The notes below the pieces were generated by a model. That model saw only the letters and a program-made list of their open reading frames with translations. It did no database searches and was not told the DNA's origin. This document shows, piece by piece, positions 1 to 37,755 of a stretch of 37,755 nucleotides of DNA. Each line of letters starts with the position of its first letter. Within the stretch, counting starts at the first letter, position 1. Both the position numbers and the translations under genes were made by a program. This DNA is from an uncultured Ruminococcus sp. (GTDB taxonomy: Bacteria > Bacillota > Clostridia > Oscillospirales > Ruminococcaceae). The DNA lies in assembly GCA_902780505.1 (NCBI GenBank), contig CACZFN010000019.1, forward strand, positions 1 to 37,755, read 5' to 3'.

Positions 1-27
1 CTTTTAGCAGGCGCGAAACCTAAGTAA

Positions 28-64
28 CGCAAAGACACTTCTGCCGTGATACAGCAGAAGTGTC
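28..64 (-). terminator. Terminator-like hairpin downstream of metG
   Basis: On the minus strand an 11-bp perfect stem (arms at 34-44 and 54-64) with a 9-base loop is followed by a short TTTG. It lies about 80 bases after the metG stop. The T-tract is weak, so it could also be only an RNA-stabilising hairpin. I see no gene in positions 1-146. Confidence 0.5.
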
Positions 65-146
65 GGATATAAAACTTCTATATTGCGCCTGCGCATATCG
101 GGGGCTGCCCGTAAAAACCGAACCGATCAGAATAAAGATACCGTCC

Positions 147-2159
147 TTACTCCTTATCTTCAAACTGGCTTTCGTGGCGTGTGAAGAAATCCGTTCTCGG
201 CGGGAGAAATTTAAGCTTATGCCCGCTTCCTGTAAAGAAAGCAAGCGGTTCAAATATATTATCCCAAGACCATATACTCTTATCGACCTCAAGGTATTCC
301 CTCAGCTTTTCAGTACCAAACGGTGCAAGCGGGTGGAGAAGGATACCTGCTATCCTTATGATATAAAACAGATTTGCAAGCGCCTGTGAAAGCTCATCAT
401 CAGAAAGCTCGTCAGGGTTTTTTATAGCCTTTGCCATATACTTGCTGCCGTTTCTTATATAGCTGTCAAGCACATAGGTGCATTGGTGGAATGCAAAGCG
501 CGACATATGCCTTTCAAAATCGAGCACTGCCTTTTTACCATCAGCAAGGAACTGCTCATCAGGGGCATTATCGGGCAGGATACCGTCAAAACGCTTTTGT
601 GTAGTATAGAAGGCTGTACGTATCATTCTGTTATACACATTTGAAAGCAGCAGCCCGTCCTTTACAACAGGATCACCCTCGTCTGCTTTAGCTTCGGGGT
701 TCAGGGGCTTAGGCATAAAGCTTACACTCCTCTGTCCGAGTCCAAGCCCTAACCAGTGCATTCTTAGCTGTTCAGGGGTATAGTAGTCAAGCAGTTCGTC
801 TGCCATAGGCGGCTTTACCGAGCCCGAACTTGACGCCTTTTTATCAAGGAAAAGAATATGGTGGTTTGCGACGATTATCGGCAGCTGAAGTTCACCATCA
901 GCGGGTGAAGCTGTCTTTTCGTCACTATTCTGCTGCGCCATCCACATTGCAGGTTCAGCAATACCATAGAAGTATATATTATCCTGACCTATAAACTGGT
1001 ACACTGCGGCTTCCTTACTGCACCAGTAGTTTTTCCACTCGTTTTCGTCCTTGCCCTGCTGTTCAAGGTAAGCCTGAGTGAAGGATATAGGCGCCCAGAG
1101 AGATTCAGGCCACACCCAGACGGTAAGCGGCTGTTCATCTTCAAGCACAGGTGCAGGAACGCCCCACTCAATATTACCTGTAAGTCTGAATGGCACAAGA
1201 GTCTTGCCTGTTCTGCACCTGATACCGTTTTTAGTAAGAATACGGTGTGCTTCGTCACTGTCTGCAAGCTTTTCAAACTCTATTGTAAAGGAAGGCTTTT
1301 TCGGTTCTTCGATATATTTATGCGGCGGAAGATCATCTTTAATAGAAAAATACTTTTCCTCAAACTCCCTTTTTATATATATAACAGGTGCTTTTAAAAA
1401 CTCATCTATAGTTTTCCAGACAACAGGGCGGATATCCTTGCGCTTTTTCAGTTCCTCCACCCAGTCTTTCATCTTGTTCTCGTACTCAGGCAGTTTAAAG
1501 TACCAGTTTGTCACAGGCTTCATTGAGGGTTTCTCCCCTGTCAGCGTACTGATAGGATCAATAAGGCTTTCGGGCATATACTGGTGGCCGAGGTCACATT
1601 CATCTGCATAGCCTTTTTCGGAGGTACAGCCCTCGACAGGGCACTTACCTATTACCTGCCTGCCGTTTAAAAAGACACCTGCTTTATCGTCAAAGAACTG
1701 CATTGTGGTTATACGTTCAAGCTGACCTTTCTTATAAAGTGAGCTGATAAACAGGTCAGTCACCTTAGCGTGGACTTCCTTGGTACGCCCAAGCCCGGAT
1801 GCACCGAAAAGATTCGGAGAGATACCATAGCTTTCAAGCGTTTTTTTCTGCTTATTATGGTTATATTCTACAAACTGTTCAAGCGTGCCTTCAAATTCGC
1901 CGCTTTCAACTTTCTTCCTCCAGCCCTCAGCTATAGGGGATCCATAGCAGTCGGTGCCGGATACGAAGATAACATTTTCCTCCCCTATCCTGTCACGCAG
2001 AAACCTTGCATAAGTATCTGCAAACACAAGCATTCCGCCGACATGGCCGAAATGCAGTTCCTTATTGCCATAAGGCATACCGCCCGTTATTACAGCCCTT
2101 TTAGGGAACACAGGTCTTGGTATCTCAAAAGGCTTGCCGCCCTCTTTATTCTTACCCAT
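147..2159 (-). CDS. metG: Methionyl-tRNA synthetase-like class I aminoacyl-tRNA synthetase
   Basis: A class I synthetase of the MetRS family (670 aa) that would charge tRNA with methionine in the cytoplasm. Seen: the N-terminal Rossmann fold with an HFGHV version of the HIGH motif near residue 38, a zinc-knuckle insertion (CPVEGC...DECDLGH, about residues 170-195) followed by the MetRS-like NWYFKL block, and the anticodon-binding helical domain near the end. There is no C-terminal EMAP/tRNA-binding domain. The KMSKS loop is degenerate, reading KKASSSG, so the usual second lysine is gone. I chose ATG at 2159 because AAAGGAAA lies upstream at suitable spacing; a GTG three codons earlier would sit too close to it. 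The gene has its own consensus promoter. Because of the altered signature loop it could be a second or specialised MetRS rather than the housekeeping enzyme. Confidence 0.85.
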   Translation of the reverse strand: MGKNKEGGKPFEIPRPVFPKRAVITGGMPYGNKELHFGHVGGMLVFADTYARFLRDRIGEENVIFVSGTDCYGSPIAEGWRKKVESGEFEGTLEQFVEYNHNKQKKTLESYGISPNLFGASGLGRTKEVHAKVTDLFISSLYKKGQLERITTMQFFDDKAGVFLNGRQVIGKCPVEGCTSEKGYADECDLGHQYMPESLIDPISTLTGEKPSMKPVTNWYFKLPEYENKMKDWVEELKKRKDIRPVVWKTIDEFLKAPVIYIKREFEEKYFSIKDDLPPHKYIEEPKKPSFTIEFEKLADSDEAHRILTKNGIRCRTGKTLVPFRLTGNIEWGVPAPVLEDEQPLTVWVWPESLWAPISFTQAYLEQQGKDENEWKNYWCSKEAAVYQFIGQDNIYFYGIAEPAMWMAQQNSDEKTASPADGELQLPIIVANHHILFLDKKASSSGSVKPPMADELLDYYTPEQLRMHWLGLGLGQRSVSFMPKPLNPEAKADEGDPVVKDGLLLSNVYNRMIRTAFYTTQKRFDGILPDNAPDEQFLADGKKAVLDFERHMSRFAFHQCTYVLDSYIRNGSKYMAKAIKNPDELSDDELSQALANLFYIIRIAGILLHPLAPFGTEKLREYLEVDKSIWSWDNIFEPLAFFTGSGHKLKFLPPRTDFFTRHESQFEDKE

Positions 2160-2222
2160 TTTATTCACTTTCCTTTTTATATTTGCATATACTGTGCATA
2201 AAAAGGCACAATATATGCTTTT

Positions 2223-2251
2223 ATTATACCATTATAACGCGCCTTTGTCAA
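2223..2251 (-). promoter_or_regulatory. Sigma-70-type promoter of metG
   Basis: On the minus strand, TTGACA (2246-2251) and TATAAT (2223-2228) are separated by exactly 17 bases. The -35 box begins about 10 bases beyond the T-tract of the upstream tRNA-Lys terminator, so metG is transcribed independently of the tRNA. Confidence 0.9.
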
Positions 2252-2260
2252 CCGCGGGAA

Positions 2261-2295
2261 AATAAAAATGCCCGCCCCGACATATCGGAACGGGC
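2261..2295 (-). terminator. Intrinsic terminator of tRNA-Lys
   Basis: On the minus strand an 11-bp stem (arms 2285-2295 and 2270-2280, two G-T pairs, 4-base loop) is followed by ATTTTTATT. The stem starts at the base next to the encoded CCA of the tRNA. Confidence 0.85.
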
Positions 2296-2371
2296 TGGTG
2301 AGCTATCGGGGATTTGAACCCCGGACCCTTTGATTAAAAGTCAAATGCTCTGCCAACTGAGCTAATAACTC
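2296..2371 (-). tRNA. tRNA-Lys (UUU), CCA encoded
   Basis: Cloverleaf read on the minus strand: acceptor arm GAGTTAT pairing with ATAGCTC, D-stem GCTC/GAGC, anticodon stem TTTGA/TCAAA around the loop CTTTTAA (anticodon TTT, lysine), and a T-arm with GGTTCAAATCC. The discriminator is A and the CCA end is encoded. It is a single-gene transcription unit with a consensus promoter and an immediate terminator. Confidence 0.95.
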
Positions 2372-2384
2372 ACAACATTTATAT

Positions 2385-2413
2385 ATTATATCACTGTTTT
2401 TTCGATTTGTCAA
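2385..2413 (-). promoter_or_regulatory. Promoter of tRNA-Lys
   Basis: On the minus strand, TTGACA (2408-2413), a 17-base spacer and TATAAT (2385-2390). Transcription would begin about 6 bases before the mature 5' end of the tRNA. Confidence 0.85.
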
Positions 2414-2513
2414 GGGGTTGAGCAAATTTTTTTGAAATTTCCAAAAAAATTATTTTGTGAGTTGTCAATAACGCCGTAAAACGTTTTGATTTTGCGTAAA
2501 GCACGGTATTTTA

Positions 2514-2542
2514 TTGACATACACATTTAAAAAGTATAAAAT
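2514..2542 (+). promoter_or_regulatory. Promoter of the zinc-ribbon membrane protein
   Basis: TTGACA (2514-2519), a 17-base spacer and TAAAAT (2537-2542). The expected start site at about 2549-2551 coincides with the first base of the long stem of the leader RNA. Confidence 0.75.
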
Positions 2543-2550
2543 TTAATAAA

Positions 2551-2650
2551 GTGTCGAACAGCCGGGCACCGTGAAGACAGGAATTGGTTATTAATACCGG
2601 ATCAGGGGGAAGATCGCGGGGCACAGGTCAAGCGCTGTTCGGCACTTATT
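2551..2650 (+). promoter_or_regulatory. Structured 5' leader RNA of unknown class
   Basis: A 12-bp closing stem (2551-2562 with 2634-2645, one G-T pair) encloses about 71 bases that include smaller hairpins, for example CCGGATC...GATCGCGG at 2598-2619. The right arm is followed by TTATTTTTA and then the ribosome site of the zinc-ribbon gene. The layout (promoter, closed domain, U-rich stretch, SD) suggests a riboswitch or other cis-regulatory RNA. I compared it by eye with the Mn2+, c-di-GMP, cobalamin, TPP, SAM, glycine, purine, fluoride and ykkC consensus cores and none fits. Confidence 0.45.
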
Positions 2651-2672
2651 TTTATAGCGGAGGAATCTATAT

Positions 2673-3947
2673 ATGTACTGTAAATACTGCGGCGGGCAGG
2701 TGCGCGACGATGCCAAATTCTGCAACAAATGCGGCGGAAAGCTTCAAGAAGAAAAGAAGGCTGCGCAAATCGTACTCCCCGAAAGCCTAAGTGGCATAAG
2801 TCGGTCAATAAAGCCGTTTCTGATTTTTGTATTGGTATTACAGCTGATATGCGTATACCTTGCAGTCGGATCAAGCCCGTTTGATGTTACTGTAGTCGAA
2901 ACAGAAAGTGAATATGATTATTATGATTATGAATACCACGATGCCGGCTCGATCGGGGCATTTTCCGACTGGAGTGAAGTCAAGCACGAACTTAAAGAAT
3001 ACGATTGTACACTGCTTAACAATACAGGAACCATAAGGGCAATATCTATACTCTATATAGTGCTGTGTGTTGCCTGCGTATATCTTGCAATAAAGAAGAA
3101 AAACGCCCTTTTATCGTCAATTCTTATGTCTATATTACATACTGCCTATCTGGTCGGGCTGTTTGAACTGATCGATCAATGCTTAATAGACAATTATAAA
3201 TATGGCAGATATCGAAATTATTCTATACGTTTAGAAAGCAATTCTACATTATATATAGCAAGCACTATTATCAGCATAGCTTTTTTAATGTCGATCATCC
3301 AGTATTCTTCATACATAAAAAGCGACACCGCCAAATGCCCGAGGTGCCATTTTTCCATTATGAGATCCTACAGCAGTTGTTGTTACTGCGGGGTTACGCT
3401 GACACCATATTCCGAGTCAGAACCGATATCTCCCGCCACAAAAGAGGAGATAAAAAAGACAGGCTACAGTGTTAAAGGCGGGACTTTAAGATACATTTTT
3501 TATATGTTCGGTCTGATACTCAGTATAGTTTTGATAGGCGTTACCTTAACAAGAGAGCTGTTACGCGATAACGATTATGTTTTAGACAGCTCAGAAAATG
3601 CACTTGTTGAAACAATACAGATCATCACACTTTATGGCGGGTGCGGGCTTTTATTTATTAGCATACTGCTTTATATTATAGCGATATTCAGGACACGCGC
3701 CTATACCATTTCACGAAAAAAGGCTGTTGCAGATCTGCAAGTGATATTCGGGTGGCTGGGTGTAATATCGGCAATAATTGGCATAATATGTATTATATTT
3801 GTTATAATGTTTGGTCATTCTTATATCGGGTATATGTTGAAAGAATTTAGGATATTGGTTGCCATTTCTTGTGTACCGGCTCTTTTACTGTTTTTCGGCA
3901 GGCGCAACCAGAAAAATCTCAAAGAATTATATAACTTTGCAAAATAA
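2673..3947 (+). CDS. Zinc-ribbon domain-containing multi-pass membrane protein
   Basis: Function unknown; 424 aa. Seen: an N-terminal zinc ribbon at residues 3-21 (CKYC...CNKC), then about eight hydrophobic segments (near 48-66, 122-138, 146-165, 192-212, 272-294, 316-340, 358-380 and 390-410). A second four-cysteine zinc ribbon lies between the fourth and fifth (CPRC...CCYCG, about 222-240). The loop after the first helix is acidic and tyrosine-rich (EYDYYDYEY). Zinc-ribbon membrane proteins of this kind are common and mostly uncharacterised in Clostridia. The start is the ATG 9 bases after GGAGG. It is monocistronic, with a structured leader upstream and a strong terminator downstream. Confidence 0.8.
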   Translation: MYCKYCGGQVRDDAKFCNKCGGKLQEEKKAAQIVLPESLSGISRSIKPFLIFVLVLQLICVYLAVGSSPFDVTVVETESEYDYYDYEYHDAGSIGAFSDWSEVKHELKEYDCTLLNNTGTIRAISILYIVLCVACVYLAIKKKNALLSSILMSILHTAYLVGLFELIDQCLIDNYKYGRYRNYSIRLESNSTLYIASTIISIAFLMSIIQYSSYIKSDTAKCPRCHFSIMRSYSSCCYCGVTLTPYSESEPISPATKEEIKKTGYSVKGGTLRYIFYMFGLILSIVLIGVTLTRELLRDNDYVLDSSENALVETIQIITLYGGCGLLFISILLYIIAIFRTRAYTISRKKAVADLQVIFGWLGVISAIIGIICIIFVIMFGHSYIGYMLKEFRILVAISCVPALLLFFGRRNQKNLKELYNFAK

Positions 3948-3957
3948 CAATACTATT

Positions 3958-3998
3958 ACAGCCCTCCCCTGCAAAAAATGCGGGTTAGGGCTGTTTTT
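3958..3998 (+). terminator. Terminator of the zinc-ribbon gene
   Basis: ACAGCCCT (3958-3965) pairs with AGGGCTGT (3987-3994), with further C/G pairing inside, followed by TTTTT. Confidence 0.85.
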
Positions 3999-4003
3999 AA
4001 GCC

Positions 4004-4154
4004 ACGGAAATCAATTTCTAAAAAAATTGATTTCCTTAGATGCAAGATTATCAGAGGCAAGAAGCAAGACAAGGTGTGCCTACGGCAGATTTTTTGTTTC
4101 TTGCATTAATACTCTTACTTTACGAAAGTGGGTTTTTAAAAATTGATTTCCGTA
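4004..4154. repeat. MITE-like element with 22-bp terminal inverted repeats
   Basis: The ends are near-perfect inverted repeats: ACGGAAATCAATTTCTAAAA from 4004 and its reverse complement over 4133-4154 (about 20 of 22 match). A third, internal inverted copy of GGAAATCAATT lies at 4025-4035 and would make a local hairpin with the left end. The interior has another inverted pair (GCAAGAA at about 4058, TTCTTGC at about 4097) and no ORF. It separates a terminator from the next promoter and carries no transposase. Confidence 0.6.
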
Positions 4155-4173
4155 GTTTTTAAGCGCTTTCCTC

Positions 4174-4202
4174 TTGACAATTTGCCATTTACGTGCTATA
4201 AT
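4174..4202 (+). promoter_or_regulatory. Promoter of the riboswitch-controlled cation transporter
   Basis: TTGACA (4174-4179), a 17-base spacer and TATAAT (4197-4202), immediately upstream of the yybP-ykoY-type leader. Confidence 0.9.
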
Positions 4203-4211
4203 ACTCTATGA

Positions 4212-4330
4212 TATCAGGGAGTAGTCGGCACAGGCTTTGTCTGTGTCCTGTAGTTCGTCAACACGCTCAGATACGAGCCGGGCTATGGGGAATGGGATTT
4301 ATTTTCCGTTTTGGCAAGACTTTTACCGCA
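4212..4330 (+). promoter_or_regulatory. yybP-ykoY family riboswitch (Mn2+-sensing)
   Basis: The leader has the recognisable parts of the yybP-ykoY RNA in order: AGGGAGTAG with the following CGGCAC hairpin, GTTCGTCAACACG, GAGCCGGGCTATGGGGAA, and the closing GGCAAGAC. This family is known to bind Mn2+ and usually turns expression on when Mn2+ is high. The 3' part of the aptamer (AAGAC TTTTACC) is also the 5' arm of the following terminator, as expected for a transcriptional ON switch. It controls an exchanger-family gene, which suggests that the protein exports Mn2+ or Ca2+. Confidence 0.85.
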
Positions 4331-4360
4331 TTTTTGTCATGCAGTAAAGGTCTTATTTTT
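4316..4360 (+). terminator. Riboswitch expression-platform terminator
   Basis: AAGAC-TTTAC-GCA pairs with TGC-GTAAA-GTCTT (4316-4354), followed by ATTTTT. Its left arm overlaps the end of the yybP-ykoY aptamer, so metal-bound aptamer and terminator are mutually exclusive. Confidence 0.8.
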
Positions 4361-4403
4361 ATGTCTTTACTGCAAGATATGTAAAGAAAGGAAATGAAAA
4401 ACT

Positions 4404-5330
4404 ATGATGTATTTATTGCTTATCGTCGGCTTTGTGCTGCTTATCAAAGGGGCGGATTTCTTTGTGGACGGTGCTTCGTCCGTTGCGGGGATACTTAAAG
4501 TCCCGTCGGTAATTGTCGGGCTTACTATCGTATCTATCGGCACTTCATGTCCCGAAGCTGCTGTCAGCATAACAGCGGGGCTTTCAGGCTCAGCAGACAT
4601 CTCACTCGGTAATGTTATAGGTTCCAACCTCTTTAACCTGCTCATGGTAATAGGCATATGTGCAGCTATAAAGGCTGTTCCCTCACCGAAGGATATACTC
4701 AGGCGTGATATGCTCTGGAACATTGCCGTATCAGTGCTTATGCTTGTTTTCATGATAGGGCTCAAGGTATCAAGACTTGAAGGCATAATACTTCTTTTAG
4801 GTATTGCTTCATATATTTTCGTTCTTGTACGTTCAGCACTTAAATCAGGTGCAGAGGACGAAGGGCTGAAAATACTCTCCATACCGCTTAGCATTATTTA
4901 CATCATAGGCGGCATAGCTGCTATAATCTTCGGCGGCGACCTGGTTGTTGATAACGCTTCCAAGATAGCCGAAGCCTTTGGCATGAGCAAAACGCTTGTA
5001 GGGCTTACGATCGTTGCTATAGGCACATCTCTCCCCGAACTTGTAACATCTATTGTGGCGGCAAGAAAAGGCAATTCGGGCATAGCGATAGGCAATGCTG
5101 TAGGCTCGTCTATATTCAATATATTGTTCATTTTAGGTATTGCTTCAACACTTGCACCTATAACTGTTGACAAAGACCTGATCATTGATGCCGCCATACT
5201 TATTGCAGTATCTGTTATCACATTCATCTTTGCCAAAACAAAAGAGGAAACAAACCGTGCTGAGGGCATCATAATGGTGCTTATCTACTGTGCATACACA
5301 GCATACATCATTGCAAGGTGCTACGCATAG
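4404..5330 (+). CDS. Na+/Ca2+ exchanger family cation antiporter (YrbG-like), probable Mn2+/Ca2+ exporter
   Basis: A membrane antiporter (308 aa) of the CaCA superfamily. Seen: two homologous halves, each with an alpha repeat. The first has GTSCPE (46-51) and GNVIGSNLFN; the second has GTSLPE (207-212) and GNAVGSSIFN. They are embedded in about ten hydrophobic helices with a hydrophilic break near 145-155. The conserved Glu in each GTSxPE is the cation ligand in this family; the cysteine in the first repeat is less usual. The start follows AAAGGAAA. Control by an Mn2+-type riboswitch, rather than sequence alone, points to manganese (or Ca2+/Mn2+) efflux. The gene is monocistronic with a strong terminator. 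Confidence 0.9.
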   Translation: MMYLLLIVGFVLLIKGADFFVDGASSVAGILKVPSVIVGLTIVSIGTSCPEAAVSITAGLSGSADISLGNVIGSNLFNLLMVIGICAAIKAVPSPKDILRRDMLWNIAVSVLMLVFMIGLKVSRLEGIILLLGIASYIFVLVRSALKSGAEDEGLKILSIPLSIIYIIGGIAAIIFGGDLVVDNASKIAEAFGMSKTLVGLTIVAIGTSLPELVTSIVAARKGNSGIAIGNAVGSSIFNILFILGIASTLAPITVDKDLIIDAAILIAVSVITFIFAKTKEETNRAEGIIMVLIYCAYTAYIIARCYA

Positions 5331-5343
5331 GGACAGGAATAGT

Positions 5344-5382
5344 AAAGAGGTATCGTGCCCGGCTGCACGATACCTCTTTTTT
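5344..5382 (+). terminator. Terminator of the cation antiporter
   Basis: A 13-bp perfect stem (5346-5358 with 5365-5377) is followed by six Ts. It also lies just beyond the end of the convergent GGDEF gene and may serve both strands weakly. Confidence 0.9.
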
Positions 5383-5391
5383 GTTGTATAT

Positions 5392-6834
5392 TCAGCGATA
5401 CCCTCCGTGGAGCTCCTTGAACTTCATTTTATTTTCATACATTGCCTTATCGGCACGCTTGAACACAGAATCCACAGTTTTATCATCTGACGCTTTTTCA
5501 GCCATTCCGACTGCTGCTGAGTAACGAAGCCACGGCTCCGCATCTGTCTTGTTATAGCTTTTCTCAAAACCGGCCTTGAGCTGCTCTGTTATCTGCCTGC
5601 GGTTTTCGTAATCCTTACCTTTCAGAACAGCCACAAATTCGTCGCCGCCTATCCTGAATACAGGCGAATGTTTGAATGCTTCACACACCATACGGCAGCA
5701 GCCCTTGATATACAGATCGCCTGCCTTATGGCCGTGTTCATCATTTATCTGTTTGAGGTTGTTCATATCCACCATAACTATTGCAAATTCAAGGTTTTCG
5801 TCCTCGCTCTTATCAAGTTCCTCAGTTTTCCTGATATATGCCGCTTTATTGCCGACGCCTGTAAGCGCATCCTTATAGCTTTCGATACTAAGCTTGCCTA
5901 TCTGTTTTTCCTTGTCCCTGATATCCTGCTCAGCTTTCAGCTTATCCTCCTGCAAAGCATACATCTTATTGAGTTGGTCAATAGTATCCGTCTGCATATC
6001 ATGAATTCCCTGATAGATCTCTGCTATCTCGTCACGGCTTCTGATATCAAGGGAAATAACTCCAGCTTCCTCGTAGCTTGCATTGACCTCAGGCTTGAAT
6101 TTCTTCATTTCACTCGTCATAGCATCAAGCGGCCTGATAACGACTTTATTTATAAAGATCATAGAGCCTGTAAGAACTATCACAGTAAGCGCGAGTGCAC
6201 CGATGATTACGTACAAAAGCAGCTGATGCCTTTCCTTCATTACATCGTCCATGCCGAAATCACAGCCGACTATCCCGACACATTCACCTTTTGAGTTAAA
6301 AAGCGGTTTGAAATCCGAACACAGCCAGCCCCAGTCACCATTTGATATCGTAGGTTCGGGGAGCTTTTCAAGGTCGATGCCGCGCAGTTCTTCCTCACGT
6401 TCCTCGTAATACCCTGTTTCATAGATAGGGTTTGAGGTGTCATCTATAAGGTACATATCATAAAGGTCATCCTTGCCGCCGTGTGCAACAATATATATGT
6501 ATTTAAGGTCATCCATATTTTCAAGGTAGTTATCTATCATTGCCTGTGTCTGAGTGTACTTTTCCCACAGGCCGTTTTCCCTGAGATAATCCTCTATCGG
6601 CTGCTCATCATCATCTTCTTCAGCCTTATCGCGTATCTGCTGATATTCATCTGATTCGATATAACCGCGAAGTTCTGTGATATAATCACCGTCCACCATA
6701 GATGCAAAGTTCCTTGCGTTATCAGATGCTGCCTGTTTATAGTAAGCATCTATCTGATCTGCTCCTGTCCAGAATGCAAGCATAGAGGTACCCAGTGCCG
6801 CAGCAAGAACAGCCAGCACAACAAAAATATACAT
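5392..6834 (-). CDS. Membrane-bound diguanylate cyclase (sensor domain, HAMP-like, GGDEF)
   Basis: Makes the second messenger c-di-GMP from two GTP at the membrane. The 480 aa run as: TM1 (3-22), an extracytoplasmic sensor region of about 180 residues resembling a single Cache-type fold (GECVGIVGCDFGMDD at its end), TM2 (207-228), a HAMP-like stretch, a coiled coil (about 275-315), and a GGDEF domain. Its signature RIGGDEF ends at residue 400, with the metal/substrate-site motif DALTGVGNK and the MVDMNNLKQIND block. The inhibitory RxxD I-site is replaced by FKHS (387-390), so product inhibition at that site is not expected. The start leaves only two residues before TM1 and has a weak ribosome site, but an in-frame stop closely upstream rules out a longer ORF. 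No other c-di-GMP gene is in the window. Confidence 0.9.
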   Translation of the reverse strand: MYIFVVLAVLAAALGTSMLAFWTGADQIDAYYKQAASDNARNFASMVDGDYITELRGYIESDEYQQIRDKAEEDDDEQPIEDYLRENGLWEKYTQTQAMIDNYLENMDDLKYIYIVAHGGKDDLYDMYLIDDTSNPIYETGYYEEREEELRGIDLEKLPEPTISNGDWGWLCSDFKPLFNSKGECVGIVGCDFGMDDVMKERHQLLLYVIIGALALTVIVLTGSMIFINKVVIRPLDAMTSEMKKFKPEVNASYEEAGVISLDIRSRDEIAEIYQGIHDMQTDTIDQLNKMYALQEDKLKAEQDIRDKEKQIGKLSIESYKDALTGVGNKAAYIRKTEELDKSEDENLEFAIVMVDMNNLKQINDEHGHKAGDLYIKGCCRMVCEAFKHSPVFRIGGDEFVAVLKGKDYENRRQITEQLKAGFEKSYNKTDAEPWLRYSAAVGMAEKASDDKTVDSVFKRADKAMYENKMKFKELHGGYR

Positions 6835-6860
6835 CTTGATCTTTGCAGAGCGTTATAGTA

Positions 6861-6887
6861 ATTATATCACATTTTTCTATATATCAA
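6861..6887 (-). promoter_or_regulatory. Possible promoter of the GGDEF gene
   Basis: On the minus strand TATAAT (6861-6866) is preceded by TTGATA (6882-6887) with a short 15-base spacer. The transcript would have a leader of only about 20 bases. Confidence 0.4.
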
Positions 6888-6916
6888 ATAATACCGGTAT
6901 TGCTAAACTCTAATGA

Positions 6917-7348
6917 TCAGATCTTTGCCATATCCTCTTGTGAGAGCAGCTTATAGCCTGCTGCGGTAAGGGCTTCTACGGCATCTTCGTTGTTGTCAAC
7001 CCTGAGTATAAGGCAGGCATTGCTTTCCGACGGGTTTAAAAATGCCGAATACATATATTCAACACTTATATTGCTTTCGTAAAGAGTCTGCATCATTTTC
7101 GCCATTCCGCCCGGCTTGTCCTCTGCTATTACTGCAAGGACATTTGTCACCGTAACAACAGCATTATCTTTAAGAACTGAAAGTGCTGAATCGGTATCGC
7201 TCACAATAAGGCGGAGTATGCCGAAATCCTTTGTGTCAGCGACAGATATCGCCCTTATATTCACACCTTTTTGCGCAAGCAGCCCTGTGAGCGCCGAAAG
7301 TCTCCCCGGCTTATTCTGTGCAAATACTGACAACTGTTTTACTGTCAT
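6917..7348 (-). CDS. Tandem ACT-domain protein
   Basis: A 143-aa protein made of two ACT-type ligand-binding modules, each beginning with the typical pattern (QLSVFAQNKPGRLSALTGLL near residue 5; VLAVIAEDKPGGMAKMMQTL near 71). ACT pairs usually bind amino acids and signal metabolic state. It is the last gene of the ior-paaK operon, 12 bases after paaK. This arrangement is often seen beside phenylacetate-CoA ligases of anaerobes, and I infer that it senses an aromatic amino acid or related ligand. No catalytic domain is present. Confidence 0.9.
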   Translation of the reverse strand: MTVKQLSVFAQNKPGRLSALTGLLAQKGVNIRAISVADTKDFGILRLIVSDTDSALSVLKDNAVVTVTNVLAVIAEDKPGGMAKMMQTLYESNISVEYMYSAFLNPSESNACLILRVDNNEDAVEALTAAGYKLLSQEDMAKI

Positions 7349-7360
7349 TTTAATACCCCC

Positions 7361-8668
7361 TTACACAAGCTTTCTCTTGTCGATCACTCTTACAGCCTTG
7401 CCCTCCGAACGCGGTATAGATTTCGGCTCAACAAGGCTTATCTTAGCCCTTATGCCGAGTATCTGCTGGATATCAGCTGAAAGCTTCTTTTCAAGTGCTT
7501 CGATCGTCTTGATAGTATCGCCGAACATATCGTCTGAAAGCTCGACTTTTATCTCAAAGGTATCTGTAGTGCCTACCCTGTCAACGATTATCTGATAGTT
7601 AGGCGTTGCGCCAAAATCACGCAGCAGCACTGTTTCTATCTGTGACGGGAACACGTTTACACCCTTGATGATAAGCATATCGTCGCTTCTGCCCATAGGC
7701 TTCGTCATCTTAACAAGTGTTCTGCCGCAGGCGCACTTGCCGCGGGTAAGAATACATATATCCCTTGTCCTGTACCTGAGCAGCGGGAATGCTTCCTTTG
7801 TGATACTTGTGAACACAAGTTCTCCCTTTGAACCTTCCGGCAGGACTTCTCCTGTGTCGGGATCGATTATTTCTGCTATAAAGTTATCCTCGTTTATATG
7901 CATACCGTTCTGGCATTCACATTCAAACGCAACTCCGGGGCCTGATGTTTCTGTCAGCCCATAGATGTCGTATGCTTTTATTCCGAGTGATCTTTCGATC
8001 GACTGACGCATTTCCTCCGTCCACGGTTCTGCGCCGAAAATACCCGCCTTCAGTGTCAGGTCATCGGGGGAAAGTCCCATATCAGCGATCGTTTCACCTA
8101 TATACGCCGCATATGAAGGTGTACAGCAGAGTATGGTCGATTTAAGATCCTGCATAAACTGTATCTGACGTTCTGTATTGCCGGAGGATACAGGGAGTGT
8201 CAGGCAGCCGACCTTATGTGAACCGCCGTGAAGCCCAAGCCCGCCTGTAAACAGGCCATAGCCGTAAGCTATATGCACAACATCCTCCTTAGTACCGCCT
8301 GCTGCTGTAATGGCACGTGCAACGCAGTTATCCCAGATGTCGATATCCTTAGCTGTATAGAAAGCTATCGCCCTTTTGCCCGTTGTGCCGCTTGTAGCGT
8401 GTATCCTGACACATTCAGACTTAGGCACAGCAAGCAGCCCGTCGGGGTAATTATCCCTGAGATCTGCCTTTGATAAAAACGGCAGCTTATAAAGGTCATC
8501 TACGCCCTTGATATCGTCCGGAGAAACACCCTTTTCATCCATAAGCTTCCTGTAATAGGGCACATGGTCATATACGTGCCTGACCTGCCTGACAAGGCGT
8601 TCGCTTTGCAGTGCTTTCATGGATTCATAATCCATAGTTTCAATGTCTTCGTTCCAATACTTTGCCAA
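7361..8668 (-). CDS. paaK: Phenylacetate-CoA ligase (AMP-forming aryl-CoA ligase)
   Basis: An adenylating enzyme (435 aa) that activates phenylacetate or a related arylacetate to its CoA thioester. Seen: the P-loop-like HATSGTTGKRA near residue 91, the YGLTETSGPG motif near 238, and the LRYRTRD and GRSDDMLIIKGVNVFPSQIE blocks that mark the PaaK subfamily. Its length is normal for PaaK. It sits between iorB and an ACT-domain gene in one minus-strand operon. In rumen bacteria arylacetates can be activated and reductively carboxylated to aromatic 2-oxoacids, so this cluster may work towards Phe/Trp synthesis; operation in the degradative direction is equally possible from sequence alone. The ATG follows a GGAGG about 8 bases upstream. 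Confidence 0.92.
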   Translation of the reverse strand: MAKYWNEDIETMDYESMKALQSERLVRQVRHVYDHVPYYRKLMDEKGVSPDDIKGVDDLYKLPFLSKADLRDNYPDGLLAVPKSECVRIHATSGTTGKRAIAFYTAKDIDIWDNCVARAITAAGGTKEDVVHIAYGYGLFTGGLGLHGGSHKVGCLTLPVSSGNTERQIQFMQDLKSTILCCTPSYAAYIGETIADMGLSPDDLTLKAGIFGAEPWTEEMRQSIERSLGIKAYDIYGLTETSGPGVAFECECQNGMHINEDNFIAEIIDPDTGEVLPEGSKGELVFTSITKEAFPLLRYRTRDICILTRGKCACGRTLVKMTKPMGRSDDMLIIKGVNVFPSQIETVLLRDFGATPNYQIIVDRVGTTDTFEIKVELSDDMFGDTIKTIEALEKKLSADIQQILGIRAKISLVEPKSIPRSEGKAVRVIDKRKLV

Positions 8669-8736
8669 TTTTCAAACCTCCTGTTATGCAAATATATACT
8701 GAGTCTTATTGCAGGATATGTAGTAAGACCAAATAT

Positions 8737-9315
8737 TTAAACCGCTGCCTGCTCGCCGAGCTCAAAAGCCTTTTTGTTGAGTTCTAAAAACTTAGCCGGT
8801 ACACAGGCTTCGAGGGCATTTTCCCATACTTTTCTGTCAAAGTCCATTTTCTTGGACACAACGCCCATAAGCACCACATTTGATGCCTTTGATGTTCCTG
8901 CCTGCTCGGCAAGGGTAAGGGCATCAACAGCTGTTACATCTATGCCCATTGCTTTGAGCTTGCCGCAAACATCATCCGGGTAAACGGCTGCACCTGTGAT
9001 AACAGGCATAGGATCAATAGACTGTGTTGATGTTACTATATGTCCGCCCTCTTTGAGAAACTCGACATATCTTGCGGCTTCCAGCTGCTCAAAGCTGATT
9101 ATTATATCAGCCTCGCCCTTCTGGACCACCGGGGAATACACCTTGTCGCCGTACTTTACATACGTTACGACAGAGCCGCCGCGCTGGCTCATTCCGTGTA
9201 CCTCGGAAAGCTTTACGTCATATCCCTGACTGAGCAGGACATTTCCTAAGATCCGGCTTGCAAGCAGCGAACCCTGCCCGCCTACGCCGACTATCATTAT
9301 TGATTTTGTTTCCAT
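8737..9315 (-). CDS. iorB: Indolepyruvate:ferredoxin oxidoreductase, beta (gamma-type) subunit
   Basis: The small subunit (192 aa) of the oxygen-sensitive enzyme that interconverts aryl-2-oxoacids and aryl-CoA with ferredoxin. Seen: the N-terminal GVGGQGSLLASRILG motif and HGMSQRGGSVV near residue 40, both typical of the 2-oxoacid:acceptor oxidoreductase gamma-type domain. It is separated from iorA by two small membrane-protein genes instead of being adjacent as usual. The start codon overlaps no neighbour and follows AAGGAGAA. Confidence 0.93.
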   Translation of the reverse strand: METKSIMIVGVGGQGSLLASRILGNVLLSQGYDVKLSEVHGMSQRGGSVVTYVKYGDKVYSPVVQKGEADIIISFEQLEAARYVEFLKEGGHIVTSTQSIDPMPVITGAAVYPDDVCGKLKAMGIDVTAVDALTLAEQAGTSKASNVVLMGVVSKKMDFDRKVWENALEACVPAKFLELNKKAFELGEQAAV

Positions 9316-9327
9316 AAGTTATTCTCC

Positions 9328-9585
9328 TTAAGAGTTATCTTTTTGTCTGAACTTTTTTATTTCGTCGTTTTCCTTTTTATCCCTGTATCTTGCAAACACG
9401 ATAACAGCCGATATGATTATCATCAGACTTATCGGCGATGTGATAAGAAGTGACGTAAACACCTGTGCATAGTCAATACTCGGCTCCTCGGTCTCTCTTG
9501 CACCGCCTATAAAGCAAGCCATGATAAGTATCATCTGCAATATCAAAAGTAAAACAAACATACATAAATAAAAATTCTTTTTCAC
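9328..9585 (-). CDS. Small two-helix membrane protein (second of a tandem pair)
   Basis: Unknown function; 85 aa. Two hydrophobic helices (about 5-27 and 49-68) are joined by an acidic loop, and the tail is Lys/Arg/Asp-rich. GTG start with GGAG 9 bases upstream, four bases after the stop of the preceding gene. The junction GAATAAAGCAGTGAAAAAG is nearly the same as the junction before the preceding gene (GAATAAAGCATTGAAAAAG), and both proteins share an initial KK, a similar length and helix layout. They therefore look like tandem duplicates inserted between iorA and iorB. A role next to an oxidoreductase is unclear. Confidence 0.65.
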   Translation of the reverse strand: MKKNFYLCMFVLLLILQMILIMACFIGGARETEEPSIDYAQVFTSLLITSPISLMIIISAVIVFARYRDKKENDEIKKFRQKDNS

Positions 9586-9589
9586 TGCT

Positions 9590-9856
9590 TTATTCTCCGG
9601 TTTTATCTTTGCTGTTAGTGTTTTTGATCAGTCTTAGGCTTTGTATTCTTTTATTATCTATCGAATCTTTAAGCTTTATAAAAGACAAAACCGCAACAAC
9701 TATCAGTATTATGCTTGCAGGAATTGATTCTATAAGTGAGCGTGCGATATCACCAGTAGTTATTTCATTACGAAAGCCTTGCCAAAATGCCAGTCTGATG
9801 ATACCATATTCCAGCATAACACAAATAATAAAAACAAATAAATACCGCTTTTTCAA
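9590..9856 (-). CDS. Small two-helix membrane protein (first of a tandem pair)
   Basis: Unknown function; 88 aa if it starts at TTG 9856. Two hydrophobic helices (about 6-26 and 46-66) and a basic, polar tail (KNTNSKDK). I prefer the TTG because it lies four bases after the iorA stop, exactly the spacing of the paralogous gene that follows. The open frame continues upstream inside iorA with a GTG two codons after the likely SD, but that start lacks a ribosome site. Probably translated by coupling to iorA. Confidence 0.6.
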   Translation of the reverse strand: MKKRYLFVFIICVMLEYGIIRLAFWQGFRNEITTGDIARSLIESIPASIILIVVAVLSFIKLKDSIDNKRIQSLRLIKNTNSKDKTGE

Positions 9857-9860
9857 TGCT

Positions 9861-11588
9861 TTATTCACCGATAGCGCCGAGCCTGCACATTTCCTTACAG
9901 ATTCCGCAGCCGACACAAAGGGTATGGTCTATCTCCATTTTGCCGCCGTGAATGCTGATCGCAGGACAGCCTATCTTCAGGCACTGCTTGCAGCCGACAC
10001 ACTTATCCTTATCGCATTTAAGCGGAGGGTTATGCTTTACATATTTAAGCAGCGCACAAGGTCTTCTTGAAATAACGACAGACGGGCCGTCCTTTTCAAG
10101 TTCCTCCTTGATGATTTCAAGCGTTTCGTGCATCTTATAAGGATCTGCAACCCTTACGTTCTTGATACCTATCGCCCTGCACAGTTCTTCTAAGTTTACA
10201 GCCGCAGCAGGATCTCCCTTCAGGTTTTTACCCGTGGTGGGGTTCTGCTGATGCCCTGTCATACCTGTGATAGAGTTATCAAGTATAATGACCACAGAGT
10301 TTGATGCGTTATATGCCAAATTCACAAGACCTGTCATACCGCTGTGCATAAATGTCGAGTCACCTATAACGGCAACGCTCTTTTTCTCGCTCTCTTTACC
10401 CCTTACCTTGTTATAGCCGTGAAGTGCAGAGATAGATGCGCCCATACAAATAGTAGTATCCATAGCACAGAGCGGTGCAGCAGCGCCAAGTGTATAACAG
10501 CCTATATCACCCGATACATACACACCAAGCTTAGAAAGCGCATAGAAAAGTCCCCTGTGCGGGCAGCCTGCACACATTGCGGGCGGGCGGGGCGGAACAG
10601 GTTCGCCAAAACTCTTGACCTGCTTCTTCTCACCGAGTATCTTCTCACGCACACCCGACTGGAATATCTCTCCGCAAAGGCCGAAAAGTTCTTTTCCTAT
10701 GACATTTATACCCATTGCCTTGCAGTGGTTCTCGATTATCGGATCAAGTTCCTCAATAACATAAAGCTTATCCACTTTTGCCGCAAATTCCTTTATAAGC
10801 TTTACAGGCATCGGCACTACCATACCAAGCTTCAGATAGCTTGCTTTATCGCCGAGGGCTTCCTTTGCATACTGGTAGCAGATACCGCTTGTGATAACGC
10901 CTATTTTTGTATCGTTTATCTCCATACGGTTAAGGGGGCTTGTTTCGGCGTATTCAGTAAGCCTTGCAAGCTTATCCTCAACGATGGGGTGACGCTTTAT
11001 AGCGTTACCCGGCATCATGACATACTTGCCGATATTCTTCTCATAAGCTTTAAGTTCCGGCTCTACCCTGTCACAAAGCTCAACTACAGACTGAGAGTGT
11101 GCCACCCTTGTAGTCACCCTCACGATAACAGGTGTATCGAACTCCTCAGAAAGATCGAATGCAAGCTTAGTGTATTCCTTACATTCGGAAGAATCAGAAG
11201 GTTCGAGCATACAGACCTTGGATGCTATAGCGTGGTGGCGCGAATCCTGTTCATTCTGAGATGAATGCATTCCCGGATCATCAGCCACGCAGATGACCAT
11301 ACCTGCATTAACGCCAGTATAGCCCGCAGTATAAAGCGGATCGGCAGCCACATTAAGGCCTACGTGCTTCATTCCGCAGAAACTCCTTGCACCCGCAATA
11401 GAAGCGCCGAGGGCAGCCTCCATAGCGACCTTTTCGTTAGGTGCCCATTCTGCATAGATCTCATCATATTTTGCGGCTTCCTCTGTTACTTCTGTAGAGG
11501 GTGTACCGGGGTATGAGGAAACGAACCTACAGCCCGCCTCGTAAAGTCCCCTTGCAAACGCCGCGTTTCCAAGCAAAAGCTTGTTCAT
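9861..11588 (-). CDS. iorA: Indolepyruvate:ferredoxin oxidoreductase, alpha subunit
   Basis: The large catalytic subunit (575 aa) using thiamine diphosphate and iron-sulfur clusters. Seen: the N-terminal pyrimidine-binding domain (SSYPGTPSTEV near residue 24), the MCAGCPHRG block near 340, the TPP/Mg2+ motif GDSTFMHSG...DNSITGMTGHQ (about 415-450), and two ferredoxin-like cluster motifs at the C-terminus (CVGCKQCLKIGCP and CVGCGICKEMCR). The first has a four-residue gap (CxxCxxCxxxxCP), as in other IorA proteins. It is the first gene of the operon, with GAGGT before the ATG. Together with IorB it oxidises aryl pyruvates or works in reverse on aryl-CoA. Confidence 0.95.
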   Translation of the reverse strand: MNKLLLGNAAFARGLYEAGCRFVSSYPGTPSTEVTEEAAKYDEIYAEWAPNEKVAMEAALGASIAGARSFCGMKHVGLNVAADPLYTAGYTGVNAGMVICVADDPGMHSSQNEQDSRHHAIASKVCMLEPSDSSECKEYTKLAFDLSEEFDTPVIVRVTTRVAHSQSVVELCDRVEPELKAYEKNIGKYVMMPGNAIKRHPIVEDKLARLTEYAETSPLNRMEINDTKIGVITSGICYQYAKEALGDKASYLKLGMVVPMPVKLIKEFAAKVDKLYVIEELDPIIENHCKAMGINVIGKELFGLCGEIFQSGVREKILGEKKQVKSFGEPVPPRPPAMCAGCPHRGLFYALSKLGVYVSGDIGCYTLGAAAPLCAMDTTICMGASISALHGYNKVRGKESEKKSVAVIGDSTFMHSGMTGLVNLAYNASNSVVIILDNSITGMTGHQQNPTTGKNLKGDPAAAVNLEELCRAIGIKNVRVADPYKMHETLEIIKEELEKDGPSVVISRRPCALLKYVKHNPPLKCDKDKCVGCKQCLKIGCPAISIHGGKMEIDHTLCVGCGICKEMCRLGAIGE

Positions 11589-11627
11589 AAAGCTATTACC
11601 TCACTTTCATATATTACATACGATTTC

Positions 11628-11656
11628 ATTATAGCACAAATCGCCGCAAAATGCAA
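11628..11656 (-). promoter_or_regulatory. Promoter of the iorA-paaK-ACT operon
   Basis: On the minus strand TTGCAT (11651-11656), a 17-base spacer and TATAAT (11628-11633), about 35 bases before the iorA start. No leader peptide or T-box is visible in this short leader. Confidence 0.75.
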
Positions 11657-11715
11657 TTATTTTTAAAAAGATTTTATATTCTGGTATTTTTGGCATTCTG
11701 CGGGAGATAATTATT

Positions 11716-11817
11716 ATGATAAAGGCAGCACCGCTTATGCACCGTACATCCGTATACGCATTCTCAAATCGCGTTGAAGATAAGGTCTTCGTCACATTGC
11801 CTGAATGTCATTTTTAA
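11716..11817 (+). CDS. Candidate 33-residue leader ORF before the SEDS gene
   Basis: ATG at 11716 with GGGAG 9 bases upstream opens a 33-codon frame. It ends in a TAA that is part of the TAAGGAGAT ribosome site of the following gene, so translation could be coupled. The peptide has no recognisable motif and could be a chance ORF. The surrounding 11640-11800 interval holds no other gene. Confidence 0.3.
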   Translation: MIKAAPLMHRTSVYAFSNRVEDKVFVTLPECHF

Positions 11818-11831
11818 GGAGATATCCCTTT

Positions 11832-12935
11832 ATGTCTAAGCTTTTAAAAAAGTTCGCTTATGCCGACATGGGCGTTATTCTTTCGGTAACTTCATTATGT
11901 ATTATATCGCTGATATCCCTTTATCAGCTGTCGCAAAACGGCATTTCAGCCTCACTGACCTCAGGCTATTCAAGGAGGGCAGGCATAATTCAGGCGGCAT
12001 CTGTTCTTGCAGGGCTTTTCGGCGGGGGTTTTTGCATTCTTGCCGGCAGCGGCTTTATAAGAAAAGCCTGCCTGCCTGTGTTTTTCATTACAATTATACT
12101 TTCTGTCCTTACTCTTACGCCGCTTGGTGTGACTGTTTCCGACGACAGGGCCTGGCTTCGGCTCGGGACATTCAGTATTCAGCCATCCGAGCTTATGAAG
12201 GCTGCAATGATACCGGCACTTGCATTCTCACTCACATTACAGCGAAGCAGGGTATTAAGGTATTTACTGTTCGCCTGCTTTTCCCTGTGTGCCTGTACGG
12301 TTGTTTACCTCCAGCGTGATATAGGCAGCCTGCTGATATTTGCTATAATTATTCTTTATATGCTCTTTAGTGCGGGCACGAGCAAACGCTTATGGGCAAC
12401 AGGTGTACTGCTCTCCCCTATCGCAGCGTTTGCCGTCTGGCGGTTTGTTTTAGGTAACGATCAGAGAACAAGGATACTTTCCGCCCTTGATCCCTCGCGT
12501 GATCCATACGGAGCAGGCTATCAGCAGTTAAGCGCCAAAAATGCAATAACGAGCGGCGGGCTTACAGGCAGGCTGTATGACAGCGGCAGAAGCTTTGTTT
12601 ATGTTGCAAGCTCCCACAATGACTTTCTTTTATCGTTTATAGCACAGCTTTTCGGCACTGTAGGGATAGCGGCAGTATGCCTGCTGATAGTTTTACTTCT
12701 TCAAAGGCTTATGAAAACAGACACTTCGCAGGGTGAATTCGCTTCGTTTATTCGAGTCGGGGCTTTTGCTCTTTTTGCAGGTGAAGCTATACTCAACATC
12801 GGCATGAACCTTTCTGTATTGCCTGTTATAGGCATACCGCTTCCGTTTGTTTCTGCCGGTGGAACAGCTATGGCGGCGGGACTGACACTTATCGGTGCCG
12901 CACTGTCTGCCCCAGGCAAGGGGAAAGCACAATAA
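11832..12935 (+). CDS. SEDS family peptidoglycan glycosyltransferase (FtsW/RodA)
   Basis: An integral membrane glycan polymerase (367 aa, about ten helices) that uses lipid II for peptidoglycan synthesis. Seen: WLRLG...QPSELMK (108-123), QRDIGS with the conserved Asp at 163, GYQQLSAKNAITSGGLTG (229-246), SSHNDF (260-265), and PLPFVSAGGTA near the end. In most SEDS proteins the loop after the HxDF motif carries a Glu (EELG); here it reads AQLFG. The ATG at 11832 follows AAGGAGAT at good spacing; an in-frame earlier ATG has no ribosome site. No cognate class B PBP lies next to it, so FtsW versus RodA cannot be decided. Confidence 0.88.
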   Translation: MSKLLKKFAYADMGVILSVTSLCIISLISLYQLSQNGISASLTSGYSRRAGIIQAASVLAGLFGGGFCILAGSGFIRKACLPVFFITIILSVLTLTPLGVTVSDDRAWLRLGTFSIQPSELMKAAMIPALAFSLTLQRSRVLRYLLFACFSLCACTVVYLQRDIGSLLIFAIIILYMLFSAGTSKRLWATGVLLSPIAAFAVWRFVLGNDQRTRILSALDPSRDPYGAGYQQLSAKNAITSGGLTGRLYDSGRSFVYVASSHNDFLLSFIAQLFGTVGIAAVCLLIVLLLQRLMKTDTSQGEFASFIRVGAFALFAGEAILNIGMNLSVLPVIGIPLPFVSAGGTAMAAGLTLIGAALSAPGKGKAQ

Positions 12936-12942
12936 TATACAT

Positions 12943-13103
12943 GGTTATCCCTTTGACACACCAAGTTATGACAGCCGTAAATCAGCGTTCTTTGCAGTGG
13001 ACAACCCCACCCCCAACCCCCTCCCCTTACGAAGGGGAGGGGGCTATGGCAAGCTGATTTAACGCAGCAGCCCTGTTTGCAGTCAAAACCATGGTGTGTC
13101 AGG
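12943..13103. repeat. Palindromic dispersed repeat, copy 1 (nested hairpins)
   Basis: Nested inverted repeats: TGACACACCA (12954-12963) with TGGTGTGTCA (13092-13101); AAATCAGC (12979-12986) with GCTGATTT (13053-13060); and a 12-bp perfect C/G-rich hairpin (13017-13028 with 13032-13043). Its left end (GGTTATCCCTTTGACACACCA...TGACAGCC...TTGCAG) recurs near 14862 and 27417. There is no ORF inside. It fills most of the gap before the next gene. Confidence 0.7.
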
Positions 13104-13146
13104 TAAATAAAACTAAAATAATATTGTAAGCATAAGTCATTAGTTA

Positions 13147-13176
13147 TTGACAAATGCATCACTTTTGGATTATAAT
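13147..13176 (+). promoter_or_regulatory. Promoter of the kinase-like gene and cysE
   Basis: TTGACA (13147-13152), an 18-base spacer and TATAAT (13171-13176), 30 bases before the start codon. Confidence 0.85.
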
Positions 13177-13205
13177 ATATAAAAGACCTTAAAGGGGGAA
13201 TATGT

Positions 13206-13808
13206 ATGGGCAGGATAAAGGCAGTATGTATAGGAAGGCAGTATGCATCAGGCGGCAGTGAGATCGGCGCTATGGTGGCAAATAAGCTCCAGGCAAAGTG
13301 TTACGACCATGAAATAGTTGATATGGCGATAAGCCGCAGCGGTCTTAGTCAGGATGAGTTCCTGAAATACGAGGAATCTGTGCTCAGCCCGTTAAAAACA
13401 CCGATCTCCCTTAAAATAGGAGCCAACAGGCAGCCTGATATCACAGAAAAAATATTCAGGGCTGAGGGCGACATAATCTGTGAGATCGCCGCAAAGGAAC
13501 CTATTGTGGTATTTGTGGGGCGATGTGCCGATTATATTCTCAAAAACAGGGTAAGAACACTGAGCGTTTACATATACAGCGATATGGAAAAGCGCATCGA
13601 CAACGCAATCACCAAATACAAGATCCCGCAGGACGAGGTCGAACAGGTGATAAAAAGATACGACAGGAAACGTGCTTACTTTTATAATACAAACACCAAT
13701 AAAGAATGGGGCAGAAAAGCAAGTTATGACCTGTGCATTGACAGCGGAAAGCTCGGCTATGATACTACAGCAAGCATCATAGCAGCAATAGTAAGGGCAA
13801 GTGAGTAA
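13206..13808 (+). CDS. Cytidylate kinase-like family protein
   Basis: A 200-aa P-loop nucleotide kinase-like protein. The N-terminal GRQYASGGSEIG (10-21) is the P-loop variant of the cytidylate-kinase-like family. Other family features are VFVGRCADYILK near 99 and the Arg-rich KRYDRKRAYFYNTNTNKEWG stretch near 155. These proteins lack clear evidence of CMP kinase activity and their substrate is unknown. The ATG follows AAAGGGGGA. It is 17 bases upstream of the serine acetyltransferase gene and shares its promoter. Confidence 0.85.
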   Translation: MGRIKAVCIGRQYASGGSEIGAMVANKLQAKCYDHEIVDMAISRSGLSQDEFLKYEESVLSPLKTPISLKIGANRQPDITEKIFRAEGDIICEIAAKEPIVVFVGRCADYILKNRVRTLSVYIYSDMEKRIDNAITKYKIPQDEVEQVIKRYDRKRAYFYNTNTNKEWGRKASYDLCIDSGKLGYDTTASIIAAIVRASE

Positions 13809-13825
13809 GAAAGACAGGTAAGAAT

Positions 13826-14788
13826 ATGTGCGACGAAACGATTTCAGAAAAGATAAGTGTCCTGACAGACACTATACTTGACGACTACAACAAAGGCAAG
13901 GACATAGATGGTTCCTGCCCTTATGACCAACCCGACAAAAAAGCGATAATCGACATAATAAACAAAATGCAGATAATCATTTTTCCGGGGCATTTCAAAA
14001 ACAGCAGCTATAAAGTATACACAAAGCGTTCAGGGCTTTCCATGCTGCTTGAAGACGTAATGTTCAACCTGAAAAAGCAGATCACCCTTGTGCTCGGTTT
14101 TTCAGAGAGCTATGCAACACTTGATGACTATGCAAAAAGTGATGCGGCGGCAGAGCTTACACTTGAATTTTTAGGAAGGATACCACATATACGCGAATAC
14201 ATCGAAACAGATGTTCAGGCGGCATTTGACGGCGATCCTGCGGCATTCAACAAGGACGAGATAATCTACTCCTACCCCGGGCTTTATGCGATCTTTGTAA
14301 ACAGGATAGCACACGAGCTTTTCACACTTCGAGTACCTATGATACCGAGGATAATGACAGAGCACGCCCACAGCCTTACGGGTATAGATATACACCCCGG
14401 CGCATCTATAGGCAAATACTTCTTTATCGACCACGGAACAGGTATAGTAATAGGCGAGACCACAGAGATAGGCGACAATGTAAAGATATACCAGGGCGTA
14501 ACGCTCGGTGCACTTTCTACAAGGGGCGGGCAGAGCCTGAGGAACAAGAAACGTCACCCGACTATCAGGGACAATGTAACGATATATTCGGGGGCATCTA
14601 TTCTTGGCGGCGACACAGTTATCGGGCGTGATGTTGTTATCGGCGGTAACGCATTTATCACAAAGAGCATTGCCGCAGGTGCAAAGGTGAGCATCAAAAA
14701 TCAGGAATTAAGGTACAACTACGACTCCAAACACCCCGTTGAACAGTGCGAAGTCGACGGCGATGCGGCTTGGTTTTACATTATTTGA
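13826..14788 (+). CDS. cysE: Serine O-acetyltransferase
   Basis: Transfers acetyl from acetyl-CoA to L-serine, the first committed step to cysteine. The 320 aa have an N-terminal helical region of about 170 residues and then a left-handed beta-helix of hexapeptide repeats (GIDIHPGASIGKYFFIDHGTG, GETTEIGDNVKIYQGVTLG, VTIYSGASILGGDTVIGRD). The catalytic-site DHGTG is present near residue 209. The C-terminal tail (HPVEQCEVDGDAAWFYII) ends in aromatic/Ile residues, unlike the classical CysE tail that docks into O-acetylserine sulfhydrylase, and no cysK is nearby. A terminator follows directly. Confidence 0.9.
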   Translation: MCDETISEKISVLTDTILDDYNKGKDIDGSCPYDQPDKKAIIDIINKMQIIIFPGHFKNSSYKVYTKRSGLSMLLEDVMFNLKKQITLVLGFSESYATLDDYAKSDAAAELTLEFLGRIPHIREYIETDVQAAFDGDPAAFNKDEIIYSYPGLYAIFVNRIAHELFTLRVPMIPRIMTEHAHSLTGIDIHPGASIGKYFFIDHGTGIVIGETTEIGDNVKIYQGVTLGALSTRGGQSLRNKKRHPTIRDNVTIYSGASILGGDTVIGRDVVIGGNAFITKSIAAGAKVSIKNQELRYNYDSKHPVEQCEVDGDAAWFYII

Positions 14789-14807
14789 TTATATATTGAC
14801 AGGCATG

Positions 14808-14839
14808 GGCAATGCGGCTTATCCGCGTTGCCTGTTTTT
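14808..14839 (+). terminator. Terminator of cysE
   Basis: A 10-bp stem (14808-14817 with 14823-14832), loop CTTAT, followed by TGTTTTT. Confidence 0.85.
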
Positions 14840-14861
14840 ATAACATGGTAATAAGCAGTAT

Positions 14862-14946
14862 GGTCATCCCTTTAACGCACCAGCGTTTGACAGCCATAAT
14901 CCGGCAGCTCTGTTGCAGCCGGAGCCGTTGTGTGTCAGGGGGATAA
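14862..14946. repeat. Palindromic dispersed repeat, copy 2
   Basis: GGTCATCCCTTTAACGCACCA...TTTGACAGCC...TTGCAG matches the left end of the element at 12943. Its right end TTGTGTGTCAGGGGGATAA is the imperfect inverse of the left end. Copy 2 is shorter (about 85 bases) and lacks the central C/G-rich hairpin. Inside, CCGGC (14901) and GCCGG (14919) pair. The rest of the gap before 15028 is A/T-rich without a clear promoter. Confidence 0.65.
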
Positions 14947-15027
14947 GCATAATACGTAAAAAAGTTAAAGACTATTTAAGAATTTATGTGTTAAGATATA
15001 TTCAGGATAAGGAAAGGAGAGCAAAAA

Positions 15028-17394
15028 ATGTTTCTGAGAATACTGAAAAAAGATTTAAAACGCAAAAAGACCATGAACATTATCCTGCTTATATTTGTGA
15101 CACTAAGTGCCATGTTTATGTCATCAAGTGTGAACAACATCATTTCAGTAGCCACGGGTATTGATTACTACTTTGAAAAAGCAGGGCTGAAGGATTATTT
15201 TTACATATCCCGCTACAATAACGGCACAAACTATGCAGAGGAAAGGCTCAAAAGCATATCAAGCTATAAAGAGTACAAAAAAGAGGATTCTGTCATGTTT
15301 ACTTCCGATGACCTAAGCCACGGCGGAAAAAAACTCATCGATTCTTCACGGTCAAGTCTGCTGATGCCTGTAGATAACGCACAGATAAAGTATTTTGACA
15401 GTGAAAACAACGAAATAACCTCTGTTCCGGAGGGTAAGGCCTATATAACATCGATGCTGCCAAATGATGCAGGGCTCAGAGAAGGTGATCGCATCTGTGT
15501 GGATATACTGGGGACTAAAATAGAGTTTGAATATATAGGCAAGGCCAAAGACGCTTTTTTAGGATCCGGGTTCGTCAACAACCCGCGGATACTGATAAAC
15601 CGCAGTGATTATGACAAGTTTCTTGAAAATAAACAGATCTATGATTCAAAACGTGCCGCAGTATTCTATATACAGACAGATGACACCGCATCGTTGCAGG
15701 AAGATATGTCAGGAATATCTGGCATTTACTTTGAAGGCGACATAGGCATGATAAAGACTACTTACATTATGGACACGCTTGTGGCGGCAATATTCTTAGT
15801 GGTAAGCTTCGGGCTTATAATAGTTTCGCTTGTGGTGCTGAGATTTACCATCGGCTTTACTATTACGGAAGAATTCCGTGAGATCGGCGTCATGAAGGCC
15901 TTAGGCCTGCCAAACGGCGACATCAGACGGCTATACCTTATAAAGTATGCCGGTATAGCTGCCGCAGGCTCACTTACCGGCTTTATTCTCGGTATACCTT
16001 TCGGGAATATGATGATAAAACAAAGCGAAAAAAATATGGTGCTTGACCGCGAAAACATAGTGCCCATAGGGCTTGCCTGTTCAGCACTCGTAGTGGTCAT
16101 AATACTTGTTTTCTGCTACAGGTCGACCGCTAAAATAAAGAAGCTGTCCCCCATTGACGCTGTGCGTGACGGCCAGACCGGAGAAAGGTTCTCAAAGGGA
16201 AGCAAGCTTGTACTCGGCAAGAGCAGGCTCGGACTAAGAGGATTCCTCGGAGCAAACGATATACTAAGCGCGCCAAGACACTATGGTATAATAACACTTG
16301 TATTCACAATATGCATACTGCTTGTAATGATACTTGCAACAACAGCAAACACTCTGAAAAGCGACAGCCTTATTTACCTGTTCGGTGTTACTGAAAGTGA
16401 TGTGTTCCTTTCTGATACCGCAACTGTATTTGATGTAATGGCGGGCGTGAAGACCTCTGAGGAGGCTGATACGGAAATTGAAGATATCCTCAGAGAAAAC
16501 GGTATGCCTGCAAGCGTTCACCATGAATTATGGTACAGACTGCCCGTTATAACAGACAAAAGGGAAACCACGGTAGTGTTCCTGAAATGCAGCAAGACAA
16601 AAACAACTGATTATACATATACAGAAGGCACAGCCCCTGCCGCAAAGGACGAAATAGCAGTCACAGATTCCATAGCAGAGGAGATTGGCGCGGACATAGG
16701 CGACAAGGTAAAGATAAACATAAACGGTAATATCCGGGAATATATGATAACCGCCAAATTTGAATCTATGAACAATCTCGGCAAAGCGGCAAGACTGCAC
16801 GAAGATGTTGAGATACCTGACAGCCTTATCAGCTCGTCTTTCCATGCACAGATAGATTTTGATGACCACCCTGACGACGACGAGATCGCAAAAAGAATAG
16901 AGAAGCTAAAGGATATCTTTGATACATCAGAGGTGTTTGACAAGGGCGGTTTCGTTGATGACTGCACAGGTGTGGGCTCAACTATAGCAGATGTAAAGAA
17001 CCTGGTGCTTATAATATCAATTATGATCATAATAATGATAAGCATACTTATGGAAAGATCTTTCATAACAAAAGAAAAGCCGCAGATAGCACTGCTTAAA
17101 GCGATCGGATTTGAAAACAGGGACATTTATATTTATCACACCGTAAGGTTCGCTCTGACAGTAGCAGCGGCAGCGATTATCGCAGCACTGGTATGTATAC
17201 CAATGACAAAGCTTACTATGGATCCTGTCTTCAGGATAATGGGTGCTACAAAAAGTATAAAGTACGAACTCAAATATGCAGAGATATTCGGGTTTTACCA
17301 GGTGATAATAATCTGTTCGACGATCATTGCAGCTTTTATGACTTCGCTTTACACAGTAAAAATAAAGGCGCAGGACACGGCAAGCATTGAATAA
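15028..17394 (+). CDS. ABC transporter permease, FtsX/MacB-like
   Basis: A membrane component (788 aa) of an ABC system of the kind that extrudes peptides, lipids or antibiotics. Seen: TM1 (about 17-36), a large extracytoplasmic domain, three helices (about 248-278, 306-328, 345-365), a central helix (about 418-438), a second extracytoplasmic domain, and three C-terminal helices (about 655-672, 705-727, 752-775). The FtsX-domain motif EEFREIGVMKALGLPNGDI and its counterpart EKPQIALLKAIGFENRDI occur in the two halves. ATG with GGAAAGGAGAG upstream. The ATPase gene follows after a 236-base repeat-filled gap, then a two-component system, as in Bce/Vex-type peptide-detoxification loci. Confidence 0.9.
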   Translation: MFLRILKKDLKRKKTMNIILLIFVTLSAMFMSSSVNNIISVATGIDYYFEKAGLKDYFYISRYNNGTNYAEERLKSISSYKEYKKEDSVMFTSDDLSHGGKKLIDSSRSSLLMPVDNAQIKYFDSENNEITSVPEGKAYITSMLPNDAGLREGDRICVDILGTKIEFEYIGKAKDAFLGSGFVNNPRILINRSDYDKFLENKQIYDSKRAAVFYIQTDDTASLQEDMSGISGIYFEGDIGMIKTTYIMDTLVAAIFLVVSFGLIIVSLVVLRFTIGFTITEEFREIGVMKALGLPNGDIRRLYLIKYAGIAAAGSLTGFILGIPFGNMMIKQSEKNMVLDRENIVPIGLACSALVVVIILVFCYRSTAKIKKLSPIDAVRDGQTGERFSKGSKLVLGKSRLGLRGFLGANDILSAPRHYGIITLVFTICILLVMILATTANTLKSDSLIYLFGVTESDVFLSDTATVFDVMAGVKTSEEADTEIEDILRENGMPASVHHELWYRLPVITDKRETTVVFLKCSKTKTTDYTYTEGTAPAAKDEIAVTDSIAEEIGADIGDKVKININGNIREYMITAKFESMNNLGKAARLHEDVEIPDSLISSSFHAQIDFDDHPDDDEIAKRIEKLKDIFDTSEVFDKGGFVDDCTGVGSTIADVKNLVLIISIMIIIMISILMERSFITKEKPQIALLKAIGFENRDIYIYHTVRFALTVAAAAIIAALVCIPMTKLTMDPVFRIMGATKSIKYELKYAEIFGFYQVIIICSTIIAAFMTSLYTVKIKAQDTASIE

Positions 17395-17410
17395 ATCATA
17401 AGCCGGGCAC

Positions 17411-17610
17411 CCAAACCTTTCCGGACGGCGAGCGGCCTGCCTGTGCCTGCGGCTCAGGCGGGGCTTGGGGGGCTTCGCCCTATTAAAACAAAAGCAAGCA
17501 CCCGAGCCGGCCTTTGGCGATTTTTAAGCTCAAAGAGCGAGAAAATCGTCCAAACCTTTCCGGACGGCGAGCGGTGCGCGCAGGGGGGGCTTGGGGGGCT
17601 TCGCCCCCCA
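17411..17610 (+). repeat. GC-rich direct repeat between permease and ATPase
   Basis: CCAAACCTTTCCGGACGGCG with the following AGCGG occurs identically at 17411-17435 and 17550-17574. A second block, GGGGCTTGGGGGGCTTCGCC, occurs at 17460-17479 and 17586-17605. The two blocks keep order but not spacing (offsets 139 and 126). The GC content is far above that of the neighbours, and GGGGGGCTTCGCCCCCC forms a hairpin. No ORF with a ribosome site lies in this 236-base gap. It looks like two copies of a dispersed element inserted into an operon. Confidence 0.7.
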
Positions 17611-17630
17611 TTATGATAAGGAGGATAATA

Positions 17631-18401
17631 ATGAAAACTATACTTCAGACAAAAGGACTTTGCAAGACATATGTGGTGAATAAAAGGCAGAATAATGTGC
17701 TTAGAAATATTGACCTTACAGTAAAAGAGGGTGAAATGGTTGCTGTAATGGGACCTTCGGGTTCGGGAAAAAGCACGCTGCTTTACTGTGTATCAGGTAT
17801 GGACCGGGTAACGTCAGGAGAAGTTGATTTCGACGGACGTGATATCACAAAGCTCAGTGATAAAGAACTGTCAAAGATAAGGCTTGATAAAATGGGGTTC
17901 ATCTTCCAGCAGATGTATATGATGAAAAATCTGACGATTTTAGATAATATAATCCTGCCGGCTGTCCGTTCGGGAAAGATCACGGAATCAAGGGCGCAGA
18001 CAGCACAGCGGGGCAGGACTCTTATGCGCAGGCTCGGTATTGATGACACAGCAGACAATGATATAAATGAAGTTTCGGGCGGTCAGCTCCAGAGGGCGTG
18101 CATTTGCAGAAGTATGATAAATGAACCCGAAATGATATTTGCTGACGAACCGACAGGTGCTCTCAACCGTTCAAGTTCTGACGAGGTAATGAACGAACTG
18201 CTTTCGCTGAACCGTGACGGTACTACCGTTATGTGTGTGACACATGATCCTAAAGTAGCATCAAAATGCAGCAGGGTTATATATATTGTGGACGGCGGCA
18301 TTATGGGCGAACTTGAACTCGGGACTTTTGACGGGACACCCGCAACTCTGAGAGAACGCGAAAAATCACTTAGCGGCTGGCTCATGGAACAGGGCTGGTA
18401 A
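17631..18401 (+). CDS. ABC transporter ATP-binding protein (LolD/MacB type)
   Basis: The ATPase (256 aa) partner of the FtsX permease upstream. Seen: Walker A GPSGSGKST (about 40-48), Q-loop FQQMYMMKNLT, signature VSGGQLQRA, Walker B MIFADEPTGALN and the switch His in CVTHDPKVAS. Note ALNRSSSDE where most relatives have ALDxxxxxx after Walker B. The start is the ATG at 17631 directly after ATAAGGAGGATAATA; the open frame extends further upstream only through the GC-rich repeat. A new promoter for the regulator genes begins right after its stop. Confidence 0.93.
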   Translation: MKTILQTKGLCKTYVVNKRQNNVLRNIDLTVKEGEMVAVMGPSGSGKSTLLYCVSGMDRVTSGEVDFDGRDITKLSDKELSKIRLDKMGFIFQQMYMMKNLTILDNIILPAVRSGKITESRAQTAQRGRTLMRRLGIDDTADNDINEVSGGQLQRACICRSMINEPEMIFADEPTGALNRSSSDEVMNELLSLNRDGTTVMCVTHDPKVASKCSRVIYIVDGGIMGELELGTFDGTPATLREREKSLSGWLMEQGW

Positions 18402-18410
18402 AAAAATGTC

Positions 18411-18439
18411 TTTACTTTTTTAAAGAAATGTACTATAAT
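18411..18439 (+). promoter_or_regulatory. Promoter of the two-component system
   Basis: TTTACT (18411-18416), a 17-base spacer and TATAAT (18434-18439), starting 10 bases after the ATPase stop codon. The regulator pair can thus be transcribed apart from the transporter. Confidence 0.65.
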
Positions 18440-18470
18440 GAAAGTATATTAAATGCTGGGCGGTGATGGT

Positions 18471-19133
18471 ATGACAGATATACTTATTGTTGAGGATAAT
18501 ACAGAAATATCAGAGCTGTTGGCCGATTTTTTGAGGGCAGAGGGCTATACCGTATCCTGCGCGGGAAGCGGCAGGCGAGGGATCGAACTGTTTGAAAGAT
18601 ACGGAGCAAGGCTTGTGGTGCTTGATATCGGTCTGCCCGACATTGACGGCTTTGCGGTATGCAGAAAGCTGCGTGAAAACACTGACACACCTATTCTTAT
18701 AGTAAGTGCAAGGACCGACAAGCAGGACAAATTAAGCGGCTTTGACTTAGGGGCTGATGATTACATAGAAAAACCATATGATATTGATATACTTATTGCA
18801 AAGATCAAAGGCATTTTCAAGCGCAGATTCATGCTTGATGTGATCTCGCATGACGGGGTGAGCTTAAACCTTGCTGACAGAACAGCAGAGATCGACGGGA
18901 AGCCCGCAGAACTTACCGCGAAGGAATTTGATCTTCTCGCACTGCTTATCGAAAACAAGGACAAGGCACTGAAAAAGGAGTACCTGTTCAACACCGTCTG
19001 GGGCAGCGACAGCGATTCCGAACTGCAAACACTCCACGTACATATAAACCGTTTAAGACAGAAGCTTGGTGATGATCCTAAAAAGGCAAAAAGGCTTATA
19101 ACAGTCTGGGGCGTGGGGTATAAATTCGTATGA
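18471..19133 (+). CDS. OmpR/PhoB-family response regulator
   Basis: A DNA-binding regulator (220 aa). Receiver domain (1-115) with acidic pocket VEDN, phosphoacceptor Asp52 (LVVLDIGLPD), and Lys in the EKPYD motif near 103. C-terminal winged helix with LTAKEFDLLALLIENKD and the closing RLITVWGVGYKFV. I chose ATG 18471 (MTDILIVEDN), which has GGCGGTGAT just upstream; an in-frame ATG six codons earlier lacks a ribosome site. The stop overlaps the kinase start (ATGA). It probably controls the preceding ABC transporter. Confidence 0.93.
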   Translation: MTDILIVEDNTEISELLADFLRAEGYTVSCAGSGRRGIELFERYGARLVVLDIGLPDIDGFAVCRKLRENTDTPILIVSARTDKQDKLSGFDLGADDYIEKPYDIDILIAKIKGIFKRRFMLDVISHDGVSLNLADRTAEIDGKPAELTAKEFDLLALLIENKDKALKKEYLFNTVWGSDSDSELQTLHVHINRLRQKLGDDPKKAKRLITVWGVGYKFV

Positions 19134-20347
19134 AGGCGTTTGTAAGACTGTGCGTGGCAGCGGCTGTGTGTTTTGTGACGGTTTTTATTATCGGCAATAT
19201 AATGCTTTTGCGGGGCAGCGGTGACAGCGGCGAGTACCGCGTAGAAGCCAAACGCCTTTGTAACGAGATAGAAAAGATAGGCAGCTATGACATTACACGC
19301 TACCCGCACATAACAGGCCTGTACGAAGACACAGGCGATAAACTGTATGTAACAAACAGGCATTACCTGATAATAAATGCCGGCGGCAAACTTTACAGGG
19401 CAGAATACACAACTGAAAAAAACAGCGGCAGGGCGCTGATCATATTTAATGTGGCATTTGCGGCGGTATTTATTATAACAACGTGTGTGCTTGTCTATTT
19501 ATACCGGCAGCTGATAAGGCCTTTTGAAAAGATAAAAACAGTACCGACAGAACTTGCCCGCGGGAACCTTGCGGTGCCGATATCGGAAGAAAAAAGCAGA
19601 ATGCTCGGAAAGTTCACATGGGGCATTGATATGCTGAGGGAAAGCATTGAGCAGGGACGAGAGCGTGAAATGAAGCTAAGGCGCGACAAAAGGACGCTTG
19701 TGCTTTCACTTTCACACGATATAAAAACACCGCTTTCGGCAATAAAGCTGAGCACTGCCGCACTCAGAAAAGGCCTTTACAAGGACAAGCAGAAACAGGA
19801 CGAGGTCATTGAAGGCATATCACAAAGGGCAGATGAGATAGAAAAGCTGCTCAAAGAGCTGACTGAAAGCGGCGAAGAAGAACTTATAAGCTTTGATATG
19901 AAAATAGGCGAGGAATTCCTGGATCCTATGATCGAACGTATAAAATCAAGATATCTGCCGAGGCTTGAACAGACGGGAACAAAGTTTATTATCGGAAAGC
20001 ACACAAACCCGCTGCTTATATGCGATACTGACAGGCTTTGTGAATGCCTGCAAAACCTTATTGAAAACGCCATTAAATACGGCGACGGCAAGCTTATCGA
20101 AATAAGCTTTTCCTGCGAGGACGGCTGTGAGCTTATAACCGTTTCAAACACAGGCAGCACCCCTGCGCCGCACGAGCTTACCGGGCTGTTTGAAAGCTTC
20201 AAGCGCGGAAGCAACAGCGATGGGATAAACGGCAGCGGCCTTGGGCTTTACATATGCAAAAGACTTATGACATCAATGAAGGGCGACATTTTTGCAGATA
20301 TAAAGGAAAACAGATTTGAAGCAACGCTAATTGCTGCGCTTGCTTAA
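19130..20347 (+). CDS. Sensor histidine kinase
   Basis: A 405-aa membrane kinase partner of the preceding regulator. TM1 (5-27), a small extracytoplasmic domain of about 75 residues, TM2 (102-124), a HAMP-like linker (about 125-180), a dimerisation/phosphoacceptor domain with His196 in LSLSHDIKTPLSAIK, and a HATPase domain with the N-box NLIENAIKYGDG and G-box GSGLGLYICKRL. The sensor domain is larger than in the intramembrane-sensing BceS type, so it may bind a ligand itself. Translationally coupled through the ATGA overlap; the terminator follows. Confidence 0.93.
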   Translation: MKAFVRLCVAAAVCFVTVFIIGNIMLLRGSGDSGEYRVEAKRLCNEIEKIGSYDITRYPHITGLYEDTGDKLYVTNRHYLIINAGGKLYRAEYTTEKNSGRALIIFNVAFAAVFIITTCVLVYLYRQLIRPFEKIKTVPTELARGNLAVPISEEKSRMLGKFTWGIDMLRESIEQGREREMKLRRDKRTLVLSLSHDIKTPLSAIKLSTAALRKGLYKDKQKQDEVIEGISQRADEIEKLLKELTESGEEELISFDMKIGEEFLDPMIERIKSRYLPRLEQTGTKFIIGKHTNPLLICDTDRLCECLQNLIENAIKYGDGKLIEISFSCEDGCELITVSNTGSTPAPHELTGLFESFKRGSNSDGINGSGLGLYICKRLMTSMKGDIFADIKENRFEATLIAALA

Positions 20348-20360
20348 ATAATAAACAGTT

Positions 20361-20394
20361 AAGGCACCCGTGAAATACACGGGTGCCTTTTTTT
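20361..20394 (+). terminator. Terminator of the two-component operon
   Basis: A 12-bp perfect stem (20361-20372 with 20378-20389), loop AAATA, followed by TTTTTTT. Confidence 0.95.
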
Positions 20395-20460
20395 GCCTGC
20401 ATTATGCAATATGCATAAAATCCATATGCATAAACTATCGATATCTGTTAAGAATTAACA

Positions 20461-20511
20461 TTGACAAAGCCGCGTATCTGATATATACTGTTAATATAAC
20501 ATATAAACAGT
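20461..20511 (+). promoter_or_regulatory. Promoter and probable GntR operator
   Basis: TTGACA (20461-20466), a 17-base spacer and TATACT (20484-20489). Overlapping the -10 box and the start site is an inverted repeat ACTGTT-N13-AACAGT (20487-20511) with further A/T symmetry inside (ATATA...ATAT). Its position fits autorepression by the YtrA-type GntR protein encoded next. Confidence 0.75.
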
Positions 20512-20546
20512 TACCAAGTGACTGAACAGAAGAAAGGAGATAACAA

Positions 20547-20921
20547 ATGAAGATATACCAAAATTCAAGTGAGCCTATCTACAAACAGATAGCTTCACAG
20601 CTGAGGGAACAGATACTGACCGGAAAGCTCAAAGCAGGCGATCCGCTGCCCTCAATAAGAATGCTGGCACAGGATCTGAAAATAAGCGTTATAACCACTA
20701 TGAAAGCCTATGACGAACTTGCAGCCGAGGGGCTTGTGACGGCTTCAAAGGGCAAGGGCTACTATGTAAATGCACAGGACGAGAGAATGCTGAAAGAACA
20801 GCATATGCGGCAGCTTGAAAAGCACCTGTCAGATGCGATATACTCCGCAAGGATAGCAGGAGTCGGACTTGAAGAAGTTGAGCAAACCCTTGAAATGCTG
20901 TGGAGCATTGACGAGGTCTGA
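20547..20921 (+). CDS. GntR-family transcriptional regulator, YtrA subfamily
   Basis: A 124-aa repressor. N-terminal winged helix (PIYKQIASQLREQILTGKL, then DPLPSIRMLAQDLKISVITT and AYDELAAEGLV) followed only by a short helical tail (about 75-120), the small effector region that defines YtrA-type members. These usually repress an adjacent ABC transporter operon, which is what follows here. ATG after AAAGGAGAT. The stop TGA lies 4 bases before the next start. Confidence 0.92.
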   Translation: MKIYQNSSEPIYKQIASQLREQILTGKLKAGDPLPSIRMLAQDLKISVITTMKAYDELAAEGLVTASKGKGYYVNAQDERMLKEQHMRQLEKHLSDAIYSARIAGVGLEEVEQTLEMLWSIDEV

Positions 20922-20925
20922 TGAT

Positions 20926-21270
20926 ATGGACTTTGCAATATGGTATCTGCTGTTTATTGTTCTTTTCGCTTCGTATTATCAGCGCAGAAGACGAATGAGG
21001 CAGATATTACACAAGCATATGATGAATAAAAGAAAAGGAGTAAGCAATATGAACGAGCTTATCAAGGCATATATCGGCAAGGATGTAATTATCTCCACAG
21101 GGTTCACCTCTGTAGACGGAACACTCGTAAAGGTCGAGGATAATTGGGCGCAGCTTGAAACAAAGGCCGGCATAAAGACGGTTAATCTTGAGTATGTTTC
21201 CGTTGTGCAGGAATACCCTCGTAAGAAAAACGGAAAGAAAAGCTCTGTTCGGGCATTATTCGGGGAATAA
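20926..21270 (+). CDS. Small protein: membrane helix plus soluble domain (DUF6897-like), possible dual start
   Basis: A 114-aa product of unknown function starting with a single membrane helix (MDFAIWYLLFIVLFASYY), then a very basic stretch (QRRRRMRQ) and a soluble domain of about 70 residues (MNELIKAYIGKDVIIS...). That domain resembles the short uncharacterised proteins (DUF6897 as I recall it) found in Clostridia. The first ATG has GAGG 9 bases upstream. An in-frame ATG at 21050 has a much stronger AAAAGGAGT site and would give the 73-aa soluble domain alone. Both forms may be made. Between the repressor and the ATPase genes of the operon. Confidence 0.65.
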   Translation: MDFAIWYLLFIVLFASYYQRRRRMRQILHKHMMNKRKGVSNMNELIKAYIGKDVIISTGFTSVDGTLVKVEDNWAQLETKAGIKTVNLEYVSVVQEYPRKKNGKKSSVRALFGE

Positions 21271-21282
21271 GGAGAATTGAAA

Positions 21283-22173
21283 ATGAATAACGCAATTGAG
21301 ATCAACGGCATTACCAAGAAATACAAGGATTTTACACTGGGTGAGATAAAAGCCGAAATACCCTGTGGTTTTGCAACGGCGCTGATCGGCGCCAACGGTG
21401 CAGGAAAGACAACACTTATTGACATTCTTTGCGGGATAACCGCAAAAAACAGCGGCGAGGCCGTTTACTTCGGGAACATGACAGACATAGACAGCACAGA
21501 GCTTAAAAACAGGATAGGCTACTGTTCTTCCGCTAACTTTCTTCCGCTTGACTGGAACCTGAAAAAGACAGCGGCAGCCTGTGAACTTGCATTTGATAAT
21601 TTCGACAGGGAAAAGTTTTCATCAATATGCCGCAGGTTCAAGCTCGGCAGCCCTGATGACAAAAAGCAGAAAAAGATAATGAAGCTTTCGGACGGCAACA
21701 AGATGCGTACCTACCTTGCGGCGGTGCTTGCAAGGGATACTGATCTTCTTGTTCTTGACGAACCTGCATCATCACTTGATCCGCTTGCCCGTGATTTGTT
21801 ATGCGACCTGTTCAGGGAGTATCTGAGTGAACGTGACGGTGAAAGGACTGTGCTGTTCTCCACCCACAACATCGCTGACATGGAATTTGCCACAGACTAC
21901 TGCATCTTCATGGCAAACGGCAAGGTCATCGAGCAGGGATTTGTTGAAGACCTGAAACAGAAATACATCCTCGTTCACGGTGATGCCGAAAACGCTGACA
22001 AGGCAAGACCGTTCATGATATCCTTCACAGGCGGCAGAACAAGCTTTGAGGGTATAGCACTTGCAGAAAACCGTGATATGCTTTCAGCATACGACACGGC
22101 CATCGAAGCGCCCACACTTCAGCAATTAAGCGTTGGTATACTAAGAAAGGCGGAGGAAGATGAAGAAAAATAA
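21283..22173 (+). CDS. ABC transporter ATP-binding protein (YtrB-like)
   Basis: A 296-aa ATPase. Walker A GANGAGKTT (near 38), signature LSDGNKMRT, Walker B LLVLDEPASSLDP and switch His in FSTHNIADME; a C-terminal extension of about 90 residues follows. The signature has LSDG rather than LSGG, common in this exporter subfamily. The ATG at 21283 has GGAG 8 bases upstream (a TTG two codons earlier is too close to it). Its end overlaps the next gene by 14 bases. Works with the two permeases downstream. Confidence 0.9.
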   Translation: MNNAIEINGITKKYKDFTLGEIKAEIPCGFATALIGANGAGKTTLIDILCGITAKNSGEAVYFGNMTDIDSTELKNRIGYCSSANFLPLDWNLKKTAAACELAFDNFDREKFSSICRRFKLGSPDDKKQKKIMKLSDGNKMRTYLAAVLARDTDLLVLDEPASSLDPLARDLLCDLFREYLSERDGERTVLFSTHNIADMEFATDYCIFMANGKVIEQGFVEDLKQKYILVHGDAENADKARPFMISFTGGRTSFEGIALAENRDMLSAYDTAIEAPTLQQLSVGILRKAEEDEEK

Positions 22174-22849
22174 TTCTACACTGTCACAGGCGCTTTCGAT
22201 ATACACAGGTGACAGTATACCAAAGTTTATACTCAGGTTTACAGCCTTTGCAACACTGCTATATGCGGGAACCGTTTTATTCTTCTTCCTGATGATAGCA
22301 CTACAAAGCGGGTTTTCACGGACTTATGAAGATTTCAAAGGTGATGCATTCATAGCTATGTACATAGGAATGGATATAGCAATTGTCATTGCGGTGACAT
22401 TACTTTCTACATACGAAAAGGACGAGCCGGGCGGCAAGTTTTTCAGGAGCGTATCAGAAGGTTTTGATGCTTTCACAAAAATGCGAACCGCACTTACGCT
22501 TGCAGTCCCCGCTTCGACTATCGTATCACTTGCTGTGATATTCCTTATCAATACAGCAGCAGGGTTTGACAAGAAGATAGCTGCAATATGTTTATCAACA
22601 GGGGCGTTTTTGCTGCTTGCTATCGCACTTGCAAATTTCCTGAATATGATAGGCAGCAAAACCGCAAGGGGGCTTTTAACCACGCTGATGCTTATGATAA
22701 TCGGCGCAGGCGGCGCAATGCTCGCTTTTGAAAAAGACGACAGGCTTGGTATCATACAGATAATTGCAGCAGTGCTTGGTATAGTATTACTGCCTGTATC
22801 AAACAGGGCATTTCTGGCGCATTACCGCAAAAAACGCTGGGACTGCTGA
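22160..22849 (+). CDS. ABC transporter permease-like membrane protein 1
   Basis: A 229-aa protein with about six hydrophobic segments (near 25-48, 66-85, 112-132, 141-163, 172-190, 198-215) and no recognised soluble domain. It overlaps the ATPase gene by 14 bases, with GGCGGAGGA before its ATG, and is followed after 15 bases by a second permease. Context identifies it as a membrane subunit of a YtrA-regulated ABC exporter; the substrate is unknown. Confidence 0.75.
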   Translation: MKKNNSTLSQALSIYTGDSIPKFILRFTAFATLLYAGTVLFFFLMIALQSGFSRTYEDFKGDAFIAMYIGMDIAIVIAVTLLSTYEKDEPGGKFFRSVSEGFDAFTKMRTALTLAVPASTIVSLAVIFLINTAAGFDKKIAAICLSTGAFLLLAIALANFLNMIGSKTARGLLTTLMLMIIGAGGAMLAFEKDDRLGIIQIIAAVLGIVLLPVSNRAFLAHYRKKRWDC

Positions 22850-22864
22850 ACGGGAGGACAAAAC

Positions 22865-23533
22865 ATGAAAAAGTCATTAGAAGCTTTAAAATTATATGCA
22901 AAGACTGCACTGCACCCTGCAGTGGTGATAATGGCCGTGTTCTTTATGGTAATAATGCTCGTTTTGCTTGTGTTTGATCCTGAGGAGTATGCAAGCGAGG
23001 AATACCTTGACATGATAGGATCGGTACAGATAGGGCATATCGGGATATACTTTCTAATATTTACCGGCGGTTCAAGAGTGTCACAAAACAAGTTCTTTGC
23101 ATCAAGTAAATTTGCAAAAACGCTGTATACTACTACACCTGTAATGTTTATATTCCTGATCACACTTGCATATGATGCCGTCATAGCCGCAATATCAGCC
23201 GCCGTTGCAGACACAAGGACTTTATCGGACTTTCTCGTTTTTGATTCACTGAGCAGTGCCGCAGTGATAATCGGCGGCGCGACATACGGAAAGAAAAAAC
23301 TTGGGATGGTATTTGCGCTCCCCTACTTCCTGTTCCTTACTTTCCCGATGACAGCAGAAAAAATCGGCTTTAATGATAATTCCCTGGGGCTTAGCCTGCC
23401 GGCCGCTTTTGCAGCCGCTGCGGGGATATATATACTAAGCATAGTTTTCTCAGTCATCATAACGAGAACATGGTGGAAAACAGGTGATAAATTCTATTTA
23501 CAGAACAGTTACATAAGAAAAACAATGTCATAA
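22865..23533 (+). CDS. ABC transporter permease-like membrane protein 2
   Basis: A 222-aa protein with about six hydrophobic segments (near 18-40, 56-72, 94-115, 127-145, 154-170, 184-206) and a basic C-terminal tail. ATG with GGGAGGAC upstream. The last gene of the GntR operon, followed by a terminator. Probably the second membrane subunit of the exporter; not similar enough by eye to the first to call it a duplicate. Confidence 0.75.
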   Translation: MKKSLEALKLYAKTALHPAVVIMAVFFMVIMLVLLVFDPEEYASEEYLDMIGSVQIGHIGIYFLIFTGGSRVSQNKFFASSKFAKTLYTTTPVMFIFLITLAYDAVIAAISAAVADTRTLSDFLVFDSLSSAAVIIGGATYGKKKLGMVFALPYFLFLTFPMTAEKIGFNDNSLGLSLPAAFAAAAGIYILSIVFSVIITRTWWKTGDKFYLQNSYIRKTMS

Positions 23534-23545
23534 AAGCAATGCATG

Positions 23546-23569
23546 ACCGCACTTGACAGTGCGGTTTTT
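23546..23569 (+). terminator. Terminator of the GntR/ABC operon
   Basis: ACCGCAC (23546-23552) pairs with GTGCGGT (23559-23565), loop TTGACA, followed by TTTT. Confidence 0.85.
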
Positions 23570-23676
23570 GCATATGCCGGATAAAACTCAAAAAAAGAAG
23601 AACTGTCTGCACCCAAAGGCGTTATCTCAGGGTATTATAAGTAGGAATAAATAAAAATTATCAGGAGGTAATGATT

Positions 23677-26600
23677 ATGCCGCTGAAAACTGAAGCGCAG
23701 ATAAAAGCAGCGATCTCTGCAAAAATGAAAAGACTTTTTGACCTTGGTGATACTGTAGGTATGGCCGACCTGTTTGAGGAGGTATTTGAAAACTACCTGC
23801 CCACAGAAAAAGATGAAAATTCCAATGATATTGAGGCAAAGGCCTTAAAGGATGAATTTGCAAAGCTGTTAAGGACTGAGGACAAGAAAAAAGGTGCCAA
23901 AATGACCTTAGACCTCAGGGACGAGCTTGCAAAAAGAAAGGTCAAGCATATTATCGAAGCCTCTCCTGTACTGGATGATTATGAGGCTAAGATCAAAAAC
24001 CACGAGATCCCCGAAGCCGAAGTGTATGTCGATGACCAGAAAGCCGTTGAAAAGCTTGCCATAATAGCAACGATCGGTTCTAAGAGCTTTAATATGGTAA
24101 AGGTCGACGAATCAGCAAGCTCGATCGTAGCAAACGCTATACGTGACGTTGACATAGACGAAAACGGTAAACTGATAAATTCCGGGTTTAGTGATGCCTA
24201 TGAAGATGAACTGGCATCAAGACAATCTCTTGAAGAAGTCACCAATAAGGTCTGGGAAGACAGTGGGCTTGCGCCTGAGAAAATAGACAAAATACGCAGC
24301 AGCCTTGACCGAAATGTAGTTGATCCTATAAGCTACTATGATTTCTACTATAATGATTACTATGTAGATGGCTCACCTGTATTCAAGACAGTTTCCGAAA
24401 AATCGACACAATACCTTAACTATGAAGATGAAAGGTTTGAAAAACGGATAAGCGATATCGAGAATCAGGTCAGAAATGAAGCTGCAAGCAAGGCAAAGAA
24501 TGACACATACATAGAATACTTTGAAGCCACGCAGAAGCTTTCACAGATCCTCAAACTGCAAAAGGATCTTATAATACCTATGCGTATATCACTGATAGGT
24601 AACGCACAGCAGAAGCAAAAAGCAGAAAAACTGCTTTATGAACCGATGAGCGGCCTTATAGATCCTGACGAAATAATAAAAATGACTCCTGCCCAGTATT
24701 CCGAAAAGCTTGACGAAGCCATTGCAGGCATGGAAAAGAGCATTAAGGAACAGGAGGCTTATGCAAGCATCTCAAAAAACATTTCTAACATAAGCCATGA
24801 TATTGCAATAGATAAGATCAATGGATCAGTCGTTTCTGCTATACTTTCTGACAAACCTGTAGAAAAGATTACAAACGACACAAATCAGGCTATCGAGGAA
24901 TCACATAACAAAGACATAGAAAGTTCCAACGAAAACTTGATTTTAGCCTGCCAGAAGGATCTTCTTGATAACCTCAAGCAGTGGAACGAAAAGCTAAAGG
25001 GCTTTAATAACGAAAGCGTCAAGGAGATAAAGGACGAGCCGTTTTCTGCAAATATAGACAGAAAGTATAAGGAACGCCGTGAGTATCTTGACCAGACTGA
25101 AATAGTACCGGACTCGCTCGAATACATAAAACTAAAGGAAGAACTTGCAGAAAGAAAAAGAATAAAAAATGCCGGTGATAAGATAACGGGATATCTTGAA
25201 AGTGACCTTAAATCCATTGAAGAATATCCCTGGCTCGCCTGCACGAGCAGCCTTATAGAAGCAAAGCTTTCTGCAAACGGCGGCAGAGTTACAAAGGCAA
25301 AGGAAAATGCAATAAACGGGTTCTTCAGCAAACTTGCCGAGAAAAATTATTTTGAAAAAGGTAATGAGAAATTTATCAGTCTGCTCGGCAAAGACCTCAA
25401 TGAACGCCAGAATGAAGCAGAAAAGAGTTTTAAAAAGAAAGTGCAGGATATCAAGTCTGATATCCTTTCGGGCAAGGTGCCGGGAGTATTCCCGACAAGT
25501 GAGGAAATGGCAAGGGCTATTGCTTCTGATATAGCTTACCATACCACAGACGAAGGTAAGGTGCTCAAAGCAATACATGACACCAAAAAACAGATAATCG
25601 GAACACTTTCAAACGGCAAGGGCTGGAAATCTTATATAGCAAACCACAATGGCGATAAGACAGAAAAAGACCTGAGCACGCTGTATCATGTTCAAAAGAA
25701 TATAGGATATGAAGCCAAAAAATTCGGTTATACTGTAACAGATGATATCACAAAGCAGATACCCGGTACCGTATTTGATAAAATGCCTTATAAATTCGGC
25801 AGAATAGCAACTGCCGACAATATTGATCTTTTCAATATGCGTAACAGCTATATCGGCAAACTCAATGATATCGAGCTTTATGATTCTGTTATCGGGAACA
25901 TGACAGATTACGCCAAGAGCATACTCGAAGTCTTAAACGAAACAAACAAAAAGGATCACAAGAACTCCAAAACATACAATAAAATGGTAGGTGACCTTGA
26001 AAAGATAGCCAAACTCGGCGACAGTGAAAAGAGGCTTGAGATATCCACAGAGGAAGTAGATGCGCTGATCGGGAACCTTAAAGAATCATCTGAGGCATAT
26101 GAAAAAGAGCACACGGGTATGTTTATCGGCAAATCCAAAGGCTTTGGCAAAACAAGACTCAACGTATCAAAAACACTCAAGGCCTTTGCCGATGCTTCTG
26201 TGAACCAGCTTTCAAATCACAAGCAAATGCTTACCCCCGACAGACCGATAAAAGCACAGCGCACCGAACTGGAGCAAAGCATCAACGCCATTGACAAGAC
26301 AGCTCTTGAAAAAGGGTATGGCGCATATATCCGTAAACAAATAGATCCGCAGGTCTCTAAACTTGAAGAATTTATCAATAATGCAACCGCTCACCAGCAC
26401 GTCAAAAACGGCAGTACACATTATGATAATGCCATTCACGCCGCACATGAGCTGAAAAAAGCATTAGAGAACGGTAACGCATCCGAGATCGAAAATGCCG
26501 GCAAAACCCTTAAAGAAAGAGTCAACGACTACTTAGACTATAAGAGAAAACAAACGTTTGACGGTAAGATGCCCAATGCGAAGGGGCAGCAGAGAATAAA

Positions 26601-27336
26601 CGCCATGACAGACCTTCATCTTGCAGGCGGCTCGGCTGTGGAATATGCTAAAAATCTTGCTGCTGTGAATAAAGATAAGCAGACACTGCCTGAATATGAA
26701 AAGGCTGTCCAGCAGGAGAAGGAAAACATTATCAGAAAGACTGAACTTGAACAGCAGCAGATAGACCTTGACAATAAGGATATCTTTCAGGCACAAGTCA
26801 ATCTTAAGAAAATGGGCATTGATAAAATGATAAGCGAAAACGCAGCAATATATAACAAGCGCAATGCAAATTCTTCCATCAAAGGAATAGACAAGGTTTC
26901 GGCAGGCGCTGCATATGATGCGTTCAACACACTTTGTATATTAGGAAACTCAGGCACACTTGACAAGGAATCCATACAGGAAGCCAAGGAGAGTATTGCA
27001 CAGCTTGTTGTTGATAAAATGATCCAGCTTGACCACGGCAAGACGATCCACAAAAAACTTGGGAATATGAATGAAGAACAGGTAAAGCAGCAGTTGAGCG
27101 AAAAGGCTAAGGAACTTGCTAAAAGCCCCGCATTTGAGGCAGCTGTTCCGAAAAACATCAACTCTACATATATCAAGAAGTTCCTTGCAGATTACGAAGG
27201 CAACGGCATAATGCAGGTAAAGAATTCAATAGAAAGCTACCGTAAGGCTGTAAGAAACATAAACCAAAACGTAGAAAAAGCCACGGCAAAGAACAGCAGC
27301 AAGGTCATAGAAACAAACCTTGGCAAAAAAGTATGA
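23677..27336 (+). CDS. Large hydrophilic helical protein of unknown function (1219 aa)
   Basis: I do not recognise this protein. It is long, highly charged and Lys/Glu/Asp/Asn-rich, with no signal peptide, no membrane segment and only about three cysteines. The sequence is mostly predicted helix with several likely coiled-coil stretches (for example about 250-290, 480-500, 595-625, 1010-1035). A more ordered-looking C-terminal part includes INAMTDLHLAGGSAVEYAKN (about 985-1004). No P-loop or catalytic signature is visible; FIGKSKGFGKTR near 833 is not a Walker A motif. The ATG at 23677 is 8 bases after AGGAGG; an ATG two codons earlier is too close. It stands alone between two terminators. 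A cytoplasmic scaffold or structural role is possible but unproven. Confidence 0.8.
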   Translation: MPLKTEAQIKAAISAKMKRLFDLGDTVGMADLFEEVFENYLPTEKDENSNDIEAKALKDEFAKLLRTEDKKKGAKMTLDLRDELAKRKVKHIIEASPVLDDYEAKIKNHEIPEAEVYVDDQKAVEKLAIIATIGSKSFNMVKVDESASSIVANAIRDVDIDENGKLINSGFSDAYEDELASRQSLEEVTNKVWEDSGLAPEKIDKIRSSLDRNVVDPISYYDFYYNDYYVDGSPVFKTVSEKSTQYLNYEDERFEKRISDIENQVRNEAASKAKNDTYIEYFEATQKLSQILKLQKDLIIPMRISLIGNAQQKQKAEKLLYEPMSGLIDPDEIIKMTPAQYSEKLDEAIAGMEKSIKEQEAYASISKNISNISHDIAIDKINGSVVSAILSDKPVEKITNDTNQAIEESHNKDIESSNENLILACQKDLLDNLKQWNEKLKGFNNESVKEIKDEPFSANIDRKYKERREYLDQTEIVPDSLEYIKLKEELAERKRIKNAGDKITGYLESDLKSIEEYPWLACTSSLIEAKLSANGGRVTKAKENAINGFFSKLAEKNYFEKGNEKFISLLGKDLNERQNEAEKSFKKKVQDIKSDILSGKVPGVFPTSEEMARAIASDIAYHTTDEGKVLKAIHDTKKQIIGTLSNGKGWKSYIANHNGDKTEKDLSTLYHVQKNIGYEAKKFGYTVTDDITKQIPGTVFDKMPYKFGRIATADNIDLFNMRNSYIGKLNDIELYDSVIGNMTDYAKSILEVLNETNKKDHKNSKTYNKMVGDLEKIAKLGDSEKRLEISTEEVDALIGNLKESSEAYEKEHTGMFIGKSKGFGKTRLNVSKTLKAFADASVNQLSNHKQMLTPDRPIKAQRTELEQSINAIDKTALEKGYGAYIRKQIDPQVSKLEEFINNATAHQHVKNGSTHYDNAIHAAHELKKALENGNASEIENAGKTLKERVNDYLDYKRKQTFDGKMPNAKGQQRINAMTDLHLAGGSAVEYAKNLAAVNKDKQTLPEYEKAVQQEKENIIRKTELEQQQIDLDNKDIFQAQVNLKKMGIDKMISENAAIYNKRNANSSIKGIDKVSAGAAYDAFNTLCILGNSGTLDKESIQEAKESIAQLVVDKMIQLDHGKTIHKKLGNMNEEQVKQQLSEKAKELAKSPAFEAAVPKNINSTYIKKFLADYEGNGIMQVKNSIESYRKAVRNINQNVEKATAKNSSKVIETNLGKKV

Positions 27337-27368
27337 GTTTTGCACTTCCCTTAAAGTAAAATAATAAT

Positions 27369-27415
27369 AAGGCGTACAGTTACTTAAAACGGTTCTGTAC
27401 GCCTTGTTTATTTAT
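27369..27415 (+). terminator. Terminator of the 1219-aa protein gene
   Basis: An 11-bp perfect stem (27369-27379 with 27395-27405), 15-base loop, followed by GTTTATTTAT, an interrupted T-tract. Confidence 0.75.
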
Positions 27416-27416
27416 A

Positions 27417-27476
27417 GTATCCCCCGATGCACTTGGTTTTTACAGCCGCAGTCAGTGTTCTTTGCAGCGCAGCATG
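27417..27476. repeat. Dispersed repeat, copy 3 (left end only)
   Basis: AGTATCCCCC...ACAGCCGCAGTCAGTGTTCTTTGCAG matches the left part of copy 1 (ATCCC...ACAGCCGTAAATCAGCGTTCTTTGCAG). No clear right-end inverse follows, so the copy looks truncated. Confidence 0.5.
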
Positions 27477-27509
27477 GCAAAATAATGTACATCACAGATG
27501 ACCGTTCTC

Positions 27510-28282
27510 CTATTTGTTTTCAGCCTCGGCAGGAGGTATTATCCCTTCCTTTTTTATCTCGGACTTTTCTGGATCATTTGTATTTTCACCTGTGCTTTCC
27601 GTGGTCGGTATCGGCGTTTCTTCCTCGATCAAGTCTTCATTCTCAACTTCAAAATCATCAAATTATTCAGTTTCCTGCACACCGTCAGTGTTGAGGTATT
27701 CTATCACCTCGCTGCCCTCAACGATAAAAACATCATCGTAATTCTGGACAACGTATTGCTTTTTCTGTGTTGCTGCTTCCCATGCAGGGATATTCATCAT
27801 ATCTATAAGCAGCGCTTTGCCATCCGGCACCTCGCTAAGCTCATCATATACTGTACCGAAGAAATCATCATCATATACCCAGCCCAGCTCAGCGGCGCGG
27901 TCAAGGAATTCTTCCTTTGTCAGATAGCGGCTTATCGTCGGCTTGCCCTTTGCCCGCTGTTCTTCGGCAAGACGGTGCGTTCTTTCCTCAATCCGCAATT
28001 CAGTGTTTGGGTGCATACATAGCATAATAAATCTCTGCCGCCTTGCACGCTAATTCATATCAAGAGGTTTTTGCATTAACATATATCATAGCTGCACAAA
28101 AAGCAACAGAGAATGCGGCACACCCACACATAGCAGCCATACCGCAGATCATTGATACTATCCGCAGTGCTTGTCGGGTATCATTTTCGGTCCGGATAAA
28201 CACGTTACCCCTGAGCGCTTTGCTGCACTCAGGGGTAAATTCATAGGTAAAATCATATGCTGATACCGGCTTTTTTAGTCAA
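27510..28282 (-). pseudogene. Multiply broken gene downstream of the pilin-like gene
   Basis: On the minus strand coding-like sequence runs through several disruptions. TTG at 28282 opens MTKKPVSAYDFTYEF only if one A is removed from the six-A run at 28271-28276. That frame then has a long hydrophobic helix (about MICGMAAMCGCAAFSVAF), an in-frame TGA at 28060-28062, and more coding-like residues (YELACKAAEIYYAMYAPK). A frame change near 28003-28013 leads into a 120-codon open stretch (27663-28025; TELRIEERTHRLAEEQRAKG... and YLTKEEFLDRAAELGWVYDD). After an in-frame TAA (27663-27665) the same frame continues 50 codons as an acidic, Thr/Pro-rich tail ending at 27510. Read together it resembles a single membrane protein of about 250 residues with four lesions. 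Family not recognised. The 120-codon part alone could still be expressed. Confidence 0.6.
28205..28238. repeat. Perfect 11-bp hairpin inside the broken gene
   Basis: TTACCCCTGAG (28205-28215) and CTCAGGGGTAA (28228-28238) are perfect inverse complements around a 12-base loop. It follows the pilin-like gene by about 35 bases on the minus strand but has no T-tract on either side, so it may be a pausing or RNA-stabilising structure rather than a terminator. Confidence 0.55.
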
Positions 28283-28940
28283 GATCCTGGTATTCCTTGC
28301 ATGGGTTTGGATAAACCCTGAACTTAGGCTTCCATCCCTCGCTTCGTTTGAATGTCCATATCTCTATTTCGTCGGTCTCTTTAAGGCTTTGTATACTGCT
28401 GACAGAAGGGTTGTCTTCAAGCCGTACGCAGATGCACCAGGAATCGACTTCCTGCCCGCCTATTTTGTTGGCTTTTATCGGTAATAATACCTGAGGATCT
28501 TTAATACCTGTTATATTCTTTTTTATTGCATCGGTTAATGCGATAGCAGAATCCTCGGCCTCGTCATTTCCTTGTTGTACCTTATTTGACGGGGTACCGG
28601 TGAGGCCCTGTTTCCCGCCGAGCCTTGCAACGACTGCAAGCTTATATGTTTCACTTCCACTTTCAGTGTTTACTGTTATGTCATCATATCTTGTTGTGTT
28701 TCTGTGTGCATTATTATGCATGGCGGAATTTGCATGAAGCGAAAGATATGCCGTATCATCATTTGTAATAAGCAGGTTTATAGTTTCATATAGTCTTTTT
28801 GCACTTGTTTCATCTGACCGTATCTTGGCGGCACGAACCCACCCCATAACTGTTGGCACCAATATTGCCGCCAGAACACCGATAATGGCAATCACCACTA
28901 TCAGTTCGACGAGCGTAAAGCCTTTTTTGCTTCCTTTCAT
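28275..28940 (-). CDS. Type IV pilin-like / pseudopilin protein
   Basis: A 221-aa prepilin-like protein. Short basic leader MKGSKKG followed by the class III cleavage and methylation site G|FTLVELIVVIAIIGVLAAI (Gly -1, Phe +1, Glu +5), the first pilin helix, then a soluble C-terminal domain of about 170 residues with two cysteines in CIC and one near the end. A prepilin peptidase would be needed; none is in the window and no other pilus-assembly gene is adjacent. I chose ATG 28940, which follows GGGGTGATAA; a GTG three codons earlier lies inside that ribosome site. Consensus promoter and a short leader ORF upstream. Confidence 0.88.
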   Translation of the reverse strand: MKGSKKGFTLVELIVVIAIIGVLAAILVPTVMGWVRAAKIRSDETSAKRLYETINLLITNDDTAYLSLHANSAMHNNAHRNTTRYDDITVNTESGSETYKLAVVARLGGKQGLTGTPSNKVQQGNDEAEDSAIALTDAIKKNITGIKDPQVLLPIKANKIGGQEVDSWCICVRLEDNPSVSSIQSLKETDEIEIWTFKRSEGWKPKFRVYPNPCKEYQDLD

Positions 28941-28945
28941 ATTTA

Positions 28946-28990
28946 TCACCCCAAATTATTTTTGCTGAGCCGTGTGCTGAGCGGCTGCAT
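28946..28990 (-). CDS. Candidate 14-residue leader peptide before the pilin-like gene
   Basis: ATG at 28990 with AGGAG five bases upstream encodes MQPLSTRLSKNNLG and stops at a TGA (28946-28948) that overlaps the GGGGTGA ribosome site of the pilin-like gene, 5 bases before its ATG. Size and placement fit translational coupling. It could also be fortuitous. Confidence 0.4.
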   Translation of the reverse strand: MQPLSTRLSKNNLG

Positions 28991-29009
28991 ATATTCTCCT
29001 CTTGTTAAT

Positions 29010-29038
29010 ATTATACAATAGCTGTAAATGTATGTCAA
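29010..29038 (-). promoter_or_regulatory. Promoter of the pilin-like gene
   Basis: On the minus strand TTGACA (29033-29038), a 17-base spacer and TATAAT (29010-29015). The leader is about 65 bases and contains the 14-codon ORF. Confidence 0.88.
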
Positions 29039-29126
29039 TCACTCGTGTTTTTCTTAAACGTTTCATATACTTAATATTTATTTGTTAAGTTCAAATAATT
29101 AATTATAGGTGTAAATACAAATATGA

Positions 29127-29169
29127 ACATTAAATGAAGCCCCGGAACGTATACAAAACGTCCCGGGGC
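29127..29169 (-). terminator. Terminator-like hairpin after the rRNA methyltransferase gene
   Basis: GCCCCGG and ACGT pair with ACGT and CCGGGGC (29139-29169, one mismatch); on the minus strand it is followed by TTCATTTAATG, a weak T-tract. About 50 bases beyond the gene end. The remaining interval 29040-29138 is A/T-rich with nothing I can assign. Confidence 0.6.
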
Positions 29170-29219
29170 AGCAGGTCGATAATATATCTGTTAATTTGCA
29201 GCGCCCAAGCTTTTACAGC

Positions 29220-30455
29220 TTATATGATCTGCATCAGATAGAATTTAAGGTAATCAGAACCGTCTGTACCCATGATAACAGGGTGGTCGGGCGCCTGTGC
29301 GCGGGATTCTATAAGCTTCAGTCTTACGCCGGCGTCATGTGCGGCTTCAAGCAGCATTTTTTCAAAAAGCGCCCTTGTCATAAAATGCGAGCAGGAACAG
29401 GTGGCAAGATACCCGCCGCGCGGCAGAAGCTTCATTGCCCTGTAGTTTATTTCCTTATACCCGCGGCTTGCGGAACTGACGGTCTTTCGGCTTTTTGTAA
29501 ATGCCGGCGGATCGAGTATGATAAAATCATACCCTTCTTTCTGTCCGGAAAGCTCCGGCAGCAGATCGAACACATCGGCACATAAAAAGTCCATTCTGTC
29601 AATAAGACCGTTTCGCAGAGCATTAGCCATTGCGGTATCAACTGCAAGTTGTGAAACGTCGACTGCTGTAACGTGCTGTGCCCCGCCCATTGCAGCATTA
29701 AGCGCAAAAGAGCCTGTGTGGGTAAAGCAGTCAAGCACACGTCTTCCCCTTGCTATTTTTGACACAGCAAGCCGGTTGTATTTCTGATCCAAAAAGAAGC
29801 CCGTTTTCTGTCCGTTTAATACATCAACTTCATACTTTATACCATTTTCGCATATCTCTGTTACAGTGTTATTGTCATTGTCCGGATATGGCAGGGCAGC
29901 AGAGCGATACCAGCCCTTTTTCTCATCAAGCCCTTCAAGTGTACGGAGGTTTACATCATTTCGTTCCATTATACCCCTGATATTCACGCCATGAAGTGCA
30001 AGTTCGCTGACAAGCGCCTTGTATATAATATCCTTTATTTTTTCCATTCCGAAAGACAGCACCTGTACAGAAAGTATATCTTCATACCTGTCTGCCGTGA
30101 AGCCGGGAAAGCCGTCAGCTTCGCCAAAGATAAGCCTGCACGCTGAAAAGTCATTTCCCATAACGGTGATGCGGTGGTCAACTGCATATTTAACCCTGCG
30201 GCGCCAGAAGTTCTCGTCAAATGTGTCATTTGCATTATCGGATATGATACGTATACGTATCTTGCTTTTTTCACTGACGATGCCAGTTCCGAGATAACTC
30301 CCTTTTTCAGATATTACATCTGCAAGGCAGCCGTTTTCATACGTTTCAGGGGTGTCGGTTATTTCATTGTCGTATACCCACGGCTCACCGTTTCTAAGCT
30401 TTTGTGCAGCCTTTTTTGAAACTGTAAAGCGGGGGTAGGCTCTTTGTGTTTTCAT
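29220..30455 (-). CDS. rlmI: Class I rRNA large subunit methyltransferase (RlmI-like)
   Basis: Probably methylates a cytosine of 23S rRNA at C5 using S-adenosylmethionine. 411 aa: an N-terminal PUA domain (about 5-75), an EEHEA-like middle domain, and a C-terminal Rossmann methyltransferase domain with LDCFTHTGSFALNAA (motif I, near 242), DPPAFTKSRK (motif IV) and CSCSHFM carrying the candidate catalytic cysteine (near 355). Its length matches RlmI. ATG with GAGGTATACAT upstream and its own promoter. The target position is inferred from the family only. Confidence 0.9.
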   Translation of the reverse strand: MKTQRAYPRFTVSKKAAQKLRNGEPWVYDNEITDTPETYENGCLADVISEKGSYLGTGIVSEKSKIRIRIISDNANDTFDENFWRRRVKYAVDHRITVMGNDFSACRLIFGEADGFPGFTADRYEDILSVQVLSFGMEKIKDIIYKALVSELALHGVNIRGIMERNDVNLRTLEGLDEKKGWYRSAALPYPDNDNNTVTEICENGIKYEVDVLNGQKTGFFLDQKYNRLAVSKIARGRRVLDCFTHTGSFALNAAMGGAQHVTAVDVSQLAVDTAMANALRNGLIDRMDFLCADVFDLLPELSGQKEGYDFIILDPPAFTKSRKTVSSASRGYKEINYRAMKLLPRGGYLATCSCSHFMTRALFEKMLLEAAHDAGVRLKLIESRAQAPDHPVIMGTDGSDYLKFYLMQII

Positions 30456-30502
30456 ATGTATACCTCAATGATCAAATATATTATTAAATGGTTATATCCT
30501 TT

Positions 30503-30531
30503 ATTATATCACGAATGGGTATGCATTTCAA
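30503..30531 (-). promoter_or_regulatory. Promoter of the rRNA methyltransferase gene
   Basis: On the minus strand TTGAAA (30526-30531), a 17-base spacer and TATAAT (30503-30508). Confidence 0.75.
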
Positions 30532-30615
30532 TATTTTTTTGCAAATATTTCATTTATTAAATACGTTTTTTCAGGAGATAATAAAAGCATATGATGATAA
30601 GAAAGGATAACGCAT

Positions 30616-30792
30616 ATGGATAATAATACCACACCTGACGGCACAAGGATATACACTCCAAGAAAGAAAATAATACCGTCAGGCTCAACCAATATACTGA
30701 CAGACACAGATCTTGTGAACGGCAGATATACTTCCGTAAATGACGAGAATATCGCCCTCGGTAAAAAGTGGGTGGACGATATTGAACTTTAA
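30616..30792 (+). CDS. 58-residue hypothetical protein
   Basis: A short polar protein (58 aa), charged at both ends, beginning MDNNTTPDGTRIYTPRKK and ending LGKKWVDDIEL. It has no signal peptide, membrane helix or cysteine. Support for coding: GAAAGGA 8 bases before the ATG, a regular codon pattern, and a clean terminator 5 bases after the stop. I do not recognise the family. Confidence 0.65.
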   Translation: MDNNTTPDGTRIYTPRKKIIPSGSTNILTDTDLVNGRYTSVNDENIALGKKWVDDIEL

Positions 30793-30797
30793 ACAAT

Positions 30798-30829
30798 GCC
30801 CTTGCCGCAAGGCAGGGGCTTTTGTGTTT
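30798..30829 (+). terminator. Terminator of the 58-residue protein gene
   Basis: A 9-bp stem (30798-30806 with 30811-30819) closed by a GCAA tetraloop and followed by TTTTGTGTTT. Confidence 0.85.
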
Positions 30830-30921
30830 AAGACAACACTGCCGGGCACAAGTGGATAAATATACATGGGGCGTGAGGTATAGGCATAAACAAAAGCCAT
30901 AAACAAAAAAACAAAAAATGC

Positions 30922-30950
30922 TTGACAAGTGCATGAAAATGTGATATAAT
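30922..30950 (+). promoter_or_regulatory. Promoter of tRNA-Leu
   Basis: TTGACA (30922-30927), a 17-base spacer and TATAAT (30945-30950), 25 bases before the tRNA. Confidence 0.9.
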
Positions 30951-30975
30951 TTCATAGTCGGATTAATTATAATAA

Positions 30976-31061
30976 GCAGGAGTGGCGGAATGGCAGACGC
31001 GCTGGCTTCAGGTGCCAGTGATCGCAAGGTTGTGTGGGTTCAAGTCCCATCTCCTGCACCA
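30976..31061 (+). tRNA. tRNA-Leu (CAG), CCA encoded
   Basis: Class II tRNA with acceptor arm GCAGGAG/CTCCTGC, anticodon loop TTCAGGT (anticodon CAG, leucine), a long variable arm (TGATCGCAAGGTTGT), T-loop GTTCAAGTC, discriminator A and encoded CCA. It is a single-gene unit. Confidence 0.95.
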
Positions 31062-31064
31062 GAA

Positions 31065-31098
31065 ATTCCTCGTTGTAAACACAGCGAGGGATTTTTTT
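31065..31098 (+). terminator. Terminator of tRNA-Leu
   Basis: A 12-bp stem (31065-31076 with 31081-31092, two G-T pairs), loop AAAC, followed by seven Ts. The next 100 bases up to the convergent ECF gene hold nothing I can assign. Confidence 0.9.
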
Positions 31099-31205
31099 AT
31101 TTTTCACTGCTCACAGAACACTTCAGACCGAACCAGGGGGCTGAAACGCCAGATGTCCAGGAAATGCCCGGCATGATCGCTTCAATAAAGGCCGGTACGT
31201 TAAAC

Positions 31206-31892
31206 TTATATCCCGTACTTTTTCTTCACCCGTCCGAGTTTTTCACCGAATGGCTCAAAAAGCATCAGAAGAAAGATCACATTGGATGCCATATATGACA
31301 GCGTATATGGCACAGCGGAAACTATCGCGGCAGTATAAAGCCCGATATCAAAGCCTTTGTTATACCAAAGCACTGTCCATATATCCATAATAAAAGAATA
31401 CATGACTCCTGCTGCGGCGCCATAAGCTAAAAGCAGGGGTTTATTCTTTTTAAGCGGTCCTGAAAGCATACCGGCAAACAGTCCTGTAAACCCCCAGCCG
31501 AGCATCTGAAACACTGTCCACGGGCCCTGACCGAAATAAAAGTTTGAAAGCAGTGCAGCAGCAGCCCCTACAAGAAAGCCCGCTTCACTGCCGAGGTATA
31601 TACCCGAAATAATTGTAAGTGCCACTATCGGCTTTAAAAACGGGATAAATCTTCCGCCAAAGCAAAGTGCTGTCATTACCGCACAGATAACAAGCCTGCG
31701 TGTGCCGATCTTTTTCTTGTCAAAACCTGCTGCAAAAAGCACAAGTGAAAATGCCCCTGCAAAAAGTGAAACAGCAAGGTGATATTCCCTCTTTACAAAA
31801 AGTGCTGAAAGCACTGCCGCCGCAGGGATTATCATAAATGGAACGACTGTCTGTACAAAGCGCTTGATATGCTTGTTTTCTATCATTATCAT
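31206..31892 (-). CDS. ECF transporter S component (substrate-binding), probably for cobalamin
   Basis: A 228-aa membrane protein with about six helices that gives an energy-coupling-factor importer its substrate specificity. Seen: hydrophobic segments throughout and the block YFGQGPWTVFQMLGWGFTGLFAG (about 120-142), typical of one S-component group, plus a basic tail. The first residues (MIMIENKHIKR) are cytoplasmic. ATG after GGGAGGG; it starts 2 bases after the ATPase stop. Substrate is inferred from the cobalamin riboswitch at the head of the operon; whether it takes whole B12 or a precursor cannot be read from sequence. Confidence 0.82.
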   Translation of the reverse strand: MIMIENKHIKRFVQTVVPFMIIPAAAVLSALFVKREYHLAVSLFAGAFSLVLFAAGFDKKKIGTRRLVICAVMTALCFGGRFIPFLKPIVALTIISGIYLGSEAGFLVGAAAALLSNFYFGQGPWTVFQMLGWGFTGLFAGMLSGPLKKNKPLLLAYGAAAGVMYSFIMDIWTVLWYNKGFDIGLYTAAIVSAVPYTLSYMASNVIFLLMLFEPFGEKLGRVKKKYGI

Positions 31893-31894
31893 AG

Positions 31895-33517
31895 CTATGC
31901 CCTCCCGTTCCGGCGGGCGAGTGCCACAACATCCTCAACAGTAACAGCATTGTCATAATGACCGCGGGAAAGCTTGCAGGCGGCAGTCGTATAGTAACTG
32001 CTCTGTCCGAAAAACCTGTCGGGTGTCATACAGCAGACCGCCTCGCCGTTAAAGAGCATGGCACATCTGTCACCGCAAATTGCCGAGAATTCTATATCGT
32101 GTGTGACAAGAACACAGGTAATGCCATTAGCTTTAAGGCTTTTAAGTATATGCGCCGTCTTTAGTTTGAGAGCTGCGTCCATGCCTTTTGTAACTTCGTC
32201 AAGCAGCAAAAGCTTCGGCTTTGTGCCAAGTGCTTTTGCAAGGCCGAGAAGCTGCTGCTCACCGCCTGAAAGGTCATACGGGTGTTTTGACAAGTGCTGT
32301 GACAAATCAAACGGCAGTTTATCGATATCAACTCCCGATACTTCAAGTTCATCCTTTACTGTGCTTTTAATAAATGAAGTCTGTACCTCCTGCGGAAGAA
32401 GTGTCAGGCACTCTTTATAAAGACTGCGATTATTATACTCTTTAAGCTTTTTTCCAAAAACAGATATCTGCCCGCTGTATGGTCTGATAAGCCCTGCCGC
32501 AGCATTCACGGCAGTTGACTTACCGCTTCCGTTTGCGCCTAAAATGCAGAATATCTCTCCTTCATATACTTTAAGGTCAAGCCCACGAAGTATATCCGGC
32601 GTGTTTCTTTCATACCTGAAATACACATTTTTGAATTCAAGTGCTGTCCTGTCGGAATGTGTATATACGGGGCGTTCTATCTTTCTTATATCATTTTTAT
32701 AACCTGTTATCAGCCGCCTGCCCTGAGCAACTGTAAGCGGCAGTGGTGTGCTTATATCAAGTTTCCTGAACACCCTTGCAGGTGCAGGCATTGCAGGCAT
32801 AACCGGACTGTTATCATCAAGCAGCCTTATCACATCTCCCGGTTCCCCGTCATGTGTTATTATGCCATTATCCATTACAATAAGTCTGTCACAAAGCGGG
32901 ACGGTTTCTTCAAGTCTGTGCTCTGACATAAGCACCGTCACGCCCTGTTCATCACATAGCCGCCTGACAGTCATAATAAGCTCGTGTGCAGCTATCGGAT
33001 CAAGCTGTGCTGTTGGTTCATCAAGTATAAGCAGTTCGGGATCCGTCATCATAACTGATGCAAGGTTCAGCAGCTGCTTCTGCCCGCCTGAAAGAAGTGC
33101 CGTGTCACTGTCATAGATATCAGATATCCCGAAATAGCTTGCAGTTTCCGCTGCCCTGACTGATATCTGAAGCTTGTCAGCGCCCAGGCTCTCAAGTGTG
33201 AACACAAGTTCGTGCCATACTTTATCACAGACTATCTGCGCTTCAGGGCTTTGCATTACAAAGCCTATCTTTGCGACCGATTCACGCTCGTCAAGTTCAC
33301 TTTGCTCTTTGCCGCCTATAATTATACTCCCCGACCGCTTTCCTACGGGGGCAAGTTCTCTTTTCAACAGCCGCAGCAGCGTTGATTTACCGCTTCCTGT
33401 CGCCCCGCAAAGAACATTGAAACTGCCCGCTTCAAGCGAAAAGGACACGTTTTTCAGGGCTTCACTTTCAGCTTCGGGATATTCAAAACTCAGATCAACG
33501 ACTTTAAGTGCTTCCAC
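31895..33517 (-). CDS. ECF transporter fused A1-A2 ATPase
   Basis: A single 540-aa chain holding both energising ATPases. First half: Walker A GATGSGKST (near 39), signature LSGGQKQ, Walker B LLILDEPTAQLDP. Second half: Walker A GANGSGKST (near 324), LLPQEVQ Q-loop, signature LSGGEQQ, Walker B LLLLDEVTKGMD with the usual Pro replaced by Val. Fusion of the two halves is known in some ECF systems. GTG start with GGAGGT 9 bases upstream, overlapping the T-component gene by 28 bases. It should dock on the T component and drive the S component. Confidence 0.92.
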   Translation of the reverse strand: MEALKVVDLSFEYPEAESEALKNVSFSLEAGSFNVLCGATGSGKSTLLRLLKRELAPVGKRSGSIIIGGKEQSELDERESVAKIGFVMQSPEAQIVCDKVWHELVFTLESLGADKLQISVRAAETASYFGISDIYDSDTALLSGGQKQLLNLASVMMTDPELLILDEPTAQLDPIAAHELIMTVRRLCDEQGVTVLMSEHRLEETVPLCDRLIVMDNGIITHDGEPGDVIRLLDDNSPVMPAMPAPARVFRKLDISTPLPLTVAQGRRLITGYKNDIRKIERPVYTHSDRTALEFKNVYFRYERNTPDILRGLDLKVYEGEIFCILGANGSGKSTAVNAAAGLIRPYSGQISVFGKKLKEYNNRSLYKECLTLLPQEVQTSFIKSTVKDELEVSGVDIDKLPFDLSQHLSKHPYDLSGGEQQLLGLAKALGTKPKLLLLDEVTKGMDAALKLKTAHILKSLKANGITCVLVTHDIEFSAICGDRCAMLFNGEAVCCMTPDRFFGQSSYYTTAACKLSRGHYDNAVTVEDVVALARRNGRA

Positions 33518-34368
33518 CTCAGTTTCACCTCCAGACTGATAACGGCGGGCATGAATGAAAGCAGCGTAAACGCCGCAAGCCCGATAATTGTCTTAAAACC
33601 CTGAAAAGAGATCCTTACATTCGGGTAAAAGCGGTATTCAAGCCCGCCCGAAAGCGCCGAATATACAGACACCGCAAGCATACACAAAAAGGCAGACAGA
33701 AGTAAAGCATCATTCCTATCAAACTTCTTTATGCGGTAACAGCTTCGGGAAGGCAGTGAAAACCCTCTTGCTTCCATACTGTCAGCAGTGGTTATGCCGT
33801 TTTCAAGCGCCCATGTCACTATCATTGAAAACACACGCATATCGGCTTTTATATCATCGGTTATACTGTCTTCATTGTAAAGGCCAAGCGCGCGCTGGGC
33901 ATTTTTCACCTTAGCAGACTGCTTTTTAAAAAGCGGCACAAACCTTATCGACATAGATATCACAAGTGACAGCCGCTTTGATAAAAAGCTTGTTGCATAT
34001 ATAAGCTTATCACCCGTCATAACAAGTGTGAGGCAGTGGAACCAGTAAAGTGCCGCCGCTATCATAACCGAGCTGTTAAGCCCGTAAACAAGGCTTTCAA
34101 GTGTGACAGGGCGGTCATTTACAAGTACAAGCACTGTGCTGCCCTTATGTGACACAAGCGGATTAATAAGTGTAAGTATCAAGAATACTGTAATTGCAAA
34201 AATATGGAACCGCCTGCCCTTTCTGCCTTCAAGAATACACATATAGCTGACAGCCCCGAGCAGTGATATTACAAGAAGCGGCGGAAAGGCCACAAACATG
34301 GTTATACCTGTAACAAAACAAAAATACAGGAATAAAACCACAGGATTATGTTCTTCAAGTGTTTTCAG
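33490..34368 (-). CDS. ECF transporter T component (transmembrane coupling subunit)
   Basis: Couples the A1A2 ATPase to the S component; 292 aa from the start I prefer. Seen: N-terminal helices, and the coupling-helix motifs (NAQRALGLY and DSMEARGFS, an ARG motif) of EcfT. An ATG-like start is missing: the first standard start (GTG 34341) would cut off LKTLEEHNP, which matches the conserved HxP...F beginning of this EcfT group. CTG at 34368 has GGGGTG seven bases upstream and restores it, so a CTG start is likely. The gene follows the barrel/DUF4430 gene by about 25 bases. Confidence 0.85.
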   Translation of the reverse strand: MKTLEEHNPVVLFLYFCFVTGITMFVAFPPLLVISLLGAVSYMCILEGRKGRRFHIFAITVFLILTLINPLVSHKGSTVLVLVNDRPVTLESLVYGLNSSVMIAAALYWFHCLTLVMTGDKLIYATSFLSKRLSLVISMSIRFVPLFKKQSAKVKNAQRALGLYNEDSITDDIKADMRVFSMIVTWALENGITTADSMEARGFSLPSRSCYRIKKFDRNDALLLSAFLCMLAVSVYSALSGGLEYRFYPNVRISFQGFKTIIGLAAFTLLSFMPAVISLEVKLRWKHLKSLI

Positions 34369-34393
34369 CTTCCGTCACCCCTTATCTTTATTA

Positions 34394-36340
34394 TCATAAG
34401 TCATGCCCTATCTCACGTGTATAGCGCCACTCGACCTTATCGCCGTCCTGCAATACATACTGTGATGAATTAACACTCGGTGCCTTGCCGTTCACATAAT
34501 ACATCCACCCCGACAGTTCACCGAAATCATATTCATACAGCCCGCCTATTCCCGCCACATAGACCATATCGTCACTGCCCTTTATATCAAGCACAACTGA
34601 GTTTTCCTTTGCAATGCTCACAAGTGCATCATAGGCAGTTTCACCTGCTTTAAAGCTGTATTCACGCCTGTGTATAAGGTAGCCGTCCGAAGGAACAAGT
34701 TCGTTATCCTCCCCTGCAAGCACAAGGCAGTCGATACTTATGCTGACGGTTCCCGCCGTTTCAGCGTTTTGAACGCTTTCCGGGGCTTTGTAGTATTCCT
34801 CGGGCGTCTTTATTTCAAGGAAGAACGTGACCGCACAGACTGCCGCACCTGCCGCAATTATGAATATATAGCTTTTTACATTACGCTTGCCTTTTACTAA
34901 AAGAACGATTACACCTGCAAGCGTAAGCACACCTGCGCCAATGTAAATATAAACCTTTACTTTCGAGCCTGATGCAGCACCCTCTGCATGACTGCCGGCG
35001 GTTTCCGCAGTTTCTGAAAGCTGTGAAGAATAAGCGGCGGCTTCGGTGTCAGAAGGCAGTGCGCTGCTTTCTTCTCCCTGAGCTGCCGGTGTGTCGTAAG
35101 ATGTAGTTATCTCACTGTCAGTAACCTGTGTGGTGCTCTCAGAAGAAGCTTTATCTGCCGAAGATGTCCCGGCTTTTTCACTGCCTGTTTTTGAAGATGT
35201 CACTTTCCCGCCGGCGGTATCGGCAGCTGTTTTTTTCGTAGTGCGAGTCGTTGTCGTATCCTTTTCCCCTGTTGATGTGCTCACCGTTGTTTTGGAAGCT
35301 GATGATTTTTGTGAGGTAACACTTTGTGTTTTGATTTGTGTCTGCTTTGAAGTCTGTACCGAAGTCACTTTTTCACCAGTGGGCTTTTGTGCAGTTTGCG
35401 GGGCGGCTTTATCAAACAGGTAAAAGCTCCCCTTGCCGTTATAAAGACGTTCAAGCCCGCAAAGGGTATAAAAAGCCTGTGTAGTGGCACTTTCACTTAC
35501 GCCCTCGCCTTTTGAATGGCAAAAACCGCCCTCCTGAAGCCTGAAAGCTTCAAGTGCATCGATAAGTGTGTTGCCGCCCTTTATAAAGCTTTCGTCAGCG
35601 GCAGGTTCTTTTCCAAGGCAGCACAGCGCCAGTATTACCTGACAAAGGCTTTCGCAGTTGCTCACCCCGAAGCTGACATAACCGCCGTCAGGCCTTTGTA
35701 TTTCAGAAAGAAAGCTTACCGCCTTATCGCAGGCGGCTTTTACCCTGCTGCTGTTTTTGTAAAGCGGGGCAAGCGCCTGAACTGTCATTGCTGTGCAGTC
35801 AACATCGCCCTTATCGCCGATCACAGCAAAGCCACCGTCTGAAAGCTGCAAAGAAAGTATCTTTTCTGCCAGTTGTGACTGTGTATATTTATCACTTGTA
35901 TAACCGTTATTGAGTATATGGAGCCCGAACACAAGCGACATAAGTCCCTGCTCACCTATTGACGAATCTATCGCTTCATATATATACTTATCACTGCTGC
36001 CTATACTTATAAGAGCAAGGGCGTACTTTTCACGTGTAGTTGCAGACGGCACCCGGTTTTCTTTAAGATAATTAAGAAGTGCAGCTTCATACTTTGAAAA
36101 ATCATACCTTCCCGACTGTGCAAGCGCCATTATATACCATTCACTCGTAAGACCGGCGCGGCTAACAAGGGTACTGTCAATAAATCCCTGAACACTTTGA
36201 CCGTCACTCTTATACACAACGATACCGTCGAGCATCTCCCCGACGGTATCCTTATCAGCGCCGCTTGCTTCAAGCGGTGCGGTAATTACAGTTAATACAA
36301 GAATAAGCGCACACAAAAAAGCGGTCTTATTTATCTTCAT
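34394..36340 (-). CDS. Intrinsic-factor-like membrane protein: alpha/alpha-barrel plus DUF4430, probable surface cobalamin binder
   Basis: 648 aa. Order: signal peptide (1-28); an alpha/alpha-barrel of the terpenoid-cyclase/prenyltransferase-repeat type (about 30-305) with repeats such as LSLQLSDGGFAV, SEIQRPDGGYVSF and EAFRLQEGGF; a Ser/Thr-rich linker (about 310-455); two membrane helices (463-482 and 491-510) joined by KGKRNVKS; and a C-terminal DUF4430 domain (about 530-645, with ETAYDALVSIAKE, GWMYYVNG and LQDGDKVEWRYT). By the positive-inside rule both domains lie outside the cell. Barrel plus DUF4430 is the domain plan of animal intrinsic factor and transcobalamin. It starts inside the preceding gene (14-base overlap) without a clear ribosome site, so translation is probably coupled. 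Binding of B12 is inference. Confidence 0.85.
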   Translation of the reverse strand: MKINKTAFLCALILVLTVITAPLEASGADKDTVGEMLDGIVVYKSDGQSVQGFIDSTLVSRAGLTSEWYIMALAQSGRYDFSKYEAALLNYLKENRVPSATTREKYALALISIGSSDKYIYEAIDSSIGEQGLMSLVFGLHILNNGYTSDKYTQSQLAEKILSLQLSDGGFAVIGDKGDVDCTAMTVQALAPLYKNSSRVKAACDKAVSFLSEIQRPDGGYVSFGVSNCESLCQVILALCCLGKEPAADESFIKGGNTLIDALEAFRLQEGGFCHSKGEGVSESATTQAFYTLCGLERLYNGKGSFYLFDKAAPQTAQKPTGEKVTSVQTSKQTQIKTQSVTSQKSSASKTTVSTSTGEKDTTTTRTTKKTAADTAGGKVTSSKTGSEKAGTSSADKASSESTTQVTDSEITTSYDTPAAQGEESSALPSDTEAAAYSSQLSETAETAGSHAEGAASGSKVKVYIYIGAGVLTLAGVIVLLVKGKRNVKSYIFIIAAGAAVCAVTFFLEIKTPEEYYKAPESVQNAETAGTVSISIDCLVLAGEDNELVPSDGYLIHRREYSFKAGETAYDALVSIAKENSVVLDIKGSDDMVYVAGIGGLYEYDFGELSGWMYYVNGKAPSVNSSQYVLQDGDKVEWRYTREIGHDL

Positions 36341-37316
36341 GTTTTTTAAATACTACAGCGCCTGTGCCGGCAAGTGCAATAACCCCAAACAGAACGCTTG
36401 AACACATATCGCCTGTCTTAGGAGCTTCAGGGGTTTTGCCCTGCGGCTCGGGCTGCTTTTCAGGCTCGGGATTATTCTCGGGTTCAGGCTTGTTTTCGGG
36501 CTCGGGCTTATTCTCAGGCTCGGGCTTGGTTTCGGGTTCGGGTGTTTTCTCAGGTTCAGGCTCAACCACAGGCTGCTCCTCAGTCTTTGAAACTGTAACT
36601 GCGCATACTGCGGGTGTGATTATACTGCTTTCGGAAACAGCACTTACAACATAATCCCCTGCTTTATCAAAGGTAAGCTCTGCCTTGCCGTTCTCGTCTG
36701 TCTTGATCTCCGTCTTTTCGCCGTTTATAGTAATAACGGCATCTTTCAGGGGGGTGTTTACAGCGTTGTAGTTTGCATCAAATCCAACAACGTTTAATGT
36801 AAGCGCAAGCTTGCCGTCTGCGTCCTCTTTGTCAAGGTCTATCTCGCTTTCCTTTACATCAAAGAAACTGTACTTATCACTGAAGCCCGCCGCATCCTTG
36901 AAAACATATGCATAAAGGTCGTCGCCGTTCTTGAGTTCATCAAAAAGCCCCATAGACATCTTGTCGTTTACATAATAGCCATAGCTGCCGCCGTTCTGTA
37001 CGCCCCAGAAAGTATCAATGGATAAGCCCCATTCAGATTCCACAGCTTTGAAGCCCGCTTCGGCACCGCCTTCAAAAAATTCATCATGTGTTATCACAAA
37101 CGCATCATAGATCGTAAGCTTGCCGTCTTTATCAACATCTGTAAGCTTGATATCCTCCCTTGTCACCACAAGCTCACCTGCATTTGAAACAGTAACAGTA
37201 ACTTCAGCCTCCCCGCTGCTTTGAGCTTCATCATCAGCTGCAAATGCTGTCACTGCGGACATTCCCATTGCAAGTATTGCCGCCGTAAGTGCACAAAGTG
37301 TTTTCTTCATCTTCAT
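36327..37316 (-). CDS. Cell-wall-anchored DUF4430-like surface protein, probable cobalamin-binding partner
   Basis: 329 aa. Signal peptide (1-27, cleavage near AFA-AD); a DUF4430-like domain (about 36-148) containing an EF-hand-like loop DVDKDGKLTIYD (60-71) and GGSYGYYVNDKMS; a second beta-sandwich (about 165-243, DAVITINGEKTEIKTDENGK); a wall-spanning region of KPEPEN-type repeats (249-296); and a sorting signal APKTG (298-302) with a hydrophobic helix and a KKHEDK tail. The sorting motif has Ala for Leu, a variant of LPXTG; no sortase gene is in the window. First gene of the cobalamin-riboswitch operon, ATG after AAAGGAAG. I infer that it captures B12 at the wall and passes it to the membrane protein and importer. 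Confidence 0.85.
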   Translation of the reverse strand: MKMKKTLCALTAAILAMGMSAVTAFAADDEAQSSGEAEVTVTVSNAGELVVTREDIKLTDVDKDGKLTIYDAFVITHDEFFEGGAEAGFKAVESEWGLSIDTFWGVQNGGSYGYYVNDKMSMGLFDELKNGDDLYAYVFKDAAGFSDKYSFFDVKESEIDLDKEDADGKLALTLNVVGFDANYNAVNTPLKDAVITINGEKTEIKTDENGKAELTFDKAGDYVVSAVSESSIITPAVCAVTVSKTEEQPVVEPEPEKTPEPETKPEPENKPEPENKPEPENNPEPEKQPEPQGKTPEAPKTGDMCSSVLFGVIALAGTGAVVFKKHEDK

Positions 37317-37345
37317 TTTACATCTTCCTTTCTATATTTCGGGTA

Positions 37346-37386
37346 AATAAAAAGCACCCCAAAAGGCTTTCACCTTTTAAAGAGCG
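37346..37386 (-). terminator. Terminator of the cobalamin riboswitch
   Basis: On the minus strand GCTCTTTAAAAGG pairs with CCTTTTGGGGTGC (several G-T pairs, one mismatch), loop TGAAAG, followed by TTTTTATTT. It lies 30 bases before the first start codon, where a B12-dependent OFF switch is expected. Confidence 0.75.
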
Positions 37387-37424
37387 CACTAACAAAAGCC
37401 CTGTCGGGAAGCTGTTTTTAAAAC

Positions 37425-37592
37425 ACCCGCCAAAGCGATCATAAGCCGCGCTTTTCATATGCCCAAAAGCTGACTGTGAGTATAACACACCCCGACGAGC
37501 GATCCGACTGTAACGGTAGTGACTGCTGCGGCAGATTTTCACTGCACTTCTCTCCTGCTTTGGCAAAGCCAATTCTTCGGGGGGCTTTTAAT
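37425..37592 (-). promoter_or_regulatory. Cobalamin (B12) riboswitch
   Basis: The minus-strand leader contains the conserved core of the cobalamin RNA: AGAGAAGTGCAGTGAAAATC, then CTGCCGCAGCAGTCACTACCG and TTACAGTCGGAT, matching the pattern GGAA..GGTG..AATCC..C.GC...CACT. It is preceded by the P2-side segment and followed by GTCAGC. Promoter, aptamer, terminator and start codon are in order over about 280 bases. It should shut off the five-gene operon when cobalamin is plentiful and so ties the DUF4430 and ECF genes to B12. Exact boundaries are approximate. Confidence 0.85.
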
Positions 37593-37602
37593 AGTCAAAT
37601 CA

Positions 37603-37631
37603 AGTATACCACTTTGATAGAGTTTTGTCAA
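37603..37631 (-). promoter_or_regulatory. Promoter of the cobalamin-uptake operon
   Basis: On the minus strand TTGACA (37626-37631), a 17-base spacer and TATACT (37603-37608). Transcription would start near 37596, just ahead of the riboswitch. Confidence 0.85.
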
Positions 37632-37692
37632 GTAAGAGCCGCTGAAAAGCGAAAAATTTTGTTATGTTACAATAGATCATAGACACCAAAAA

Positions 37693-37721
37693 TAGAAAAA
37701 CAACTCTCAATATGATATAAT
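37693..37721 (+). promoter_or_regulatory. Possible divergent promoter at the window edge
   Basis: TATAAT (37716-37721) with TAGAAA (37693-37698) 17 bases upstream. It would read out of the window to the right; no gene can be seen. Confidence 0.3.
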
Positions 37722-37755
37722 GTTAAGTGCTATCAAAAACAAAAATATCACGAAA

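Follow-up and report, generated by a model that had tools for sequence, protein, structure and literature searches.

A probable corrinoid-acquisition operon with a cobalamin riboswitch, two predicted surface proteins and an ECF importer in an uncultured Ruminococcus

Organization and control of the locus

The window, a stretch of 37,755 nucleotides from an uncultured Ruminococcus sp., carries a compact system that lies entirely on the minus strand between positions 37631 and 31206 and comprises a promoter, a riboswitch, a hairpin and five overlapping or closely spaced genes. The promoter was recognized as a sequence motif (TTGACA-17-TATACT; 37603..37631) and is followed by the aptamer of a class-II cobalamin riboswitch (AdoCbl-II type), which occupies 37485..37585 with its closing stem and an extra hairpin upstream of the Rfam match, and, further along the leader, by a hairpin resembling an intrinsic terminator, with its T run (37357..37382). 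The first gene (36327..37316), hereafter designated as WALL, encodes a probable wall protein, and the second (34394..36340), TORO, a membrane protein with a toroid, a transmembrane hairpin and a DUF4430/SLBB domain. Downstream are the genes of an EcfT transmembrane subunit of the CbiQ family (33490..34341; PF02361, 29.7 bits), a fused EcfA1-EcfA2 double ATPase with two ABC_tran stretches (31895..33517), and a CbrT-like S-component, the substrate-specific subunit (31206..31892; PF07155, 28.2 bits; PF20221, 28.6 bits). An earlier reading of the sequence alone (the sequence-only reading) had proposed five such overlapping or adjoining genes, including EcfT, EcfA1A2 and the S-component, behind a promoter, a cobalamin riboswitch and a terminator. 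The former proposal is borne out by the gene coordinates and domain matches, and the latter by the motif, the Rfam match and the hairpin with its T run.

The aptamer narrowly passes the RF01689 model (37569-37489, 81 nt, minus strand; 37.4 bits, with the gathering score at 36.5; E 1.8e-5 in the window). A covariance-model search had been named beforehand as a possible refutation, and it is this search that recovered the cobalamin riboswitch. With the same model, relatives scored 56.7 bits (L004) and 37.8 bits (L002), and a further model, R1, which was applied only to fetched loci, also matches the window aptamer, the window being one of the six sequences from which R1 was built. Across 20 leaders, the aptamer covariation score was 0.514 as against 0.181 in shuffles, with both-sided changes in 6 of 6 pairs of the closing helix and 4 of 4 pairs of the second helix. 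The best promoter match within 90 bases upstream had 11-12 of 12 letters in seven of eight relatives, L003 being the exception, and all 9 leaders compared had a hairpin with a T run 96-143 bases 3' of the aptamer, both counts being made without a shuffled control. The leader hairpin and T run are probably the expression platform. The folding energy of the leader showed no excess over shuffles (z -0.6) and was therefore left out of the evidence. Scanning the window and 33 fetched loci with all Rfam families revealed no riboswitch for another ligand over cut-off, so related operons preceded by such riboswitches, also named in advance as a possible refutation, did not appear there; 11 further fetched neighbourhoods were scanned for cobalamin riboswitches only. 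By either Rfam model, the riboswitch at the operon head is the sole cobalamin riboswitch in its own genome.

The survey of riboswitch, DUF4430 and ECF co-occurrence proposed in the sequence-only reading covered 30 genomes (own included), the best-scoring of 78 matching among 247, with G072 left out. In this set, 22 of 37 cobalamin riboswitches had a DUF4430 or toroid gene downstream on the same strand at a distance of up to 8 kb. These sites came from 20 genomes, and Rfam placed none beside such a gene in the other 10. For this tally, two sites that each of the Rfam models had detected were entered a single time, and five toroid places were added to the DUF4430 places; G192, G108 and one G222 C34 site did not reach the cut-off of any Rfam model finding them, the first two being counted as beside such a gene. 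Several genomes among the 20 (e.g., G197, G037, and G168) have the riboswitch next to a solitary DUF4430 gene, with the toroid operon on another contig. The order of all five genes was identical in 11 of 24 neighbourhoods (L002, L003, L038, L040, L041, L043, L044, L045, L049, L050, and L051); loci L039 and L042 have TORO and then the S gene only, and the fetched stretches of L048 and L055 contain no EcfT or S gene. When 20 further loci were picked by the wall domain alone, from 20 of 35 matching genomes other than G000 and G019, a cobalamin riboswitch preceded the wall gene in 12 and was absent from 8, some of them at contig ends. Together, the RF01689 match and the co-occurrence in related genomes support the regulation of the operon by B12.

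The two predicted surface proteins

The predicted architecture of TORO is an assemblage of a signal peptide, an alpha/alpha toroid (residues ~30-303), a Ser/Thr-rich linker, a transmembrane hairpin (463-481, 492-510) and a DUF4430/SLBB domain (566-641). The toroid was detected by PF00432 (30.5 bits) and the C-terminal domain by PF14478 (57.8 bits against a cut-off of 23.8); PF01122, which we take to be the eukaryotic cobalamin-binding protein family, was not among the five profile matches of TORO at E<=1. The hairpin links toroid and SLBB within one frame in TORO and in 16 of 16 homologues having both domains in that order in a single frame, while in other relatives the two domains are encoded by separate neighbouring genes.

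A Foldseek search of the PDB with a 648-residue TORO model (built on 5 sequences; mean pLDDT 64.5) returned transcobalamin at ranks 1-11, and intrinsic factor at rank 39. Since these alignments span 625-664 columns (ranges not printed), they presumably include both domains in the same order. The margin is small, with E-values of 1.6e-5 to 1.6e-4 for ranks 1-11 versus 1.7e-4 for the terpene cyclase at rank 12. The superpositions on transcobalamin have low TM-scores (by query 0.25-0.32, by target 0.37-0.48) and rmsd values of 10.3-15.4, as expected where two domains are placed arbitrarily. With these profile and Foldseek matches, the earlier description of TORO as a membrane protein with an alpha/alpha-barrel and DUF4430 holds. 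By sequence, no match to transcobalamin or intrinsic factor was obtained in PDB searches, and no B12 binder was retrieved from the PDB with the SLBB, WALL or TORO profiles.

TORO might instead be a secreted or membrane enzyme with a terpene cyclase-like or sugar epimerase-like barrel. Terpene cyclases are the nearest PDB relatives of the toroid by sequence, and the isolated toroid gives good superpositions with these cyclases and with sugar epimerases: VIA-align 2, run on the TORO model, matched residues 22-303 to terpene cyclases and epimerases as well as to other barrels, and transcobalamin was not among the 50 matches listed, an absence that, by the tool's own note, excludes nothing. We regard an enzyme as very unlikely, however, as transcobalamin also uses an alpha/alpha barrel (PMC1796856), a cobalamin riboswitch and an importer adjoin TORO, and in the first set of loci, to which the window belongs, every toroid (25 of 25) had DUF4430/SLBB in the same or a neighbouring frame. 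In the second set, no SLBB was detected for the L083 toroid; L069 and L081 were cut at contig ends.

WALL combines a signal peptide, a domain at residues ~27-155, an Ig/CarboxypepD-like stretch (below cut-offs), a Pro-Glu repeat and a PKTG-hydrophobic-KK tail. Its wall-anchor signal remained under the curated cut-offs (PF00746, 13.0 versus 20; TIGR03063, 15.4 versus 18.15); among relatives, the L003 wall protein has LPNTG near its end, followed by hydrophobic residues and then a charged tail, and that of L004 is devoid of a tail of this kind. The ~27-155 domain occurs across the order, has an EF-hand-like loop and is without a Pfam or NCBIfam match. The proposed HMM search for PF14478 was positive for TORO and gave nothing for WALL (none of 4 members matched at E<=10). 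Global hhalign of WALL against SLBB scored 20.6, whereas none of 30 column-shuffled controls exceeded 7.0, a lenient comparison because column shuffling also destroys local order; the probability was just 12%, and the local mode yielded nothing of weight. The SLBB domains encoded by the first gene of split operons showed no similarity to WALL in global or local hhalign. Judged from these profile comparisons, the WALL domain is at best remotely DUF4430-like. Of the 'wall-anchored DUF4430-like' first protein of the sequence-only reading, the anchor remains probable, with signals below cut-offs and the LPNTG of L003, and the DUF4430 label was overstated. The structural comparison with intrinsic factor and transcobalamin was likewise informative for TORO alone: the AlphaFold2 model of WALL (four sequences; mean pLDDT 48.5) was poor and was therefore left out of the fold search.

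The importer, its substrate and the host

Residues 59-227 of the S-component match 6fnp_A (E 1.4e-7), the sole PDB match below E 0.1, the next one having an E-value of 0.68. The 6FNP structure is ECF-CbrT of Lactobacillus delbrueckii, a reported transporter of cobalamin and cobinamide (PMC5997447), and this kinship with a vitamin-B12 S-component supports the B12-type importer of the sequence-only reading. The S-component is itself the substrate-binding subunit in these systems (PMC5997447), so the idea that the surface proteins replace 'the usual lipoprotein' was misframed, and they are better regarded as an addition.

The host genome (98.6% complete) has a MetH-like gene, no match for CbiD or CobS, and none for the adenosyltransferase families PF01923 and PF02572. 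The host thus appears to use B12 and, by the markers tested (CbiD and CobS), shows no sign of making it. CbiD was sought in 18 of the 30 surveyed genomes. Of the 14 that lack it, 12 have a cobalamin riboswitch next to a DUF4430 or toroid gene, as against 0 of the 4 that have it, or 1 of 4 when the R1 match in L040 is counted.

These data bear on two other substrates. An importer for cobalt or another metal under B12 control, with metal-binding surface proteins, would be consistent with the match of EcfT to CbiQ, a 'cobalt transport protein', and with the occurrence of cobalt transporters under B12 riboswitches (PMC3766115). However, the PDB match of the S gene product is CbrT, the toroid and DUF4430 pair points to corrinoids, and the genome, being without CbiD, has no evident need of cobalt for corrin synthesis, which leaves metal import highly improbable. 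Alternatively, the system may capture corrinoids that are incomplete (cobinamide), or else cobamides distinct from B12, with the surface proteins selecting among them. The characterized CbrT accepts cobinamide besides cobalamin (PMC5997447), and a surface module could be a natural selectivity filter; yet CobS, the sole salvage marker looked at, had no match in the genome, so that cobinamide completion looks unlikely, and we consider this second alternative improbable too, if less so than metal import.

A predicted capture route and its counterparts

We consider it likely that the locus is a corrinoid-acquisition operon under riboswitch control, in which two surface proteins capture B12 for import by a CbrT-like S-component and its own EcfT-EcfA1A2 module. 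Judging from the anatomy of the leader, low intracellular cobalamin would let transcription past the terminator through the class-II riboswitch. Wall-anchored WALL and membrane-hairpin-tethered TORO would then be displayed outside the cell, where, as domain order and fold suggest, the toroid and beta-grasp domain of TORO may close on cobalamin in transcobalamin fashion. The captured vitamin would reach the S-component and be imported by the EcfT-EcfA1A2 module. B12 binding by either surface protein, and hand-off to the importer, are what we infer from these data. More tentatively, and with the odds somewhat against it, WALL could take the corrinoid at the outer wall and pass it to the membrane-hairpin clamp and then to the S-component, a three-part relay across the Gram-positive wall that would be a common corrinoid entry route in gut and rumen Clostridia; in such a relay, the WALL domain would possibly bind calcium via its EF-hand-like loop. 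No ECF importer is known to depend on a binding protein outside the cell.

The core idea was already printed in 2007, when Burroughs et al. predicted that surface toroid and SLBB proteins encoded with CbiO/CbiQ scavenge B12 (PMC1796856). Like those systems, the operon has a surface toroid and SLBB (DUF4430) with adjoining CbiO/CbiQ-like genes, and the Gram-positive anchors of some of their proteins, as well as the paralogous second surface protein, have possible counterparts here; their hosts are usually without B12 synthesis (PMC1796856), and ours likewise showed no CbiD or CobS match. In contrast, WALL is not a recognizable Pfam DUF4430 member, the words 'riboswitch' and 'ECF' are absent from the main text of PMC1796856, and neither CbrT nor a hairpin tether was found in the accessible part of that article. 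Beyond the 2007 prediction, the new elements are control by a riboswitch, an S-component akin to CbrT, a hairpin tether with its fused and split versions, and the WALL domain with its EF-hand-like loop. A literature search, which had most subscription journals and all bioRxiv preprints outside its scope, found no experimental B12-binding study of bacterial toroid and DUF4430 proteins; with five genes placed compactly behind a single riboswitch, the operon opens the 2007 prediction to direct testing.

ECF-CbrT of L. delbrueckii shares with this operon an S-component homologous by sequence and ECF-type cobalamin import, predicted in our case, but cbrT lies there in an nrdJ-cbrS-cbrT-pduO cluster, whereas here the ECF module shares its operon with two surface proteins (PMC5997447). 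Surface corrinoid capture ahead of an importer, which we infer here, also characterizes Bacteroides BtuG/BtuH; in contrast, BtuH2 binds via a globular domain at its C-terminus that shows little resemblance to known structures (PMC8941943). WALL has no sequence match to BtuH2-type chains at E<=10. In Firmicutes, the route of corrinoids to membrane importers is described as little known (PMC8941943). The operon bears on competition for B12 in gut and rumen.

Animal transcobalamin and intrinsic factor are soluble carriers. Unlike them, TORO has a predicted membrane hairpin between its two domains, an importer encoded alongside, and no sequence match to these carriers. The order of toroid and then beta-grasp is equal in both (PMC1796856), and TCN-like proteins of fish have been described with a DUF4430 domain, as in TCN (PMC4350170). 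Because Burroughs et al. proposed lateral transfer from Gram-positive bacteria for animal intrinsic factor and transcobalamin (PMC1796856), the operon also bears on the origin of these carriers.

Operon organization and the predicted importer

The operon occupies the minus strand of the window, a complete contig from a 2.8-Mb genome estimated to be 98.6% complete, and reads from position 37631 through a near-consensus promoter, an AdoCbl-II riboswitch and a terminator-like hairpin with a T run into five genes, ending at position 31206. The first of these (36327-37316, minus strand) encodes WALL, a probable wall protein. Pfam searches assigned the second product, TORO (34394-36340, minus strand), to the PF00432 toroid and PF14478 DUF4430 families (57.8 bits), the third (33490-34341, minus strand) to CbiQ (EcfT), the fourth (31895-33517, minus strand) to two ABC ATPase domains forming a fused double ATPase, and the fifth (31206-31892, minus strand) to ECF S-component families. 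The closest named relative found for the TORO gene belongs to a Ruminococcus MAG from deer rumen (L002). An identical five-gene order was observed in 11 of the 24 fetched neighbourhoods; two others (L039 and L042) carry TORO followed by the S gene only, and no EcfT or S gene was detected in the fetched stretch of L048 and L055.

Residues 59-227 of the S-component match 6fnp_A (E 1.4e-7), the sole PDB match below E 0.1. The entry corresponds to ECF-CbrT, for which transport of both cobalamin and cobinamide has been reported (PMC5997447). The single NCBIfam match, to a folate S-component family, scored 20.4, far below the cut-off of 60. Judged from its sequence, the locus appears to be a real corrinoid-uptake operon, a variant of a predicted kind. 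Burroughs et al. (2007) described bacterial surface proteins combining toroid and SLBB domains, some with Gram-positive anchors, whose operons encode second, paralogous surface proteins and have CbiO/CbiQ-like neighbours; lateral transfer to animals was proposed, the hosts were mostly devoid of B12 synthesis and the likely role was B12 scavenging (PMC1796856). The idea of surface capture is a re-derivation of this published prediction. The words "riboswitch" and "ECF" are absent from the main text of that paper (PMC1796856), and the additions made here concern the regulation, the identity of the S-component, the hairpin with its fused and split architectures, and the wall domain.

Elsewhere in the window, a prepilin-like protein with an N-terminal methylation motif (PF07963) is encoded at 28275-28949 (minus strand), and an open frame of 1221 aa (23671-27336, plus strand), lying 3' of an ABC ATPase frame (21277-22173), has no Pfam match at E<=1e-5.

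The cobalamin riboswitch and its association with DUF4430 and toroid genes

The cobalamin riboswitch proposed from sequence alone passed a covariance-model search, narrowly in the window (RF01689, 37.4 bits for a cut-off of 36.5), and it both recurs and covaries in relatives. RF01689 reached 37.8 and 56.7 bits in two of these (L002 and L004), and the classical RF00174 scored 89.1 bits in the split-type operon L005. R1, a model built from six leaders including that of the window, matched 5' of operons outside its building set (L003, E 8e-9; L043; L050; L040, 2e-5), as well as 10 of 20 further loci at E below 1e-6. Across 20 leaders, both sides changed in all six pairs of the closing helix and in all four of the second, with two weaker inner helices (65.8% and 82.5% of cells paired); the covariation score was 0.514, compared with 0.181 for shuffles and a maximum of 0.130 when partners were slid, in an alignment fitted to, and thus favouring, the model. 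Scans run without a shuffled control found, in eight of the nine leaders compared (the exception being L003), a promoter matching at 11 or more of 12 positions and, in all nine, a hairpin then a T run 96-143 bases past the aptamer. Leader folding energy by itself was not unusual. The aptamer reaches 5' beyond the 81-nt Rfam AdoCbl-II match through a stem that closes it and a variable hairpin (37570-37585, minus strand); since both covary in relatives, the aptamer of this clade may be longer than the Rfam model allows for.

The association was surveyed in 30 genomes (own included), the best-scoring, G072 excepted, of 78 with a match among 247, selected solely for a TORO-like protein. A cobalamin riboswitch was present in 28 and was not found in G055 and G065. 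Riboswitch and DUF4430 or toroid genes often lie together: 22 of the 37 cobalamin riboswitches, from 20 genomes, lie upstream of such a gene on the same strand, within 8 kb. Some of these genomes (e.g. G197, G037, G168) contribute a lone DUF4430 gene on a contig other than that of the toroid operon. When 33 fetched loci were searched against all of Rfam, no riboswitch family other than the two cobalamin ones exceeded its cut-off. CbiD was present in four of 18 genomes tested (G028, G019, G096, G188), three of which carry an RF00174 riboswitch on the same contig as CbiD. A riboswitch adjoining a DUF4430 or toroid gene was found in 12 of the 14 genomes without CbiD versus none of the four with it, or one of four counting the R1 match in L040 (G019).

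In the own genome, the single cobalamin riboswitch found is that of the operon, and no match was obtained for CbiD, CobS or the adenosyltransferase families PF01923 and PF02572. A MetH-like protein, 621 residues of which were fetched from an 820-residue frame, matches S-methyl_trans, Pterin_bind and both B12-binding families. Class-II riboswitches preferring other cobalamins exist, and because no adenosyltransferase is evident in this genome, the cobalamin sensed by the present one may not be AdoCbl.

Architecture of the toroid protein

The likeness of TORO to transcobalamin, which had been drawn from its alpha/alpha-barrel and DUF4430 domain, stood as to rank and less so as to margin. An AlphaFold2 model based on five sequences, with a mean pLDDT of 64.5 overall and of 74-97 in ten-residue stretches of the toroid, displays a helical barrel, a low-confidence linker, hairpin helices and a beta-rich end. 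Transcobalamin entries occupied Foldseek PDB ranks 1-11 over 625-664 alignment columns, and human intrinsic factor came at rank 39; however, the TM-scores of the transcobalamin matches were low (0.25-0.32 by query, rmsd 10.3-15.4), and terpene cyclases followed by a small margin, starting at rank 12 with an E of 1.7e-4. The nearest sequence relatives of the toroid are terpene cyclases, so the likeness to transcobalamin lies in the pair of domains in the model rather than in the barrel by itself.

A simple hydropathy scan placed two transmembrane segments between the toroid and SLBB domains, both of which are predicted to be extracellular, and this hairpin is kept in all 16 homologues having toroid then SLBB within one frame. 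Among split relatives, L052, L054 and L055 have separate toroid and SLBB frames, each with a membrane segment, and L005 has one in the SLBB frame only. In L053, L056 and L057, the toroid carries an extra SLBB fused at its N-terminal side, with a separate SLBB frame following, and a single protein of L087 (5107-7938) combines toroid, wall domain and SLBB. The occurrence of both fused and split versions argues, at the sequence level, that these parts would function together. In a same-genus genome (G192, contig C35, 72072-73932), the TORO gene is split at the linker into two frames, either naturally or by assembly error.

A conserved domain in the probable wall protein

WALL had been read as DUF4430-like, a view that the HMM search did not bear out, as WALL has no PF14478 match; such a match is present in some first-gene proteins of split operons (e.g. 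G229, G162). Its N-terminal domain (36852-37238, minus strand), for which no Pfam or NCBIfam match was found, is conserved: across 14 sequences, 19 columns are invariant. When its profile was aligned globally to that of the SLBB domain, the score was 20.6 and 30 column-shuffled controls did not exceed 7.0, yet the hhalign probability was only 12%; hhalign in local mode gave nothing of weight, and no similarity was seen with the SLBB domains that split operons encode in their first gene. The motif D-x-D-x-D-G-x-x-T-x-x-[DE] occurs in 28 of 35 wall domains, the other seven having D-x-D-x-[DN]-[GN] with D or E at position 12. This resembles an EF-hand calcium loop, from which we infer putative calcium binding. 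A sortase gene is present in the own genome.

Within the order, the wall domain was detected in 37 genomes out of 295, belonging to 25 of the 149 genera. Toroid or SLBB adjoins it in 18 of 20 fetched loci, including L083 (toroid without detected SLBB) and L086 (SLBB without detected toroid); EcfT and S matches accompany it in 14, and a same-strand upstream cobalamin riboswitch in 12 (10 by R1; L084 and L087 by Rfam). No toroid, SLBB, EcfT or S match was found in the fetched stretches of L070 and L076, whose wall genes are nonetheless under an R1 riboswitch; the other strand of L076 carries two further ABC ATPase frames. In L085 (6121-8352), two wall domains occur in one protein.
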